Shown piece after piece: positions 1-64,000 of a DNA stretch of 64,000 nucleotides. The position numbers and the translations under genes are program-made. The stretch spans positions 186,001 to 250,000 of the forward strand of contig JABLUY010000006.1 of assembly GCA_013306675.1 (NCBI GenBank), read 5' to 3'. The DNA is from Thraustochytrium sp. TN22 (Eukaryota; Sar; Bigyra; Thraustochytrida; Thraustochytriidae). The notes beneath the pieces were generated by a model. It searched no databases. It was not told the DNA's origin and worked only from the letters and a program-made list of their open reading frames with translations. Each line of letters starts with the position of its first letter. The first letter of the stretch is position 1.

Positions 1-3000
1 GGTGCTCGCCCGCGACGATGCGATTGACGCGCACCACCGGAAAATCGGGTGGCGGGTCGTATTCGTCCGCCGCCGGGATGGTTGGCGTCGTGGTCCATGC
101 CAGCATCGAGTACCAAAGCTCCAGCTTCACGCGCGTAAAGAGGAGCGGCCGCGCGTGTGGGAGCAGCTCGCCCACACGAAGCGTGCGAGCCGAAGGCCCG
201 CCCAGGCCACCACCGCCAGCAGGGGGCGGCGGACTCGCTACAAAACGCACAAGCCCAGGCGCCGCAGCGCCCTCACCCCCCAGATCCACAAGCTCCAGGA
301 AGGTTCGCGCGCGCACGTTCAGATGCAGCAGCAGCACGAAACGGGCCACGACGAGCGGGAGACCAGATGAAGCCAGGCGTCGCGCAGCGACGTTCTCCGT
401 TTCGCCGAGAGACTGAATCTCGCGAACTAGATCGTCCAGGCACACCTGCTCCGGCTCGCACGAGCGCCGGTCGCACATCTTGTTCACGAGGCGGACCAGT
501 TCCTGATCCATCTCGGCACCCTTGCCCTGGAGCGCGGCCCGGAGGGCCTCGCGCCCCAGCGAGCGCAACTCACTCCTGGATCTGGACGGTGCCCCAGCCT
601 GCTGCGGTGTCGGCACCTCTTCAACGCGCTGCACCTTGCCGTCCGCCACGAGCGTGGCAAGCTCCTTGGGTGGCCAAAAGAGCGCTTCCTCTGTGCCATC
701 CACGACGTACCACAGCGCGCCGGCTCGCGCGCCAATCACCGTCACAGGGCCGCGGTCGGTCTGCAATTTGTCGCCAGCCCGAGCAGCACCAAGATCCGCC
801 GGCGAAGCCGCCGCGCAGGCCGCAGCGTCCACGGCCAAATCCACGGGGATCCGGCCGAGCGACCAGAACCGCCGCACGCAGCCCTGGTCCGCGCGCAGGC
901 GAGCGCAGACAGTCTCCAGCACGCCTAGTGTGGTCCCATCGGGACCAGACAGGGACGAGGCGCCGGGCCCCGCGGAGCAGACGTGGCGCATGAGCGCGAC
1001 AGTCTCCGAGTATGCACGCACCTGCGCATGCGGCGCCAGCGTCTCGTAGTCGAGCGAGCGCGTGTCTTCCAGCGAGATCTTGTCGTGCGTCTTGGAGAGG
1101 CCGAAGCAGGGGAAAAATTCAATCTCCTCCGGCGAGACCTGCCCGCGCCGCCCGCTGCGGCTCTTACGACGAAGCTGGTCGAACGCGAGACCCAGGTCCA
1201 CGATGACCTGCTTGTCGCCGGTCTGGTAGTCCTTGGAGTCTTTGAAAAAGTGGAGCCGCCCGCGGTCCATGTCGAGCAGGACGCCCACAACGTCCCCGAC
1301 AGCGTAGAATGACCCATACAGCTGCTCCCCGTCCGGACCGTGCACGGCGCGGTAGTTGACAAAGCCGAAGCCGTTGCCCCAGCCGTCGCCACGAACCTCG
1401 GTACGGCGATACTTGGCAGCGCGTCCCTGTCGAGGGCGCGACCGCTCCGTGATACCGATGAGGGTGCTGCCCCACTGCATGCCCTGTACGCGGACCTCCC
1501 AGTAGTGGAGGCCGCGCGTGTAGCCTCGCGAGCCAAGTACGTGGGCGCGCTTGCCTGAGTCGGCGCCCACCCCCACGAACTCGGCCGACAGACAGTCAGA
1601 AGACACCTGGATGCCCGGGCCGGCGGACGTGGGATCCAGGCGCACAAGCTGGTGCGACGAGGCGGCGAAGCTACCCCGAAGCGCCTCCTCGGATCGAGAG
1701 CCGCTGGTCCCAAGCGACGGCTCTTCGACTTGCCCGTCTTCCTGCGCCAGAGGGTATGTGCACGCCTCCTCGCTGCCGTCGCTAAAAGTGGCCGCGCCGG
1801 CGCCTTCGCGCTGACCGAGCCGCCAACTCCCGGCAAAAGACTTTAGCGCCCTGGTCTCGCCGCGCGGAGATCGGTAGCGGAGCGTGCCCGGCCCATGCTT
1901 GAGACCAAGGCAGACCACAGAGGCCGCCGCGCGAGACGCAAGCGCCACGCACGGCGATACCGCGCGCTCCAGGAGCTGCTGAATGCTGTCCGGTCCGTCT
2001 GGTCCGCAGCAGCCCGCCTCGGTCGCGTTGACAAAGACGCGTACACGGCATTCATCCGTGTCGAGCTCCAGTGTGACCTGGTCCCCCGGCCGAAGCGGCG
2101 CGCGCAGGAGCCGCCGACTCTGCCCGCGGAACCACTGCATGCCATCCGAGGAGATACCCCATGAGTCCTCTGTCGCGCCGATGTGCTCCCGCAGCGGCGC
2201 GTCCTGTGCGCACAGGCCAAAGGCAACCTCGCCGCGCTTCAAGGAGCCCCAACTTCCCTGGACACGAAATTCCCACGCGTACGTGCCGGTTCCTTGGGCC
2301 CACACGCCCTCGTACGGGAAGCCAAAGTGCGCCGCGTGTCCCCCGCCAGGGCCGTCCGTTTCGCTGATAGGCGGCGCCGGATTGGGCGTCGTGCAGATGG
2401 CGCAGCAGCGATGCTCCAGCTCGTTGAGGAAGGTGCATGCTGGGCATGCCCAGGTTGCCATCTCCTCTTCCGCGTGGTCGTCGCTCGCCTCGCTTGAGTT
2501 CTCCACACCGGCGTCATCGTCGCTCGAACCGTCCGTCGCGTGCGGCCACGGGCCGCAGTCTAGCACCACGAGGTTCCATGAAGAGACCACGGGTCGCTGG
2601 TCCAGCACGAACGGCGGCAATCCGTGGTGGAGCCGCAGCAGATCGCACGGCGTGCGAAGAACCGTGCCCTCATCATCCACGGTCACGAGGGCAGAGACCA
2701 GCTGGGGCATGGCCCGCATCGCGGGAGACCGCGCTGAGAGGGCGGGCCAACTCGGGAGCCGACGTTGCGAAATCCAAGTTCCGTGAAGGTCGCCTTGCTC
2801 CTCGGAGCCCTCGAAGACGAGTGCTTCAAGCCACCTACGGCTGCGCCACGGTGCGCGCGTCACCTCGCTCACCGCCAGGCGCATCGGCTGTGCACCCGTG
2901 GCATCACGCGCATCCCCAAGTCGACCTCGAAGTTGACACACGATCGGCTGCCCGTCTTCCGTGCAATCTAAGCGGCCTGACAGCTCTCCACCGCCGCCAG

Positions 3001-3821
3001 CAAGCCGAAGCGTCATGCGAAATGGCAGGTGCCCGCGGAGAAAGTCGGCAGCAACGGCCGGCACCGCGTTCGACGCGAGGTCCAGCGTGTCCACATCCCA
3101 TAGGATGACGCCCGTGAAGGCAGCGCCCTCGATGAGGTACACCAGGTGTGGAGCCACAGTGTCACCGGCAGCGAACGCTTCCGCCGCCGTAGGCTTCGCG
3201 TCATTCTCAGGCTCCGCGTCATCTTTCGTAAGGTGGCCTGGCAATGCAACAATCCGCGCAGGACCGCGCAGGACACCCACCTGCCGGTGGTGGCGCGCCT
3301 CCACGACCGTGAGGGGGCAGTCGCCCTGGGACACGTCGGAAGCATTCTCGCCGAGATGCGCAAAATCCCAGCACGCGAGGCAGCTATCCAGAAGCGGATC
3401 CTCTTCGCCAGCAATGCGGTCCATCGGTCGCGCAGCGTAAACGGTGGAGAGATTCTTGACGCTGCTGGCAATCTGCGCGGAGTCCATCGCTTCCTTCCAG
3501 ACGCAGAGACGGCCCAACTGGCCCTCAAAGGAGCGGCCTTCGGGCGTGCCAATGGACTGCACGTTAAGACCGGCCAGACTGCTTCGCAACATAATCGTAC
3601 CGCGAAGCGCGCCGTTCGCATAGGCTAGCACATGCACGTCCGGGGTGCTCGCGCGCGGGGTTGGGGAGGCAGAGAAGCCGCGGGCCTTGGAGCTCTTAAG
3701 GAACTGCAAATACGCGTCTGTGCCCGACGCCGCCATCTCAAAGGCACCCTCTGACAAGTAGCTCTCGCCGTCGTCGTGCCGGTCATGCCGGAGTCGTCGG
3801 TGGTTCTTTCCATCAACCTCG

Positions 3822-3853
<32 letters not shown>

Positions 3854-6800
3854 CTCGTCCTCCTCGTCCTCCTCGTCCTCGTTGTCTTCGTCTCCACCGC
3901 CGTCCTCATCCCCCTCTTCCCCCGTGCGCGTCCAATTCGAGGACACGATCTCGTCCTCCGCGTAGTCCTCGTCCTGAGTGATCTCTCCGTCGTCAAATGC
4001 CGGGTCCTCCGAGTAAGACTCGCGGCGGAGCGGCGGCGGTGCGCCCTCGGCCACAGACGCGGCACGCTGCTCCTTTTGCAGGCTTCGCACGGCAGTCTCG
4101 ACCGGGTAGTCGGCGCAAACGAAGGTAAGTAAGGTCCAGGATAATGTATCGGCGACATCAGCGTCCTCCAGCTCGAAGCCGAATGGGCAGAGCTTACCAC
4201 TAGCCAGCCGCAGCGCAGGACCATGCTTCCCCACAACGAGCTGCATGCCTTGTGAGCGCTGAAGGCCGCCCAAAAGGACCTGCGGCTCGCCGTTGTCGGG
4301 AAGCGTGCGCTTCGATCGCACCCACACGCTCACAGTCCAAGGCGGCCGCAGGGCGCCAAGTGGTTGGCCGTCCACTGTGCGGAGCTCCACGTGACCGCCT
4401 TGGCCCAGTTGCAGGGCAGAAGGCTTCCATGCAAGCAAACTCGAGCCAGCCAGCGACGCGTACTGCTCGAGCTTCGCGACGAACTGCAGGAGAGCCTGGC
4501 AGAAGCTAGTCGGCGACGGCACGGCCGCCTCGCGATGCGCGATGAGGCGCGATGCGAGCGCCACGAGGCGAGCCCTGGGCAGCTGAACCAGCATGCGCGA
4601 GAGCACGTAAGCTCGCGAATCGGCGTTCTCAATGCTTGCGGCGGCGTCCAGAAAGTCGGCCAGCACCGCGAGCGCGCTGATCTTGATGCGTGCCGACGGG
4701 GAGCGCAGCGCTGACCGCCATACCGAGAAGAGGGCGAGATGGAGGTCACCACCGAGGGGCGCAATGCTGAGCAGCTGCGCCGTGGCCCAATCCACAAACC
4801 ACAGAAGCTCCTCGCCACTGTCGCTCAAGGAGCGCCCCCCGCGACTGGTTGTGGCGGAGTCAACGACACCCAGCTGCGCGTCGATGAAGACGTCCGCTGA
4901 GGTCGCCTGCCGCAGCGCCTCCTGCACGCTGTGCACGAGCGCACTGACAAAGCCCGGGCTGTCTCGAATGCGTTGTGCCACAACGGCGTGCACGCTGTGC
5001 GGAATGCTCCAGAGCTTTGCGCCAGGATCGGAAGTGATGGCCCGCAAGATGTCCAGGCCGTAGAGCGGGAAATGTTGGAAGCCCTCCATGACTAGGAGCT
5101 CCACGAGTCGCGCCTCGCGCGCCAATGACTCCGGGAGCGCCGGGGCGTTCCGAGCCAGAGAGCGCAGGACCAAGGCCCGCGCCTGAAGCGAGGTGCCAAC
5201 CTGCAGGAGGTAGCGCAGCTCCTCGAAGAGCTCCGCCAGCGAGTAGCTCTCCAACAAGTGTCGATAGGACGCGCGCGAGTCGGCGCAGGGGCCCCAGTGG
5301 CGCCGCGCCGCGCGCTGCAGCTCCGAGCTTTCGCGAAGTCGGCTGGCGCGCAGCTTTGAGCCGCGCGAGCGCCTGCCGGTCCCGGTCCCGGTTCCGGTGC
5401 CACTGCCACTGCCACCACCGCGCGCCGCACCCCCGCCGACCTTGGCGCGGTTGTCCCAGGCTGAAAAGTCCGTGCGGCCAGCGCTTTCCTCTGTATCGCT
5501 GGTCAAGCCATCCATCTCGAGGTAGTCCTCCTCGACCACTGCAGGCTCCGTGCAGAGGTGCGCGCCCTCAGCATTCTCGTGGGATGGGGTCTCTGTCTCA
5601 CTGCCGCGGTCCGGCTCATTCGCGGTCTCGCCATCACTGCCGGACTTGCCGCTGCGATCCGCGTCCGTCATGAAGACGTCACCCTCCGCGTCGGCCATGT
5701 CCACATCCACGTCCTCCTCATCCTCGTCCTGGCCGCTTCGTGCAGTGTGCTCGCCCTCGCTAGCACTCAATTCCTCCTCGTCCTCATCCTCTTCGTGCTG
5801 CTGCTGCTGCTGCGATAGCGCGAGCGCGATGCGCTCGTCCAGGTCGTCACCGTGGGAGCAAATGTAGGTGATCGCGGACGTCACGTCAAGCCCGTTCCTC
5901 TCCAGTGCGAAGACCGCCCAGCGCCGCGGGAACCCCATATCCATGAGCATGACGATGCGGTCCTCCGGAATGGCGGCTCGGCGGCTCGCACGTGACCGAC
6001 GGTTCGTCGCGGCGCCTGTGCTGGTGTTTGCGTCCTGGCGCCGCCGCGGCGGGGTCCTATCGCGTGTGGCCAACGGCGCTGTGCGCGTGGGTGCAACGAA
6101 CGCGGTGGTCTTCTTCACATCCGCGGTTTCGGACGAGCCGGAGGCGTCCGCATCGCCGGGCACTGACGGCTTGCTGCGCGCGCGCTTGTCCTTGTGGCTG
6201 CGGAAGAGCTCGTCCATAACGATGGAAACGCGCTCAGCGACCACCTCAGAGTCCACAAGCTGAAAGGGCTCTGCGTCCACCTCAGTAATGTCGAGGAGCG
6301 CCACCAAGGCGTCGCAGTCGGGCCAGCAGTCCAAGACGTCCGAGTGTGCGTCGAGAAGCGCCTGGAGCGTGAAGTAGACGACAAGCCCCTGCTGTACGCA
6401 GGTAGTGGCCATGACGCGGTCCGCGAGTCGAGGCCGCAGCACGTAGTCGTTCTCCGTATCCTGCACCTTGACCCAGCGCGCATGCTTCGTGGCCTCGTCG
6501 GAGGCTTTGGCATCCGCCAGGCGCACCCACGACGCGGAGCGTGCCTCTGCCACGATGGAATCGGGCGCATCCAGGACGCCCACGCGTCGCGCCGTGTCCG
6601 TGGGCGCCTCCTTGACCTCGACGGTCTGCTTGGTGTGTTGCGAAAACTCAAAGAGGCGGGTCCAGGCAGGATTCTCCCACGGACGTAGCGGGGCCGCCAC
6701 CTCGAGCAGACGGTGGAGAGTCTGTAGGAGCGGCGAGGACGGCTCGAAGTGGAAGACATTCGCATCACGACGAGTGAAGACGTCCTCGGCAGCCACGGTG

Positions 6801-9800
6801 ATGCCCTGCTGACTCAGGGGAGTCTCCGCATCGGCGCTTGGCCAGATCCGGCGCCATAGACTGACCTTTTCAGCATCGGCGAGCGACTTTGCCGACTGGC
6901 CGGTCCACTGCACATGGTAGGTCGCGACGCGATCCGTCTGCGCCTGGAGGATCTCCTGCATTGGATCAACCGTGTGGACCTGTGCGCCTGGCGCCAGAGC
7001 GAAGAGGGAGCCCGAAATGACTGCCACGGCCGCAATGCAGGGCGCAAGCGCCTCGTGCATCTCGTTAGGTCCGGACGGTTCGGAGTAAATGGTCTCCCCG
7101 TCATCCTCAGCCTCGGCGCTCCTACCACTACCGTTCGCAGCGCTCTGCTGCTGTGGCACCAGAAGGGCATCGATGTTCTCCTCAATCGCGCGACGTAGTA
7201 CGTCGTGCACCTGACGGCGCCAGCGCGGGTGCGCCTGCAGAGCGCGCAACGTTTTGACGGCCTCCACGGCAGTCAGGTACGTCGCAGCAGCGCCGTTTGA
7301 CGCGGCGAACGAGGACGATTCGCGCGGGACAAGGGCGGCGACCACGAGCTCAAAGAAGAAGGCCTCTGCGTGCACCGCTTCGACACCTTCAAAGACAGCG
7401 TCATCCGGATCCAGGAGCGGAAGCATCTTGCGGAAGATGCGAAAGACGTTTTGCTGTACAGGGAGCGGACCATGGCGGCACAGATTACCGAGAACCGTAA
7501 GCCAGGCGGGCGAACCGATCTGGCGGCGACACGATGGGTACGTGCAAGTGGCGAGCAGGACAGCGGTGATCTCTGTCATGTGAAGGCGTGCCTCCTCTTC
7601 TTGTGCGTCGCTGGTGACGACGCTGCTTTGGGCCCCAGCAAGTGCCAAGGCGCCCGCGGAGTCCGCGAGGGCTTCCACAGCTGTGGAGATCTCGTGCAGG
7701 AGCAGGTTAAAGACCGATGTGTTGAGGGACTGGGGGCCAGAGCGCATTCGGCCCCAGTGCAGGGGGCGCGCGAAGCCGCGGCCAGCGCTGGGCGCGGGCC
7801 CAGCAAGCTGCCGCGACGCGGCGACCTGGGAGCACAGGAGGTAAAAGGCTTTCATCGCCGCGCGCCCCACGAGCTGGTGGTCGACGAACGCTCGTGAGGT
7901 TCCGCCCGCTGCATCGTCCTCGGCGGAGGGCGGCTCCGTAACGGCGGGTGTGGCCGGCGTGTGCGCCGGCCCTGACGGCAAAGGTAGCCGAGGCGGTGCC
8001 GGCGCCGGCGCCAGCGCCGATGCGGCCCATGAGCCAGACCCTGCTTCACTGACCGCGTCAGTGGCCGAGCCCGTCTCGTCGCGTCCAGCGAGATGCTCTT
8101 CCTCCTCCTCTTGATCGGCAGAGGCGCGCATGGCCTCCCGGCTGGCCTCCATCATGCGATGAAGCATCTCCAGTAGCGACGTGCGGCCGAGCAACTCATG
8201 GTCGACAGGCGCCAGTTTGACGCCGAGAGCGTCGAGGAGCTCAAGCTGGAGACCAGCCACCTGCTGCACAGGGAAGACCGCAGTGGCCTGCAGCAACTCC
8301 GCCAGCGCGCAGCCGAGTCTGTCGAAGGCCGCGTGCAAGCTGGCAAGTGACTCCTCGCCGGCAGGTGCCAGCGCGTCGAGGTAATGCCAGGTCGGCGTGT
8401 TGGCGTCCACGGCGCCGTCGCGCCAGTTGCGGAGCGCCGTGGACAGCGGCAGAAGCATGGCGCAGTGCAGCGGCAGCGTTGTGGCGGAAAGTGGCAGCGC
8501 GCGGAGCGCTTGCGCAATCGCCCTCATGCCTCTCGCGCGCGTCCGTGCGCATGCACGCAACGCCATGAGGTGTTCATGCAGACGAGTCACAGTCAACGAG
8601 CTGGACGAGCCAACGACCTCGTGGTAGAAGCTCGTGATGAGCGAGAGCGTAGCCTGGAAGGCATCGTGGCCGGCCGCAGCGTTCGTACCATGCAAAAAGA
8701 CGATCGTCCCGGCCGCGGCTTGCGGGCGCAAGGACGAGGACGAGGATGCGAGGTTCCCAAGCGATCGGGACCGCGCCAGGAAGCGATCTCTGCCGTCCAT
8801 GCCGCCGCCCATGCCGCCGCCCATGCCGCCGCCCATGCCGCCGTGGTGTTCCGGCAAAGAGTTTGCCGGAGCGAGCATAGCGCCGTCGTCGGGTGAGGGA
8901 CGCACGCGCGTCTGCAGGCTGGACGCCGGCCGGCTGAGCACGGGCGGCAGGCCAACCTCGTCGCGGAAGGCCGCCAGCGCTACCGTCGGCACATGGACCT
9001 CGCCCGGCACGGGCTGCATGGCAGGCTGCAGGTCGAGCAGCAGCGTGAAAGCCTGTTGCAGCGTGCGAGCGTACGCCCCGCTGCCAGCGGTCGCGGAGGG
9101 CGCCGAAGCGGGCTGCGCCGCGCTCTCGCGGAGCTGACGGGTCAACCAGGCGCGTGTCTCAAAGGCAGTGCGCCAAATCGTGAGCAGCTCCGGGTGCGGG
9201 CGCACGTGGTCTTGCTCCGTCTCGGGACACTCCGCGAGGTCTTGCGCCATCTGCAGAGCCACATGGAGCCACCCAGTGTGGTAGAGCATGGCAGCGATGA
9301 GCGCGTTCGTCGTATGCGACATCTCCGCCCCCACCGACGACGGGCCCCGGGCGCGGCTCGCGTGAAAGTTGAGGTGCCTGGCCATCCATTGGTGGAGCGC
9401 TCGCGACGGCCCGACTTCCTGGACGAAGTCGGCGATGGCATCCGGCAGCGCCGCAGCCTGCGCGGCGTGCGGGTCTGCGTCTGGCTCGGCATAAACGTCG
9501 CGGAAGATCTCCAGACGCGCACCTAGGCCAGGTCCCTGCGCACTTGTGCTGAGCAGGCAGCTGCTGCTGCGCAGACCGCGCACGAAGAGACCCGACGCCG
9601 CCCAGCGCGCAACATCATCGCTGGTCTCGACGGCGCCATCGTCCCCATCGATTTCCTCGTTCAATGTTGCGGCCGGAGTGAGGGGTGGATCCATGCTGAT
9701 CTCGGCGCCGGACAGTTTGCCGAGCGCCGCGCAGAGAAGCATTGAGGTGTCTGAGACCTCCTTGCCCACAGAGGCTTTCAGGAACCAAGCCAGGATCCTC

Positions 9801-12800
9801 TGGAGGTGGCCACGCAGTCGCGTGCCCCAGGCTGCATCGCGGACCGTCGGCCAGAGCAGGATCCAGGCGACGGGCGGGCCGAGGATCGAGGCGACGTCGG
9901 CACTCGAGAGCTGCCCGAGGCTGGACGCGACGTCGGACACGACAGTGTCGATGACTTCGCGCACGGACAGCCGAAGGGCGGCCTTCTCGTTGAGCTCGCG
10001 GCTGAGTTTGGCTTCGTCCAGGAGCCAGTGGCCCTGCGCCGTGGCCCCTGTGGACGACGCGCAAAAGCGCGCGGAGTCGCCCTCTTCGTAGGTACAGATA
10101 GCCGGGTAGACACACCCATCGCGGGATGCGTCAAAGAAGCCTTCTGGGAGCTCAAAGGTCCCGAGGTGTTTGGCGCCACCGCCGCCGCCGCCGCCCCCGC
10201 CGCCGCCGCCAGCGCCGCCCCCGCCGCCGCCGCCGCTCGCGAGGTCCACAGCCTGATCTGTGATAGCCAGGCCAAGCGTGCAGGCGTCCGTGTCGAGCGT
10301 GAGCTGCACGGTGGCGCCGGATGCAATTTCCAGCCGTGAAAAGGCGCCCCGTCGCCGCACTTTAGCATCGTAGTAAATGTCACCGGCAAGCAGGAAGCCG
10401 TAGCTACGGCGGTCGTTTCCCAGAAAACTGTCGACGCGCATCCCCTTGCCGGCCAAGCCCACAAACATGTGGCCACGGCTGTTGCAGCTGAGAATGTTCA
10501 CCTTCCAAGAGTGTGTGCCGGAGCGCTCCGTGTAGCCGGCGCTTGAGATCACAGTGGACCAGGTCTTCTTCTGCCGCTGGACGCACGTGACACCGTCGCG
10601 CTGGATCTCAACCAGTGGGGACGAAGCAGCTGGATCAAGGCGGATCGAGCGGTCGCTTCCGGTCGCAAGTGATGTGCCCGCCGCCTCGCTGCGCCCATTC
10701 TGTGCCGTGGGTGCTGCCGCGGCATCCCACCACGCCACAGGCTCGTCGGCGTCCGAAACCGCCGGCATATTCGCCCTCCCCAGCATCTCTTCCTCCGTTT
10801 CGCCCTCCCCACCCGCGTCCTCCTTGCCTGGTCCCTCTGCCTCGACGCTGGTGATGGTCGAGGCGGAAGAACCTGAGCCCGCGCGGCTGAGCACGCGCTT
10901 GCGATCGCGGTCGCGCGAACGAAACGCAGTGTACAGGAACTCCTCGACGAGGGTCCGCGAGTCTGCCGAGACGGCCCGTGATGCCGCCGCAGGACTACTG
11001 GAGGAGGTCTCGCCGCAGATGCGCCTGTGAATGAAAGAGTAAATGGCGCGAAGGAACTGAGCGGCGGCCTGTGCGCGAGCACGCCGCGTGCCGTGCTTGC
11101 CGGCGCCGCCCCGCACACCTGTCAGGACAATCTGCACGAGCCTCGCGGTTCCCTTTTGCACGGCTCCTCCTGCATGTGACGAGGAGGCGCCTGCGAGAGG
11201 AGCCAGGGGCGGCGATCTTGCAGTCGCCACAGCTGGAACAGGCCCCACCCGGTCAGCCTCGCCGCCGGCGCCGGCGTCGAGCACCGCTGTGCCCTCCTCG
11301 AAAACCTCATTTCCAGGGTCGATGACGATCTGGCCCGAGGCGACACGCGCGTAAAGGTCGCTGTAAAAGTCCGTCACGCGCGCACTTGTCTCCGCCTTGC
11401 TGACGACGATCTCGTTGCGGTTGAGGTCGTGCTCCTCAAGCCACTGCGACGGCGCAACGAGCTTCATGTAACGCACAACCTCTCGCTTCGTAAGCTGCGC
11501 CGCGTCAGTCGGGTCGAAGTTGGCCGCTGCCGCGGCAGCAGCGGCAGACACCGTGGAGTGCCTGCTCTGCAGCGACGTGCGCACGAGCTCGACAGGCCAG
11601 CGCAGTAGCCGGTGGCCCGGCGAGACCTCCTCTTCCGTGGCCCGCGAAGGACTCGTCGCACGCGCGGCGGTCGCCACGGCGCCGATGCGGTCCGCAGCTT
11701 CGGTCGCAAAAAGGTTCACAAAGGCGACGAGGTCGGCTTGGTTGGCCGTGAGGCGCTTGCACGTAAGGACAAGAAGATCCTCCCGGTCACGGTCGGCACG
11801 CGGCACGAGCGTGGCGGCCGCCGGTGGCACAGGCGCGTCCACAGCAAAGAGCGCAGTAAGGAGCCTGCGCTGGTCCTCAATGTCGGCATAGAAGATGGCG
11901 ACGCCCTCGCCTATGCACGCAAGCGCTGCGGACCGGACCGCGTCGCAGACACTGCTTGGAAGCCGTGTTGCGCGGTCCACTATGCGCAATACAACAGCCC
12001 GCAGCTTGAGGACGTGCGGCTCGCCGAAGCCGTGAGCGGATCGCGCGGCATCCTTGGATGGAAGGCCGAGGCCAACGCTGGCCGGGTCGATGGATCCCGC
12101 AACGAGCGCGGAAAGGTTGTCGCGGAGCAGGTCCAGAGACGCGATGAGCATCCAGGCCGTCTCGGCCGCAGGGCGGCCAGCCTCCATGAGGGCGAGAAGC
12201 TCGCGCAAGAGCGAGTGCAGCAGGAGAAAAGTGTGTACATGTGGCTGCACGCTGCAGCGGGGCGGCTCGACCTTGATGCCCCCGGCTGCCAGGCGTGCCT
12301 CATGTTCGCGAAAGCTGGACGCGAGGCGGACGAGGTGGCCGAGTGCGTGCAACGTGGTCGCGGCAAGACGGCGGGCGGCGACCGGTGCGCTGAAAGACTT
12401 GGGCTCGACGGCAAGTTCCTTGTCCAGGGCCGCAGCGGCGCCCAGCACGGGCTGCTTGGTCGTCGTCTCGCTCGCCGCCGCAGCGGCGGTGCTGGCAGGT
12501 ACCATGGGCAGCAGCATGTCGCCCGGGCCGTCGGTGGCGGCAGAGTCTACAGCAGCAGCAGAAGCGGCGAGCGCAGATACGTGGTGCGTGTCCATACGTG
12601 CGGTGCCCCAAAGATCCCACCACGTGTGCAGCTGCAGGTCGCCGTCACCAGAGCGAAAAAGGCGGCGGCCGCAGGCCTCGTCGGCGCGCAGTCGCATGAG
12701 GAGTTGGGAGATAGCGGGGCCGTCCACGTGCATGTCTCGGGACGCTTGCGGCGCTCGGTCGCGCGGGCCAATACCCCGTTTCCAGACGCGAATGTCCGCG

Positions 12801-15613
12801 AGGCGCCCCTCGAACTGGTTGCAAACGACCGGGATGGCGTCAGCGTCAGCGTTGGTGGCGCCGGCGTCGACGTCAGCGTCGGCAGAGGTTGCGGCATTGG
12901 CGTTGGCGGAGCCGCCTCCACCGCCGCTGCGTTCGCTTTCCGATGCATCGATGGCGCCCGCGGCGGGCTCGGCACCGAGCACCCAGACGCCCTTGGGCTC
13001 GTCGTGCGCATTTCTCCAAAAGACCGGAAGCGAGGCCGCATCTACGGCCTTGGCGATGCCGGCTTGCACCGCGGCAGTGCCCGCGGCCGAGGACTCCTTT
13101 GCGCGTGCCCTACGCGAGTCGGTTGGGATGGCTTTGCCGTCCACAAAGACGGCGTTGTACGGGCCTCGGTAGGTTCGGCCAAAGCAGGAGATGCGCACGG
13201 AGTGCCACTTGCCGGGTACGAGCACCGCGTGCGTGGTCCAAACCGTGGTGTCGCTGGACTGCTGTTGCACGAAGAGGTGGCCGTCTGCGACGCATCCGAT
13301 GCGCGTACAGGGCATCTTGGAGTTCGCCACGGCAGGATCCACGCGCGCCAGCAGCGTGTAGACCTTGGCGGCGCTCTCCGGTGTGCCGAAGTCCGTCGGG
13401 TCCCAGCACACCAGCGCCTCGAAAGTGAACTCGTCCGCCATGCGAAAGACATTTCCGTAGCCCGGGCTGTCGACGAGCGTGGCGCACGAGACGCTGTCGC
13501 GGCGCGAGAGACGCAGGCATGCTGGTCGCGTTGCCTCCGGTAGCGTGCGCAGGCGAGCCTCGTCAAAGAGCGGGCCGTCTCGGGCCGAGCGCACGCACGC
13601 AAGTACGCTCGAACGATCGACCTCAAACTGCGCGAAGGCCTCATCGTGCGCTGGCTCGAGGCCATTGTGAAAGCTTAGCGCAGGCACGAGCGCCCACGCG
13701 CGCGCAGGGTCGAGCTTCACGATCGCGACCTCGCTCCCGAGCGCAAAGCCCAGCTCGCGCGTCTCGAGGTCAAGCCAGCAGAGCACGCGAACGTCTGCGG
13801 GGTCCTCGGCGTCGTCCGCGCAAGACTTCGTAAGGTGCGTATGCACGGTGCCATCATGGAAAACCTCGCCTGTGGCGGGATCGAGTGCCCAGGATGCATC
13901 GTCCATGCCCAGGTCGCTGGTGAGCAGCCCGGAAGTCGAGACCCAGCCCAATCTGCAGCCGGCAAGAGGGCCGCGCACGAGGACGGTCCAAGCGTAGAGT
14001 GCGTCTTTCATTGAGCTGTCGCAGGCGGCGGCCGGTCTCGCCTGCAGTGTGGCGCAGGGCGCCCCCACGAGGGTGACCTCGGACGAGGCGCGGGGCGCGA
14101 GAAGCTCCTTGGTGCTATTGGGGACCTTGTGCAGGTAAAAGGCGTGGTCCTGCTCGTGCGCGCCGGCCAGGTAGCAGTCGAGGCAGAGGTCGAAGCTTGC
14201 GCACTGCGCGCACTCGAGGCGCTGGCCATAGATGGGGCCCGGGTCGGTACAAGCGTCGCAGCGAAAGTCGCGGTGTTCGACAGACTCGTCCTGGTTCGCG
14301 ACGAGGCTGTAGGCGGCACAGGGCCGTACGCGCAGAGCCTCCTGATCCAGGTCTGCGGCGCGGCCGCCCAGAAGCACGAGCCCGATGCCTGGTGCCTCGT
14401 ATTCCGCCTGCGCCTCGGCGTCCGCGCGAGCTTCAGCGGCATCAAGCTCCGCCTCGCTCACGACGCTCGACGAGGCGGCAGAGGACCTGCGGCGCCGCCC
14501 CTTGCGACGCTTGCGAGCAGAAGCACTGGTGCCCGCGGAGGGAGCCACATCAACGTCTCGTGCAGCGCTAGCATCGTCGTGGTCGCGATCCGGGCGCACC
14601 CCGAGCCGCAATATACAGCTGGTGTCCGAGGGCGGGCTGTCGGCGCGCGCCTCCGCGCTGAGTGCAGCGCCCAGGTTGACGGCCTGTTCGAGGTCGAGTC
14701 GGTGACGCAGTGCCAGGAGCACACGGTCCGGGTCTGGCGCGGAGCGCGCGGCGAGCGCCTGCAGCGCCTGCGCGATCCCCTCGTGCGGGCGCGCGAGCTG
14801 CGCGGCGTCCTCGGCGCTGGCGTCGCCTTGCACGGCGAGTTTGTAGAGGCCGACCAGGCACTTGGCGGCGATGAGAAAGGCGACAAGCGAGTTGTCGGCG
14901 GAGGCTTGTCGCAGCAGGAGCGCCAGGGTGTCCTGGAGCTTGGCCAGGCCGTCCCTTCCCAGGTTTTGCAGATGCGAGTTTCGTCGGCGGCCCTTGCGCC
15001 GCTTGCCGGCGGCGGAACCGGGCTGTGCAAAAGTCGGGTGCTGCAGTAGTGTGCGGTGCAGCACGACCTCCCCCTCGGTCAGCAGCTGCTGCAGGACGAT
15101 GTCGAGCACGCACCGGTCCAGCTTTCCGTCGGGCGCCGCGGCCGCCGCGGCGCCGTCAGCGTTCAAATCGGCGTAGAGCGCGGCGAGCTCGGCCTCGTGC
15201 GCGGTGAGTAAGCGCGGCGCGAGGCGAGGCCCCGCGTAGGCGCTGTCTACGAGGTCCTGCAGCGCGCGCGCCGCGGCGTCGGCCTCGTCGCTGAGGAGCC
15301 CGGCCACGTCAACGCTGCCCGCCCCTCTCGCCTGCGCCGCGGCTGTCCTGGCCCTCGCGTTGGCGGGCTGCGTCGCGTCGCCCCCGCTCCCGCCCGCCGC
15401 GAGTTCCTTGACGAGCCTCGAGGAGAAGGCGTTGGCCACGGGGCTGCGCTGGGCCAGGACCGCGAGATCCTCCATGAGCCGCCTCACCTGCTCCTCGCTG
15501 CCGCCTGCGCCGTCGGGCTCGCCCGCGCCCGGGCCGCCGCCGCCATCGCCCGCGCCGCGCCCGCCGCTACCCGCGCCCGCCGCCGCCGCGCCGCCGGGCC
15601 CGCGCGCGCGCAT
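1..15613 (-). CDS. Giant SPRY/LamG/ZZ/UBA/NZF protein, probable HECT-type E3 ubiquitin ligase (3' end outside window)
   Basis: One reading frame is open from the ATG at 15613 to the window edge, at least 5,204 codons without a stop; the C-terminus lies outside. Domains by approximate residue: ZZ zinc finger 448-494 (paired CxxC knuckles, then two His), SPRY-like 535-650, LamG/ConA-like 720-948, SPRY 1668-1850 with a glycine-run insert, long helical stretch, UBA 3218-3260 (MDMGF loop), second LamG-like 3725-4073 split by an acidic run, RanBP2/NZF zinc finger 4384-4413 (WACPACTF, then CxxC), SPRY 4416-4561 and SPRY 4651-4851. UBA plus an NZF with the Thr-Phe pair known to contact ubiquitin indicates ubiquitin binding. 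The last residues (a 'LLF..VKLELWYSML' stretch, then VVRVNRI) resemble the segment before the catalytic region in HERC1/HECTD4-type ligases; the HECT domain itself is inferred. The ATG is the first in frame, but open sequence continues upstream and looks coding, so a 5' exon is likely. Confidence 0.85.
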
Positions 15614-15985
15614 CCTGGCGCCGCCGTGGATCCGGGCTTTGGTCTCGAGCTCCAGCGCGAGTTGGTTCAAAAACCTCGGCTCGGCGGACTCGGACCGTGA
15701 CTCCAAGTCGCAGAGAACGAAACGAGGACGAGGGCCGCGAGGCAGGGCGAGGAGGACGCAGGAGGACGCAGCCGCACGACTCGGCAGGAGAGCGAGGGGG
15801 GCGAGGGCAAGGGCCTTGGAGGGCGGCGACAACCACGACGGAGACGAAGACGACCAAGACGACCAAGACGAAATCGACAAAGTCGACAAAGCCTGCAAAG
15901 ACGACGAAGACGACAAAGACGAAGACGAAAGGACGACAAAGACGCCAGCAAGGACGGCCACGCCGCGACCCCCCGTGGCCGGTCT
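15614..15985 (-). other. In-frame upstream extension of the giant gene, probably part coding and part intron
   Basis: The frame of the giant protein stays open upstream of its first ATG to a stop at 15986-15988, with no further ATG. The part nearest the ATG reads like protein (EPRFLNQLALELETKARIHG), while the distal part is a TCGTCT-type pyrimidine-rich stretch on the minus strand holding possible acceptors (for example TCTTTGCAG, and a later TTGGAG). This suggests a splice acceptor between about 15690 and 15910 joined to an upstream exon. I could not fix the acceptor or donor. Confidence 0.4.
15841..15950. repeat. Degenerate GACGAA/GACAAA purine-rich hexamer array
   Basis: The plus strand carries repeated GACGAA, GACCAA and GACAAA units. 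On the minus strand this is a TCGTCT-like pyrimidine tract immediately upstream of the giant gene, where it could serve as the polypyrimidine tract of an intron end. Confidence 0.6.
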
Positions 15986-16223
15986 TCAGATGCAGGCGCG
16001 ATGCCTGACTGACTGTGAGGCGAACCATGGCTCACTGACAAGAACACGGAGGCGTGCTTGATCGGGCTCGTCGCGGACTCACAGGCAGTCCTGAGAATAG
16101 ACGCGGCCAGGTTCCGTGGCCAAGACGTAGGTTTTGTGGCTGGCGATGGTGGAGGTGGGGCTGAGGAGCTGGTAAGGAAGGTATCAGGGGAAAGGAAAAA
16201 AAACTGATTGGCAGGATGCGCGA

Positions 16224-16739
16224 TCAAAGGTCGAGTGGGGATGGTGGCGGTGATGGTGATGGAGACAGGGACGGGCGGGACGAGCCGAGACCAGCTGTCA
16301 CGTCCATGGGGCCTGATCGGGCGGCAAGGACTTGCTTGTCGTCGTTGTCAGTGGCGGCAGCCCGAGCAGAGGCAGCGGCCTCGGAGGACTCCGTGTGGTC
16401 ATCCAGGACAGGCTCGCACTCCAGGGCAGCCTCGGGAGCGTCCCGCCGGCGGAGGAACTCGCGCAAGTGCCTGGAGAGCTGCACAAGCGGGTTGGAGCTC
16501 TGTGATTCATCCTCCAGCTGCGAACGCGGAGTCTGCGAGGCGCAGTCCGAGCCGCTAAACTCGGAGGCGTCTTCGCTGGCAGCGTCAGACTCGCCCGCGG
16601 ACTCGGCGTCCGAGTCCGAGTCCGCGTCCTCGGCCGCCGCCTCCGCAGCCTTGAAATCGGCGAGCAGCTTGTCCAGCGCAAATCGCACCGCCTCGCCGAG
16701 GTCGCCGCCGAGGTCTGCGTAGCGCGGGAGCGCCTCCAT
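16224..16739 (-). CDS. Short acidic protein or first exon of the giant ligase gene
   Basis: The ATG at 16739 opens a 171-codon frame. It begins with a helical segment (MEALPRYADLGGDLGEAV), continues through an acidic Asp/Ser/Glu-rich stretch, then a basic helical segment (LVQLSRHLREFLRRR), and ends in a Ser/Pro-rich tail that looks non-coding. It lies 610 bp upstream of the giant gene on the same strand, and that gene has no ATG in its own upstream extension. The simplest reading is that the first roughly 110 codons are the N-terminal exon, with the donor somewhere in 16300-16430 (a GTGCGAG follows the PEAALE codons), and that the tail is intron. No GTACGT donor of the kind used by the two clear introns is present, so a separate small gene remains possible. 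Confidence 0.4.
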   Translation of the reverse strand: MEALPRYADLGGDLGEAVRFALDKLLADFKAAEAAAEDADSDSDAESAGESDAASEDASEFSGSDCASQTPRSQLEDESQSSNPLVQLSRHLREFLRRRDAPEAALECEPVLDDHTESSEAAASARAAATDNDDKQVLAARSGPMDVTAGLGSSRPSLSPSPSPPPSPLDL

Positions 16740-17128
16740 CCTGTGCGGGCAGGTCGGTGTTTGAAGGGGCTGGCGCTCGCGTGCCGCTCGCGCTGCGCCG
16801 TCCCGAGCGAGCGCAGCGCGGCCCAGCGCCACGCCCGCGCGCCCCAGCTCCGTGCGCGTGCACAGCCACGGGGAGCCTTACTGCTTGGCTGGGTTTCCGA
16901 TGATCATTCGGATTACCATTGGCAGTGCCTGGGCCCGGTTGAATGAAGCCTGTGAGGAACCAGAGAACGGATGGGTGTGCGCCTGCCAGCGCCCTGCCTG
17001 CCATCACCACTGCAAGTGGGCCCGGCTCGGTTTTTCCCACCACTGCTAACCATACCTCTTGCTCGCTTGCTCCAGGAGACTGCCGCGCGGGCGGCTGCAG
17101 CCCGCGGACGAGCAGTTGGTCTCGCAGC
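16740..17128. promoter_or_regulatory. Divergent intergenic region between the giant gene's 5' exon and the EF-hand gene
   Basis: About 390 bp separate two outward-facing ATGs. The region must carry promoter and leader functions for the EF-hand gene and probably for the giant gene. No TATA-like element stands out; the right part looks like a leader intron. Confidence 0.35.
16952..17075 (+). other. Candidate leader intron of the EF-hand gene
   Basis: A GTGAGG donor-like site at 16952 precedes a good 3' end: a TGCTAAC branch-point-like heptamer at 17044-17050, then the pyrimidine-rich CCTCTTGCTCGCTTGCTCCAG ending at 17075. The gene's ATG follows 54 bp later. Removal would affect only the untranslated leader. 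Confidence 0.4.
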
Positions 17129-19246
17129 ATGGAGCGCGAGATTGCGGCCGTCTTCAGGGAGGCTTTCGCGGAGCTCTACGACGTGCTGGCGCCCGAGGAC
17201 GAGGACGAGGAGGTGAGCGCTGGTGAGCTAGACTTCGTGAACGAGAGCACCGCCGAGACGCGGGGCGGTAGCGGCGGCGGTGGTAGCGGTCTTGGCAGCC
17301 TTGGCGGCGCTGGCGGCGGCGGCGGCGACGCGCTCGCGAAGGCCCGCCCCGCGGCCGCCGACTGGGCGAGTGCAGTAGACCTCGTGGGCGCTGCGCTCGA
17401 AGAGGGAAACGTACGACCCGCGCTTGTGCACACGCTCACCAAGCAGTTTCGAAGGCGGCGCGCACTCCAAGAACGCGAGCGCGAGCGCGAGCGCGAGCTA
17501 CAAGAGGAGCTGGAGCGTGAGCTGCTGCGTGCCGAACAGGCGGATGCTGCGCGCGAGAGAGACAGCTTGGCACTGCCTGGGGTCGGCGGCCCTGCTGAGG
17601 ATGACGGCGCGTTGATGGCAGAGAAGGACGCGAGCTTCCAGAGCCGCGCGACATTCGCAAGCCGCATGACCTACGTGAGCCGGCGCAGCCGCTTGTCATC
17701 GCACGCGCGCGATGTGCGCCCCGGGGCGCGCCTGAGTCAGCTGACACAAGTGCAGCAGGATGCTGCGCTGCGGCGGCGCAAGTCGTCGTCCTTTGAGTCG
17801 CCCGAGGCGCGCGAAAAGCGCGTTACGGGCCAACGACGTGTGGCCCTGCTCCGCTTCGTGCAGCGCGGCGGCCTGACCCTGGCCAAGCTGCTTGCCGTCC
17901 AAGAACGTCTGGCGCGCAGCATGGCCGGGTGCACGACGATCGAGGCAAAGCGCTTCGCTTCCGCTCTGGTGGCTGAGATGATGGCTGCCTCCGGAGGGGC
18001 TCGCACCGCGAGGCGGTCGGTGGAGCCCCAGCAGCGTGGGTCTGAGGTTCTCGCGAGCGCTCGACTGAGCGATGCGGGCAGCGTCGGTAGCGCCGCCATC
18101 ATCTCGACCGCACTACGAGTGACGCCAGAGCTCCTGCACCAGCTCCTGGGCGATCTTCTCGCGGCATATGAGGAGCCTCCGGTACTCGGGTTGGAGGCCA
18201 ATCAGATCGTGCACGTGGTGCGGCGGCGGGGCATGGCCGCGAGTGCTGAGGGTGGCGCCGCTCGCCGAGGCGGTCGCAGCGTGGGCGGGCGCGCATCCTT
18301 GGCGGGTGGCGCGCGGCAGCCACACGCGATGCGCCTGGTCGACTTCCGACAATTGCTCTTCCAGATGAGCCGTGCGTGCCCGGGCACCGTGCAGGAGCGC
18401 GTGGCCTTCTTTTTCAAGGCCTATGGGGACCATGGCGAGATCTCGATCGACGGTCTCTGCGCGCTGCTGTACCTGGGCGACCGCGACGTGGCGTCCTCAC
18501 TGCGCGATGCCGAGCGCTTCATCCGCTCACTCGACCAGGACGGCGACGACTGCGTGACGCCTGAGGAGTTTGAGACCGCCGTCGAGCGCAACCCATTCAT
18601 CCTGGAGAGCATGGTGCGCGCGCACGGCGCCATGCCGGAACTGCTACAGCACCAGCTCACGCTGCGGTCCTTCGTGCACCGCACCAGCCTGACTTGGGCT
18701 GGTATGTGCGACCTGTGGGCGCGTTTTGCGCCGCTCTTGCGCCGCTCGCCAACAGCGCCAAACCTCACAGAAGCCTCGGGCTCTGCGCTCGACAGGGACG
18801 CTATGCGCGTGCTCATCACCAAGGAAGCTTTTGAGGCGCAGATTCTGGCGCTCCTGCGACCTCCCGAAAGGGAGGATGCGCAGCTCGTGAGCGACTTGAG
18901 TGCAAGCCTTGTGAACCACGTCCGCGTTGGCTACGTCGACGTACGCGCCTTCGTCGCCGCGCTTGGCGCAACACTCGGCGAGCTCAACGTCGGCCTCACG
19001 GACTGCCACCACAAGGCGCGGCTCTACTTTGCACTGCACAACCTCGACGAAGACGACAGTCTCTCTCGCGACGAGATCTATCAGATGCTCTTCAGTGGCT
19101 CCACCGTTCTAGGCCGCAAGATCCTCGATGCCGCGGCGCTTTTACGCTCCCTCGACATGGACGGCGACGGAACAATCTCGCTCGAGGAGTACTTGCGCGC
19201 TGCGCGCCGCGATGCTGCCTTCTTTGACCACTTTCAGCCCCTTTGA
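17129..19246 (+). CDS. EF-hand calcium-binding protein with charged N-terminal half
   Basis: The protein has 705 residues. The N-terminal third is acidic and glycine-rich, then a strongly charged Arg/Glu helix (about residues 112-135) that should form a coiled coil. The C-terminal half holds EF-hands: a loop at 469-480 (DQDGDDCVTPEE), preceded by a degenerate one near residue 430, a loop at 640-651 (DEDDSLSRDE), and a canonical loop at 676-687 (DMDGDGTISLEE) close to the end. The spacing of 36 residues between the last two loops is that of a typical EF-hand pair. The role is presumably calcium sensing; no catalytic domain is visible, so it may be an adaptor. I chose the ATG at 17129 over an in-frame ATG at 16943 because the intervening sequence contains an intron-like 3' end and reads as non-coding. 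Confidence 0.8.
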   Translation: MEREIAAVFREAFAELYDVLAPEDEDEEVSAGELDFVNESTAETRGGSGGGGSGLGSLGGAGGGGGDALAKARPAAADWASAVDLVGAALEEGNVRPALVHTLTKQFRRRRALQERERERERELQEELERELLRAEQADAARERDSLALPGVGGPAEDDGALMAEKDASFQSRATFASRMTYVSRRSRLSSHARDVRPGARLSQLTQVQQDAALRRRKSSSFESPEAREKRVTGQRRVALLRFVQRGGLTLAKLLAVQERLARSMAGCTTIEAKRFASALVAEMMAASGGARTARRSVEPQQRGSEVLASARLSDAGSVGSAAIISTALRVTPELLHQLLGDLLAAYEEPPVLGLEANQIVHVVRRRGMAASAEGGAARRGGRSVGGRASLAGGARQPHAMRLVDFRQLLFQMSRACPGTVQERVAFFFKAYGDHGEISIDGLCALLYLGDRDVASSLRDAERFIRSLDQDGDDCVTPEEFETAVERNPFILESMVRAHGAMPELLQHQLTLRSFVHRTSLTWAGMCDLWARFAPLLRRSPTAPNLTEASGSALDRDAMRVLITKEAFEAQILALLRPPEREDAQLVSDLSASLVNHVRVGYVDVRAFVAALGATLGELNVGLTDCHHKARLYFALHNLDEDDSLSRDEIYQMLFSGSTVLGRKILDAAALLRSLDMDGDGTISLEEYLRAARRDAAFFDHFQPL

Positions 19247-19931
19247 AAGGATCAGACAGAGCGAGCTAGCCTAGCTTGGCTCGGCTCGGCCAAGGCTGGC
19301 TCGGCCAAAGGCAAATCGATCCACGTTGATAGAGAGAGCTATTCCGCCAGTGAATAGCTGAATCATCGACGTCCGTCTCCCCTTTGACTTCGCAAATGAA
19401 GCGCTGGCGTCTCTGCCTGCAGCGGTAAACTTTCCTTTCATGCGTCGCGCCGCGAGCTGAGGGACTCCATCCCCGGCCGGGCAAGTGCAGCCAACTTGAC
19501 TGTGACTCGGAATCCGAGGCTTGCACACCCACACAGCCTGCCAACGCCGTAGCATCCCCCGCGTCAGCAAAGGTGACGGTCGCTCCCGGCCCTCTCCCCC
19601 CCTTGCTCAGGCTATTTCGAGTCCCAAAGGAGCTTCGTCTCGTCCAGTCCCAGGGCAGACCAAGCTTCCGCATCTGCAGCAGCGCCGCGACTCGGACCTT
19701 GGCTGCTCCGGGTCGGAGCTCCGAGTCGCGTCCGAGTCATCCTCACCGGCGGGCTGTCCTGATCTTGGTCAGAACTCGAAGTTCGTTCCTGCGGCGCCAC
19801 ATCATCCATCATGCCTCGGATTCGGGTGATTGTCGTCGCGCGGAGGGAACGGCGGTCCACTTCAAAAGTTGGAGCCCTGATCAAAACCATTTTCTCTGGA
19901 CAGGCCGGCGGGGCCAGCGCGCGCGCGCGCG
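19247..19931. other. Intergenic region, no gene recognised
   Basis: Between two tandem plus-strand genes. The left end holds short imperfect repeats of GGCTCGGC. No convincing coding frame or RNA gene is seen. It should contain the 3' end of the EF-hand transcript and the promoter of the next gene. Confidence 0.5.
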
Positions 19932-21134
19932 ATGGAGGGCCGCGCGCGGGCTGGCCCGGCGGCGGGCGGCGGCGGGCCCGGCGGCGGGCCCGGCGGCGGG
20001 CGGCCTGGCGACGCGGCGTCCGGGCGGGACGTCGAGCGCGGGCGCGGCAAGCTGGGCGAGGAGGAGGACGCGCGCAGGCGCGGGGACGAGGACCAGGAGG
20101 AGGACGTGGAGCGGCTCATGAGGACCATGCAGGGGTACATGAGGGCGGAGACCGAGGAGGCGCTGGACTGGATCTTCGGGCGGCCGCAGAACGCTGGCGG
20201 CCTGGCGAGGCCGAAGCAGCCCGCGCTGCTCAAGGAGTGGGCGCGCTGCGTGGAGGGCGCGGCGACGCGCCGCCTCAACGAGCTCTGCGGCCTGGACAGA
20301 GGCGGCGACGAGGTCGTGCGCAAATTCGAGACGGCCATGTACGCCCGGCCCACGCTCTGGCTGCAAATGAAGCTCGCGCAGGCGGACATGTTCCTGGGCG
20401 ATAGCAAGGTGGTCCGCAAGATTGCGGACTGGGCCAAGGAATGCTATGGCTCCATGTGCAAGGACACGCGCGACCTGGTCGAGAGCCAGCTGCAGCTGCC
20501 GTGGTGCATTGAGACGGCGGCCAGGAGGAACCACCTCATTGTGGTCTTTGCCGGTGTCTACAAGCTCAACCGGAAGCAGCCGTACTGCACGGACCGGAGG
20601 CTCATCCTCACCACGGGGCGCAAGGGGGGAGGCCCACCCTTTCGCTGCGGCGACCGGCCACCGAGCTCCCTCATTGACCACGCCGTGGTGGCCATGCTCC
20701 TCTTCTCGATCCATTACATGACGCGCGAGTCAGGCAAGCTGGACTACATCTCATGCGGGCACGCGGAGGGCGACTCGTGGCTCGGCTGGCTGTGCACGGA
20801 GCTCACGGTAGCCGCCGCCGAGCTGCAGTCACCGCAGGCCGCGCTCCAGACACCCTCAGCGCTGCAGACGCCCCCGCGACGCTCGAGCGCGCGCCTCTCC
20901 GGCGGCCGAAGTGGTGTTAGCTCGCCATCGCCAGCGTCGGCACCAGCCGCAAATGCGGAGACAACACGGGTTGGCGCCAAACGCCCTTTGCGCGCAGCAA
21001 AGACCCAGCGAGAGAACAAGAAGGCCCGGCAGCTTCGTGTATCCACGGAGGAGACTCTGGAGGAGACGAAGTTCAGGGTGCAAGACCTCGTGCGGCGCAT
21101 GGAGCGGGCGTTGCAGCACGAGCGAGCCTCATGA
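19932..21134 (+). CDS. Unrecognised 400-residue protein with a helical core and basic C-terminal tail
   Basis: I do not recognise a family. Residues 1-40 are Gly/Pro-rich, 40-60 acidic. Residues about 60-300 look like a folded, mainly helical domain with many conserved-looking Trp, Cys and aromatic positions (for example ALDWIFGRP, ARPTLWLQMKLAQADMFLGD, and LPWCIETAARRNHLIVVFAG). The tail contains SP/TP motifs (repeated LQTP), then a basic cluster (AKRPLRAAKTQRENKKAR) that could be a nuclear localisation signal, and a final helix (DLVRRMERALQ). A nuclear or chromatin-related role would fit the tail, but this is only inference. The ATG sits after a GCGCGC run and is the first in frame. Confidence 0.65.
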   Translation: MEGRARAGPAAGGGGPGGGPGGGRPGDAASGRDVERGRGKLGEEEDARRRGDEDQEEDVERLMRTMQGYMRAETEEALDWIFGRPQNAGGLARPKQPALLKEWARCVEGAATRRLNELCGLDRGGDEVVRKFETAMYARPTLWLQMKLAQADMFLGDSKVVRKIADWAKECYGSMCKDTRDLVESQLQLPWCIETAARRNHLIVVFAGVYKLNRKQPYCTDRRLILTTGRKGGGPPFRCGDRPPSSLIDHAVVAMLLFSIHYMTRESGKLDYISCGHAEGDSWLGWLCTELTVAAAELQSPQAALQTPSALQTPPRRSSARLSGGRSGVSSPSPASAPAANAETTRVGAKRPLRAAKTQRENKKARQLRVSTEETLEETKFRVQDLVRRMERALQHERAS

Positions 21135-22026
21135 CACGCCAGCCGATCCCGATCGAAGAATGTGACCTTTTTCTCTTTTTGGTTGGGTCCACTGGGCGGT
21201 GGTACCACTGGCAGGGGTACGTACCACCAGGTGCTTTTAGAAAGGGCTAAGTAGTTTCCCCCCCGGGCCTCCCCCGAAGGGCAACGGAGTTTGTCTGGGG
21301 GTACCGACACGCGGGCAGACCTGCAACCGCGTGGCGCCCAGTCGGAGGTGGCGTACGGCGTGGTCGCGCAGCAGCAGGAGGGGGAGGGCGGCCAGCGCGC
21401 GAGTGGCTGGACGCAGCCCCTCTCTCCCTCTCTCCCTCTCTCTCTCTCTCTCTCTCTTCTTTGTTTGTTCTTGTTCCTTCGGTAAGGCAGGGCGCGGCGC
21501 CCCAAAGATCTCAGCTCCTCTCCCCCCAAACCTCACTCTCTGGCCCCGTAGGAGCTCAGCTCTCTCTGCGCAGGCGACAGGGAAGCACTCCAAAGACAAA
21601 GAATGAGCGAGGCACGGCGCATCAGCATGGCGCCACGCAGACTTGATCTGACAGTGAGGGGCAGGTCTTCTTCGGCAGTGCAAACAAGGAGTTAGAGGTG
21701 CCCTTAGAGGTGCCGTTGTCCTTGCGTACGAGCAGCCAAATCACTGAGCATTGGATACGATCTGTCGCTCGCCTGACCTTTGAACTCGATTCGCATTGTG
21801 CTCCGTTTCACACCTGCAGCGGAAACATCATTTGGAGTCATCGTGACATGAGTTAGCAACACATCAAGACGAGAGTGACGTATGGCCTCGCCAACGACCC
21901 ACCCAGCCACCCATCAAGAACTGTCTGACTTGTACGTGACCTGAGATCCTTTACTCTTGTCTACGAGTGTCGAGCAAGGAGCCGCGCGGACTTGACCTGA
22001 ACCTTTTCACAAGGAAAGGGCACTGC
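21135..22026. other. Intergenic region between convergent genes, with a CT microsatellite
   Basis: It separates the 3' ends of the 400-residue gene and cytochrome c. No credible gene is seen. A CT-rich simple repeat lies at about 21419-21458. The region is noticeably less GC-rich from 21700 onward. Confidence 0.5.
21419..21458. repeat. CT dinucleotide microsatellite
   Basis: The plus strand reads as CTCTCCCTCTCTCC followed by an almost pure run of CT. Confidence 0.8.
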
Positions 22027-22435
22027 TTAGGCAGTGGACTCCTTGAGGTAGGCGATGAGATCCTTGCGGTCAGCCTCCTTCTTGAGGCCGGCGAAGACCA
22101 TCTTGGTGCCCGGGATGTACTTCTTGGGCGCCAGGAGGTAGTCAAAGAGGGTGTCCTCACCCCTGTGCGATGCGAGCGATTACGTCAGTCAGTGTCCATC
22201 GAACGTGTCAGCAATGCAGTGTGCAGTGCAGTGCAGTCAAGTTGGCGCGAGCCACGTACCAGATGATGCCGGAGTTCTTGTTGGCGTCCGAGTAGGCGAA
22301 GCCCTCGGCCTGGCCAGACTGGCGGCCGAAGAAGCCCGACAGGTTGGGGCCCTGCTTGTGCGCGCCGCCAGCCTCGACGGTGTGGCACTGGCTGCACTTG
22401 GTCTTGAAGATCTTGGCGCCCTTCTCGGCCGACAT
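22027..22435 (-). CDS. CYCS: Cytochrome c
   Basis: Mitochondrial intermembrane-space electron carrier between complexes III and IV. Two exons (22260-22435 and 22027-22162 on the minus strand) encode 103 residues, the usual length. The haem attachment motif CSQCH is at residues 14-18 and the Met ligand at residue 80 in the conserved YIPGTKM segment; the [13 protein letters not shown] stretch closely matches animal and fungal cytochrome c. The intron splits codon Trp59 (TG|G). The start ATG has a purine-rich context (CAAAATG). The region upstream looks like a leader intron. The identity is certain. Confidence 0.97.
22163..22259 (-). other. Cytochrome c coding intron (97 bp)
   Basis: The donor is CTG|GTACGT and the acceptor GCACAG|GGG. 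Removal restores the conserved IIWGEDTL sequence exactly, which fixes both splice sites. Confidence 0.95.
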
Positions 22436-22439
22436 TTTG

Positions 22440-23056
22440 CTAAGGTGCGGAGGTAGTCTTCGGACTTTGACGTAAGCTGCGAGCATCCGACCGTCAGCCC
22501 CCCCGTTCCTCCCGCCCCCGCGCCCGCGCCCCGTCTCTCGCCTCCGCCCGCGGCACGCTCCGCCGGCCCCACTCGCCTCGCCCCGGCGGCGTGCAAAGCA
22601 GAGCAGTGCAGTGCAATGGTGCACGCGGTTGCTCGCCCCCCCCCAAGCTCGGTCCTGGCCGCGCGCCGTTTCCGCCTGAGCGCCTGCGCCTGCGCCTCGC
22701 TCGCCGCGGCATGTTCGCCGGCGGGCGCCGCGCAGGCAGCACGCAGGCGCGCAGGCGCGCAGGCGCGCGCCCGCGCGCGCGCCCGAGCTAGGAGACGCAC
22801 GAGCGCAGCAGCGCTGGCCAAGCAAAGGCAGGCAGGCCACCAGGAGGCAGGCAGGCCACCAGGAGCAGAAAAGGAGAGGCGCGCAGCGCAGCGCAGCGCC
22901 GCGTCACGCCTCGCCTCGCCTCGCCCGCTGCGCATGCCGCCGCCGCCGCCGCCGCCGCCGCGAGAGGCGGGCGCGCGGGCGCGCGCGCGCGCCCCCCCCC
23001 GCCCGCGCCGCCCGCCGCCGCCGCCGCCGCCGCCGCCGCCCCGCGCGCGCACGTAC
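22440..23056 (-). other. Candidate 617 bp leader intron of cytochrome c
   Basis: On the minus strand a perfect donor CAG|GTACGT lies at 23059-23051. An acceptor-like CCGCACCTTAG ends at 22440, five bases before the cytochrome c ATG. The donor hexamer equals that of the two firmly placed introns in the window. The enclosed sequence is simple GC-rich repeats with no coding potential. Confidence 0.5.
22732..23047. repeat. Block of GC-rich simple repeats
   Basis: Successive short arrays: GCAGGCGC units near 22740-22770, a duplicated GGCAGGCAGGCCACCAGGA near 22827-22865, CGCAG and CGCCT arrays near 22880-22930, and CCG runs at about 22937-22965 and 23015-23042. All lie within the presumed leader intron of cytochrome c. 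Confidence 0.7.
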
Positions 23057-23966
23057 CTGAGGAGTGCTTGGTTGCTTGTTTGGATTGGCAGCCTCGCGGC
23101 ACTGCGTCGCCGCGATTGTGTGGCTCATACCGCGGCCCGTTCCCGTGCGGCCGCGCGCCCGCGTCCGCGCGCCTGCAGCCCCGGTTCCGCGCGGCGCAGC
23201 GCGCACCGGACACGGCGCGTGCACCGCGAATCGCGCGCGTATCATACGCCGTCCGCGCGTACTATACGCGCGCAATGCGGGGGGCACAAGCCGCACAACT
23301 AACTTCTTTCTTACTATCATCAAGTCCAGGCGCAGTCGCAGCCGCCTAGCCCGACGCCCGCCTCAGGCTGTGGCTGCGCCGCGTGAAGACGAGCCCGACT
23401 CGACTCGGAGGTCGAGGCAGCGCGCCTCGGCTCGGCTCGCGCGCGGTTCTTCGGCCGGCCGCGGCCACGCTCAAGAGGCCGAGCCTGAGCGCAAGCGCGC
23501 CGGGCAGGCAGGCTGCTCGCACGCGCTCGTGCAGGCAGGTCAGGCTCGGCGCGCTGCGCGGCGCGGGGTCGAGCTTCGCGGACGCAGCCCGGGCTTTTTG
23601 ATAAACTCGCTCGTCACGGCCGGCCCGGCGCCGCGGCCAGTGGCTTCGCGGCCATCTTCAGTGGCGCTGGAGTGCTTTGCAGTGGGCTGCTGGGTGGAGC
23701 GGCATGGCTCGGAAGTAAGACGGGCTGCTGTCAGTGACACTGCCGACCAGTGACAGTGAAGTTGGCGGTGGGACTCGATCAGAGTCGATCTGGCTGGCAG
23801 TGAGCACTCCGCTCGTGGCGGGCACTGGCATGACCTCGCGCCTTGTGAGCTCGCTAACCTCGTACTCCACCATCATCGCGTCGCGTTTGCGATGCTGACC
23901 AGAACCGCAAGGTTCAACACATCGAACCTACTGCACACATGGCTCATACTTTTTCAATGTCAGGAC
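23057..23966. other. Presumed cytochrome c promoter region, no gene recognised
   Basis: It lies between the stop of the coiled-coil gene and the presumed first exon of cytochrome c, both on the minus strand. No convincing coding frame is seen. It contains two small palindromes and, on the plus strand near 23296-23326, an ACTAACT plus pyrimidine tract ending in AG that could be a stray acceptor. Confidence 0.4.
23237..23271. promoter_or_regulatory. Two adjacent small palindromes upstream of cytochrome c
   Basis: GCGTA-TCA-TACGC at 23237-23249 and GCGCGTA-CTA-TACGCGC at 23255-23271 are perfect inverted repeats with 3-nt centres. They share the CGTA/TACG half-site pattern. They lie about 180-215 bp upstream of the putative leader donor of cytochrome c, so they could be binding sites of a dimeric factor. 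Confidence 0.35.
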
Positions 23967-26900
23967 CTACGCGTAAAGGCTTGTCCCCGCCCGCTGCTCT
24001 TGCAGACCGGCGCTGTTGTCACTACAACTATCGTCGTCATCGCCATCATCATCGTCGTCGTCGTCGTCGTCATCGTCATCGTGGTCCAGTTTGTTGGGCA
24101 ATTGGCCGGGTGCCCAGGGCGCGGCGGTGATGGCAGGCTGGAGGGCACTACGGAACGCCAATGTAAGCGGGACCTCCTCGCCATCGCTCAGGTCACCGGC
24201 CGCCACATCGAGCTCGCCTTCCGAGAGTGAGCGAGAGTCATCTGAGCGATGGCCCTCGTCTTGATCGTCATCCTCCTCGTCGCTGTCAGACCATTCGAGC
24301 AGCGTCGTTTGCACAGGGCGAGGCTGCACAAGTGGTTCAACAGTCGCGCGCGCGGTGACCTCCCGTGTGACGACCTGGTGCGTCGGGAGCACCAGCGAGA
24401 GTGTGCCATCGAGGTCGTCGGTCGAGGACGCGATCGAGGACGCTGCAGCTGTCACGAGGAAGCTATCGTCAACGCCCGACTTGTGCTCGCCCCGGTCAGC
24501 GCCTTCGGCTTCTCCGTTGTCGCCATTCTCGTCGTCGTCATCATCGTCGTCGTCATGGATGTCCCCGGCACGCTTGGCCTCTTGGTCGCGGTCGTGGCGC
24601 ACCTTCTCCTCGTCCAGGTCCAGGAGCTCGTGCGAAGGCAGGGTCTTGGCCTCCTCATCGTCATTGCCTTCATTCTCCGTGCTTGCATTAGCCTGCCGGG
24701 CAGCACCACCCCTGGCCTCGGGCTTCGTCGATGGCGATGGGAGCGCCGCGACGGCGACCTCAGGCTCGACCTCCGCCGGCGGCGCCGAGGTCTCCTCGTC
24801 CTCCGTCTGCGTCGCCAAGGTGACCGAGGAGCGCGCTTCCACAACGGGCGCGGGCGCAGGCGCCGGAGGAGCCTGTTCGAGCTGGCGCATCTCGCGAGGA
24901 ACCGCCAGAGCCGCCGCGTTCGACGCCATGAGCGCGTGCATCTTCTCCAAAGCCACCTTCATGGTTTGCGTTTGGAGCTCGCCAAACTTGTCGAGTGTCG
25001 CGGCGAGATCGGCAGCGCGTCGCTGCTCCTGCTCGACGGCCTGGCTCTGGTGGCGCTGCGCCTCCGCGGAGAGCAGGCCGAGCGCCTCCTCCTTGGCGCG
25101 CAGCTCGGCTTGCGCGGCCGCGGCGCGAGACTCGACCTCCCGCAGCGCGAGCTGGCGCTCCTGCTCGAGCATCTCGCGCTCACGTGCGCGCACCTGCTCC
25201 TCGCGTGCAAGAATTCCGCGCTCCGCGGCCTCGGCCGCCAGTCTCGCCGAGAGCGCGGCGTGCGCCACATGCTCGCTGCCAGCCTCCGGCGCGGCGCGGG
25301 CGGTCTCCTCCTGCTGCGCTTCCGTGCCCTCTTGCAGCTCGCGAAGAACCAGCTGCGTGACAAGGTTCAAAATGTTCTCGTCGGACCACAGATGGCCGGT
25401 CGTCGCCAGCGACCACTCTTCCGCACCGACGCCACGCGTCAGCCCCTCGTCCGTCATATCCGCCGCCGTGACCTCCGCTACGGCGGCCCTGACCGCATCC
25501 GTAGCGGTCTGCTCCACCAGACTGCGATCCACGGGCTCCCCGCGGTCCACAAACCACTGCACAAGCGCGCCGTCGACGAGGCCGTCGCCGTCCTCCGGCC
25601 GCGGCGCGCGGAGCTGCGCCTCTTCCAGCTGCTCTTCCTCCTGGACTAGCATCTCGGCGAGGACGCTGCTACGCACGAAGCTCTCGAGCTGCTCCACCGT
25701 GGGCTGCGTCCGATCAGGCACAGGCCCAGCGGCGACGCGGGGAGGACTCGGGGCCAAATCATCGGCGTCCTGATACGATGGCTCGGGTCCTGATTCGCCA
25801 CTCTCCTCCCATGTCGCCTCCGCCGGCATGGACGGCACGGCCGTGGCCTGCTCGGCTGGCATGGCCTGTCGGCGCAAGAGGAGCACGTCGCACATGCGAC
25901 GGGTCATGTCCCGATGCGCGCGCCAGAGGGACGCCGCGTCGGTGAGATGGCGCGCCACGGCCGCGCGCTCCGTGGCCACCTCGACGAGGACGCGCGCACT
26001 GACGGGGTCCGCAGCGCACAGGCCGCTAGGTGCTGCGCCGTCCGGCGCAAGCAGAGCACGAACCGAGGCAAAGGCGCTGGCGGTTGGGCTGGACTCCGCC
26101 AGGAGATCCTGCACGCGGTCCGCCTCAAGGTCATCGGTGCATGCAACCGCGCGCGCACGGTCGGCGTCGGCGACCTTGACCGGGGTGGTTGCGAAGTCCT
26201 GCACTGCGCCCGTGGGCGCCGTCGCAAGCCCGCGCAGCACCTGCTGGTGCGCGAGGAGCGCGCTGGTCAGCGTGGCGCGCACGGCGGCCTGGCCGGCCTC
26301 CTGCAGCGGGGCGCTCCGCCGAGCGTAGTCCGCACAAATGGCCGCGGCCAGCGAGGAAATTTCCATGTCGCCCACCGTGGCGCCTGCGCGCGCCAGCGCC
26401 AAGGCGGTGGCCTGGACCGCAGCGACGATGGCCGCGCCAGCGGTGGCCTCGGCGCTGCTCCCCGTGCCGCGCCAAAAGGGCTCGAGAACGGCCTGTGCGG
26501 CCTGGATTGCAGCGCGCGCGCGCGCCTCGGCTGGCTGGCCGTACATGGCCAGCTGCACACCCTGCGCGGCGCGTACGGCGGACGCGAAGCCCTCGGCCCC
26601 GCTTGCCGCGTCGATGACCTGCAACGAGCTCAGGAGGCTGGTGAGCGCCGCTTTGCCAGAGGCCGGGATGCTTGCCGCGCTCACGCGCTGGTGCGCCAGC
26701 GCCACGAGGGCCACGAGCTGATCGGAGCGCAGGACTGCCACGGTGGTCTCATCCGCCGCAAATGTGCGCTCCATCACCGTCAGCGCGTCCGAAACCTGGT
26801 CCACCGGCACGGCGTCGTCGAGAAGGGCCTGGGCTGCGGCCTCCTGGACGCAAACGCGGTATACGAAGCCGGCGTGCATGAAAGCGGCCGTGCCTACGCC

Positions 26901-29270
26901 GAGGCAGTGCGCCCATAGGTCGCCGTCCATGGTATCGCTCATGGCGCACTGTGCCAGGACGCTGCCCACTGCATCAATGGCAACCGAAAGCGCAAAGCGC
27001 TCACGCCTCCCGCAGGCCTGCTCCATGCCGCGAAGTGAACGAAGTGAACGCCGCGGGCCAGCCGGGGGCGGCGAAGGCGCGCGCAAAGGCACTTGGGGAG
27101 CCTGCATTGCGGACTCTTGAGCGGCCTGCGCCGCAGGCGCTTCAGTCATTCGCGGCGGTGACGGTGGCGGTGACGGTGGCGGTGGCGGTGGCGGTACGTC
27201 TTCCTTGTCGCCGTCACGCCAGGCGCGCTCAGCAGCCTCAAAGGCTGCCTGCTCGTGGCGGCGGTCCTCGAGAGCATCAAGGAGGCTCCCGATCTCCTCC
27301 AGCGGACGCTCCGGGTCGCCCACGGCCGAGAGAGTATCATTGAAGCGCGGCGGTGCGCCGGGAAGCGGGCTGACGGCCACATCGCGGCGCCGCGCTTCGG
27401 CAGCTGCGGCCTGCGCCCGCTCGCGATCGCGCTTGCGAGCGGCGAGCTCGCGCCGCCGCTCCACCGCCTCCCTCTCCTGCTCGCGCTGCCGCACGCGATC
27501 CCGCGCGGAGCTGGTTCGAACCGAGGGTTTCGACCTGGGTTCCGACACAGTTGACCGCGGGCCTCGAGACAGGCCCGGCACCTCCGGCGCGGCCTCCTCC
27601 GGCTCGCTGGCGGCAGCCGAGGCTGCTGAGGCGACCGAGGGCGACCGCCGGCGCCGCGCGCGCTGCTGCTGTCGCTGTTGCTGCTGCTGCTGTTGCTGCT
27701 GCAGGATCTTGGGCGGCTTGGGCGGGTCCTTGGCGTCCAGCGGGTGGCGCACGCGCGCCCAGACCTCCGGGCCCATCCACGGCGCGGTCGGGTCTGACAG
27801 CGCTGACTCGCGCTGCAGCTGGTGCTGGTGCTGCCCAGGACGCGGCTTGGCGCTGCGGCGATTCAGGTCGCGCGCCAGCTCGCGGTCTTGCTTGGCGCGG
27901 AACGCAAAGGAGTCTTCCACGAAAGCGATGATGTCGGCGTCGATGCGCAGGATACGGTCGCGCACCGAGCGAACAAGGTCGAGCTCAAAGTGGGGCTGGA
28001 GCGGCTCAAAATGCGGCTGATGCGCCTCCTGCAGGAGCGAGTCGATTTGCCGCTTGCGCATCGCAATGTCCTGTGCCTCGGCCAGCAGGAGGTCGTGGTC
28101 GAAGGCGCCGCGCGCTGGCATCCACTCGGGCCGCGCGCGCCTGCCGCGCTCGTCCAGCTCGGCGCTTAAAAAGCCCAGCGGCGCGCGTGCTACGAGCTCG
28201 TTCATGTGCCGGTAGCTCTGCACGAGCAGCCCGATGCGCTCGTGCAGGTCACGCGTTGCCTGTGTTGTGTCATGCTCCATGGCGCGCACCGCCTTGGTGA
28301 GCTCCGGAAACTGTTCCAAGAGGCCCAGCGTGTCGCTGCGAGCTTGCTCCAAGCCCTGATTCACCGCCGCAGCGGACCGCAGCGCCTCCAGTTCGCTCTT
28401 GATGCGAGCAAGCTCCATATCCACCGGCGTCGGCGCAGGCCGCCGCGGCGATGCCACCGCAGGGCCCGCACGCTCCACGGGCCGCGGTGGCTCCTCATGC
28501 CGTAACTGTGGCCGTGGCTGCGGCGACCGCTGCGGCGACTGCTGGGCCGCAAGGACGGCCCTGGGGCCCAACTTGGTCGTGCGCCCGGGGCCCGGCTTGC
28601 GCGGCTCGGCCTTGTGCGGCATGCGCGTCTGCGTCCGCGTCTGCTCCTGTGGCTGTGGCCGAGACTCGCGGTTCGCTTTGCGGTATTCTTGCTCGCGTTC
28701 GGCCTTGCGCTGCTGTCGCGCAGCGGCACGCAGAGCGGTCCGGCTCGCCACACCCCTGGGCGCGCCTGCCTCGTTGGTACGGCGACGTGCAAGGCTCTCC
28801 ATTCGCCCCTGGTGCATGACGTCATGCGAGGCGAGGTCCGCGGCATTTCGCGCGTTCTTCCGCTCCATGTGCTCCATGTTACCGAGCAGCTGGCGACTGG
28901 CGCGCTCAATGTCCTCGAGCTCCGCCGCGAGGCTCAGTGGCAGGCGGGCGTCATCGTCCTGTGCCTTTGGGTGCGCTGCCAACGCCGACGCCGCCGGCGC
29001 TGCCGCCGCGCCCCTGCGGAAGCCGTGCAGCTCCTCGACCGGGTCCACGCCAACCGCCGAGTGCGGCGTGGGCGCGCGGCCCTGGTCCACCTCCTCCACG
29101 ATTCGGCCTCTAAAGCCCTCCAGCTGGCTCCTGGCCAGCTCCTCGCGCGCGAAGTGCTCCGGCGACGTCCTGCGCACGTCCATGCCGCCCGGGGGCGTCC
29201 TTCGCCGCATCCTCTCGGGCGTCCTCGTCCTGGGCGTGCCCGTGGGCACCTTGATCGCGCCGGCGGCCAT
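23967..29270 (-). CDS. Large coiled-coil protein, possibly TALPID3/KIAA0586-like centriolar protein
   Basis: 1,767 residues from the ATG at 29270. Composition is low-complexity in parts: basic N-terminus, helical segments around 280-480, a polyglutamine run at about 518-533 followed by RQQQRARRRR, a charged Arg/Glu coiled coil near 590-640, a proline run near 700, an alanine-rich helical middle (about 770-1100), a coiled coil at about 1340-1437, and an acidic tail ending in poly-Asp. Two short segments recall TALPID3: 'ESFVRSSVLAEML' near 1190, and 'QWFVDRGEPVDRSLVEQTA' near 1240, like the VDxGxPVD segment of that family. A SLSEGE motif near the C-terminus also fits. This is a memory-based resemblance, so the assignment is tentative. 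TALPID3 acts at the distal centriole in cilium formation. An upstream in-frame GTG start is less likely because the intervening codons are a GCGCC simple repeat. Confidence 0.6.
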   Translation of the reverse strand: MAAGAIKVPTGTPRTRTPERMRRRTPPGGMDVRRTSPEHFAREELARSQLEGFRGRIVEEVDQGRAPTPHSAVGVDPVEELHGFRRGAAAAPAASALAAHPKAQDDDARLPLSLAAELEDIERASRQLLGNMEHMERKNARNAADLASHDVMHQGRMESLARRRTNEAGAPRGVASRTALRAAARQQRKAEREQEYRKANRESRPQPQEQTRTQTRMPHKAEPRKPGPGRTTKLGPRAVLAAQQSPQRSPQPRPQLRHEEPPRPVERAGPAVASPRRPAPTPVDMELARIKSELEALRSAAAVNQGLEQARSDTLGLLEQFPELTKAVRAMEHDTTQATRDLHERIGLLVQSYRHMNELVARAPLGFLSAELDERGRRARPEWMPARGAFDHDLLLAEAQDIAMRKRQIDSLLQEAHQPHFEPLQPHFELDLVRSVRDRILRIDADIIAFVEDSFAFRAKQDRELARDLNRRSAKPRPGQHQHQLQRESALSDPTAPWMGPEVWARVRHPLDAKDPPKPPKILQQQQQQQQQRQQQRARRRRSPSVASAASAAASEPEEAAPEVPGLSRGPRSTVSEPRSKPSVRTSSARDRVRQREQEREAVERRRELAARKRDRERAQAAAAEARRRDVAVSPLPGAPPRFNDTLSAVGDPERPLEEIGSLLDALEDRRHEQAAFEAAERAWRDGDKEDVPPPPPPPSPPPSPPRMTEAPAAQAAQESAMQAPQVPLRAPSPPPAGPRRSLRSLRGMEQACGRRERFALSVAIDAVGSVLAQCAMSDTMDGDLWAHCLGVGTAAFMHAGFVYRVCVQEAAAQALLDDAVPVDQVSDALTVMERTFAADETTVAVLRSDQLVALVALAHQRVSAASIPASGKAALTSLLSSLQVIDAASGAEGFASAVRAAQGVQLAMYGQPAEARARAAIQAAQAVLEPFWRGTGSSAEATAGAAIVAAVQATALALARAGATVGDMEISSLAAAICADYARRSAPLQEAGQAAVRATLTSALLAHQQVLRGLATAPTGAVQDFATTPVKVADADRARAVACTDDLEADRVQDLLAESSPTASAFASVRALLAPDGAAPSGLCAADPVSARVLVEVATERAAVARHLTDAASLWRAHRDMTRRMCDVLLLRRQAMPAEQATAVPSMPAEATWEESGESGPEPSYQDADDLAPSPPRVAAGPVPDRTQPTVEQLESFVRSSVLAEMLVQEEEQLEEAQLRAPRPEDGDGLVDGALVQWFVDRGEPVDRSLVEQTATDAVRAAVAEVTAADMTDEGLTRGVGAEEWSLATTGHLWSDENILNLVTQLVLRELQEGTEAQQEETARAAPEAGSEHVAHAALSARLAAEAAERGILAREEQVRAREREMLEQERQLALREVESRAAAAQAELRAKEEALGLLSAEAQRHQSQAVEQEQRRAADLAATLDKFGELQTQTMKVALEKMHALMASNAAALAVPREMRQLEQAPPAPAPAPVVEARSSVTLATQTEDEETSAPPAEVEPEVAVAALPSPSTKPEARGGAARQANASTENEGNDDEEAKTLPSHELLDLDEEKVRHDRDQEAKRAGDIHDDDDDDDDENGDNGEAEGADRGEHKSGVDDSFLVTAAASSIASSTDDLDGTLSLVLPTHQVVTREVTARATVEPLVQPRPVQTTLLEWSDSDEEDDDQDEGHRSDDSRSLSEGELDVAAGDLSDGEEVPLTLAFRSALQPAITAAPWAPGQLPNKLDHDDDDDDDDDDDDGDDDDSCSDNSAGLQEQRAGTSLYA

Positions 29271-29271
29271 C

Positions 29272-29331
29272 GCGCCGCGCCGCGCTGCCCCCTTTCGCGC
29301 CGCGCCGCGCCGCGCCGCGCCGCGCTCGCCG
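29272..29331. repeat. GCGCC pentamer array just upstream of the coiled-coil gene's ATG
   Basis: Interrupted tandem GCGCC units begin within a few bases of the ATG at 29270 and form its leader. Confidence 0.7.
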
Positions 29332-29734
29332 TTCTGCCCTCTTGCCTTGCGCGCCCGTTGCACGTCGGCCGGGCCTGGCTGGGCCGTGGGCTCGACCGGC
29401 AGGCAAATTCCGGCGGCCAGCCCCAGGCTAGGCTACTGGCCCGCCCGCCTGCGCGCGGAGCCGCCCGCGCGCGCGGCCGCCCGCGCGCTCCGCTCGGCCT
29501 CGCGCAGCCTGGCCCGCTCGGTTTTGCTCGGCCTCGCGACCTCCGGGCCCGCGCGCATTTGAATTTCAAACCTCGTACCCGGCCGGGCCCGAGCCCGCCG
29601 CGGAGTCCGAGTCCGAGTCGGAGTTCGAGTCCTTCTTCCGCGATTCGGACGGGGACGACGACTCGGAGGTGCGCGAGCGCGTTGACGTGCAGCAGTGACC
29701 GCAGGCTGCGGCGCGGCAGCAGAACATCAACGCG

Positions 29735-29790
29735 GGCGCGGCGCGGCGCGGCGCGGCGCGGCGCGGCGCGGCGCGGCGCGGCGCGGCGCC
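29735..29790. repeat. GGCGC pentamer tandem array
   Basis: About eleven near-perfect tandem copies of GCGCG/GGCGC register, ending 120 bp before the desaturase ATG. Confidence 0.85.
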
Positions 29791-29807
29791 GCTCGTACGG
29801 TACGAGC
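29791..29807. promoter_or_regulatory. Palindrome upstream of the desaturase gene
   Basis: GCTCGTAC-G-GTACGAGC is a perfect inverted repeat with a 1-nt centre, extendable outward as GGCGCC...GCGGCGC with one bulged A. It directly follows the GGCGC array. It may be a protein-binding site or a leader hairpin. Confidence 0.35.
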
Positions 29808-29911
29808 AGCGGCGCGGGCCTGAGCACGACGCGCGCGGCGACGGGGCCGGCAGAGGACACGGAGGCCGCCGCCAGCCAGAGCGCGAGCGGCCGGCGGGCG
29901 GGCGGGCGAGC

Positions 29912-32227
29912 ATGGCGAGCGCGGCGACGGCGGCGACGGCGGCGCCGCTGAGCGCGACGGCGGCGGCCGCGGCGCAAGCACAGCAGGCGAGCGCGACGAC
30001 GACGGCGGGGCCGGCGGCGCTGTCGGTGGCGGCCTGGCAACGGCGCGCGAGGGAGAGCCTGCCGTTCAGGAGGTGCAGGCGCGACGTGCAGCGCGTGGTG
30101 ACGGAGATGCGCCGGTGCGAGGACGCAGGCATGCACCGCACGTGCGTGTACATGGCGAGGTGGGCGCGCGCGGAGCTGCAGGAGACGCAGCGCCGCGAGG
30201 GCGGCGGGGCGCTGCCCTGGATCAACGAGCTGAGGGCCTCTGTGGAGCTGGCGGCCGCCGAGGCGCAGCTGGCCCTGGGCCAACTCAGCGGCGCACTGCA
30301 GGCCGCCGACCGCGCCGCGGCGCTCGAGCCGGATGCCTTCAGCCTGGCGCGCGCTCTGCAGATTCGCGCGCACATCATGGTGCTCATCGGCGCAGACCGC
30401 GTCGCCGAGGAGACGCTGCGCGCCTGCCTGGAGGCGCTTCAGGGCGGCTCGCTACGACAGTCGCTTGACGGCGACACGCTCGCGCCCGCCGTGCTGCCGC
30501 CACTGCCAGACATGGACATGACCTTCAGCGCCGCGGACTGGCACCGCACGCGCCGCAAGGTCATGCTGGAGCGCCACCCGGAGATTCGCACGCTCTACGA
30601 GGTGCGCTCCACACCGCCCGGCGAAGGCCTGCGTGAGGCGCTCCTTCTGTTGGGCCTCTTTGCAGCGCACGCGGCGCTCGTTGTGCTCGTGGGCCATCTG
30701 CGTAGCGTGCTGGTCGTCCTGGTGCTGTCCGCGACGGTGGGCGCTGCGGCGGCCTACGGCTTCCAGGCGCTCAACCACGACCTGAGCCACGTTACGCGCT
30801 TCCCGGGTGTGCGCTACATCGCCATGATTCTCTCGTCGTCCTTTTGCGTGATGCCCTGGGCCATGTACTACCAAAACTATCACGCGGTCCACCACGCTTT
30901 CACTGGCACCGACATGGACCGCGATGGGGATATCCTGTTTCAGCCGTGGTACTCGCCGCCGAGCTTTGACCTGCTGTGGAACCGTGCGCAGCCTTGGCGC
31001 TCGCGCGTTGTGTTGAAGCGCTGGTCGGAGTTCTTCAACGAGGACGAAAACGGCATGCTTGGCATGGGCCCGGCCCCCGAGGACAAGGACGAGGCCGCGG
31101 ACAGTGGTTTGCGCGCGGAGCAAGAGGATGCCTTTGAGCACTACAACGTCGACCTGGCCAGTCGATGGCAGGCGCGTCTGCTCTGGGCGACGCTCGTGGC
31201 GGCTTTCATGTACCCGATGTTCTCCGTGCGCAAGCTGCTCCTCGATCGCGCGCACCGGCCCATGGTGCAGTACGAGGGACTCATGCTTGTGGCGCAGCTC
31301 TTCGCGTGGCGCGCTGGCGGGTTCTACTCGCTCTTTTACGTCTGGCTCGCCGGCGCCTTTTCTCACGGCGCCTTTTGCCACCCGTACTTTGGGTTCTGGC
31401 TCATTCAGCACGAGAATTGCTGGCGCCAGCCGCGCCTCGACGAGGCGCTGGCCCAGTTTAAGGACGCTCTCAGCCTACACAAGACGCTCCGTCCGCAGCC
31501 GCAACCCACAGTATCCTACTCGGGCTCCTCGCTCTGGCACTACGCAAACTTTGGCGAGCTGCAGCACGTGGAGCACCACGACTTTCCCATGGTGCCCGCC
31601 CGGCTTTACCCGGCCTTGCGCCGCCTCGCGCCCGAGTTCTTCGAGCACCTCGAGCACCGCGACAGCGTCATGACGGCGATTCGCGGCTGGCTTTTCGCGG
31701 ACTCGGACGAGGACTGGATGCAGGCGCACGGCGACTTTGCGCGCCGCGACGCCTACATTGATGACCTCTGGATGCGCCGCTACCGCTTCCCTGACGACTG
31801 CGACGAAACGGCGCAGGCCCTTTTAGACCGCATCACGCGGACCACGGGCCAGCTTCCGTCGACGCTCGCCTCTTCTTCTGGCGCCTGCGTTGCCTGCTCC
31901 CTGCCGTTTCGCCCTGTCGCGCGACTCTCCAACGGGCTCACCGTCGCGCGTGGCCTGCGTCTCTCCTGTGGCTGCTACGGAACTCCGCTCCACGTCGCTT
32001 GCGGGGCGGCCATCAAGGCTTGCCCCACCTGCGAGCGCTCCATCGCCGGCACGCCGACCATTTGCCTGCTCTCCCACGTGCACTGCTGTTTGGCGTCCAC
32101 CCCGTGTAAGGACTGCACGCTCCTGCGTCAGGACCCTTCACGTCGCCCGCTACTCTCCGCCATCGCTCCGGCATCCTGCACGGCGTACTCCAGCTATGCA
32201 TCTGGCCCCAAGCCGCATAAGCGATAG
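29912..32227 (+). CDS. Sphingolipid delta-4 desaturase-like enzyme fused to N-terminal helical (TPR-like) and C-terminal RING-like regions
   Basis: 771 residues. The central part matches membrane desaturases of the DEGS (dihydroceramide desaturase) type: a short N-terminal motif (RHPEIRTLYEV), hydrophobic segments near 245-310 and 420-500, and three His boxes: HDLSH (289-293), HAVHH (324-328) and HVEHH (552-556). The last sits in an EHHDFPMVPA context like DEGS proteins. The reaction would be O2-dependent desaturation of an acyl or sphingoid chain at a di-iron site in the ER membrane. Residues about 45-190 form helical repeats (LGQLSGALQAADRAAALEPD) resembling TPRs. After residue 655 a Cys-rich module follows: C659, C662, C686, C688, H694, C697, C704, C707, a RING-like spacing. 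Typical DEGS enzymes are about 320 residues, so both extensions are unusual. The substrate is not proven by sequence. Confidence 0.8.
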   Translation: MASAATAATAAPLSATAAAAAQAQQASATTTAGPAALSVAAWQRRARESLPFRRCRRDVQRVVTEMRRCEDAGMHRTCVYMARWARAELQETQRREGGGALPWINELRASVELAAAEAQLALGQLSGALQAADRAAALEPDAFSLARALQIRAHIMVLIGADRVAEETLRACLEALQGGSLRQSLDGDTLAPAVLPPLPDMDMTFSAADWHRTRRKVMLERHPEIRTLYEVRSTPPGEGLREALLLLGLFAAHAALVVLVGHLRSVLVVLVLSATVGAAAAYGFQALNHDLSHVTRFPGVRYIAMILSSSFCVMPWAMYYQNYHAVHHAFTGTDMDRDGDILFQPWYSPPSFDLLWNRAQPWRSRVVLKRWSEFFNEDENGMLGMGPAPEDKDEAADSGLRAEQEDAFEHYNVDLASRWQARLLWATLVAAFMYPMFSVRKLLLDRAHRPMVQYEGLMLVAQLFAWRAGGFYSLFYVWLAGAFSHGAFCHPYFGFWLIQHENCWRQPRLDEALAQFKDALSLHKTLRPQPQPTVSYSGSSLWHYANFGELQHVEHHDFPMVPARLYPALRRLAPEFFEHLEHRDSVMTAIRGWLFADSDEDWMQAHGDFARRDAYIDDLWMRRYRFPDDCDETAQALLDRITRTTGQLPSTLASSSGACVACSLPFRPVARLSNGLTVARGLRLSCGCYGTPLHVACGAAIKACPTCERSIAGTPTICLLSHVHCCLASTPCKDCTLLRQDPSRRPLLSAIAPASCTAYSSYASGPKPHKR

Positions 32228-33045
32228 GGAAGGAGACATGTACGAGCACGTGCGCAAAACGCATCATACCAGTAGAGAATGTAAAGAAAGTCCAGCCTGT
32301 AGTAGCAATCAACTTCCCACCAAGCCGATGCTGGCATCCACTGCATGGGCTACCCAGGGCTTGAGACCCGTACAACGATCCTAGCGCAGCTGGCCGCGGT
32401 TCACGCGCAGGCACAGAGTCGTGCACCTCGAATGCAGCGAACGACGCCTCGCCGCCACTCCGCAGCATGGTTGGTGTACGTACGTGACGTGACTGCACCT
32501 GTCCTCGCTCTGACAAGGCTTCAACTTCCGCCTCCCGCACAGAAGCCCCGCACGCGCTGGCACTCTACCTACGGCCTCGCGCCCCTCGCCAACTGCAACT
32601 TGAAGGCAGCTGGTTAGGCCCTGTCACTCGCTGTGAGTCTGTTGTGAACTCACCGAGTGAGTGACTCGTCGCGGCAGGCTACTGTTAGTTAGTATCCAAA
32701 CAACGCACGCGCCGCCCTGCCAGTGGCCGGCTGGCCGTGGCGGCCGTTGGCCACGCACGGCAGCGCACTGACCGTGGCGGCGGTCGCCGCTCCCGCAGAG
32801 CCCGATCGCGCGCGCGGTCGGCGGCGCAGCAGGCAGCGGGCGAGGCCTTGCCGCGCCCCGCCGCGCCCGCGCGCCCGCGCGCCTGGCCGCGCCACGCGCC
32901 TCGGCCACGCGGCGAGGCGAGGCGGAAGTGGGACGCGCGTCCCAGCGGCGAGGACGCGCGCGCATCGAGCTGCGCCTCGCGGGCGGAAGCTAGCGCGCGG
33001 CGCGCGGCGCGAGGCGCGAGGCGCGAGGCGCGGCTGGAAGGCGCC
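32228..33045. other. Intergenic region and leader of the SAM-domain gene
   Basis: 818 bp between tandem plus-strand genes. No gene is seen. It holds a GTACGTAC self-complementary site near 32476-32483. The frame of the next gene is open back to about 32737 but without convincing coding character. Confidence 0.45.
33001..33035. repeat. GCGAGGC heptamer array before the SAM-protein ATG
   Basis: Tandem GCGCGGC and GCGAGGC units end about 10 bp before the ATG at 33046. Confidence 0.7.
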
Positions 33046-36000
33046 ATGAGCGTGCTGGAGCAGGAGCCCGTGCAGGTGCTAGCGCGCGTGCGCAAGGGCC
33101 GGCGCGTGGCGCAGGTGGAGGTGATCATGGGCGACACGCCGATGCAGGTCTCGCAGCAACGGCGCCTCGAGGCTGCGGTGCCCCCGCGCGTCTCGGTAGT
33201 GACCTGGTTCGAGACGCAGCTCGCGCCGCAGTTCACAGACGCGCCCGTACGAGCACAGGTGATCGAGGATGAGAAGGACATCACGCTGTACTTTGACTCG
33301 CGCTTCGTCTTTGACTGCTTCGCCGCCGGCAGTCGCGACGACCGCTTCGAGAACCTCGACCAGCTCTCGGACCCGGACCAGTACGAGTTCGCGCAGAGCA
33401 TCGCGCTCGACTACTTCGGCCCGCGCCGCGTGCCCTCGCATTTCCGCCGTCGCCAGGCCATTCTGGTCCGTGTGCACAGCCTCGTGAAGCGCCGCTGGCT
33501 GCGCTTCGCCTGGGATCTGCTCGTCAAGCGCGCCTCGCCAAGCCGCAAGGTCAACGAGCGCCTGCTCGATCTGCTTACGCGCAACTTCGAGCGCAGCCGC
33601 CGCCTTCGCGCCCTGCGCGAGGTCTTCCAGGCGTGGAGTGCCGCCGCCAACGCACGCCGACGACGCACCTCACTCGTGTCACGCCTCGTACACAAGGCCG
33701 CCCACACGCACAAAAAGGCCGCTTTCCAGGCGCTCTTCCGCAACGCACTCACCACCAAGGTCGCTGATCTCGTCCGGGAGTATCAGCCCTCGTCCTCGTC
33801 CTCATCGTCCGCCACCACCGCCGCCTCGCTGGCCCTTGCGCTGGCTTCGCCGTCCGCGAGAGCTCGTGGGCAGAGCCCGGCGCTTGGTGTGCTCTCGCCG
33901 CAGGCCATCATCAAGGACATGCTTGAAATGCACCTCCAGGTTGACGACGACCTCGTGCAGCGCGTGCAGCACAGCCCCATCAAGCCCAAGCCCTCCACAG
34001 GCGCGGGCGCTGCAGGCTCAGCCTCGCGCCGACCACGATCCAACTCGCGCCCCAACTCGCGCTCTGGCCTTCGCTCCTGCTCCCGTGCCTCGTCCGTGGC
34101 GACGCCCAGCTCACGCCAGGCGCCTGACTCCCCATTCCCGGACGCTGGAGTGCTCTATGCGAGCGCCTCGTCCACCTCAGTCGGATCATCCGCCTCAAGC
34201 GCCTCGCACGAGAAGCCCCGTGCGGCCAGCAGCGCTGGGAGGCCCACGCTTGCATCGGTACGCCGCGCGGCCAACAACAGCCACCGTCGCGCGAGCCCAC
34301 TCTCAGACTACCTACGCATGCAGAGAACGCAGCGCCAGCAAGAGGCTTTCGAGGCGCGTCTCGGTCCGTGCGCCACGCCCGAGTCCGCCAACACAACCAG
34401 CCTTCTACGCACGCCCTACTCCTATGGCGCGCCGTCGCCGGCCTACAGGTTTGGTGATACGCCCGGCCAGGACGTGCCGCTGGAGGACGATGACGATGAC
34501 GTCGGTGGTGGTGGGGTTGGCGGCGGCGGCGGCGGCAGCGGCGGCGGCGGCGGCGGATGCCCTTCTGATAGCGATGCCAAGATCGGCCCGCCTCAGGTGC
34601 GCGACGCCCTGGACGCCATTCCAAGAATCTCCAGCGAGTTTTCCGCCCAGCTTGCACCCGCGCCGGCGCCTGCCAGCACCCCAAATCAGAAGCAGGACCT
34701 GCGCAGCGACGTCAGCCTTTACAGCCTCGGGAGCGCAGGGCGTGACCTTGGCAATCTAGAGATGACGCCTTGCACAGAGGATGGCGCAGCCGCCTTGGCA
34801 GAGGTCCCGAGCGACGCCTGCTCCACGCTGTCCTGCGAGGACGCCGACTTCTCGGCCGGCACGCCGCACACCGACGAGGCCGAGCCAAAGGGCTTCAGCA
34901 GCAGCAACAGCAGCAGCTTCTTCATCCGCAAGCCCTCCACCTCGCGACCAAAGGCCGACTCGGTCTCCTCCGGCGACAGCGCGCTCTGCGCCTGGCGCCA
35001 GCAGGCGCTCCTGCAGCAACAGCGACTGCGCCAGGGAATGGTCGGGGAGTCCTTCGCCAGCGCCCAGGACGCGCTCGAACTGGAAGACAATGTCGACGCT
35101 GTGAGCGCCCGGGACCTGCCACCCGGCCCCTCGCAGGCTGCCGCGCCTGTCCGCGGCTCCTTGGCGGGAACGCCCTCCCAGAGCGAGACGAGCTCAGGTC
35201 ACGGTGTCACGCCACCGTTTGGCGCATCGCACTTAGCGTCGTCGGCCGCTCTCGAGGCAGACCCCGCGCGAGCGGCCGGCGCCGCCACAAAGACGTCTTT
35301 GGGGCCTCGCGGCTGGCATTCTCGCGGCGCCGAGCGGCGCGTGCACTCCAGCAGCACGCCTCTGTCAGCGGGCCTCGTGAGCAAGTGGCGCGTCGCGCTT
35401 TCTCCAGCTTCTGGCGTCTCGCAGTCTTCGCAGGAGAGCTACAGGGTTGGCGCCGCCTATTCGCGCACGCGCGTGCGCAACCTGAGCTCCTTTGAGATCC
35501 CGGAGACGCCCGGCCCGGAGAGCGACGACCATTCGTCTGCGTTTGCCTCGCCCACGCTGGCCTCCTCGGCATCCAGCTTGAACAAGCGTCTCAAGCGTCA
35601 GCACGAGCTCCAGCAAACGCACCAGCGCCCAGCGCCGGGCCGCGGCCCGCCACAGCAGCTTGAAGAAAGCCCCAGTACAACTGCAGGCAGCCAGAGCTCG
35701 GAGAGCACACCGTCCATGCATGTGACGGCCCTGGGCTCATTCCTGCAGGGCCTGGGCTTGGGCTACCTGAAGGCGAACTTTGTCAGCGAGGACCTCGCGG
35801 ACGTCTCGCTGCTCGCCAAGATGTGTGGAGCCGACCGCCGCGAGTTTAAGGAAACTCTCAAGGAGATTGGTGTCAAGACAGTCGGCCAGCGCGAGCGCAT
35901 CGCGCGCGCGCTCATGGACCAGCTTGAAGCGAGCCAGGAGACGGCCTCACAGCGGTCCGCAGCCTCCAAGCGGAGTGAAGCACGGGCGGCCAAGAAGAGG

Positions 36001-36357
36001 CGACCACGCAAAGACGCCAAGCCTCGGCGAAAGGGGCCCAAATTTGAGGAGCCGCACGTGGTGCGCGCGCTCCAAGACTCGCAGCGTCGCGAGGTGGAGG
36101 CCAAGCGCATGGCCTCTCTGCACGCCAAGACACATCTCAAGCGCCTCTCCAAACAGCTTCTTCGCACGCTGAGCGATACGCTCCAGGAAACACCGTCGAC
36201 GACGACAGCGGCGCCCGCACCCAGGTTTGCGGGCCCGCGTCCCACCCTCGACACCAGCAGTGTCAAGCAGCTGCGCCCGCCGCAGCATCGCATGGGGCAC
36301 GTCGATGACTTCACGCTTCGCTGCAGCTACTTCCGTCGCCTCGGGCTCAACGTGTGA
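33046..36357 (+). CDS. SAM-like domain protein with N-terminal helical (Sfi1-like) region
   Basis: 1,103 residues; no family recognised as a whole. Residues 1-150 form a compact region starting MSVLEQEPVQVLARVRKG. Residues about 145-240 contain three helical units with Trp or Phe at regular places (LRFAWDLLVKRA, LREVFQAWSAAA, KKAAFQALFRNA), similar in style to Sfi1 centrin-binding repeats. The middle (about 240-890) is Ser/Pro/Gly-rich and probably disordered. Residues about 893-962 look like a SAM domain (GSFLQGLGLGYLKANFVSED, then FKETLKEIGVKTVGQRERI), a module for protein-protein contacts. The rest is basic and helical. A cytoskeletal or centrosomal scaffold is possible but inferred. The first ATG with coding-like sequence is used. 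Confidence 0.75.
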   Translation: MSVLEQEPVQVLARVRKGRRVAQVEVIMGDTPMQVSQQRRLEAAVPPRVSVVTWFETQLAPQFTDAPVRAQVIEDEKDITLYFDSRFVFDCFAAGSRDDRFENLDQLSDPDQYEFAQSIALDYFGPRRVPSHFRRRQAILVRVHSLVKRRWLRFAWDLLVKRASPSRKVNERLLDLLTRNFERSRRLRALREVFQAWSAAANARRRRTSLVSRLVHKAAHTHKKAAFQALFRNALTTKVADLVREYQPSSSSSSSATTAASLALALASPSARARGQSPALGVLSPQAIIKDMLEMHLQVDDDLVQRVQHSPIKPKPSTGAGAAGSASRRPRSNSRPNSRSGLRSCSRASSVATPSSRQAPDSPFPDAGVLYASASSTSVGSSASSASHEKPRAASSAGRPTLASVRRAANNSHRRASPLSDYLRMQRTQRQQEAFEARLGPCATPESANTTSLLRTPYSYGAPSPAYRFGDTPGQDVPLEDDDDDVGGGGVGGGGGGSGGGGGGCPSDSDAKIGPPQVRDALDAIPRISSEFSAQLAPAPAPASTPNQKQDLRSDVSLYSLGSAGRDLGNLEMTPCTEDGAAALAEVPSDACSTLSCEDADFSAGTPHTDEAEPKGFSSSNSSSFFIRKPSTSRPKADSVSSGDSALCAWRQQALLQQQRLRQGMVGESFASAQDALELEDNVDAVSARDLPPGPSQAAAPVRGSLAGTPSQSETSSGHGVTPPFGASHLASSAALEADPARAAGAATKTSLGPRGWHSRGAERRVHSSSTPLSAGLVSKWRVALSPASGVSQSSQESYRVGAAYSRTRVRNLSSFEIPETPGPESDDHSSAFASPTLASSASSLNKRLKRQHELQQTHQRPAPGRGPPQQLEESPSTTAGSQSSESTPSMHVTALGSFLQGLGLGYLKANFVSEDLADVSLLAKMCGADRREFKETLKEIGVKTVGQRERIARALMDQLEASQETASQRSAASKRSEARAAKKRRPRKDAKPRRKGPKFEEPHVVRALQDSQRREVEAKRMASLHAKTHLKRLSKQLLRTLSDTLQETPSTTTAAPAPRFAGPRPTLDTSSVKQLRPPQHRMGHVDDFTLRCSYFRRLGLNV

Positions 36358-36440
36358 CTCCGACTCCGCGCCAAGCATGAAAAGGACTTTTGCTTTTGCT
36401 TGAGTGGACATGAATCGTTTGTACAATGTCCTTCGTCAAA

Positions 36441-38996
36441 TCAGATCTCCTCCTCCTCCTTGGTCAAGCCGCAGTGCACGCAGACCAGGCGCGTCCCTTG
36501 GAAGCCTGAGACTGCGTCCGCCCCACGCTTCTGCTTTTTGCTTACCTTGAACTCGTGCGCGCACGTCTGCTGCCTGGCACGAAGCTGCACCTCCGGAAGC
36601 TGGTCCGATGGCTGGCCGTCCGCAGCAGCTGCGGCCGCTGCGGCCGGCGCGCCGTCCACGTAGCGGTCTGCAAGCTCCTGCCGCACCAAGACCGCCTTGG
36701 TGAGCATCTCCCATCGCTTGAGCACGCGCGCCATGCGCTTCTCGGCCTGCTTTGCGATCCGTGCCTGCACAAGTGCCTCCGCGGCGTCGCGCACGAGCTG
36801 CGCGTGTTTGGCGGCCACCACGACGCCGTCGATTTTGGGCAGCATCCGCATGTCCTTGTGCTCGAAGCCAACCATGGCCGGCGCAAAGTCGATGCCCAGG
36901 TCCCGCGCAGCCTGCGCGCCGAGCTCCACGCGGACATGCTCCGCCCCGATCGGGCAATGGGCAGCGGTCCACATTTCAACATTGCCGTACTCGTTCTTGG
37001 GTACCTCGCCATTTGGACCCAGCCCAGGCGGCTCGTACGGAACCGTCTGCCACTCGCCGTACAATGCAATCTTGCCGGCCGTCCCAGTCCCGGCGCCCTC
37101 CTGCGACCCCTCCGCCCCTCCTGCCCCATCGTCGTCGTCGTCATGCTCCCTTCCCTCCTCCTCCTCCTCCTCATTTCCCTCCTCCTCCGCCGCCGCCTTC
37201 TTGCCATCTGCCTGGGTCTCCCTGCGCGCTGGAGGCGCCATGCTCAGAAAGCGGGCGCCGCCTCCCCGTTTCATGGGCTCTACCAGCTTGTACGGCTCGG
37301 ACTTGGTGTCATCGCGCACGACTCGCGCTTCACGGCGCCAGCCGGTCTTGGACCGCAACACCGCGACGTTGGAGCGCAGGTGCACCTCGCCGCCCTTGAA
37401 GAAGCCGGCGGGCTGCACGCCAGGCTTGATTGCCTCGTACCGCCGCAGGTGCTTGCTCAGGACGTACGTGGAGTGTCTGCGAAAGGCCTCTTCGCTCGTC
37501 GGCATGCCCTCCACCTTCGCGCGCTCCGCGAGGTACCGCTCCTCGGCCTCCACAGCCTCGGCGGACCGAGCGCGCTGGAAAGCGCGCTTCTGCCGGCGAG
37601 ACAGCTTTGCGGCATTGAGCCATACGCGGCCGCGCTCCTGCAGGCCTAACAAAACGCAAAAGTGCCACCATCCGTCCTTTTCGCTGTGCCTGAATTTGGA
37701 GGTGGCGGACCACCGTTTCGCGTAGCGCTTCGTCACGTCCATAGCGAACCCTCCGCTCTGTAACGCCACCACGTAGCAGCTCTCTGCCGGGAGGTGGCCT
37801 TCGATGGCCGCGCGGCGGTCCAAAGGGAAGGCGCTAACCCATCCACCCTCGCCGCTCGCGCCATGTTCGTCCCCTTTAGTCTGGAGCCCGTGCTTTTCTT
37901 CTTTTCTTTTCTTGCTGGCGTCGCCGCCATCCCGGTCTTGGTCTCGGTCTCGGCCCTGGTCGTTATCGTCTTCATCATCGTCTTCAAAGTCAAAGTCATC
38001 GTCCGAGCCGGAGTCGGCGCCATCGATCGAATGGACCACCACCTTGCGCTGTTTGCCCTTGGCCGGCCCCTTGCCCTTGGCGGGACTCGTCACAGCTGGC
38101 TTGGACACAGCACGTGCGCCCGTGAAGACTTCCGCCCAGTATACGTTGGTCCGCGACGGCGTGCGCTTTGTCGGGCGCGCCTCGTGCGACACGAGGCGCA
38201 CCTCGTCCAGAGCCACCTCCTCCTCGGGCTTGGTGCCTTTGCGCGCAACCACCAGCCTGCCCCGCGGGTGCAGGCTGGCAACGAGGCGGCAAGGGATGCC
38301 GACAGCGCGCGCCAGCACGATGAAGATCTGGAGCAGCTCTAGGCGGCTGCCCAGACGCTCACGCAGCACGTGTGCCAGGCGGTCCGGCGTCGAGAGCTCA
38401 TTGCTAGGGCAGCTCTCATCAATGCCATAGGTATCATTGAACCAACCCACGAAGAGCTTCACGCGTTGTGCCGAGTCCATCTCCCTGAAGGGCTCCGGCA
38501 TGACAGAGGCAGCGAGCTTCCACACCATGTCCGCGTCACACGCCGAATTGACCCGCATGGCGCGCGCCAGCTGGCACAGAAGATCCATCCTGTGCACGAG
38601 CTCCACGTGCACGCGCGACCGCTTCTTTTTCTTCTTGCCACCCTCCACGGCAACTGCCTCCTCCTCGTCTTTCTCCGCCGCCCTGTGCTTCTCGAGGATG
38701 CGCGCGAGGCCCACGTCGCCGCCTGCATGCGTTTGCTGCGCTGCAGCGCCCGCACCAGCGACGCCCGCGTTCCATGAGATGCCAACGTCCAGGTCGTCCT
38801 CCTCCTCGTCATCATCATCATGGGCGCCGGGCGCCGCCGCGTGGAAGTCGAAGTCGAAGTCCTCCTCCTCCTCCTCCTCGTCCTCCTTGTCGTCGTCCTC
38901 CTTGTTGTCCTCCTTGTCCTCCTTCGTCCTGTCCTCCTCGCCCGCTGCGGGTCCAGCGTTGGCGCCGCCGTCGGCTGCTGGCGCGGCGTCGCCCAT
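36441..38996 (-). CDS. XPC: XPC/Rad4 nucleotide excision repair damage-recognition protein
   Basis: 851 residues from the ATG at 38996. The N-terminus is highly acidic (about 20-75). A transglutaminase-like fold follows at about 130-370, with VGWFNDTYGI and the RLELLQIFIVLARAVGIPCR helix typical of Rad4, then a basic insert, and resumes with AFPLDRRAAIEGH. The BHD1-BHD3 DNA-binding domains run from about 500 to 760 (YVLSKHLRRYEAIKP, GEWQTVPYEPP, VPKNEYGNVEMW, GFEHKDMRMLPKIDGVVV), with an acidic Glu/Asp insert between. The C-terminus ends in a Cys-pair module (TCAHEF, then CVHCGL). Known role: recognises helix-distorting lesions with Rad23 in the nucleus and recruits TFIIH. It is convergent with the SAM gene (83 bp) and divergent from VPS13. 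An in-frame upstream extension has no ATG. Confidence 0.95.
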   Translation of the reverse strand: MGDAAPAADGGANAGPAAGEEDRTKEDKEDNKEDDDKEDEEEEEEDFDFDFHAAAPGAHDDDDEEEDDLDVGISWNAGVAGAGAAAQQTHAGGDVGLARILEKHRAAEKDEEEAVAVEGGKKKKKRSRVHVELVHRMDLLCQLARAMRVNSACDADMVWKLAASVMPEPFREMDSAQRVKLFVGWFNDTYGIDESCPSNELSTPDRLAHVLRERLGSRLELLQIFIVLARAVGIPCRLVASLHPRGRLVVARKGTKPEEEVALDEVRLVSHEARPTKRTPSRTNVYWAEVFTGARAVSKPAVTSPAKGKGPAKGKQRKVVVHSIDGADSGSDDDFDFEDDDEDDNDQGRDRDQDRDGGDASKKRKEEKHGLQTKGDEHGASGEGGWVSAFPLDRRAAIEGHLPAESCYVVALQSGGFAMDVTKRYAKRWSATSKFRHSEKDGWWHFCVLLGLQERGRVWLNAAKLSRRQKRAFQRARSAEAVEAEERYLAERAKVEGMPTSEEAFRRHSTYVLSKHLRRYEAIKPGVQPAGFFKGGEVHLRSNVAVLRSKTGWRREARVVRDDTKSEPYKLVEPMKRGGGARFLSMAPPARRETQADGKKAAAEEEGNEEEEEEGREHDDDDDGAGGAEGSQEGAGTGTAGKIALYGEWQTVPYEPPGLGPNGEVPKNEYGNVEMWTAAHCPIGAEHVRVELGAQAARDLGIDFAPAMVGFEHKDMRMLPKIDGVVVAAKHAQLVRDAAEALVQARIAKQAEKRMARVLKRWEMLTKAVLVRQELADRYVDGAPAAAAAAAADGQPSDQLPEVQLRARQQTCAHEFKVSKKQKRGADAVSGFQGTRLVCVHCGLTKEEEEI

Positions 38997-39469
38997 GGCG
39001 AGCAGCCCGCCGCCGCTGCGCCCGCTGCGCGCGCCGCGAACCGGGTCTGCCGCGCGCCGGTGGCGGGCGGCGTCGCTGCCAGTGGCGGCGCGTTCAAATT
39101 CACGCAAATTCACGCCATCGCAAGGTGGGCCTCATCTTCATCTTCATCTTCATCTTCGACTTCGTCTTCGTCTTCGAGCGCCGCGCCGCGGCCAGTCCCC
39201 GTATCACGCAGCGCGGGCGGCGCGGCGGCGGGCGGCCTCGCACGGCGGCCGACGGGGCTCGCGAGCCCGCTCGCCAGCGAGCCAGCCAGCCAGCGGGCCG
39301 GGCAGGCAGGCAAGCGGCAAGCTCGCGGGGAGGGTCGCGGCCGCGGCGGCGGCGTACCAGCACCAGCAGCGTGACGACCAACCCCAGCGAGAGCTCGAGC
39401 GCGGCGAGCGACGACCGCACGTGCGGGTCGCGGCGGCCGAGGCGGGCGGCTTGCCAGGCGTGAGGCAAG
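38997..39469. promoter_or_regulatory. Divergent promoter region between XPC and VPS13
   Basis: 473 bp between the two ATGs. It contains a TCTTCA/TCTTCG hexamer array at about 39128-39178 and CCAG/GGCA tetramer repeats near 39287-39320. No separate gene is supported. Confidence 0.4.
39128..39178. repeat. TCTTCA/TCTTCG hexamer array
   Basis: About eight near-perfect hexamers on the plus strand, between the XPC and VPS13 starts. Confidence 0.8.
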
Positions 39470-42400
39470 ATGCTGGAAAGCGTGGTGGCAGGCGTGCTCA
39501 ACCGGTCGCTGGGATGGCTGGTGGACGACCTGAACGCCGACAACCTGAGGCTGGCCATTTCGAACGGGAACATCTTCTTGCAGGATGTCAAGATCAAGGC
39601 GTCGGCGCTCAAGGATGCCGGGCTGCCACTGGACCTGGCCTACGGCTCGCTTGGCAAACTGCGCATAAGCATTCCGTGGACCAATCTGTACCATGCGCCG
39701 GTCCGCGTCGAAGTGGATAACGTGTATGTGCGGCTCAAGTGCGTGCTGGCGGAGGACGCGGCCGCGGCGCACGGCCAGGAGGACAGGGATGCGCGCAAGG
39801 AGCTGCTGGAGCACCTCGATGCGGCGCGCAAGAAGGCGCTGGACGACTTCCAAAGGGGGCTGCGACCTACACCTGCGGAATCCTGGTCCGGCAGGATCAT
39901 CTCGGGCCTCACATCCGCCATGCTGCAGAACATGATCCTCACCGTGACCAACGTCCATCTGCAGGTGGACCATCAGCGCGAAGACTCGGGGCGCCCCTTT
40001 CAGATCGGCCTGGCGCTTCCCGTGCTCAAGGTCCTGCCCATGGCAGCTCCGACCCAGCCCCAGGCGGAGAATGGCTTCGTGCGAAAGGTCGCCTCCATTG
40101 AGGGTCTGCGCATGTACCATCGCGAGCCGGAGGTGGCTAACGTGGCGCCGCTCGACATCTTCGACCCCGAATCCTACGCGGAGGACGGGGTCTCTCTCAT
40201 TCTCGAGCCGGTCGACGTGAACCTGCAGATCCCGCAAATGCACGTTGCTGGCCCACCGCCCGCGTCCACACCGGCGCTGGAGCTGACCGTGGACGTCAAG
40301 CGAGTCGGACTGCAGCTGAGCCGCACGCAGACGCGCGACGTGCTGGCGGTCGCCAACTTCTGCAGCCGCGAAACCGCAGTTCTCACCAGCGCCTGCAAGC
40401 GGCCGCGCGAGCGGCCCTCGCGCCGGCCCAGGGAGTGGTGGGTCTACGTGGGCCACTGCGTGCGCGAGCAGATGCGCGCGCGCCGTCGCCGCACATCCTG
40501 GCTGCGTGTCGCCAAGCTCTTCGCCAAGAGCCAAGAGTATGCCGCCGTATACCGCCGCAAGTTCTCTCAGGGCGCCCAGAGGGTGGATCAGCTCCAGGGC
40601 AACACGCAGCTCTCCGCGCGGGACAAGGCGCGCCTTCAGGAGCTGGAGTGCATCCTCACCAACGACGAAATCATGGCTTTCCGCACGCTTACCGAGCTGC
40701 GTCTCGTGCACGAGTACAGGCTCGAGCAGATGGAGAGCTTCTCCCACCGTTACTTTGGCCTCGGCGGCAGTCCCGCCGACAAGATTCGCGCCATCGGTGC
40801 GCAGAATGCCCGGAAGGAGGCCGCCGAGTTCTACTCGCATGACGCTCGGCCTGCTGACGATGTCATTCAATTCGTTGTGTTCGCCGCGGTGCACGACTGC
40901 CGTCTACAGTGTGAGGGCCTCCTGACGCTCGACATGGAATACCTCGCCACCAAGGCCAAAAAGCAGGGCTACCAAACCAGAGGCGACGTGCAGTTGCTTG
41001 ACCTCTGCATCAAGGCCGACCCCCGCGTCTCGAACGTGGCCAAGATCCTCCACTTCCCTGACAAGATCATCGGCACACCCTGCTGTGAGGTTTCCTTCGA
41101 GCTTCATGACGGACAGGACGTGCAGAGTGAGATCTCCGTGGACGTGGAGGCCTTTGAACTCTGGGTCGACGCGGCGCTTCCGCGCGCTGTTGAGTTTTAC
41201 ACGGGTATCTCCCTCCTGGAGTCCTCGCATGTTATCAACGACGACGACATCTTCATCGAGGAGGTCCATAATATGCGCGAGTACAACAGCGCGACGCACC
41301 GGGACGCGCGCCGAGCGCTCACGGCCTCGCGCCTCGCGATCTCGCTGCGCGAGGTTAGGATGCTCGTACCCACGCCAACGCCGACCAGGGCGTCCGGGTC
41401 CGCGGCCTCGGTTCAGCCCCGTTCTACAGCAGCCCCAACCAACGCGCAAAACGCCCTCGCGCTCACGCTTACAGATGCCAAACTGCACAAGACGGACGAC
41501 CCAGAAGCCTGCGTGTCCCATGTGTTCCTGGCCTGTGAGAGCGCTGGCGTCTCGCTCCTCGATGTTGTGCCGGCCGAGTCATGCGTGCTCAAGGGCGTCG
41601 GGGACGTTGGTTTGCTCGCGCCCCTCCGCTTCCAGGTCGACGTCAGCATGAGCCTCTGCCCGCAGGACCCTTCGCAGGACCTTCTTGCCATAGCTGTGGA
41701 CATCCCAACTCCAGCTCGGCTCACCATCGCCTCGCGCTCGCTGCATCGGGCTCTTGTGCTCGCGCGCAGCGTCGAGGTCGCGCTCAATCTGCCCACTACA
41801 GCGGCGCCGTCGCGGCAGGCTGGCGTCTCGCGAGAGACTGTCGACATGACCCAGACGGAGACGTCGAATCTGGCGCAACGCGTGCGCATGCGCGTCGAGG
41901 CCAAGCTCGCCAGCCTGGTCCTGGAGGTCACGGCGTCCGACGCGCAATGCGGCCTCTCCATCTCGCTACACGAGGTTGCCATTGATCAGGTCCAGCGCAC
42001 CTGCGACACGCAGGTGCGAGTCGTCATGGAGACGTTCTGCCTCGCCGGCATGAACGGAGTTGTGAATGCGATCCTGCTCAGCGACGTTGCCGTCTGGCGC
42101 AACACGCAACTGCACACGCGGCCGTCGTGGATGCCCGTGGCTGAGTTCATTGACAGCGTGCCGGACGTCGAGGCGCCCAACGTGGATCAGGCCGTCTTCG
42201 CCAAGCTGGGGACCTTGCGTGTCTGCATCGAGGACCAGCTTGTTGGCTCTACGGTGGCCCTGCAGCGCGAGTTTGAGCGCTACTCGAGCGCTGCGTCCTC
42301 GTCCTCGTCCTCGTCCTCCTCGTCCTCTGCACCAGCGCCGCAAGGAGCATCTGCGCCTCCCGCGTCCAGCTTCGTGTGCGGCAAGCTCGCCCGCATCGAG

Positions 42401-45400
42401 GCCTGTCTGCGCCGCGCGGACGATACGTCCGACGTGCTTGTGCTGCGCCTCGCCGCCATCGAGGCGCAGATGCAGGACATGCAAGGCAAGCTCTACGGCG
42501 ACCAGAGGGAGCCGGACAACGATCTCTCTGCCTCAGCGCGCATTGGCGCCATGCGGGCCTTTACTGGCGAGGTCCAGTCGGCCGAGGGCGTTGCGTGGAC
42601 AGGCGAGTCCTGGCCTGGCGACCACCTTTGCAGCGAGGAATGGTCACAAGTCCGCCTCGCGGATCCCTTCGCGGCCATCGAGGTCACGCGCGAGGAGGAG
42701 GGCGGCCATCACAACGTTGCTTCCACCATCAAGAGCACCCGCTTGCACCTGTCGGCGCCCTTCCTGGCCAACGTGCTGGACTACCTTGGCGAGCTCGGCG
42801 TCCTCATGGCGCCCGTGCAAGAGCAGTCGCAGGGCCGGAGGGTTGGCCAGTCGACGAACTCGCGCGGCGCGTTGGCAGCGAGCGAGGACGCCGCACGACC
42901 GCGCCAATCGTCCTCTGCAGCCGCTCTCTCGCAGGGCGCAGAAATAACGCTGCGCGTGAGCGACATCATCGCGCTCGTGCCGCGTGATCCAGGCGCAGGG
43001 GAGGCCTGGCAGGACCGCGACATGGTGGCGGCTCGTTTCGACAGCTTCATCATGCAGGGCTCCTTTGGTCCGGGCCGCCTGGGCACGGCCACGGACGCTA
43101 GCTCGCGCCGCGAGTCCTTGTACTCTGACCCGCCCGCTGACGTGGATGAGGCCGGTAACTTCTTTGATGCCCTTTCTGCTCCCTGGGATGAGGAGACCAG
43201 CTTTTTGGACGACGAAGCCTTCGACGTGGCGTTCACCGGCCAGGCTTCCATCACTAGCCTCGCCGTGGAGACCTGGATCTTTGAGCGCGACATGTACCAG
43301 ACGCTCGTGCGCTTCTCAGTGGCCGCGAACGTGCAGTCGGAGCCCAGCCAGCAGCGCCTGCACCTCACGATCATGCCCGTCACACTATCCTGCTCGCAGA
43401 TGCAATACGCGCTGCTCCTCGACACGCTTGCCACCAACGACTTCGCTGGCGCGCTCAGCTCGGGGCCGCGGGCCGCCTCGACTTCACCCGAAACGCCTGA
43501 TCCGTCCGGCACGCATGACGACTTCCGCTCGCTGCCAAGCCCGCCAACGCCACAGCCGCAGCAAACGCCGGTCAGGTCATCGGCAAGACGGCGCGCGTCG
43601 AGCATGGATCGTAGTACGGGTCGGCGCCGCAGTTCAGTGGGAACCTCGCTTCCGCAACAGGCTTCCATCTCGCTGGAGTGCAACGTCGAGTCACTCACCC
43701 TCACTCTTTTCAAGGACGCAGGCGGCGATCACCTCCCGCGCCCCCGCGACCGCAAAAAGGGCCAGGCCAAGGCGTCGCGAGACCGGTACGCGTCGCATAG
43801 CGAGCTGCTTCGCTTTGTGCTGCAAGGTGCGGTGGCCGGCTTCGAGCGTGAGACCTTTCCGGACGATGGAATCGGCAAGGTTGCGCTGCAGCACGTCGAA
43901 CTGACCACTTTTGCGTCGGGCCGACGTCACAACGCCCTGCGCTCGGACCGCGAGCCCTTCTTCGAGACCTCCTTTGCGCTGCAGGACGAGGCCGTAGAAG
44001 TCGAGGGCCGCCTTGCGAACATCGCCATTGACACTTTCGAGCTGCTCTCTGCCGTGAGAAGCTTTTCGCAGGTCCAGCGCTACCTGCACGCGCACGAGAG
44101 CGACGAGTCCGCCCTCGCCGGAAGCCACACCGGGAAGCCGGACGCCGTCGCGGGCTCCGGCCCAGCGAGCCACAGCGCGGACGACTTCTTCGCCGCATAC
44201 GCAGCGCAAAAGTCCGCGCCGGCGAGTCGCATCGAACTGCCGCGGAACGCGCGTGTCCACATGGCCTGCGAGGACATCTCTGTGTCGCTGTCCCCGAGCA
44301 CGGCGCTGCAAAAGCTCGTGCTCTCGCTCTCACTGTTGGCCAGCGCCAAGGTGAACAAGGACCGCGACGCCTCTCTCGGCCTTGCCGTCAGCAACGTGCA
44401 GCTCGCTCGCTGTATCTCGACGTCCGCCACGCAGCACGAGGCGCGCAGCTTTCTACTGCGCCCCCTCTCCATCAACCTGCACGTGGACGTACGCATACCT
44501 GGGGGGCACGCCCCGGAGCTCACGCAGGACGTCATCGTCGCAGACCTCGACATGGGCAGCGTGCGTGTTGAAGTGGGCAAAGCCGACGTCTTGCTGCTCC
44601 ACCGGGCGACGCAGGCTGGAAACACGTCCGCATCTCTCGAGCATGCAGACACCGCAGACGCCGCCCCAGCTGCTTCTGCCGCGCCCGGCTACACGCCGGC
44701 GCCGCCGCCAAGGCAGCGCGAGGTCAGCTTCCGTATGCGACTCGAGGACTCCACAGTGGTACTCTTCGAGGACTGGGCGGAGTTCAAGCCGCCCATCGTA
44801 CAGGCCCGCCTCGAGCACTTCTCGCTGTCCGGAGCGCAGTATGACCTTCAAGGCGAGCACGCGCAGACGCGGGCTGACCTTGAGTTCTCGCTCTCTGCGT
44901 CCTACTGGAACCGGCGTCATGGCGCATGGGAGTCCATGGTGGATCCTTGGTTCTGTCACCTGGGCCTCGACAGCCCGCAGTTCATGCAAGCTGGCCCTCG
45001 AGCCCGCTTGCTGCAGACGCTCGGATACGATAAGGACGCGGCCGTGGCCCCGCTGCGGCTCGCCTCTGCCGCGCTTCGGCTCGAGTCGCCGCAGATGCTC
45101 AACGTCAACGTCACGTCGACCGCGATGCTGCAGTTGGAGAAGGCGCAGCAACTCGTCGACATTAGCGAGATCGACGACGACGACGAGGATGAAGATGCCG
45201 ACGAAGGGGTGCTCGGCACGGGCGCGACCTCGGGCGATCTGATGCGCGACCATCACGACGAGCAGGACCTCATCGTGCGCAACACCACGGGCTCGAGTCT
45301 GCGCGCGCGACTCCTTCGCGTTGACGTGGCGTCTGAGGGCGGCTTTTTCGGCCCCATGGCCGGGGAGCGGCCTGTGCCTGGCCTCCGGCGCGCGCAGATC

Positions 45401-48400
45401 GTGGGTTGTTGGGCGTACAAATCGGACTCGACCGGGGCGTTGTGGAGGGAGCGCTACATTGCTTTGGAGGGAGGCGCCCTCAAGTACTACCACGACATGA
45501 ATGCTTTCCGTCAGGGCAAACCGCGGGGCGTCATCAAGCTCAAGTCGGCTTCGCGTGGCGTCTTTGTCCGCGTGCAGGGCATCCTCCCGCCACGGCTGTA
45601 CCGTGGCCCGAGACTCCTGCGCGAGTGCGCCTTCCAGGTCGTCACACCGAGGCGGACGTATGCTTTCGTGAGTCTGACTCTCGAGGACAAGGAGCGCATG
45701 GTTCGCGCGTTGCTAGAGGAGCTCGAGATGGAGGTGGAGCCCGTGGGCCGCGACGTTGAGGGCTCGAGCGGCATCAATACGCTACCCCGCAAGGTTCTCG
45801 CGGTGCAAACGTGCAAGCGGGAGGCCCCTGTTCAGCTCCTTCTCGACGGCCATCACGCGGAGGTGCACGAGGCCGACGTGGAGCTCGGGAATCACGCGGA
45901 GCCCGAGACGCCTGTGCCGCTGCTGTCCGTCGACCTCCGGGACTTTTGCCTGCTCCGCGACCCAAGCGGCGACGCTGGCAAGCTCGACCTCGTCGGACCG
46001 GACTTTGTGCTCTCCAGCTGCGCGGCGAGCGCAGGCGACGACGACGACAAGCACTCTGGGCAAGCTGCACTCCGCGACGCACTCGCCGCGCGCATGTCTC
46101 CTCGTGCGACGCGCAATGTCGACGAGGAACATGCAAGGAACCCCGAGGGCGAGTTCATGCGGCTTCGCTATAAAGCACAGATGCTCGCGTCCCCACAACT
46201 GGACGTCGCGAGCATGCGCGTGCTCTTACTTCCGACGGGCGGTGAGGCGTACACCGAGGGCTCCTGGACGCCGACCGGGTCGCTTCAGGTGCCTGCCACG
46301 CGCGAATCATGCGCGCGCGACCAGGTGGTCCGTTTGGACCTGCTGGATGGCGAGGGGAGCTTGCTGGGGTCCGCCTGCATGGCGCTCTCCCCGCCGCGGC
46401 ACTCCGAGGACCTCCAGCGCCAGGGAGAGGTCCCTGTGTATCAAGTGTCCGTGGAGGACTTTGGTCGGGCCGACCTCCACAAGCCGATCGGGAGTCTTTG
46501 GATTCTCGTGGAGCTCTCCGCGCCGCTCCTGCCCGAGTCGACGCCTGCGGAGGGCCCGGATGTGACGGCAAGCGAGGCACGCCCCGGTGCCGATGTCTCA
46601 CTGACCCTTGCCCAAGAGGGCACCCGCCGCGGGGGCGACTCGCACGACCGCCAGGCTGTTGCGCTGGTCGTAGATGTGGATGGCTATGCCGAGAGCGCCG
46701 CCGTCCCCATCGCGCGTGCCGGGCGCTTCGTGCTCCCGTTGAGGCCCCGCGCGAGGCCGACGCACGCCAGCTCGCTTCACGCGTCGCGTATGCTCTACAA
46801 CGCGGACGCGAACACGGTCCGCATGGCCATGGTTGACATCCACTTTGAAGAGGGCGCGCGACTTGCGGAGGTGTCTTCCTGCGTCTCCATCAAGAACAGG
46901 CTCCAAGAGACCGTCGAGCTGCATTATGAGCGGCTCGAACCGTGCCCGCCGCGCCGGGAGAACGGCGCTCCCGAGGGCGCCTCGGTGCATGCGTTCGACC
47001 AGCGCATCGACACAGAGTGGATCGTGGCAGCCGGCAAGGAGGGCATGGCGGAATATGTGCTTCCAGATCCATCGGAGCCAGCCTCGGTCGCCATGTACTC
47101 GGTCGTGTCCGGGCTGGACGGCAGCGACGCTCCGCGCGACTGGGTACTGCAGGGCCACGGCACGGACGGGCGGTGGGAAGACATCGACGAGCGTCGTGGC
47201 GTTGTGTACAGCGCGCCTCTGCAGGTTCGCAACTTCGCGATTCGCGCCGATCGCGTCAAGGCGTTTTCGCGCCTCCGGCTTCGCATTGAGGCCGGATCCC
47301 GCATTGGGAGCGGCGGTGCCGGCCGCACGAATGCCTCTCACGCGCCCAGGAGCGGGCCGCCCGCCGTTCCGAGCAGCAAGGTTTCGGTGGGTAACGTGAT
47401 CTTCTTCGCGAGGTCCCAGGGCGAACCTTTTGTGCGCGACGTGGAGTTGCGGCCGGCGGAGACCTCGCACGTTCCGCTGGAGTGCTACGGGCCCGGCGGC
47501 ATCCTCTGGATCGGCCAGGGTGATCCGATATGCATCCGCGAGCTGCTGGAGATTGGGCCCCGCGGCTTGTCCAGCGTGGTCGCGCGCAACTCCAAGCCGC
47601 GGTACTTCCCGGCTGACCTAGGACTGGAGCGGGAGGCGGACGAGACCTCGAGGCGCTTCTGCGTCTTCCACGTCAGCTGCCACCAGCTGCGCAACGTGGC
47701 TCGCTCGCTGAGCGAGCGCGACGGCGCGTCGCCGTACTGGGTCGTGACGCTGGATCCGCCTATGCGCGTAGAGAACGCGCTGCCGCACGCCATCGAGGCA
47801 CACCTCGTGCCTCACCGTGCCGAAGACCGGGGCAAGCTCGTGGCTGCCGACAGCGATTCGAGCGATGGGTGTGTCGTGAGACGCGGCGATGTGGAGCACT
47901 TCTTCAGCGTCGACCCAGCCATTGGCACGCAGGATGCTGTATGGGAACAGCGCGACAGCCAGGGTGCCCTCGTTGACGCGGTGCGGCTGCACTTCGCCAT
48001 CCTGCAGGCGTCGGGCCGTCGGCTAGAGTGTGACGTGCAGGAGGCGCCCGTAATCTTTGGCAAGGGCCATGAGGCGCGCTGCCGGGTCGCCGTGGGCGAT
48101 AGTGACCTGGCCATTGAGGTTCAGGTCATCCCGTCCTCGGCAAAGGAGGAGCGCGACCCAGACCACCAGCACGTGAACGTGGACGCCGACGCGGACGAAG
48201 ACGAAGCGGAAGATGAGCTGGTGGAGTCGCTTCTTGGCGGCGGGTCACCTGCTGCGCGGGCTGCGGAGTCCGGAACGCCCACGACGAGCGCTCTGGGTGA
48301 GATGTCCGCGGCAAGTGGGAGCTACCTGCGGGCGTCCTCGCCCACGTCGCATTCTAGCGGGCTCGTTTCGCCGCTCTTCAGCGCACCAAGTGACAGTGGA

Positions 48401-51400
48401 GCGGAGGACGAGCAGCCGACAACGTGGAATGGCCCGATGCCGTCCCAGTGGCGCTCGAGAAGCGTGCCACCGCTGCGCGTTGTTCTTTACTGCAAGTTCC
48501 TGGTGCTGAACTGGACCGGCCTGCCGCTGATCTACGCGGGAAAGAAGCCGTCGTCTGCTTCTGCGGGCGCTGCGCGGTCCAAGGCTGTGGCGCCGCGCGG
48601 GAGTGGGAGTGGGAGCGGTGGCGAGGACGGGTGTGAGGGCGAGGAGGAGGGTGCCGAGGAGGAGGAGGAGAGCAAGCTGGAGCGCATCGCTCTGCATCAG
48701 GGCGCCTCAAGGACAAAGCATGCCGCGCGCGAGCTGGTGCGCATCAGCATGTTTACGCCCAAGGATGACAAGATGTCGGTCTCGCTCCCTGGCGATGCGA
48801 GCGGGTGGTCGCGCGATTTTGGTCTCGTGGTCGGCATGTCTGGCGAGGTGAACATCCCCCCCCGCCGCCGGCCACTCGGTCGTGCATCAGGTGGGTGTCC
48901 AGGTTGCCGGTGGTGCAGGGATCTTTTTGCGCACCAGAGTCGTCTCCCTGACGCCGCGCTTCGTCGTGGTCAATATGACCGGACGCACGATCTCTTTGCA
49001 ACAGGTTGGGTCACCGGAGGACGAGTGGCAGCTCGAGCTCAAGGCCGGCATGCTGACGCCCTTCCACCCAATCGACGTGAACGGCGACGGTGCGCTGGAC
49101 GACAAGGACTTCTCGGCCCGCATTGGCGCGGCCAGCGGCAAGGAAAGTTCACAAACGCTGGTGTCGCCGCACTTCCGGCTTGACATTGTCAAGGAACATC
49201 TGCTGCTCCTAGGGCCGCGCGACGAGCGCCCACCCCCCCTGGAGGAGTGCACGCCCGAGACGACGCTGGCCGCGCCCGTGGGCGCGCGCGCCGCGAGCGG
49301 GGCGCAGGCGCCCTCGCGCGGCAGCAGCTTGCTCATGGCGAACGTGGAGCTCGTCGACAACGTCGTGCGCATCATGGTGAGCGAGCCCCCGCGGTCGCGC
49401 GCCCTCGAGTATCGCGTGGACAACCAGAGCTCCTTCGTACGCGTGGGCGTGCTGCAGCATCGGCAGCCGCACCGCACGATGCTCATGGTGGATCCGGACG
49501 AGGAAGCGCGCGAATTTGTTTGGCCAGATCCGAGCAAGTCGCATTCGGTGGATGTCCACTTCGAGGCGATCGGCTTGGAAGCGCTGCAGCAGCACCCGCG
49601 CACGCAGCGCACAAGTCTGAGTCTCAACTTCGACACGGTCCGAGACCCGCTGCGCGTTTCGGCGGGCGGCGTGCACATTGAGGTCCGTGTCGTTCTGGAG
49701 GGGATCACCCGCGTGCTGGTCATTAGCGACCTGGCCGAGGCGCGCGCACGCAACCAAGTGCGCAAGGCGCTGCAGGAGCAGATTGAGCGCGTTGAAAAGC
49801 GCGTGATGGAGAACCGCAAGTTTTTGCTGGGCAAACTGGTCCGCATCGACTGCGAGTTTGCGCTGCGCGGCGATGGCCAGGACTCGGCCGCCGCGATGGA
49901 CGGCGACCGGTTCACCTCATGGCGAAGCGCTGCGCCGCCCGCAACGCGGACGCGTCTCGAGTGTGACGCCAGCAACGTTGGCGCGCCTCTCAGTATCGAG
50001 GCATACGCCTTCACTGTGGCAAACCTCTCTCTGCACCCGCGGCGATGGAAGCTGCTTGGCCACCGCTTCGGCGCGGAGGCTACAGCATGGGAGGTGCTCG
50101 ACGACCGCAGCGACGCCGTCGTGCGCAAGAATCTGCGCTACTACGAGGTCTCGCAGACTGCGCACGATCACCTGACGGCCTTTCGACTGCCCGAGGGCTG
50201 CCCGCCGTGCGATCGCTTCAAGCTCGAGGTGGAAGGCCCGTTCGAAGTTCGCCACCTGAGCCTCTTCCGCTCGCCGGTGGCGCTGGAAGGCGCGTCCAAG
50301 GCGACCGGCGGCGGCCTGCGCCTCTGGGTGTCGGTGCTGGAGGCGCGCGACCTCTCGGTCATGGACCTCTTTACAAGCGACCCCTACGTCTGCCTTGCGG
50401 TCGGCGGCACGCGCGCGCGGACGCGGACGGTACCTCGGTCCCTGCAACCCCTCTTTGATGAGGAGTTCTACTTTGACGTACAGGACGCGGACGATGCCGT
50501 TCTGGAGCTCGAGGTATTCGACAAGGACTTCTTCACGAGGGACGACCTCATGGGCCAGGCCACGGTCCCGCTTTCGAGCGGCAACCTCCGGCGCGGGCTC
50601 CCTGTCGAGGCCTGGGTCGCGCTCCAGGACGCAAAGGGCGAGCGGCAGAGCGGCCAGCTCCGGCTTGCGCTCCAGCTCTTTTATGCCCCGAGGAACGGTG
50701 TCTCCGAGCATGACGAGGCCGATGAGCGAGAGGAGCCGGAGTTTTCCGACGCTGAAGACGGTGCCGACGAGGATGACGGGCCCGAAGTGGCCACCTCAGC
50801 GGCGCCCCACCTGGAGCAGGTGCGATTTCCCGTGCTCTTTGAGCAGGAGTTGCACCTGCTGCGCTCGCTGCGCGAGAAGCTCGTCGTGGAGGGCGGCGTT
50901 CTTCGTGGCCTCGGCCACCATGGACGAAGTTCCATTGGGCCATCGCTTCAATCTTTCTCCTCCGACGCGCCCTGGGCGCGCCCCTGGAGGCGCTACAGCT
51001 CCACGTCGCCCGCGCCTGTTGGCGCGGAGACGAGTCGCCCGGAACACTATGGCGCTTCGGGCGCGCACGCGCCCCTCCGACTTCAGGACCTCGATACGGA
51101 CGTGCAGGTGAAGCTGAACCTGACGGTGCTCAAGGCAGATGAGGTGGTGAACCCCTTCACGGTCGGGCTCCCGCGTGCCTCCTCGCGCAGCGAGCCCGAA
51201 GAGCCGGAGATGTACTGCGTGGTGACCTATGGCGAGAAGGTTCTTCGCACTGACCCGGTGCGCGCCAAGGGCCGCGCCGGGACGAACGAGCCGGGCGCCG
51301 CCTCGCAAGCGCACGCGTATCGCTCGGAGAGAGCCGGGCCGCCGCGCACGTCGACCCAAATGTACGAGTTTGAGGAAACCTTCGAGGAGGAGGGCCCAAT

Positions 51401-54400
51401 GGGCCTGCAGCTTCGAGTGGGCTTGGGCGGGAGCTTCCGGGTCCGCACGGTGGCGTCCGGGAGCCCCGCCTCGCGCAAGCCGCGCATTCGGCCCGGTGTG
51501 CGGCTGGTCGGCATCCAGAACACTCGGCTGACGCCTTCATGGGGCCTGGCGGCGCTGCGAGACCTGCTCAGCACTGCGCCACGGCCGCTCCGCTTACGCT
51601 TCCAAGAGGACATGGTAGCGGTGGAGCCCGAGGTGCTGCCGACGGCACGGGCGTCGGAAGAGGCGGCGGCGGACCAGACCCTCGCGGAGGTCTCGTGGAT
51701 GCAGCAGCTCACCTTTGACGAGGCGGATACCTTGCGCGCCCGCGCGCGCGAGGAGTCCGGCGCGATGGGCTCCGAGATGGAGGGCCGGCGCGTGCACGTG
51801 GCGCTGTACGCGCGCAACCCGCGCAGCGCGGCGTCGCTGGAGCTCTCCTCAACCGGCGAGACGGACAAGCAGCTGCTCGTCCCGCTGCTCTTCATGTTTG
51901 GCGAGGACGTCGAGCTGGACAGCGAGCTGAACATGGTCAGGCGTATGTACGGCGAAAAGGACGTGCTGCTCGGCCAGGGCACGATGCTGCTACCGGACCT
52001 GAGTGCGAGCGCCGCTTCCCGCATTCCGGCGCGCAAGGTGCTCCGGTGCCCTCTATGGCGCTCGGACAACACGCCGGCAGGCACGCTGGCGGTGGAGACG
52101 AGCTGGGCTGTGGCGGCGCCCGCGCCCGCGGAAACCATCAGCTATGCGGTGGACGTGCGTATGGCGGGTTTGGGCGTCTCTCTGGTGGACACGGCGTCGC
52201 GCCGCTGCGAGCTCGCCTATCTCTCGCTGCGCCAGCTGCAGTGCTACGTGGCCCAGCATGGGGACGGCCGACAGGTGCTCGACGTTCGACTGGGTGCCGT
52301 GCAGGTGGACAACCAGCTGCCCTCACCGGTGCACCCGATCGTGTTGAGCGCGGCGCCCGCGCCCTTTGAGTGGCTGGCGCGGGAGGAGTCGTGCCAGTCG
52401 ACCAAGTTCGTGCTAGGAGACGCTCTCGAGCGCGCACGCGAGGGCGTGTGGTCGCAGCCGGCCGTCCTGTTGACGCTCGTGAAGCGCGACCTGGGCGTCT
52501 CGTCGTCAGTCTACGTGGAGTACTGTGAGGCGTTCCTGCAGGAGGTGAACGTGCGGCTCGAGGAACGTTGGCTCACTGCGGTGCAGGAGTTCATGGCGGC
52601 CATCTCCACGACGCAGCAGGCATCGAACGGTGCCTCGAGCATGCTGCGGGCACGCAGCCGCGACAACGGTGCGCGCGGCGCCAAGCGGACCGCGGAGCAG
52701 CAGGGCAGCGAGGCCAACGGGGGCGGCAACAAAAATAGCAACGGCACCAGCACCAGCAACGACGATATCGACAGCCGGAGCAGTAGCCGCGGTGCGATAG
52801 ATGTGGACAAGTTGGACGTGGAAACGGCATCTGGGCGGTCCAGTCCGACGCGGCGGCGCAAGGGGCGGCGCAGCGAAAAGCAGGCCATTTGCCAGGCGTT
52901 CTCGAGCTCTGCGCCCTTCGATTGGGTGGTCGGGCTGTCGAGGGCCGGACGAAGCGGAGGCGAGGGCGAGGGCGGCGGCAGCGGCGGCAGCGGCGGCAAC
53001 GACGACGAGATGAATCAGGAAGCGCGCGCCCGCATTTTGATTGAGCGCGCCGACCTGAAACCGGTCAAGATCAACCTGACATTCACGATGACATCGGACG
53101 TGGAGTCGCGCGACGACAACCGGCTCAAGATCATGCACCTGATGCAGGGCATTCCGGTGCTAGCAGCGCTTTTCAGCGCGCTGGTGAACACGGTGGCAAA
53201 CATCTCGGACGCGCCGCTCCGCTTTAACGCGCTGCAGATCTCGAACGAGAGCCTGTCGCAGCGTATGCTGCGCAACACCTTCGTGCAGCACATCATGGGC
53301 CAGCTGCTGGGCAATCTGTCGCAAATGGGCAACCTCTTGGCGTCGGCGGACCTGCTGGGCAGCCCGGTGCAGCTGATCGGCAGCTTCGGTCAGGGCGCGT
53401 ACTCGTTCTTTTACGAGCCGGCGTTGGCCATGTCCATGGGCGGCTACCTCTCGATCGGCACTGGCCTGCGCAAGGGCGGCCTGGAGCTGGTGCGCAGTAC
53501 GACGCACGGCGCGTCGGCGTCGCTGGAAAAGTTTGCGGAGTCCGCGAGCCGCGCCCTGAGCCAGGCGTCGCTGGACCGGCGCTTCATCAGGCAGCAGGCG
53601 CGGCGCCGCACGGATGTGGTGCACGAGCCCATCAACGTGGTGGAGGGCACGCTGGCGAGCACGGAGGCGCTCTGCCTGGGCGTTCTGGAGGCTGCGACAG
53701 GCGTCGTAACGCTCCCGGTGCGCGACGTGGCGGTGCGCGGTGCGCTGGGCGCCATCACGGGCACCGGCAAGGCGTGTGTGGGGGTGGTGGTAAAGCCAGT
53801 CTGCGCGCTGTGCGACGCCGCCTCGCTCTTCTTCAAGGGCGTGCGCAACACGACCGAGACGCTGCACAAGCAGCAGCTTCCGGCGCGGCTACCGCGCGTG
53901 CTTCGCGCGGGCCAGCGTGTGGGGCCCTATTCGGTGCGTGAGGCGATCGGCAGCTTCCTGCTGCGACAGTGCGGCATCTCGGACACGCAGACGTACGTGC
54001 ATCACGAGTACGTCTTTGGTGTTCCCATCGCGGGCGTCGCGGCAGGTCTGCTGGACGCGCACGCAGACGACGAGGCACGCTTCGAGAAGTGGGTCGAGCA
54101 CAACCCGCTTGTGCTGCTCATCACCGAGGGCCTGGTGGCGCTCCTCCACATCCGCACAGCCGAGACACTCTGGTGTGCGCCGCTGAGTGCAGTGCGGACT
54201 GCCGGCTTTGGCCGCATGCTGGAGCTTGTGCTGGCTGGCGGGTCGTCCTCGTCCGTGCCGCTCGTGCGGCGCGACTTGGGGCCGCGCCGTGCGCCGCAGT
54301 CTCGCCAAGTGACGCCGGCGGCTGCCTACGGTGCCGATGGCGGCGTCATGCCCCTGCGCATGGGCGTGCGCACCGTGTGCAAGTCGTCTGACGCGGCGGA

Positions 54401-55379
54401 GCACGCCCGGCGTGTTATCGCCCTTGCGCAGGAGGGCGCAAATGCGCGCGAGTACGCAATCTCGCGTGAGCAGCAGCGCGAGCTGGACACCGCGCGTCTT
54501 GCCCTGCAAGACCCGGCAGGCGCGCGGCACTGGGGCGCCGCGGTCGAATCGCACGTGCGAATGACCCTCGAGACCTCGCGCGCGACGCACGCTGACAGTA
54601 TGCCGGGCGCGGAACTGCCGGGCAGGAACATGGAGGAAGAAGAGGACGAGCACGAGGCCATTCATGGGAGCGACAACGACCAGGGCAACGCACGCCAACA
54701 TGGCGACGACGGCGGCGGCGGCGGCGGCGGCGGTGAGAACGACAACAACGCCAATGCCAACGCCAACGCCAACGCCAACGCCAACGCCAACGCCAACGCC
54801 AACGCCAACGAGGGCAAGGAGCAGGCGGTGGATGGCAATGAGACCTCCAGCAGCCGCGAAGGCGACGAGGACGGCTGGGTGGCGGTCCGTGCGACGCCGT
54901 CCATGGTGGCGGCGAACTCTCGCTCCGGCTCCGCGACCTCGGGCAAGGACGAGCAGGAACCGATGGACGCAGTAGCGGGCATGAGCGTGCTCAAGGCCAT
55001 CATCACGGGGCGGCGGCTCACGCTGGCCAAGTCGGGACGGCCCTTTGTGGCGTACAGGGTGGTGGTGGCATCTGCGGAAGGCCGCAAGGTGTGGGTGGTG
55101 TGGCGGCGGTACTCTGAGTTTCGCCAGCTGCGCGACGCGCTGATGCGCAGCCTGCAAAAGTCGCGCACGGCGCTGGCCATTCCAGCGCGTTCACCGTGGC
55201 GCCTGTCCAAGACGTCGCTCAACCAGCGGCAGTACGGCTTGAACTTGATGCTGCAAGAGATGATGAACAATCCAGCGCTGCGCGAGAGCCCGCTCGTGGT
55301 GCAGTTTCTCACGACCGAGGCAGACGTTTTGGGCACGTCCTGGGCGGACGCACTTTTGACGAATGAGCACGACGAATGA
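39470..55379 (+). CDS. VPS13: VPS13 bridge-like lipid transfer protein (two frames joined at a C8 run)
   Basis: About 5,300 residues if one extra C at 48856-48863 is discounted; as written, the first frame ends at 49183 and the second is open to 55379. Domains by approximate residue: chorein_N 1-120 (MLESVVAGVLNRSLGW), long lipid-channel region, PH 1972-2088 (GCWAYKSD...WRERYIALEGG), C2-like about 2240-2350, SHR-BD/VAB region about 2460-3400 interrupted by a discoidin-like segment (PRDWVLQGHGTDGRWEDIDER, about 2540-2610), a second discoidin-like domain 3464-3600 (RRWKLLGHRFG, WEVLDDRSD), C2 3615-3725, PDZ-like 3973-4047, VPS13_C/ATG2_C-like 4523-4810, an Asn-Ala repeat near 5093-5112, and a C-terminal PX domain 5171-5297. 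Known role: moves bulk phospholipid between organelle membranes at contact sites; PH, C2 and PX probably select the membranes. It is convergent with NME7 (69 bp). Confidence 0.93.
48856..48863 (+). other. Run of eight Cs where the VPS13 reading frame shifts
   Basis: Upstream the coding frame reads ...SGEVNI, then the C run. Downstream, VPS13-like sequence (HQVGVQVAGGAGIFL) continues one base later. One C fewer would give a continuous protein, so a homopolymer sequencing or assembly error is the simplest explanation; a true frameshift allele cannot be excluded. Confidence 0.85.
54747..54806 (+). repeat. AACGCC hexamer array coding (Asn-Ala)10
   Basis: Ten tandem hexamers, one with AAT for AAC, lie within VPS13 in the linker before the PX domain. 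The array stays in frame, giving alternating Asn and Ala. Confidence 0.95.
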
Positions 55380-55448
55380 TGATGATAGGGAACACAGAGG
55401 TGATGTTTACTAGCGGGGATAGAGCAAAGTAGGGTACGGCCTGCGAAT

Positions 55449-56486
55449 CTACTTGTGCGAGTCGGGACTAGTGGTCTGGGAAGCCATGATGTCGAAAAAG
55501 TACTGGCTCTCCAAGATGCCGTCCTCCGGCAGGTCGGTGCAGTGCACGGCGTTTTGAACCTTGTCAAGACCGAAGCGGGCGCGCAGGGTGTTGGGACGCA
55601 GAGCCTTGGCCACCTCGACGTCGTGCGGGCCGCAGAGCTCCCGCAGCTCTGGTACGCAATTCTCGGCGCGCACCTCGATAGCGACGCAGGGGCCGGAGGC
55701 CAGCTCAAGGGTCATGCCAGAGTACTCGCTAGCGTTGATGACGCCTCGGTACACCTCTGTGAAGTTCTCGACGTCGGCGCGCGAGAGTGAAAACAGCTGC
55801 ACGGCGGACACCTCGAAGTTGGCGTCGATGAGAGCCGACAGAATGGCGCCCGTGAGGCCCGCCTTGACGGCGTGCGGCTTGACGAGGAGCAGCGAACAGT
55901 TGTCAAAGGTGGCGGTAGTGGTCGGGCTGGCGAAGAGACGTGCGCTGTCCGCGTCAGAAGCGCGCACCTCGGCCGCCATGCAGGCGTCGTCGCCGCGCTT
56001 GGCGCCGAAAAGCGCGCCGTGCGGGTCCTGGCCGGCCGAGAAGGGCCCGACGAACTCCGCCGCGAGCGAGATGCGCTCCTGCGCGGCCGGCTCGCTGAGC
56101 GTCCTGAGCTTGGTGAGCGAGAAGCCGGCCTCCTGCGCGGCCGTCAGCACGCGGCCAAAGTCACGATAGCACACGCCCGGCACCACGGCCGTGAGCAGGC
56201 CACGGTCCGACGTGAAGGCGCCACGCGTGCGATCGTCGGCATAACCAGTGACCTGGAACTGGCGCGCATAGATGGTCACCTGCGCCCCCTCGTACAGGTC
56301 CGCCAGGTTCACGTCCGGGTACGCGCCTCGCTTGAGGAAAACGCGCTTCCGCGTCAGGTCGAAGATGGCCACCTCGTTGGGCGCGTCGCCCGGGTTGTCA
56401 AAGTACGTCAGCACGTACGGCCGCGGCCTTCCGGCCAGCTCGTCGAACCATTCCACCTTGAACTTGTACTCCACGGCGTCCACCAT
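55449..56486 (-). CDS. NME7: NME7 (DM10 plus tandem NDK domains)
   Basis: 345 residues (human NME7 has 376). The ATG at 56486 aligns with the human start just before the DM10 domain. Residues 3-95 are DM10 (VEYKFKVEWFDE, FLKRGAYPDVNLADL, YARQFQVTGYAD). Residues about 97-200 occupy the first NDK position but are shortened and lack the KPDA motif and the catalytic His. Residues about 205-333 are a good second NDK domain with LLLVKPHAV, SGPCVAIEV and NAVHCTDLPEDG, including the His. Known role of the family: microtubule inner protein of ciliary doublets and component of gamma-tubulin ring complexes. Upstream codons to about 56858 are open but contain no ATG and read as Ser/Asp/Gly-rich filler, so I exclude them. 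Confidence 0.93.
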   Translation of the reverse strand: MVDAVEYKFKVEWFDELAGRPRPYVLTYFDNPGDAPNEVAIFDLTRKRVFLKRGAYPDVNLADLYEGAQVTIYARQFQVTGYADDRTRGAFTSDRGLLTAVVPGVCYRDFGRVLTAAQEAGFSLTKLRTLSEPAAQERISLAAEFVGPFSAGQDPHGALFGAKRGDDACMAAEVRASDADSARLFASPTTTATFDNCSLLLVKPHAVKAGLTGAILSALIDANFEVSAVQLFSLSRADVENFTEVYRGVINASEYSGMTLELASGPCVAIEVRAENCVPELRELCGPHDVEVAKALRPNTLRARFGLDKVQNAVHCTDLPEDGILESQYFFDIMASQTTSPDSHK

Positions 56487-57181
56487 CCTGTCGCCGCCGC
56501 CGCCGCCGCCGCCGCTGCTGCTGCTCCTGCTGCTGCTGCCGCCGCTGATCTCGGCCTGCCGCGCGGACCTCGACCCGCTCCGGGCACGGGCCGCGGGGTC
56601 GTGCGCTCGCCGCCGCCGCGCTCCGCCTCCGCGCGCGCCGCGAGCGAGTTCGAGCGCGTGCGCGCGAGCGGGCGAGCTTGCTCGAGCGGAGTCTGCGTCC
56701 GAGTCCGAGTCCGAGTCTGGCGGCGAGTGCACAACCGCGGCGCTACGGCCGTCCAGGCGAACCCAACGGCTCGGCTTTGGCGGATCGATCAATGCTACTT
56801 GTAGCTCCAAGCTTAGCCAGCAGGTAGCATGCGCGGTTCCTCTAAGCTTTTGAGAGTAACACTAGGCTGGTAGCTGCTCCCGGCCTCTCAAATAAAAAGA
56901 CGAAAGGCTGTCGGTCATCGCAATGCAAGAGGCCAAGGTAAAGAAGTCCGTGACTAATTTGCAGCGCCAAGAACGGACGGTGAGGCCTCTGTGCAGTGGG
57001 TCTCCATTGCGCAGTGGGTCTCCATTGCGGAGTGGGTCTCCATTGCGGCCAAGTTTTTTTTGTCTCGTTCGCGAGACGAAAACTCGCAAGTAGCTCAGGC
57101 CGAGACAACGATCATTTTCGGATTCCTGGTTCTCGCTTGTCAATTCTCGCTTCAGATCCAGTCCTCGTTTGAGCTCCAAGC
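56487..57181. other. Intergenic region between the K+ channel and NME7, with a short minisatellite
   Basis: Both flanking genes are on the minus strand, so this holds the 3' end of the channel transcript and the NME7 promoter/leader. Three tandem 18-bp repeats lie at 56993-57046. The frame of NME7 is open to about 56858 (a possible earlier exon, VALIDPPKPSRWVRLDG). No other gene is seen. Confidence 0.45.
56993..57046. repeat. Three tandem copies of an 18-bp unit
   Basis: The unit is GCAGTGGGTCTCCATTGC; copies one and two are identical and copy three starts GG instead of GC. Confidence 0.95.
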
Positions 57182-60100
57182 TCAGGTACGGTGGTCGAAG
57201 GAGTCCTTGTGGGCAGTGGCGTGGACGTCAACCATGGCGAGCGCCTCCTCTTCGCCCTCCCGGGAGAGGCGAGAGGGTTCGTGATTAAAATTGTCCTGGG
57301 AGGAAGAAGAGGATGAGGGAGACTCTCGGAGACTTGGGGCGGTGACGTTACGCTTGATGTCGGCGAGGGCTTCGCGCATGCTGGCGATCTCGGACGCAAG
57401 CTTGGCGACAAGAATGGCCTGGTCGTCGAGCTTGGCCTCGGAGGTCTTGCGCGTAAGAATGGGGACCTGCTTGTTGCTGGCGTTGAGCTGCGAGACGTTG
57501 CTGAGCAAGTCGGCGAGCTGCAGACCAGCGAGCTTGGTGCTGGGCGCGTCCTTGCAGAGCACGAAGACCTTGTCCACGCGCGAGAGGCGCGTGTCGTGCG
57601 GCGGGTTGGTGTACACATAAGGCACAAAGTTGCCCTTGTAAAACTCGGACAGAGGAGACTGTACGCCGCGGAGCAAGCCGAGCGGGATCATGCCGTACTC
57701 GGTTGCGAGCTGCTCGAAGAGGTCCCCATAGGTCATCTCGTGCATGGCCTTTGGGACCGGGATCTGAAAGAGGTGGCTCTGGGGGACGCCCTCGATGAAG
57801 GCGCGGCGCAAACTGAGTGCGTGCGTGGCATCATCGACTGCGTCGTCCTCATTGGCGAGCCAGGCGCTGGAGCGGCCGGCGCTGGCATCCTTGCCGGCAA
57901 TGAGCTGCTGGAAGACGGTGGTGATATGTGGATTGTAAAAGGACTGGCAGATGAGCGTGTCGAGCATGGACGGCGAGTACACGATGCCTGCGATGAACTG
58001 CAGCGCGCTAAAGTAGTTGGAACTGGCGATGGAGCGGCCCACGGTCTTCTCGGACATGGCATGCTTGACGCGGTTTCTCTCCGCGGACTTCTTCCCGCCC
58101 GAGTTCCCTCCAATGTCGAGGAAGCCGACGTTGGACTCATTGATGAGCTCCGTGACAATCTGGATGTTCTTGTTCAGGCCGATGAGGCCCTGGTGCGCGA
58201 AAATGGCATGGGCATCGCTCATCGTCTCATCGCTGGTGGTACTGTGCGCGTCCCAGGACCGCGCCAGGACAATTGCGCGCGATGCGTAGCGCGCGCCCGC
58301 GCGGATCAGGTCGCGACGCTCCGTAGGCGAGCCCTGTACAAAGCAAATGAGCGGGTAGTGCGCAATCTGATTCCACAGACGAAAGGGCAGTGCTTCCGAA
58401 TGCAAGATGACGACAGGTAGCATCTTGGGCAAATGGCGAGCACGCAGCGTGCGGATGAAGATGAGCAGGCCGCTCAGGTTCCCGCAGACAATGATGTGGT
58501 CCTTGAGCGTCGGGAAGTCGTGCGCGAGCGTCGTCTTGACGGTAACGCCCTCCAGCGGAACGGGCGCGTCAAGCATGAAGTAGTGCTTGGCTTCGTTCTC
58601 CTCCGTGCCATCCTTGGCGTCCTTGGCCGGGTCGCGCACTGGCTGTGCGTTCCTATTGACTGTGTTCTTCAGGAAACCCCAGGCGCGCACCGCGCTCTTG
58701 GATGCGCGCCGCCCTGTCACAGGGTTCTTCTCGTCATCCATGCCGCCATCAGCCTCCGCGTCCTCTGCTTGATTGCCAGCGGCTTCGGGAGAACCCGGCT
58801 TCGCAACAGGTGCGGCGGCGTCGGCCGCCGCTCGCGCGGCCCGCGATCGCGCGGCATCTTGGGAGGACTGCTGGTGCGCACTGAGGTCGATCGAGTTGCG
58901 GCCATCGATGCGCCCGTCGGCGTCGTCCTTGGCCTCGACGATCTGACGCGCGAGCTCCTCCCGCGGATCCCGGCTCCTGTTCGACGTGTACATGCGCGAG
59001 ACAGACCGCTTGCGCGAGAAGGAGGCGCCGAAGCTGCTCCTCTTCCGCGAAGAAGAGGTCTGCATGAGGCGCGCGAAGGCAGCGTCGAGATCGCCGAGGT
59101 CCGCAGCTTCCAGGTCTGGAGCGATGACGAAGCAGTGTACATCGTATTCCTCAACCTCTGGGATGAGGAAGTTGCCAGGGTTCATGATCACGCGCGAGAG
59201 ACCAGCTCCATTCAGCTCAAGTGCGAACATGAGCCCGCCCGTGGCCCCATGCACGATCTGCGATGCACGCGCAAATGGGACGCCCTTGAAGACGCGAGAC
59301 AGCCGCGTGCGGTAGATCTCAAACTCGCTTCCCTCGTTGTACTCCTCGCGCCACTCGTTCCCCGGCTCGTTTGTGCTAGCCGGCGCATCCACGGACATGA
59401 CCAGGTTCCCGATCATGGTGATGATCCCGGGGCACAGGCACGCCTGCGCGAGGAGATTCATTTTGATCTCATTCACGCAAATGAGCGGGTCCTCCTGCAT
59501 TGCGAGACCACCGCGGCGCGCTACCTCGCCGTCCAAGTCACTGATCGCTCCTGCCTCGCTTTCCGCGGCGCCGCTGGAGGCGCGGATGCTGCCCGCATCC
59601 CCTCCGTTTCGTCCGCCAAAGAGGGCGCGGCCACGAAGCGAGTGACCAGCTGACACAAGAGGAGAACCGCCGGCGGCGGCGTTGTTCCCTGCGGAGCCTC
59701 CTCCTCCGTAGGGCCCTGAGCCGGCTGCGTTGGCGCCTCCTGCATTGACGCCACCAGCCTCGGGCGCGTCCAGCAGGCCGTGGTCCTTGATCATGATCTC
59801 GTGGCTCAGCGTGAAGTGCTGCTTGTTCTCCAGCCGTAGCAGCTGCACGCAGGTGGGAATGTCTTGGCCCGTGTACTGCAGGACAAAGCGTTTTATGGAG
59901 AGGGCTCGTAGAATCGTGCCTGCGTCCTCCATATCCGGGTCACTGGTGAACTTGTTGCATAGGAGGAAGCACGTCTTGCAGCGCAGAATGCTTGCGCGCA
60001 GGAGGTCGTTCGCGTCCAGCGGGGAGCCTTGCAGGTAGGTGACGTTCAGCATGTACTGCGTGCGCAGCATGTTTTCAAGCGCCGACGAAGGCAGCTGCTC

Positions 60101-61418
60101 GCAGAGAAGCACCGCCTGGAGGTCGACACTACCATGATCCTCGTGAAAGAGCTCGGTCAGGAAGGCTCGCGCAGCCATGACGTCGAAGGATCCGCACACC
60201 AGGACAAACTCCGTGCCCTTTGGCGGGTTGAAGCGATTTCGTGCATAGATGGACCGCTGAGACATGAGCGAGACCAGGTGGTTTGTCGACTTGGGGATGT
60301 ACACAAGGGCGGTGCAGATGAGCAGGGTCACTGCCAACTTGGAGAGGTCGCTCTCCGGGTTGATGTCGCCGTAGCCCACCGTCGAGATGGTCACGACCAC
60401 GAAGTCTGTGCGTTTGTGCCGGCGTCAGTAAGTACGTCAATGGGTCAGTCGGGAAAAAGGGCGCTTGGACCAGGGAGATGCAGTCTGTGCGCCATTTCAG
60501 AGCGGCGGGAAACGTACACCAAGCCTCATGGAAGTCGAGCATAGGGAGCTGGTGCGACTCGCGGAAGTTGTTCTCAAAGGTATGAATGATGCCGGCGCAG
60601 AAGAACGCGGCTGTGATGATGTTGGTCACCAGTAAAATGAGCTGCTGGCTGAGCTCGGATGTGGCGTTTGCGAGAATGAAGCGGTTGATACGTACGATGC
60701 GCAGCACGCGCAGCACGCGCACGAGCTGGTACGCAAAGGCAAGCTCCGTGCCGGTATCTACAAAGGCAAAGACGACAGGAACAAGCGTGAGGAGGTCAAT
60801 GGATGCCATCGGGCTCCTTATATATTTGAGCCGGTTGTCCGCCATGAAGACCCGCAGTAGGTAGTCGGCGCCAAAGAAAGCGCAAAATGCCACATCGATG
60901 GTCTCAAAGATGCCTTTCAGGTCAGCATCGTACGTCTCCCATACGTACAGCACGCACGAGATGCCGGAGAGAACGATGTTGGTGAGATCAATGAAGAAGC
61001 CCACCCAGGAATTCACCATGATGCGCTGCAGCCAGCGCCGGACACCCATCCCGCTTGTCAGACCGCCGAGGCCCCAAAGAAGGCTCCATAGGATCTGGCT
61101 TGGGCTCCTCCTCGGTCGCCTCGCGTTTGGGGCCACGGAAAACCCACGCTCGGCCAGCTTTAGGAGACTGTTGCCACCGTCGCGCTCGGCCTCGGCCGGA
61201 TGCACGAGTGAGCCTGAACTCCGCTTCTCGCCGGAGCCGCCCTTCACCTCGTTTCTCGTGCGCCTTTTTCGCCTGCCAGTCACATTTGTGTTGATGCTAT
61301 GAAGGTCCTCCGACTGCCGCCTGCCTCTCCTCCCTGGCTTGCCGGTCAGGTCATTCCTGGCGGCGGCCTCTGGCGACGCGTCAGCAAGCCCTGCAAACGA
61401 TGACCGCGGTAGCGCCAT
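57182..61418 (-). CDS. BK (Slo-type) K+ channel alpha subunit with two RCK domains
   Basis: Two exons (60518-61418 and 57182-60405) encode 1,374 residues. The N-terminal 130 residues are basic and presumably cytosolic. S1 is near 138-163, S4 at 226-243 (RVLRVLRIVRINRFIL), and the pore has the TVGYGD filter at 309-314, followed by S6. There is no extra S0 helix as in animal BK. RCK1 begins near 364 (FVLVCGSFDVMAARAFL, QGSPLDANDLLRA, CNKFTSDPDMEDAG) and RCK2 near 935 (HIIVCGNLSGLLIF). Both match BK order, including YTNPP near the end. The position of the BK Ca2+ bowl (after ELINESNVGFLD, about 1052) carries Gly/Ser/Lys in place of the Asp run. Long disordered inserts lie within both RCK regions. 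The function is K+ efflux gated by voltage and/or an intracellular ligand. Sequence upstream of 61418 is in frame but lacks an ATG. Confidence 0.93.
60406..60517 (-). other. K+ channel coding intron (112 bp) next to the pore helix
   Basis: Donor TGGT|GTACGT and acceptor CGCACAG|ACT. Splicing rebuilds the Tyr codon (T|AC) to give EAWYFVVVTISTVGYGD, the pore sequence of the family, so the boundaries are firm. Confidence 0.95.
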
Positions 61419-61520
61419 GCGTGCTTTGGTCGCTCGTGTACTGGCGTCGTTGACGGAGTACGGCCCGCGCGTCTGTCTGCCGGGTGCAGCTTGCGCGCTT
61501 GGTCGGCTGCTGGCAGGCCC

Positions 61521-61568
61521 GCGCCCGCCCGCCCGCCCGCCCGCCCGCCCGCCCGCCCGCCCGCCCGC
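61521..61568. repeat. CCGC tetramer tandem array
   Basis: About twelve near-perfect copies of CCGC in the presumed leader/promoter of the K+ channel gene. Confidence 0.9.
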
Positions 61569-61580
61569 TCGCGGCCCGCG

Positions 61581-61615
61581 GCGCTGCGCTGCGCTGCGCT
61601 GCGCTGCGCTGCGCT
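61581..61615. repeat. GCGCT pentamer tandem array
   Basis: Seven perfect tandem copies of GCGCT, directly followed by an inverted repeat. Confidence 0.95.
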
Positions 61616-61616
61616 T

Positions 61617-61642
61617 GCTTGCTCGCTTGCGCGCGAGCAAGC
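61617..61642. promoter_or_regulatory. 10-bp inverted repeat upstream of the K+ channel gene
   Basis: GCTTGCTCGC (61617-61626) and GCGAGCAAGC (61633-61642) are perfect complements around a 6-nt centre. The site lies about 200 bp upstream of the channel ATG and could be a protein-binding site or hairpin. Confidence 0.4.
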
Positions 61643-62650
61643 CCGACTGAACGTGAGCAGGACGTAGGTAGCTCTTCAGCTTGCTGGCGAGAGAGAGAGC
61701 TTACCCAACAGACAAGTCGTCTGGGTCAAGAATGCGCAGCTCCTGTTGGCCAGCGCCAGGCACTGCGACCTTGCGGCCGTTTCCAAAGAGTCAGCTTAGC
61801 CTTTGGTTTCCTCTCCATGTGCAGTTCCTCTGCATGAGCAGTCTCTTCGAAACTGCCCAGCTCGCAAAGAAATAAAGAGGCTCAACGGCTCGCTTGTTCC
61901 CGCTGTTCCAGTGATGGGGGGGGGAATTCATGCACTTGGGCCTGTTCGTAGTCGAGTGGGCGCGCACGAGCGTCAAGACCTTGAGGGCCTACATCCATCC
62001 ACTAGCTAGCTAGGAGCAGGGCTCGAAGTGATGGGGCGAGTCCCCAGGGCTTCTTATAGTCCCCAGGGCTTTTAAAGGACAACAAGGTCTGATTCGACGG
62101 AGAAGGCAGAGCTGAGAGGGTTTGCTTTGCTGATGTCCTCGATGCGTCGACATGCTGCGCAGGCATGAGAGAAGGGCGAGGCCGCATTTGAGGCAGACAG
62201 GCAAGGTAGCGTGGCAAGGTGCTCTTGCTGTCTTTCGCCACACGCCCGCGCTTCTCTTCGCATAGCAATGCGTCCTCGTTTCTCCGTGGCATGCGCACTC
62301 GGTTCTTCGCACAACGCCTGCTCACTCCACAGGCCTCCACAGCCACGCACCTCGTTCGCTTCCTCCATCTCCACCCCCCCATTCCCTCCCAGCAAGCTTC
62401 TCCGGGCGTGCCTTGAGCCTATCTCCTCGCTCGCGCCTCGGCGCACCGCAGGCTGCGCATCTCGCTCGCATGGCGTTGGACTTGACCTTGCAGTCGACCG
62501 CCTTCTCTCCGATCACGAGAACGCGCGTCGCCCCGCGCCTTCGCTCGCGCCGCGCTGCCGTCTCCGGGCGTGCCCTGCCGTGCCGCGCCGCGCCGCGCAG
62601 CGGTCCGCGGCGTCCACCTTGCCTTGCGAGCTGCCCTCCTCGCTCCCGCC

Positions 62651-62723
62651 ATGCCACGCCATGCCACGCCATGCCAGGCAAGGCCAGGCCGGCCAGGCCA
62701 GGCCAGGCCAGGCCAGGCCAGGC
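62651..62723. repeat. ATGCC/ACGCC and GGCCA pentamer arrays
   Basis: Alternating ATGCC and ACGCC units pass into about ten GGCCA/CCAGG units. A further CGGCG-type array runs to the PNPase ATG at 62916. Confidence 0.85.
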
Positions 62724-62915
62724 AAACCAGAGCCCGCTGGTCCGCGCGGGGCTGCGCGCCCCGCGCTGCCCGGTCGCAGGGCGCCGCGCGCGCAGCCCCC
62801 TCGGCTGCGCGGCGCCGGCGACGAGTGGCCCAGGCCGATGCCGATGAGAATGACCAAGAGCGCGGCAGCGCGGCGGCAGAGCGGCAGCGCGGCGCGGCGC
62901 GGCGCGGCGCGCGCG

Positions 62916-64000
62916 ATGCGGGCGGCGCTGCGGCGCGGCGGCGGCGCGGCGGCGGCCGCGCGGCGGGCGCTGTCGGCGCTGGTGACGCGCGAGGCGGACG
63001 GGTCGGTGCGCGTGCAGGCGGCGGCGAGGCGGGGCGAGGCGGCGCTGGAGCTGCACGCGCGCGGCGCGGCGCTGGGCGCGCGCGCGGGCGCCGCCGTGGT
63101 GGCGCAGCAGGGCGACACGGTGGTGCACGCGGCGTGCGTGGTGGGGCCGCCGCCGGAGGACGGCGCCAAGGCGGGCTTCTTCCCGCTGACGGTGCACTAC
63201 ACCGAGCGCGCCTTCGCCGTGGGCCAGATCGCCAGGACGGCCGGGCGGCGCGAGTTTACCGGCAAGGAGAATGAGATCCTGGCGGCGCGCGCCATCGACC
63301 GCACGCTGCGGCCGCTCTTTCCGGAGGGCTTCGTGCACCCGATGCAGATCACGTGCTCGGTCTGGGCCGCGGACGGCCGGCACGACCCGGAGGTGCTGGC
63401 CATCAATGCCGCCTCGGCGGCCGTGGCGCTCATGGAGCTGCCGTGGGCGGGACCGGTGGGCGCCGTCCGCGTGAGCTCCGCTGAGCCCGTGGCGTGGGGC
63501 GCCATTGAATCTGCTGCAGCGCCCACGACGCGGCGGGACGAGGCGGCGTCTTCGGCCTCAAGTGATGCGCCCTCCTCGGGGCCGGACGGGGCCCTACCCA
63601 CGCTCAACAGCGCCGACGCAGCACACCGTGACGCTGCTGTCTCTCACGTGAATCTGACCGTGGCTGGCATGGGCGATGTGGACAAGATTGTCATGGTGGA
63701 GGGTTCCATGCGCGAGCTGCCATTAGACGACCTGGTGGCAGCCATCGCATATGGGCAAGATGAGATCCAGGCCAGCGTGGATGCTCAGCTCGCGCTGGTG
63801 GAGGTGGCAAGCAAGCCCGCTCTCCCGTCGGTGTGCGTGCGGCAGCCGTCGGACGCGCTGCGCGAGGTGGCCAGCGACGCAGCAGGCCCGCTCGTGCCGC
63901 TCCTCTTCGAGAGGGCGCACCGGACCAAGGGCGCGCGCGCCAAGGCGCAGAGCGCATTTTGGGCGGTAGCCGAGCCCCGCGTCCGTGACGCGTGTGCCGC
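62916..64000 (+). CDS. PNPT1: Polynucleotide phosphorylase, organellar (N-terminal part; 3' end outside window)
   Basis: 361 codons are in the window. PNPase degrades RNA 3' to 5' by phosphorolysis in mitochondria or plastids. The first roughly 30 residues are rich in Ala and Arg with no acidic residue until about 25 (MRAALRRGGG, then ARRALSALVTREA), a typical mitochondrial targeting peptide. The first RNase PH-like domain follows: GDTVVHAACVVG, GFFPLTVHYTERAFAVGQI, ENEILAARAIDRTLRPLFPEGF, DPEVLAINAASAAVAL and GPVGAVRV, then DKIVMVEGSMRELPLDDLV, leading into the all-helical domain. A Ser/Ala-rich insert of about 35 residues lies between GAVRV and LTVAG. KH and S1 domains would lie beyond the window. 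The ATG is in a GCGCG-rich context and is the first in frame with targeting-like sequence. Confidence 0.93.
   Translation, partial: MRAALRRGGGAAAAARRALSALVTREADGSVRVQAAARRGEAALELHARGAALGARAGAAVVAQQGDTVVHAACVVGPPPEDGAKAGFFPLTVHYTERAFAVGQIARTAGRREFTGKENEILAARAIDRTLRPLFPEGFVHPMQITCSVWAADGRHDPEVLAINAASAAVALMELPWAGPVGAVRVSSAEPVAWGAIESAAAPTTRRDEAASSASSDAPSSGPDGALPTLNSADAAHRDAAVSHVNLTVAGMGDVDKIVMVEGSMRELPLDDLVAAIAYGQDEIQASVDAQLALVEVASKPALPSVCVRQPSDALREVASDAAGPLVPLLFERAHRTKGARAKAQSAFWAVAEPRVRDACA

Follow-up and report, generated by a model that had tools for sequence, protein, structure and literature searches.

A divergent DEGS-type desaturase of Thraustochytrium sp. TN22, its probable helical docking part and its doubtful Cys-rich tail

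The open frame and its surroundings

The window, by which we mean the whole stretch of 64,000 nucleotides analysed here, is part of a GC-rich, 37.9-Mb genome of 453 contigs. On its forward strand, positions 29912-32227 hold a genuine open frame of 771 codons that begins with an ATG and sits within a stop-to-stop frame of 842 codons. Along it, all on the same strand, we distinguish an Ala-rich start, a helical N-terminal part, a DEGS-type desaturase domain, a linker and a Cys-rich tail. At 771 aa the product is twice as long as the 390-aa ordinary DEGS of the same genome (spliced by eye), and the unusual length pointed out in an earlier note on this DNA is thus borne out.

Frames adjoining the desaturase have matches in families of eukaryotic type, namely Rad4/XPC, nucleoside diphosphate kinases and Slo-type potassium channels. 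The neighbouring kinase resembles NDK7, with the NDK7-specific model below its cut-off. The Slo-type channel is spread over two overlapping frames of the reverse strand (57182-60265 and 60129-61418), which carry an RCK/BK part and an Ion_trans part and may be separated by an intron or by a slip in the sequence. Two very long open frames of the forward strand, 39470-49183 (3237 aa) and 48975-55379 (2134 aa), also overlap and are perhaps a single giant gene.

A perfect GGCGC repeat of 11 copies (29735-29789) lies about 120 bases upstream of the desaturase start codon. Further upstream, the forward-strand stretch 29552-29697 is acidic, Ser/Glu-rich and of high coding score; it is in the same frame as the desaturase, with a stop before the ATG, and is possibly a 5' exon or a short upstream frame.

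Within the desaturase frame, residues 61-640 have a clearly positive codon score. The coding signal of residues 41-200, of both halves of the desaturase domain and of residues 601-645 was reached by 0 of 2000 shuffles each; it is continuous over residues 41-645, with no break between the N-terminus and the desaturase. The low-complexity, Ala-rich residues 1-40 (29912-30031) have no codon-usage support, their score being equalled by 898 of 2000 shuffles, and the true start codon is therefore uncertain.

The desaturase domain and its relatives in the genome

The assignment of residues 201-600, approximately (30512-31711), to a predicted divergent membrane desaturase of the DEGS type is solid. 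Besides its coding signal, the domain matches two Pfam families, FA_desaturase (E 4.7e-11) and Lipid_DES (E 1e-5, above the curated cut-off). The Lipid_DES motif at residues 211-229 (30542-30598) reaches 25.3 bits against a cut-off of 23 and covers profile positions 14-32 of 37. A search of NCBIfam gave no match.

All three His boxes, of the forms HxxxH, HxxHH and HxxHH, are present in the 771-aa protein: H289DLSH293 (30776-30790), H324AVHH328 (30881-30895) and H552VEHH, the last running into EHHDFP at residues 554-559 (residues 552-559 together, 31565-31588). From these boxes and the EHHDFP context the earlier note had named a DEGS-type desaturase, and the two Pfam matches agree with it.

The genome contains 13 FA_desaturase stretches, which we take as eleven genes, the one in the window and ten others. 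Residues 200-640 of the window protein were compared, by search scores and with no tree, with nine of these ten (L001-L008 and a spliced L010); one on contig C422 was left out. The nearest of the nine is the ordinary DEGS, at 6.8e-6 in blastp and 1.4e-11 in phmmer, whereas the runner-up stands at 0.029 in blastp. HHDFP after the third box is common to the window protein and the ordinary DEGS; in L001-L008 the last box reads HHLW, HHLF, HHTF or HHMF. H490-P and H500 also recur in the ordinary DEGS.

The ordinary DEGS itself, L010 1-2038 (contig C251, 30947-32984), was spliced by eye into two exons coding for 390 aa. Its intron of about 120 bases contains a long GA repeat, and by the same by-eye reading GTGAGT is the donor.

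With the DEGS family the window protein has in common the three His boxes, EHHDFP, the Lipid_DES motif and hydrophobic segments. It differs in its length, in an overall alignment identity to the ordinary DEGS of 25%, in insertions near residues 339-357, 376-418 and 501-524, in a two-residue insertion before His box 3, and in its additional N- and C-terminal parts. Comparison of the sequences suggests, as the best explanation, a second, divergent DEGS copy beside the ordinary one.

Such a copy need not have kept the chemistry of its family. A descendant of DEGS that has lost the desaturation of sphingolipids at C4, and acts as a hydroxylase or on another lipid as a desaturase, would fit the low identity, the long insertions, the extra residues ahead of the third box and the ordinary DEGS already available in the genome. 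The retained Lipid_DES motif and EHHDFP speak against it, and we consider this change of activity possible, if rather unlikely. The exact reaction on dihydroceramide, Delta4 desaturation or C4 hydroxylation, is putative.

The helical N-terminal part

Ahead of the desaturase, residues 38-177 (30023-30442) are likely to form a TPR-like helical domain, as suggested by structure prediction, the coding signal and sub-threshold Pfam TPR matches. The AlphaFold2 model of residues 38-205 is all helical (pLDDT 72.8), with antiparallel helices over residues 38-177 at 39-47, 50-71, 75-95, 102-138, 142-158 and 162-177.

The best ten Foldseek rows are all TPR or TPR-like, none of them significant (best E 0.40, rmsd at least 14 Å). 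They comprise Cyp40, AIP/XAP2, FKBP51/52, Sec72 and Smyd2 entries, where for complexes we infer the identity of the chain. Pfam TPR models stay below their cut-offs in the N-terminus, TPR_2 with 0.084 and 13.5 bits against 27, TPR_14 with 0.095 and 13.9 bits against 23.5; nine shuffled copies of residues 40-200 gave no TPR match at all.

The part thus resembles the immunophilin-type TPR domains (AIP/XAP2, FKBP51/52, Cyp40) and the TPR part of Sec72 in its helical hairpins, and these proteins are prominent in both the Foldseek and the VIA lists. It departs from them in the missing significant score, the poor global superposition and the sub-threshold Pfam TPR matches. One of its helices spans 37 residues, more than is standard in a TPR. 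The helical-repeat N-terminus proposed in the earlier note finds support in the model and the coding signal, weaker than that for the desaturase; a TPR fold proper is tentative, with Pfam TPR below cut-off and no significant Foldseek match.

In the genome, a paralogue search with the N-terminus returned only itself and one match at E 0.20. Cre recombinase, the best PDB sequence match (0.15), was taken as a chance hit. An origin from an APC/C subunit was dropped; APC/C chains appear in the Foldseek results from rank 20 down only.

The Cys-rich tail and the proposed function

The desaturase is followed by a linker (residues 601-645, 31712-31846) that has coding signal and two helices modelled at very low confidence. 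Beyond it lie a Cys/His module of the order C-C-C-C-H-C-C-C (residues 659-707, 31886-32032) and a Cys-containing tail with a further CxxC at 732-735 (residues 708-771 and the stop, 32033-32227). The eight ligands are spaced C659-x2-C662-x23-C686-x-C688-x5-H694-x2-C697-x6-C704-x2-C707, and the C2-C2-HC-C2 pattern of the earlier note is found as first written, from C659 to C707.

At residues 601-640 the codon score is still 0.51 bits per codon; in the windows from 641 to 760 it has dropped to values from 0.02 down to -0.16. One of the five 40-codon windows from residue 641 stands at 0.02 and the others are negative, as are 6/6 of the 60-codon windows from residue 646. This fall would be expected if coding ended near residue 645-655, be it by splicing, by a slip in sequencing or by an atypical end, and if the Cys-rich stretch were untranslated DNA that is open by chance. 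An early end would also fit the synonymous codons, whose score is equalled by 687 of 2000 shuffles for residues 646-705 and by 298 of 2000 for the last 32 codons (740-771), which gives neither piece codon support. Openness is weak evidence for coding, as 4533 of 20,000 shuffles of 31829-32224 remain open, and Cys codons are probably common in wrong-frame readings of GC-rich DNA. The shuffle test, moreover, is imperfectly specific: 32620-33009, which is non-genic, also gave a pass in the frame examined (1/2000), and its other frames behaved similarly.

Several observations weigh against an early end. The score of residues 706-771 is reached by 6 of 2000 shuffles and is best in this frame, a weak support; for residues 640-771 taken together the count is 11 of 2000. 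Over residues 646-771 GC3 is 0.76 against 0.59 for GC1 and 0.67 for GC2, an excess reached by 113 of 20,000 shuffles. In the last 32 codons GC3 is not above GC2, and after the stop the codon positions are nearly even. The drop in codon score is unusual and yet found in genes, because among the overlapping 60-codon windows of six further frames of this DNA, five of them in the training set, 11 of 281 are equally low (-0.05 or less).

The ligand order also bears on the matter. A RING/RINGv-type expression, generous and composed after the case was known, has its sole match here among the 831 stop-to-stop stretches of at least 40 aa in the six frames of the window, and after dinucleotide shuffling of 31829-32224 it matches 1 copy in 20,000. 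In that shuffle test the greedy match extended to the CxxC at 732-735, which is a possible alternative last ligand pair.

As for splicing, the interval from 30633 to 32106 contains other GT sites but is free of GTRAG donors; this too disfavours an early end. At 32106, within the tail, there is a donor-like GTAAGG, the sole GTRAG in 30634-32632, and the last 40 residues could therefore be an intron or an alternative end. Taken together, an end of coding before the module is a real possibility, if not the one we expect. The chance that the Cys module is translated appears somewhat better than even, and translation of residues 646-771 as a whole is doubtful.

The nature of the module was sought in sequence families. 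Searched alone against Pfam, it meets no RING-type family up to E 10; its only matches, DUF2256 (0.046) and CxC4 (0.18), are both below cut-off, and a longer C-terminal piece gave nothing. Conversely, the module is absent from the 9 genome places of the RINGv profile PF12906 (E up to 0.001), from the 62 of zf-C3HC4_3 PF13920 and from the 42 of PHD PF00628 (both at E up to 1, with 38 and 25 places over the cut-off, respectively). The AlphaFold2 model of residues 610-771 has a pLDDT of 34.5, too low to decide on a zinc-bound RING fold.

A PDB sequence match of the module to a putative protease (0.6) was taken as chance. A search of the genome for paralogues of the module found itself and L014 (E 0.05); L014 was rejected, since by eye the matched stretch is without gene-like sequence.

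The ligand order is that of the C4HC3 fingers of RING-CH (MARCH/RINGv) and PHD proteins, and C-x-C as the third pair is as in RING-CH. Unlike these fingers, the module has no profile match, and its C688-x5-H694 and C697-x6-C704 are shorter than the RING-CH spacing. RING-CH ligases have a Trp between ligands six and seven; from C697 to C704 there is none. A catalytic Trp and the C4HC3 name of RING-CH ligases appear in PMC4897099. The Cys-rich tail, if translated, would most likely be a small zinc-bound module with a structural or protein-binding role, which is a guess.

In a more far-reaching scheme, a RING-type E3 tail would ubiquitinate the enzyme or a TPR-docked partner and so tie desaturation to protein turnover. 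The C4HC3 order and the C-x-C third pair lend themselves to it, and polyubiquitination is described for human Degs1, with no ligase named in the accessible portion of that text (PMC8551130). This makes an E3 attractive, yet it is not evidence for the window protein. The missing RING-type profile matches, the absent Trp, the short spacings and the unpredicted fold all stand against an E3, and we judge it improbable. Slightly less probable still is the complete chain of events in which a client or chaperone is brought in through the TPR-like domain, the desaturase supplies a ceramide product and the C4HC3 zinc module ubiquitinates client or enzyme. The earlier note envisaged that desaturation could be coupled to ubiquitin signalling or that the enzyme could regulate its own turnover; this finds no backing in the profile searches or at the Trp position, and depends on a tail of doubtful translation.

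Our best reading of the whole is a divergent DEGS paralogue that probably has a helical docking domain at its front and whose Cys-rich tail is doubtful; at present the modules added to this paralogue are unproven. Usual desaturases have both ends in the cytosol. We slightly favour, over its negation, a joint function in which the protein would be a di-iron sphingolipid Delta4-desaturase of the DEGS type, seated in the membrane of the ER, its two ends cytosolic. It would abstract hydrogens from the chain of a ceramide or sphingoid base, cytochrome b5 supplying the electrons. The TPR-like front end would dock a partner, for instance another lipid enzyme or a chaperone, and docking might send the enzyme to a location or substrate pool separate from that of the ordinary DEGS. 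The Cys tail, if translated, would add the zinc-bound module.

A real and conserved fusion would represent a DEGS with its partners or its placement built into the chain, and would offer a handle on how protists organise ceramide desaturation. Should the zinc tail prove real and active as well, ceramide desaturation and ubiquitin would be linked in one chain; were the E3 reading true, one molecule would set both ceramide synthesis and protein turnover.

Relatives were sought in collections of viruses and prokaryotes. Patterns of the whole protein matched no stretch of the viral contigs. A two-row DEGS alignment matched 84 stretches there, and 76 stretches of the genome-contig collection, where the ordinary DEGS matched 39; none of these was confirmed. 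Given the make-up of the collections, this result says nothing about protists. In the titles and abstract openings of the desaturase papers listed, no fusion of a desaturase with such extra parts is described.

An additional N-terminal domain is also found in front-end desaturases, which are fused to cytochrome b5. The window protein differs from them in lacking the HPGG motif and in its N-terminus, which is predicted all-helical. From this motif, L006 and L007 of the genome were read as cytochrome b5 fusions. In L007 (1-2418 of the forward strand, contig C399), a desaturase frame of at least 805 aa, hydrophobic segments precede the cytochrome b5-like HPGG segment and the third box, which begins with Q (QVAHH).
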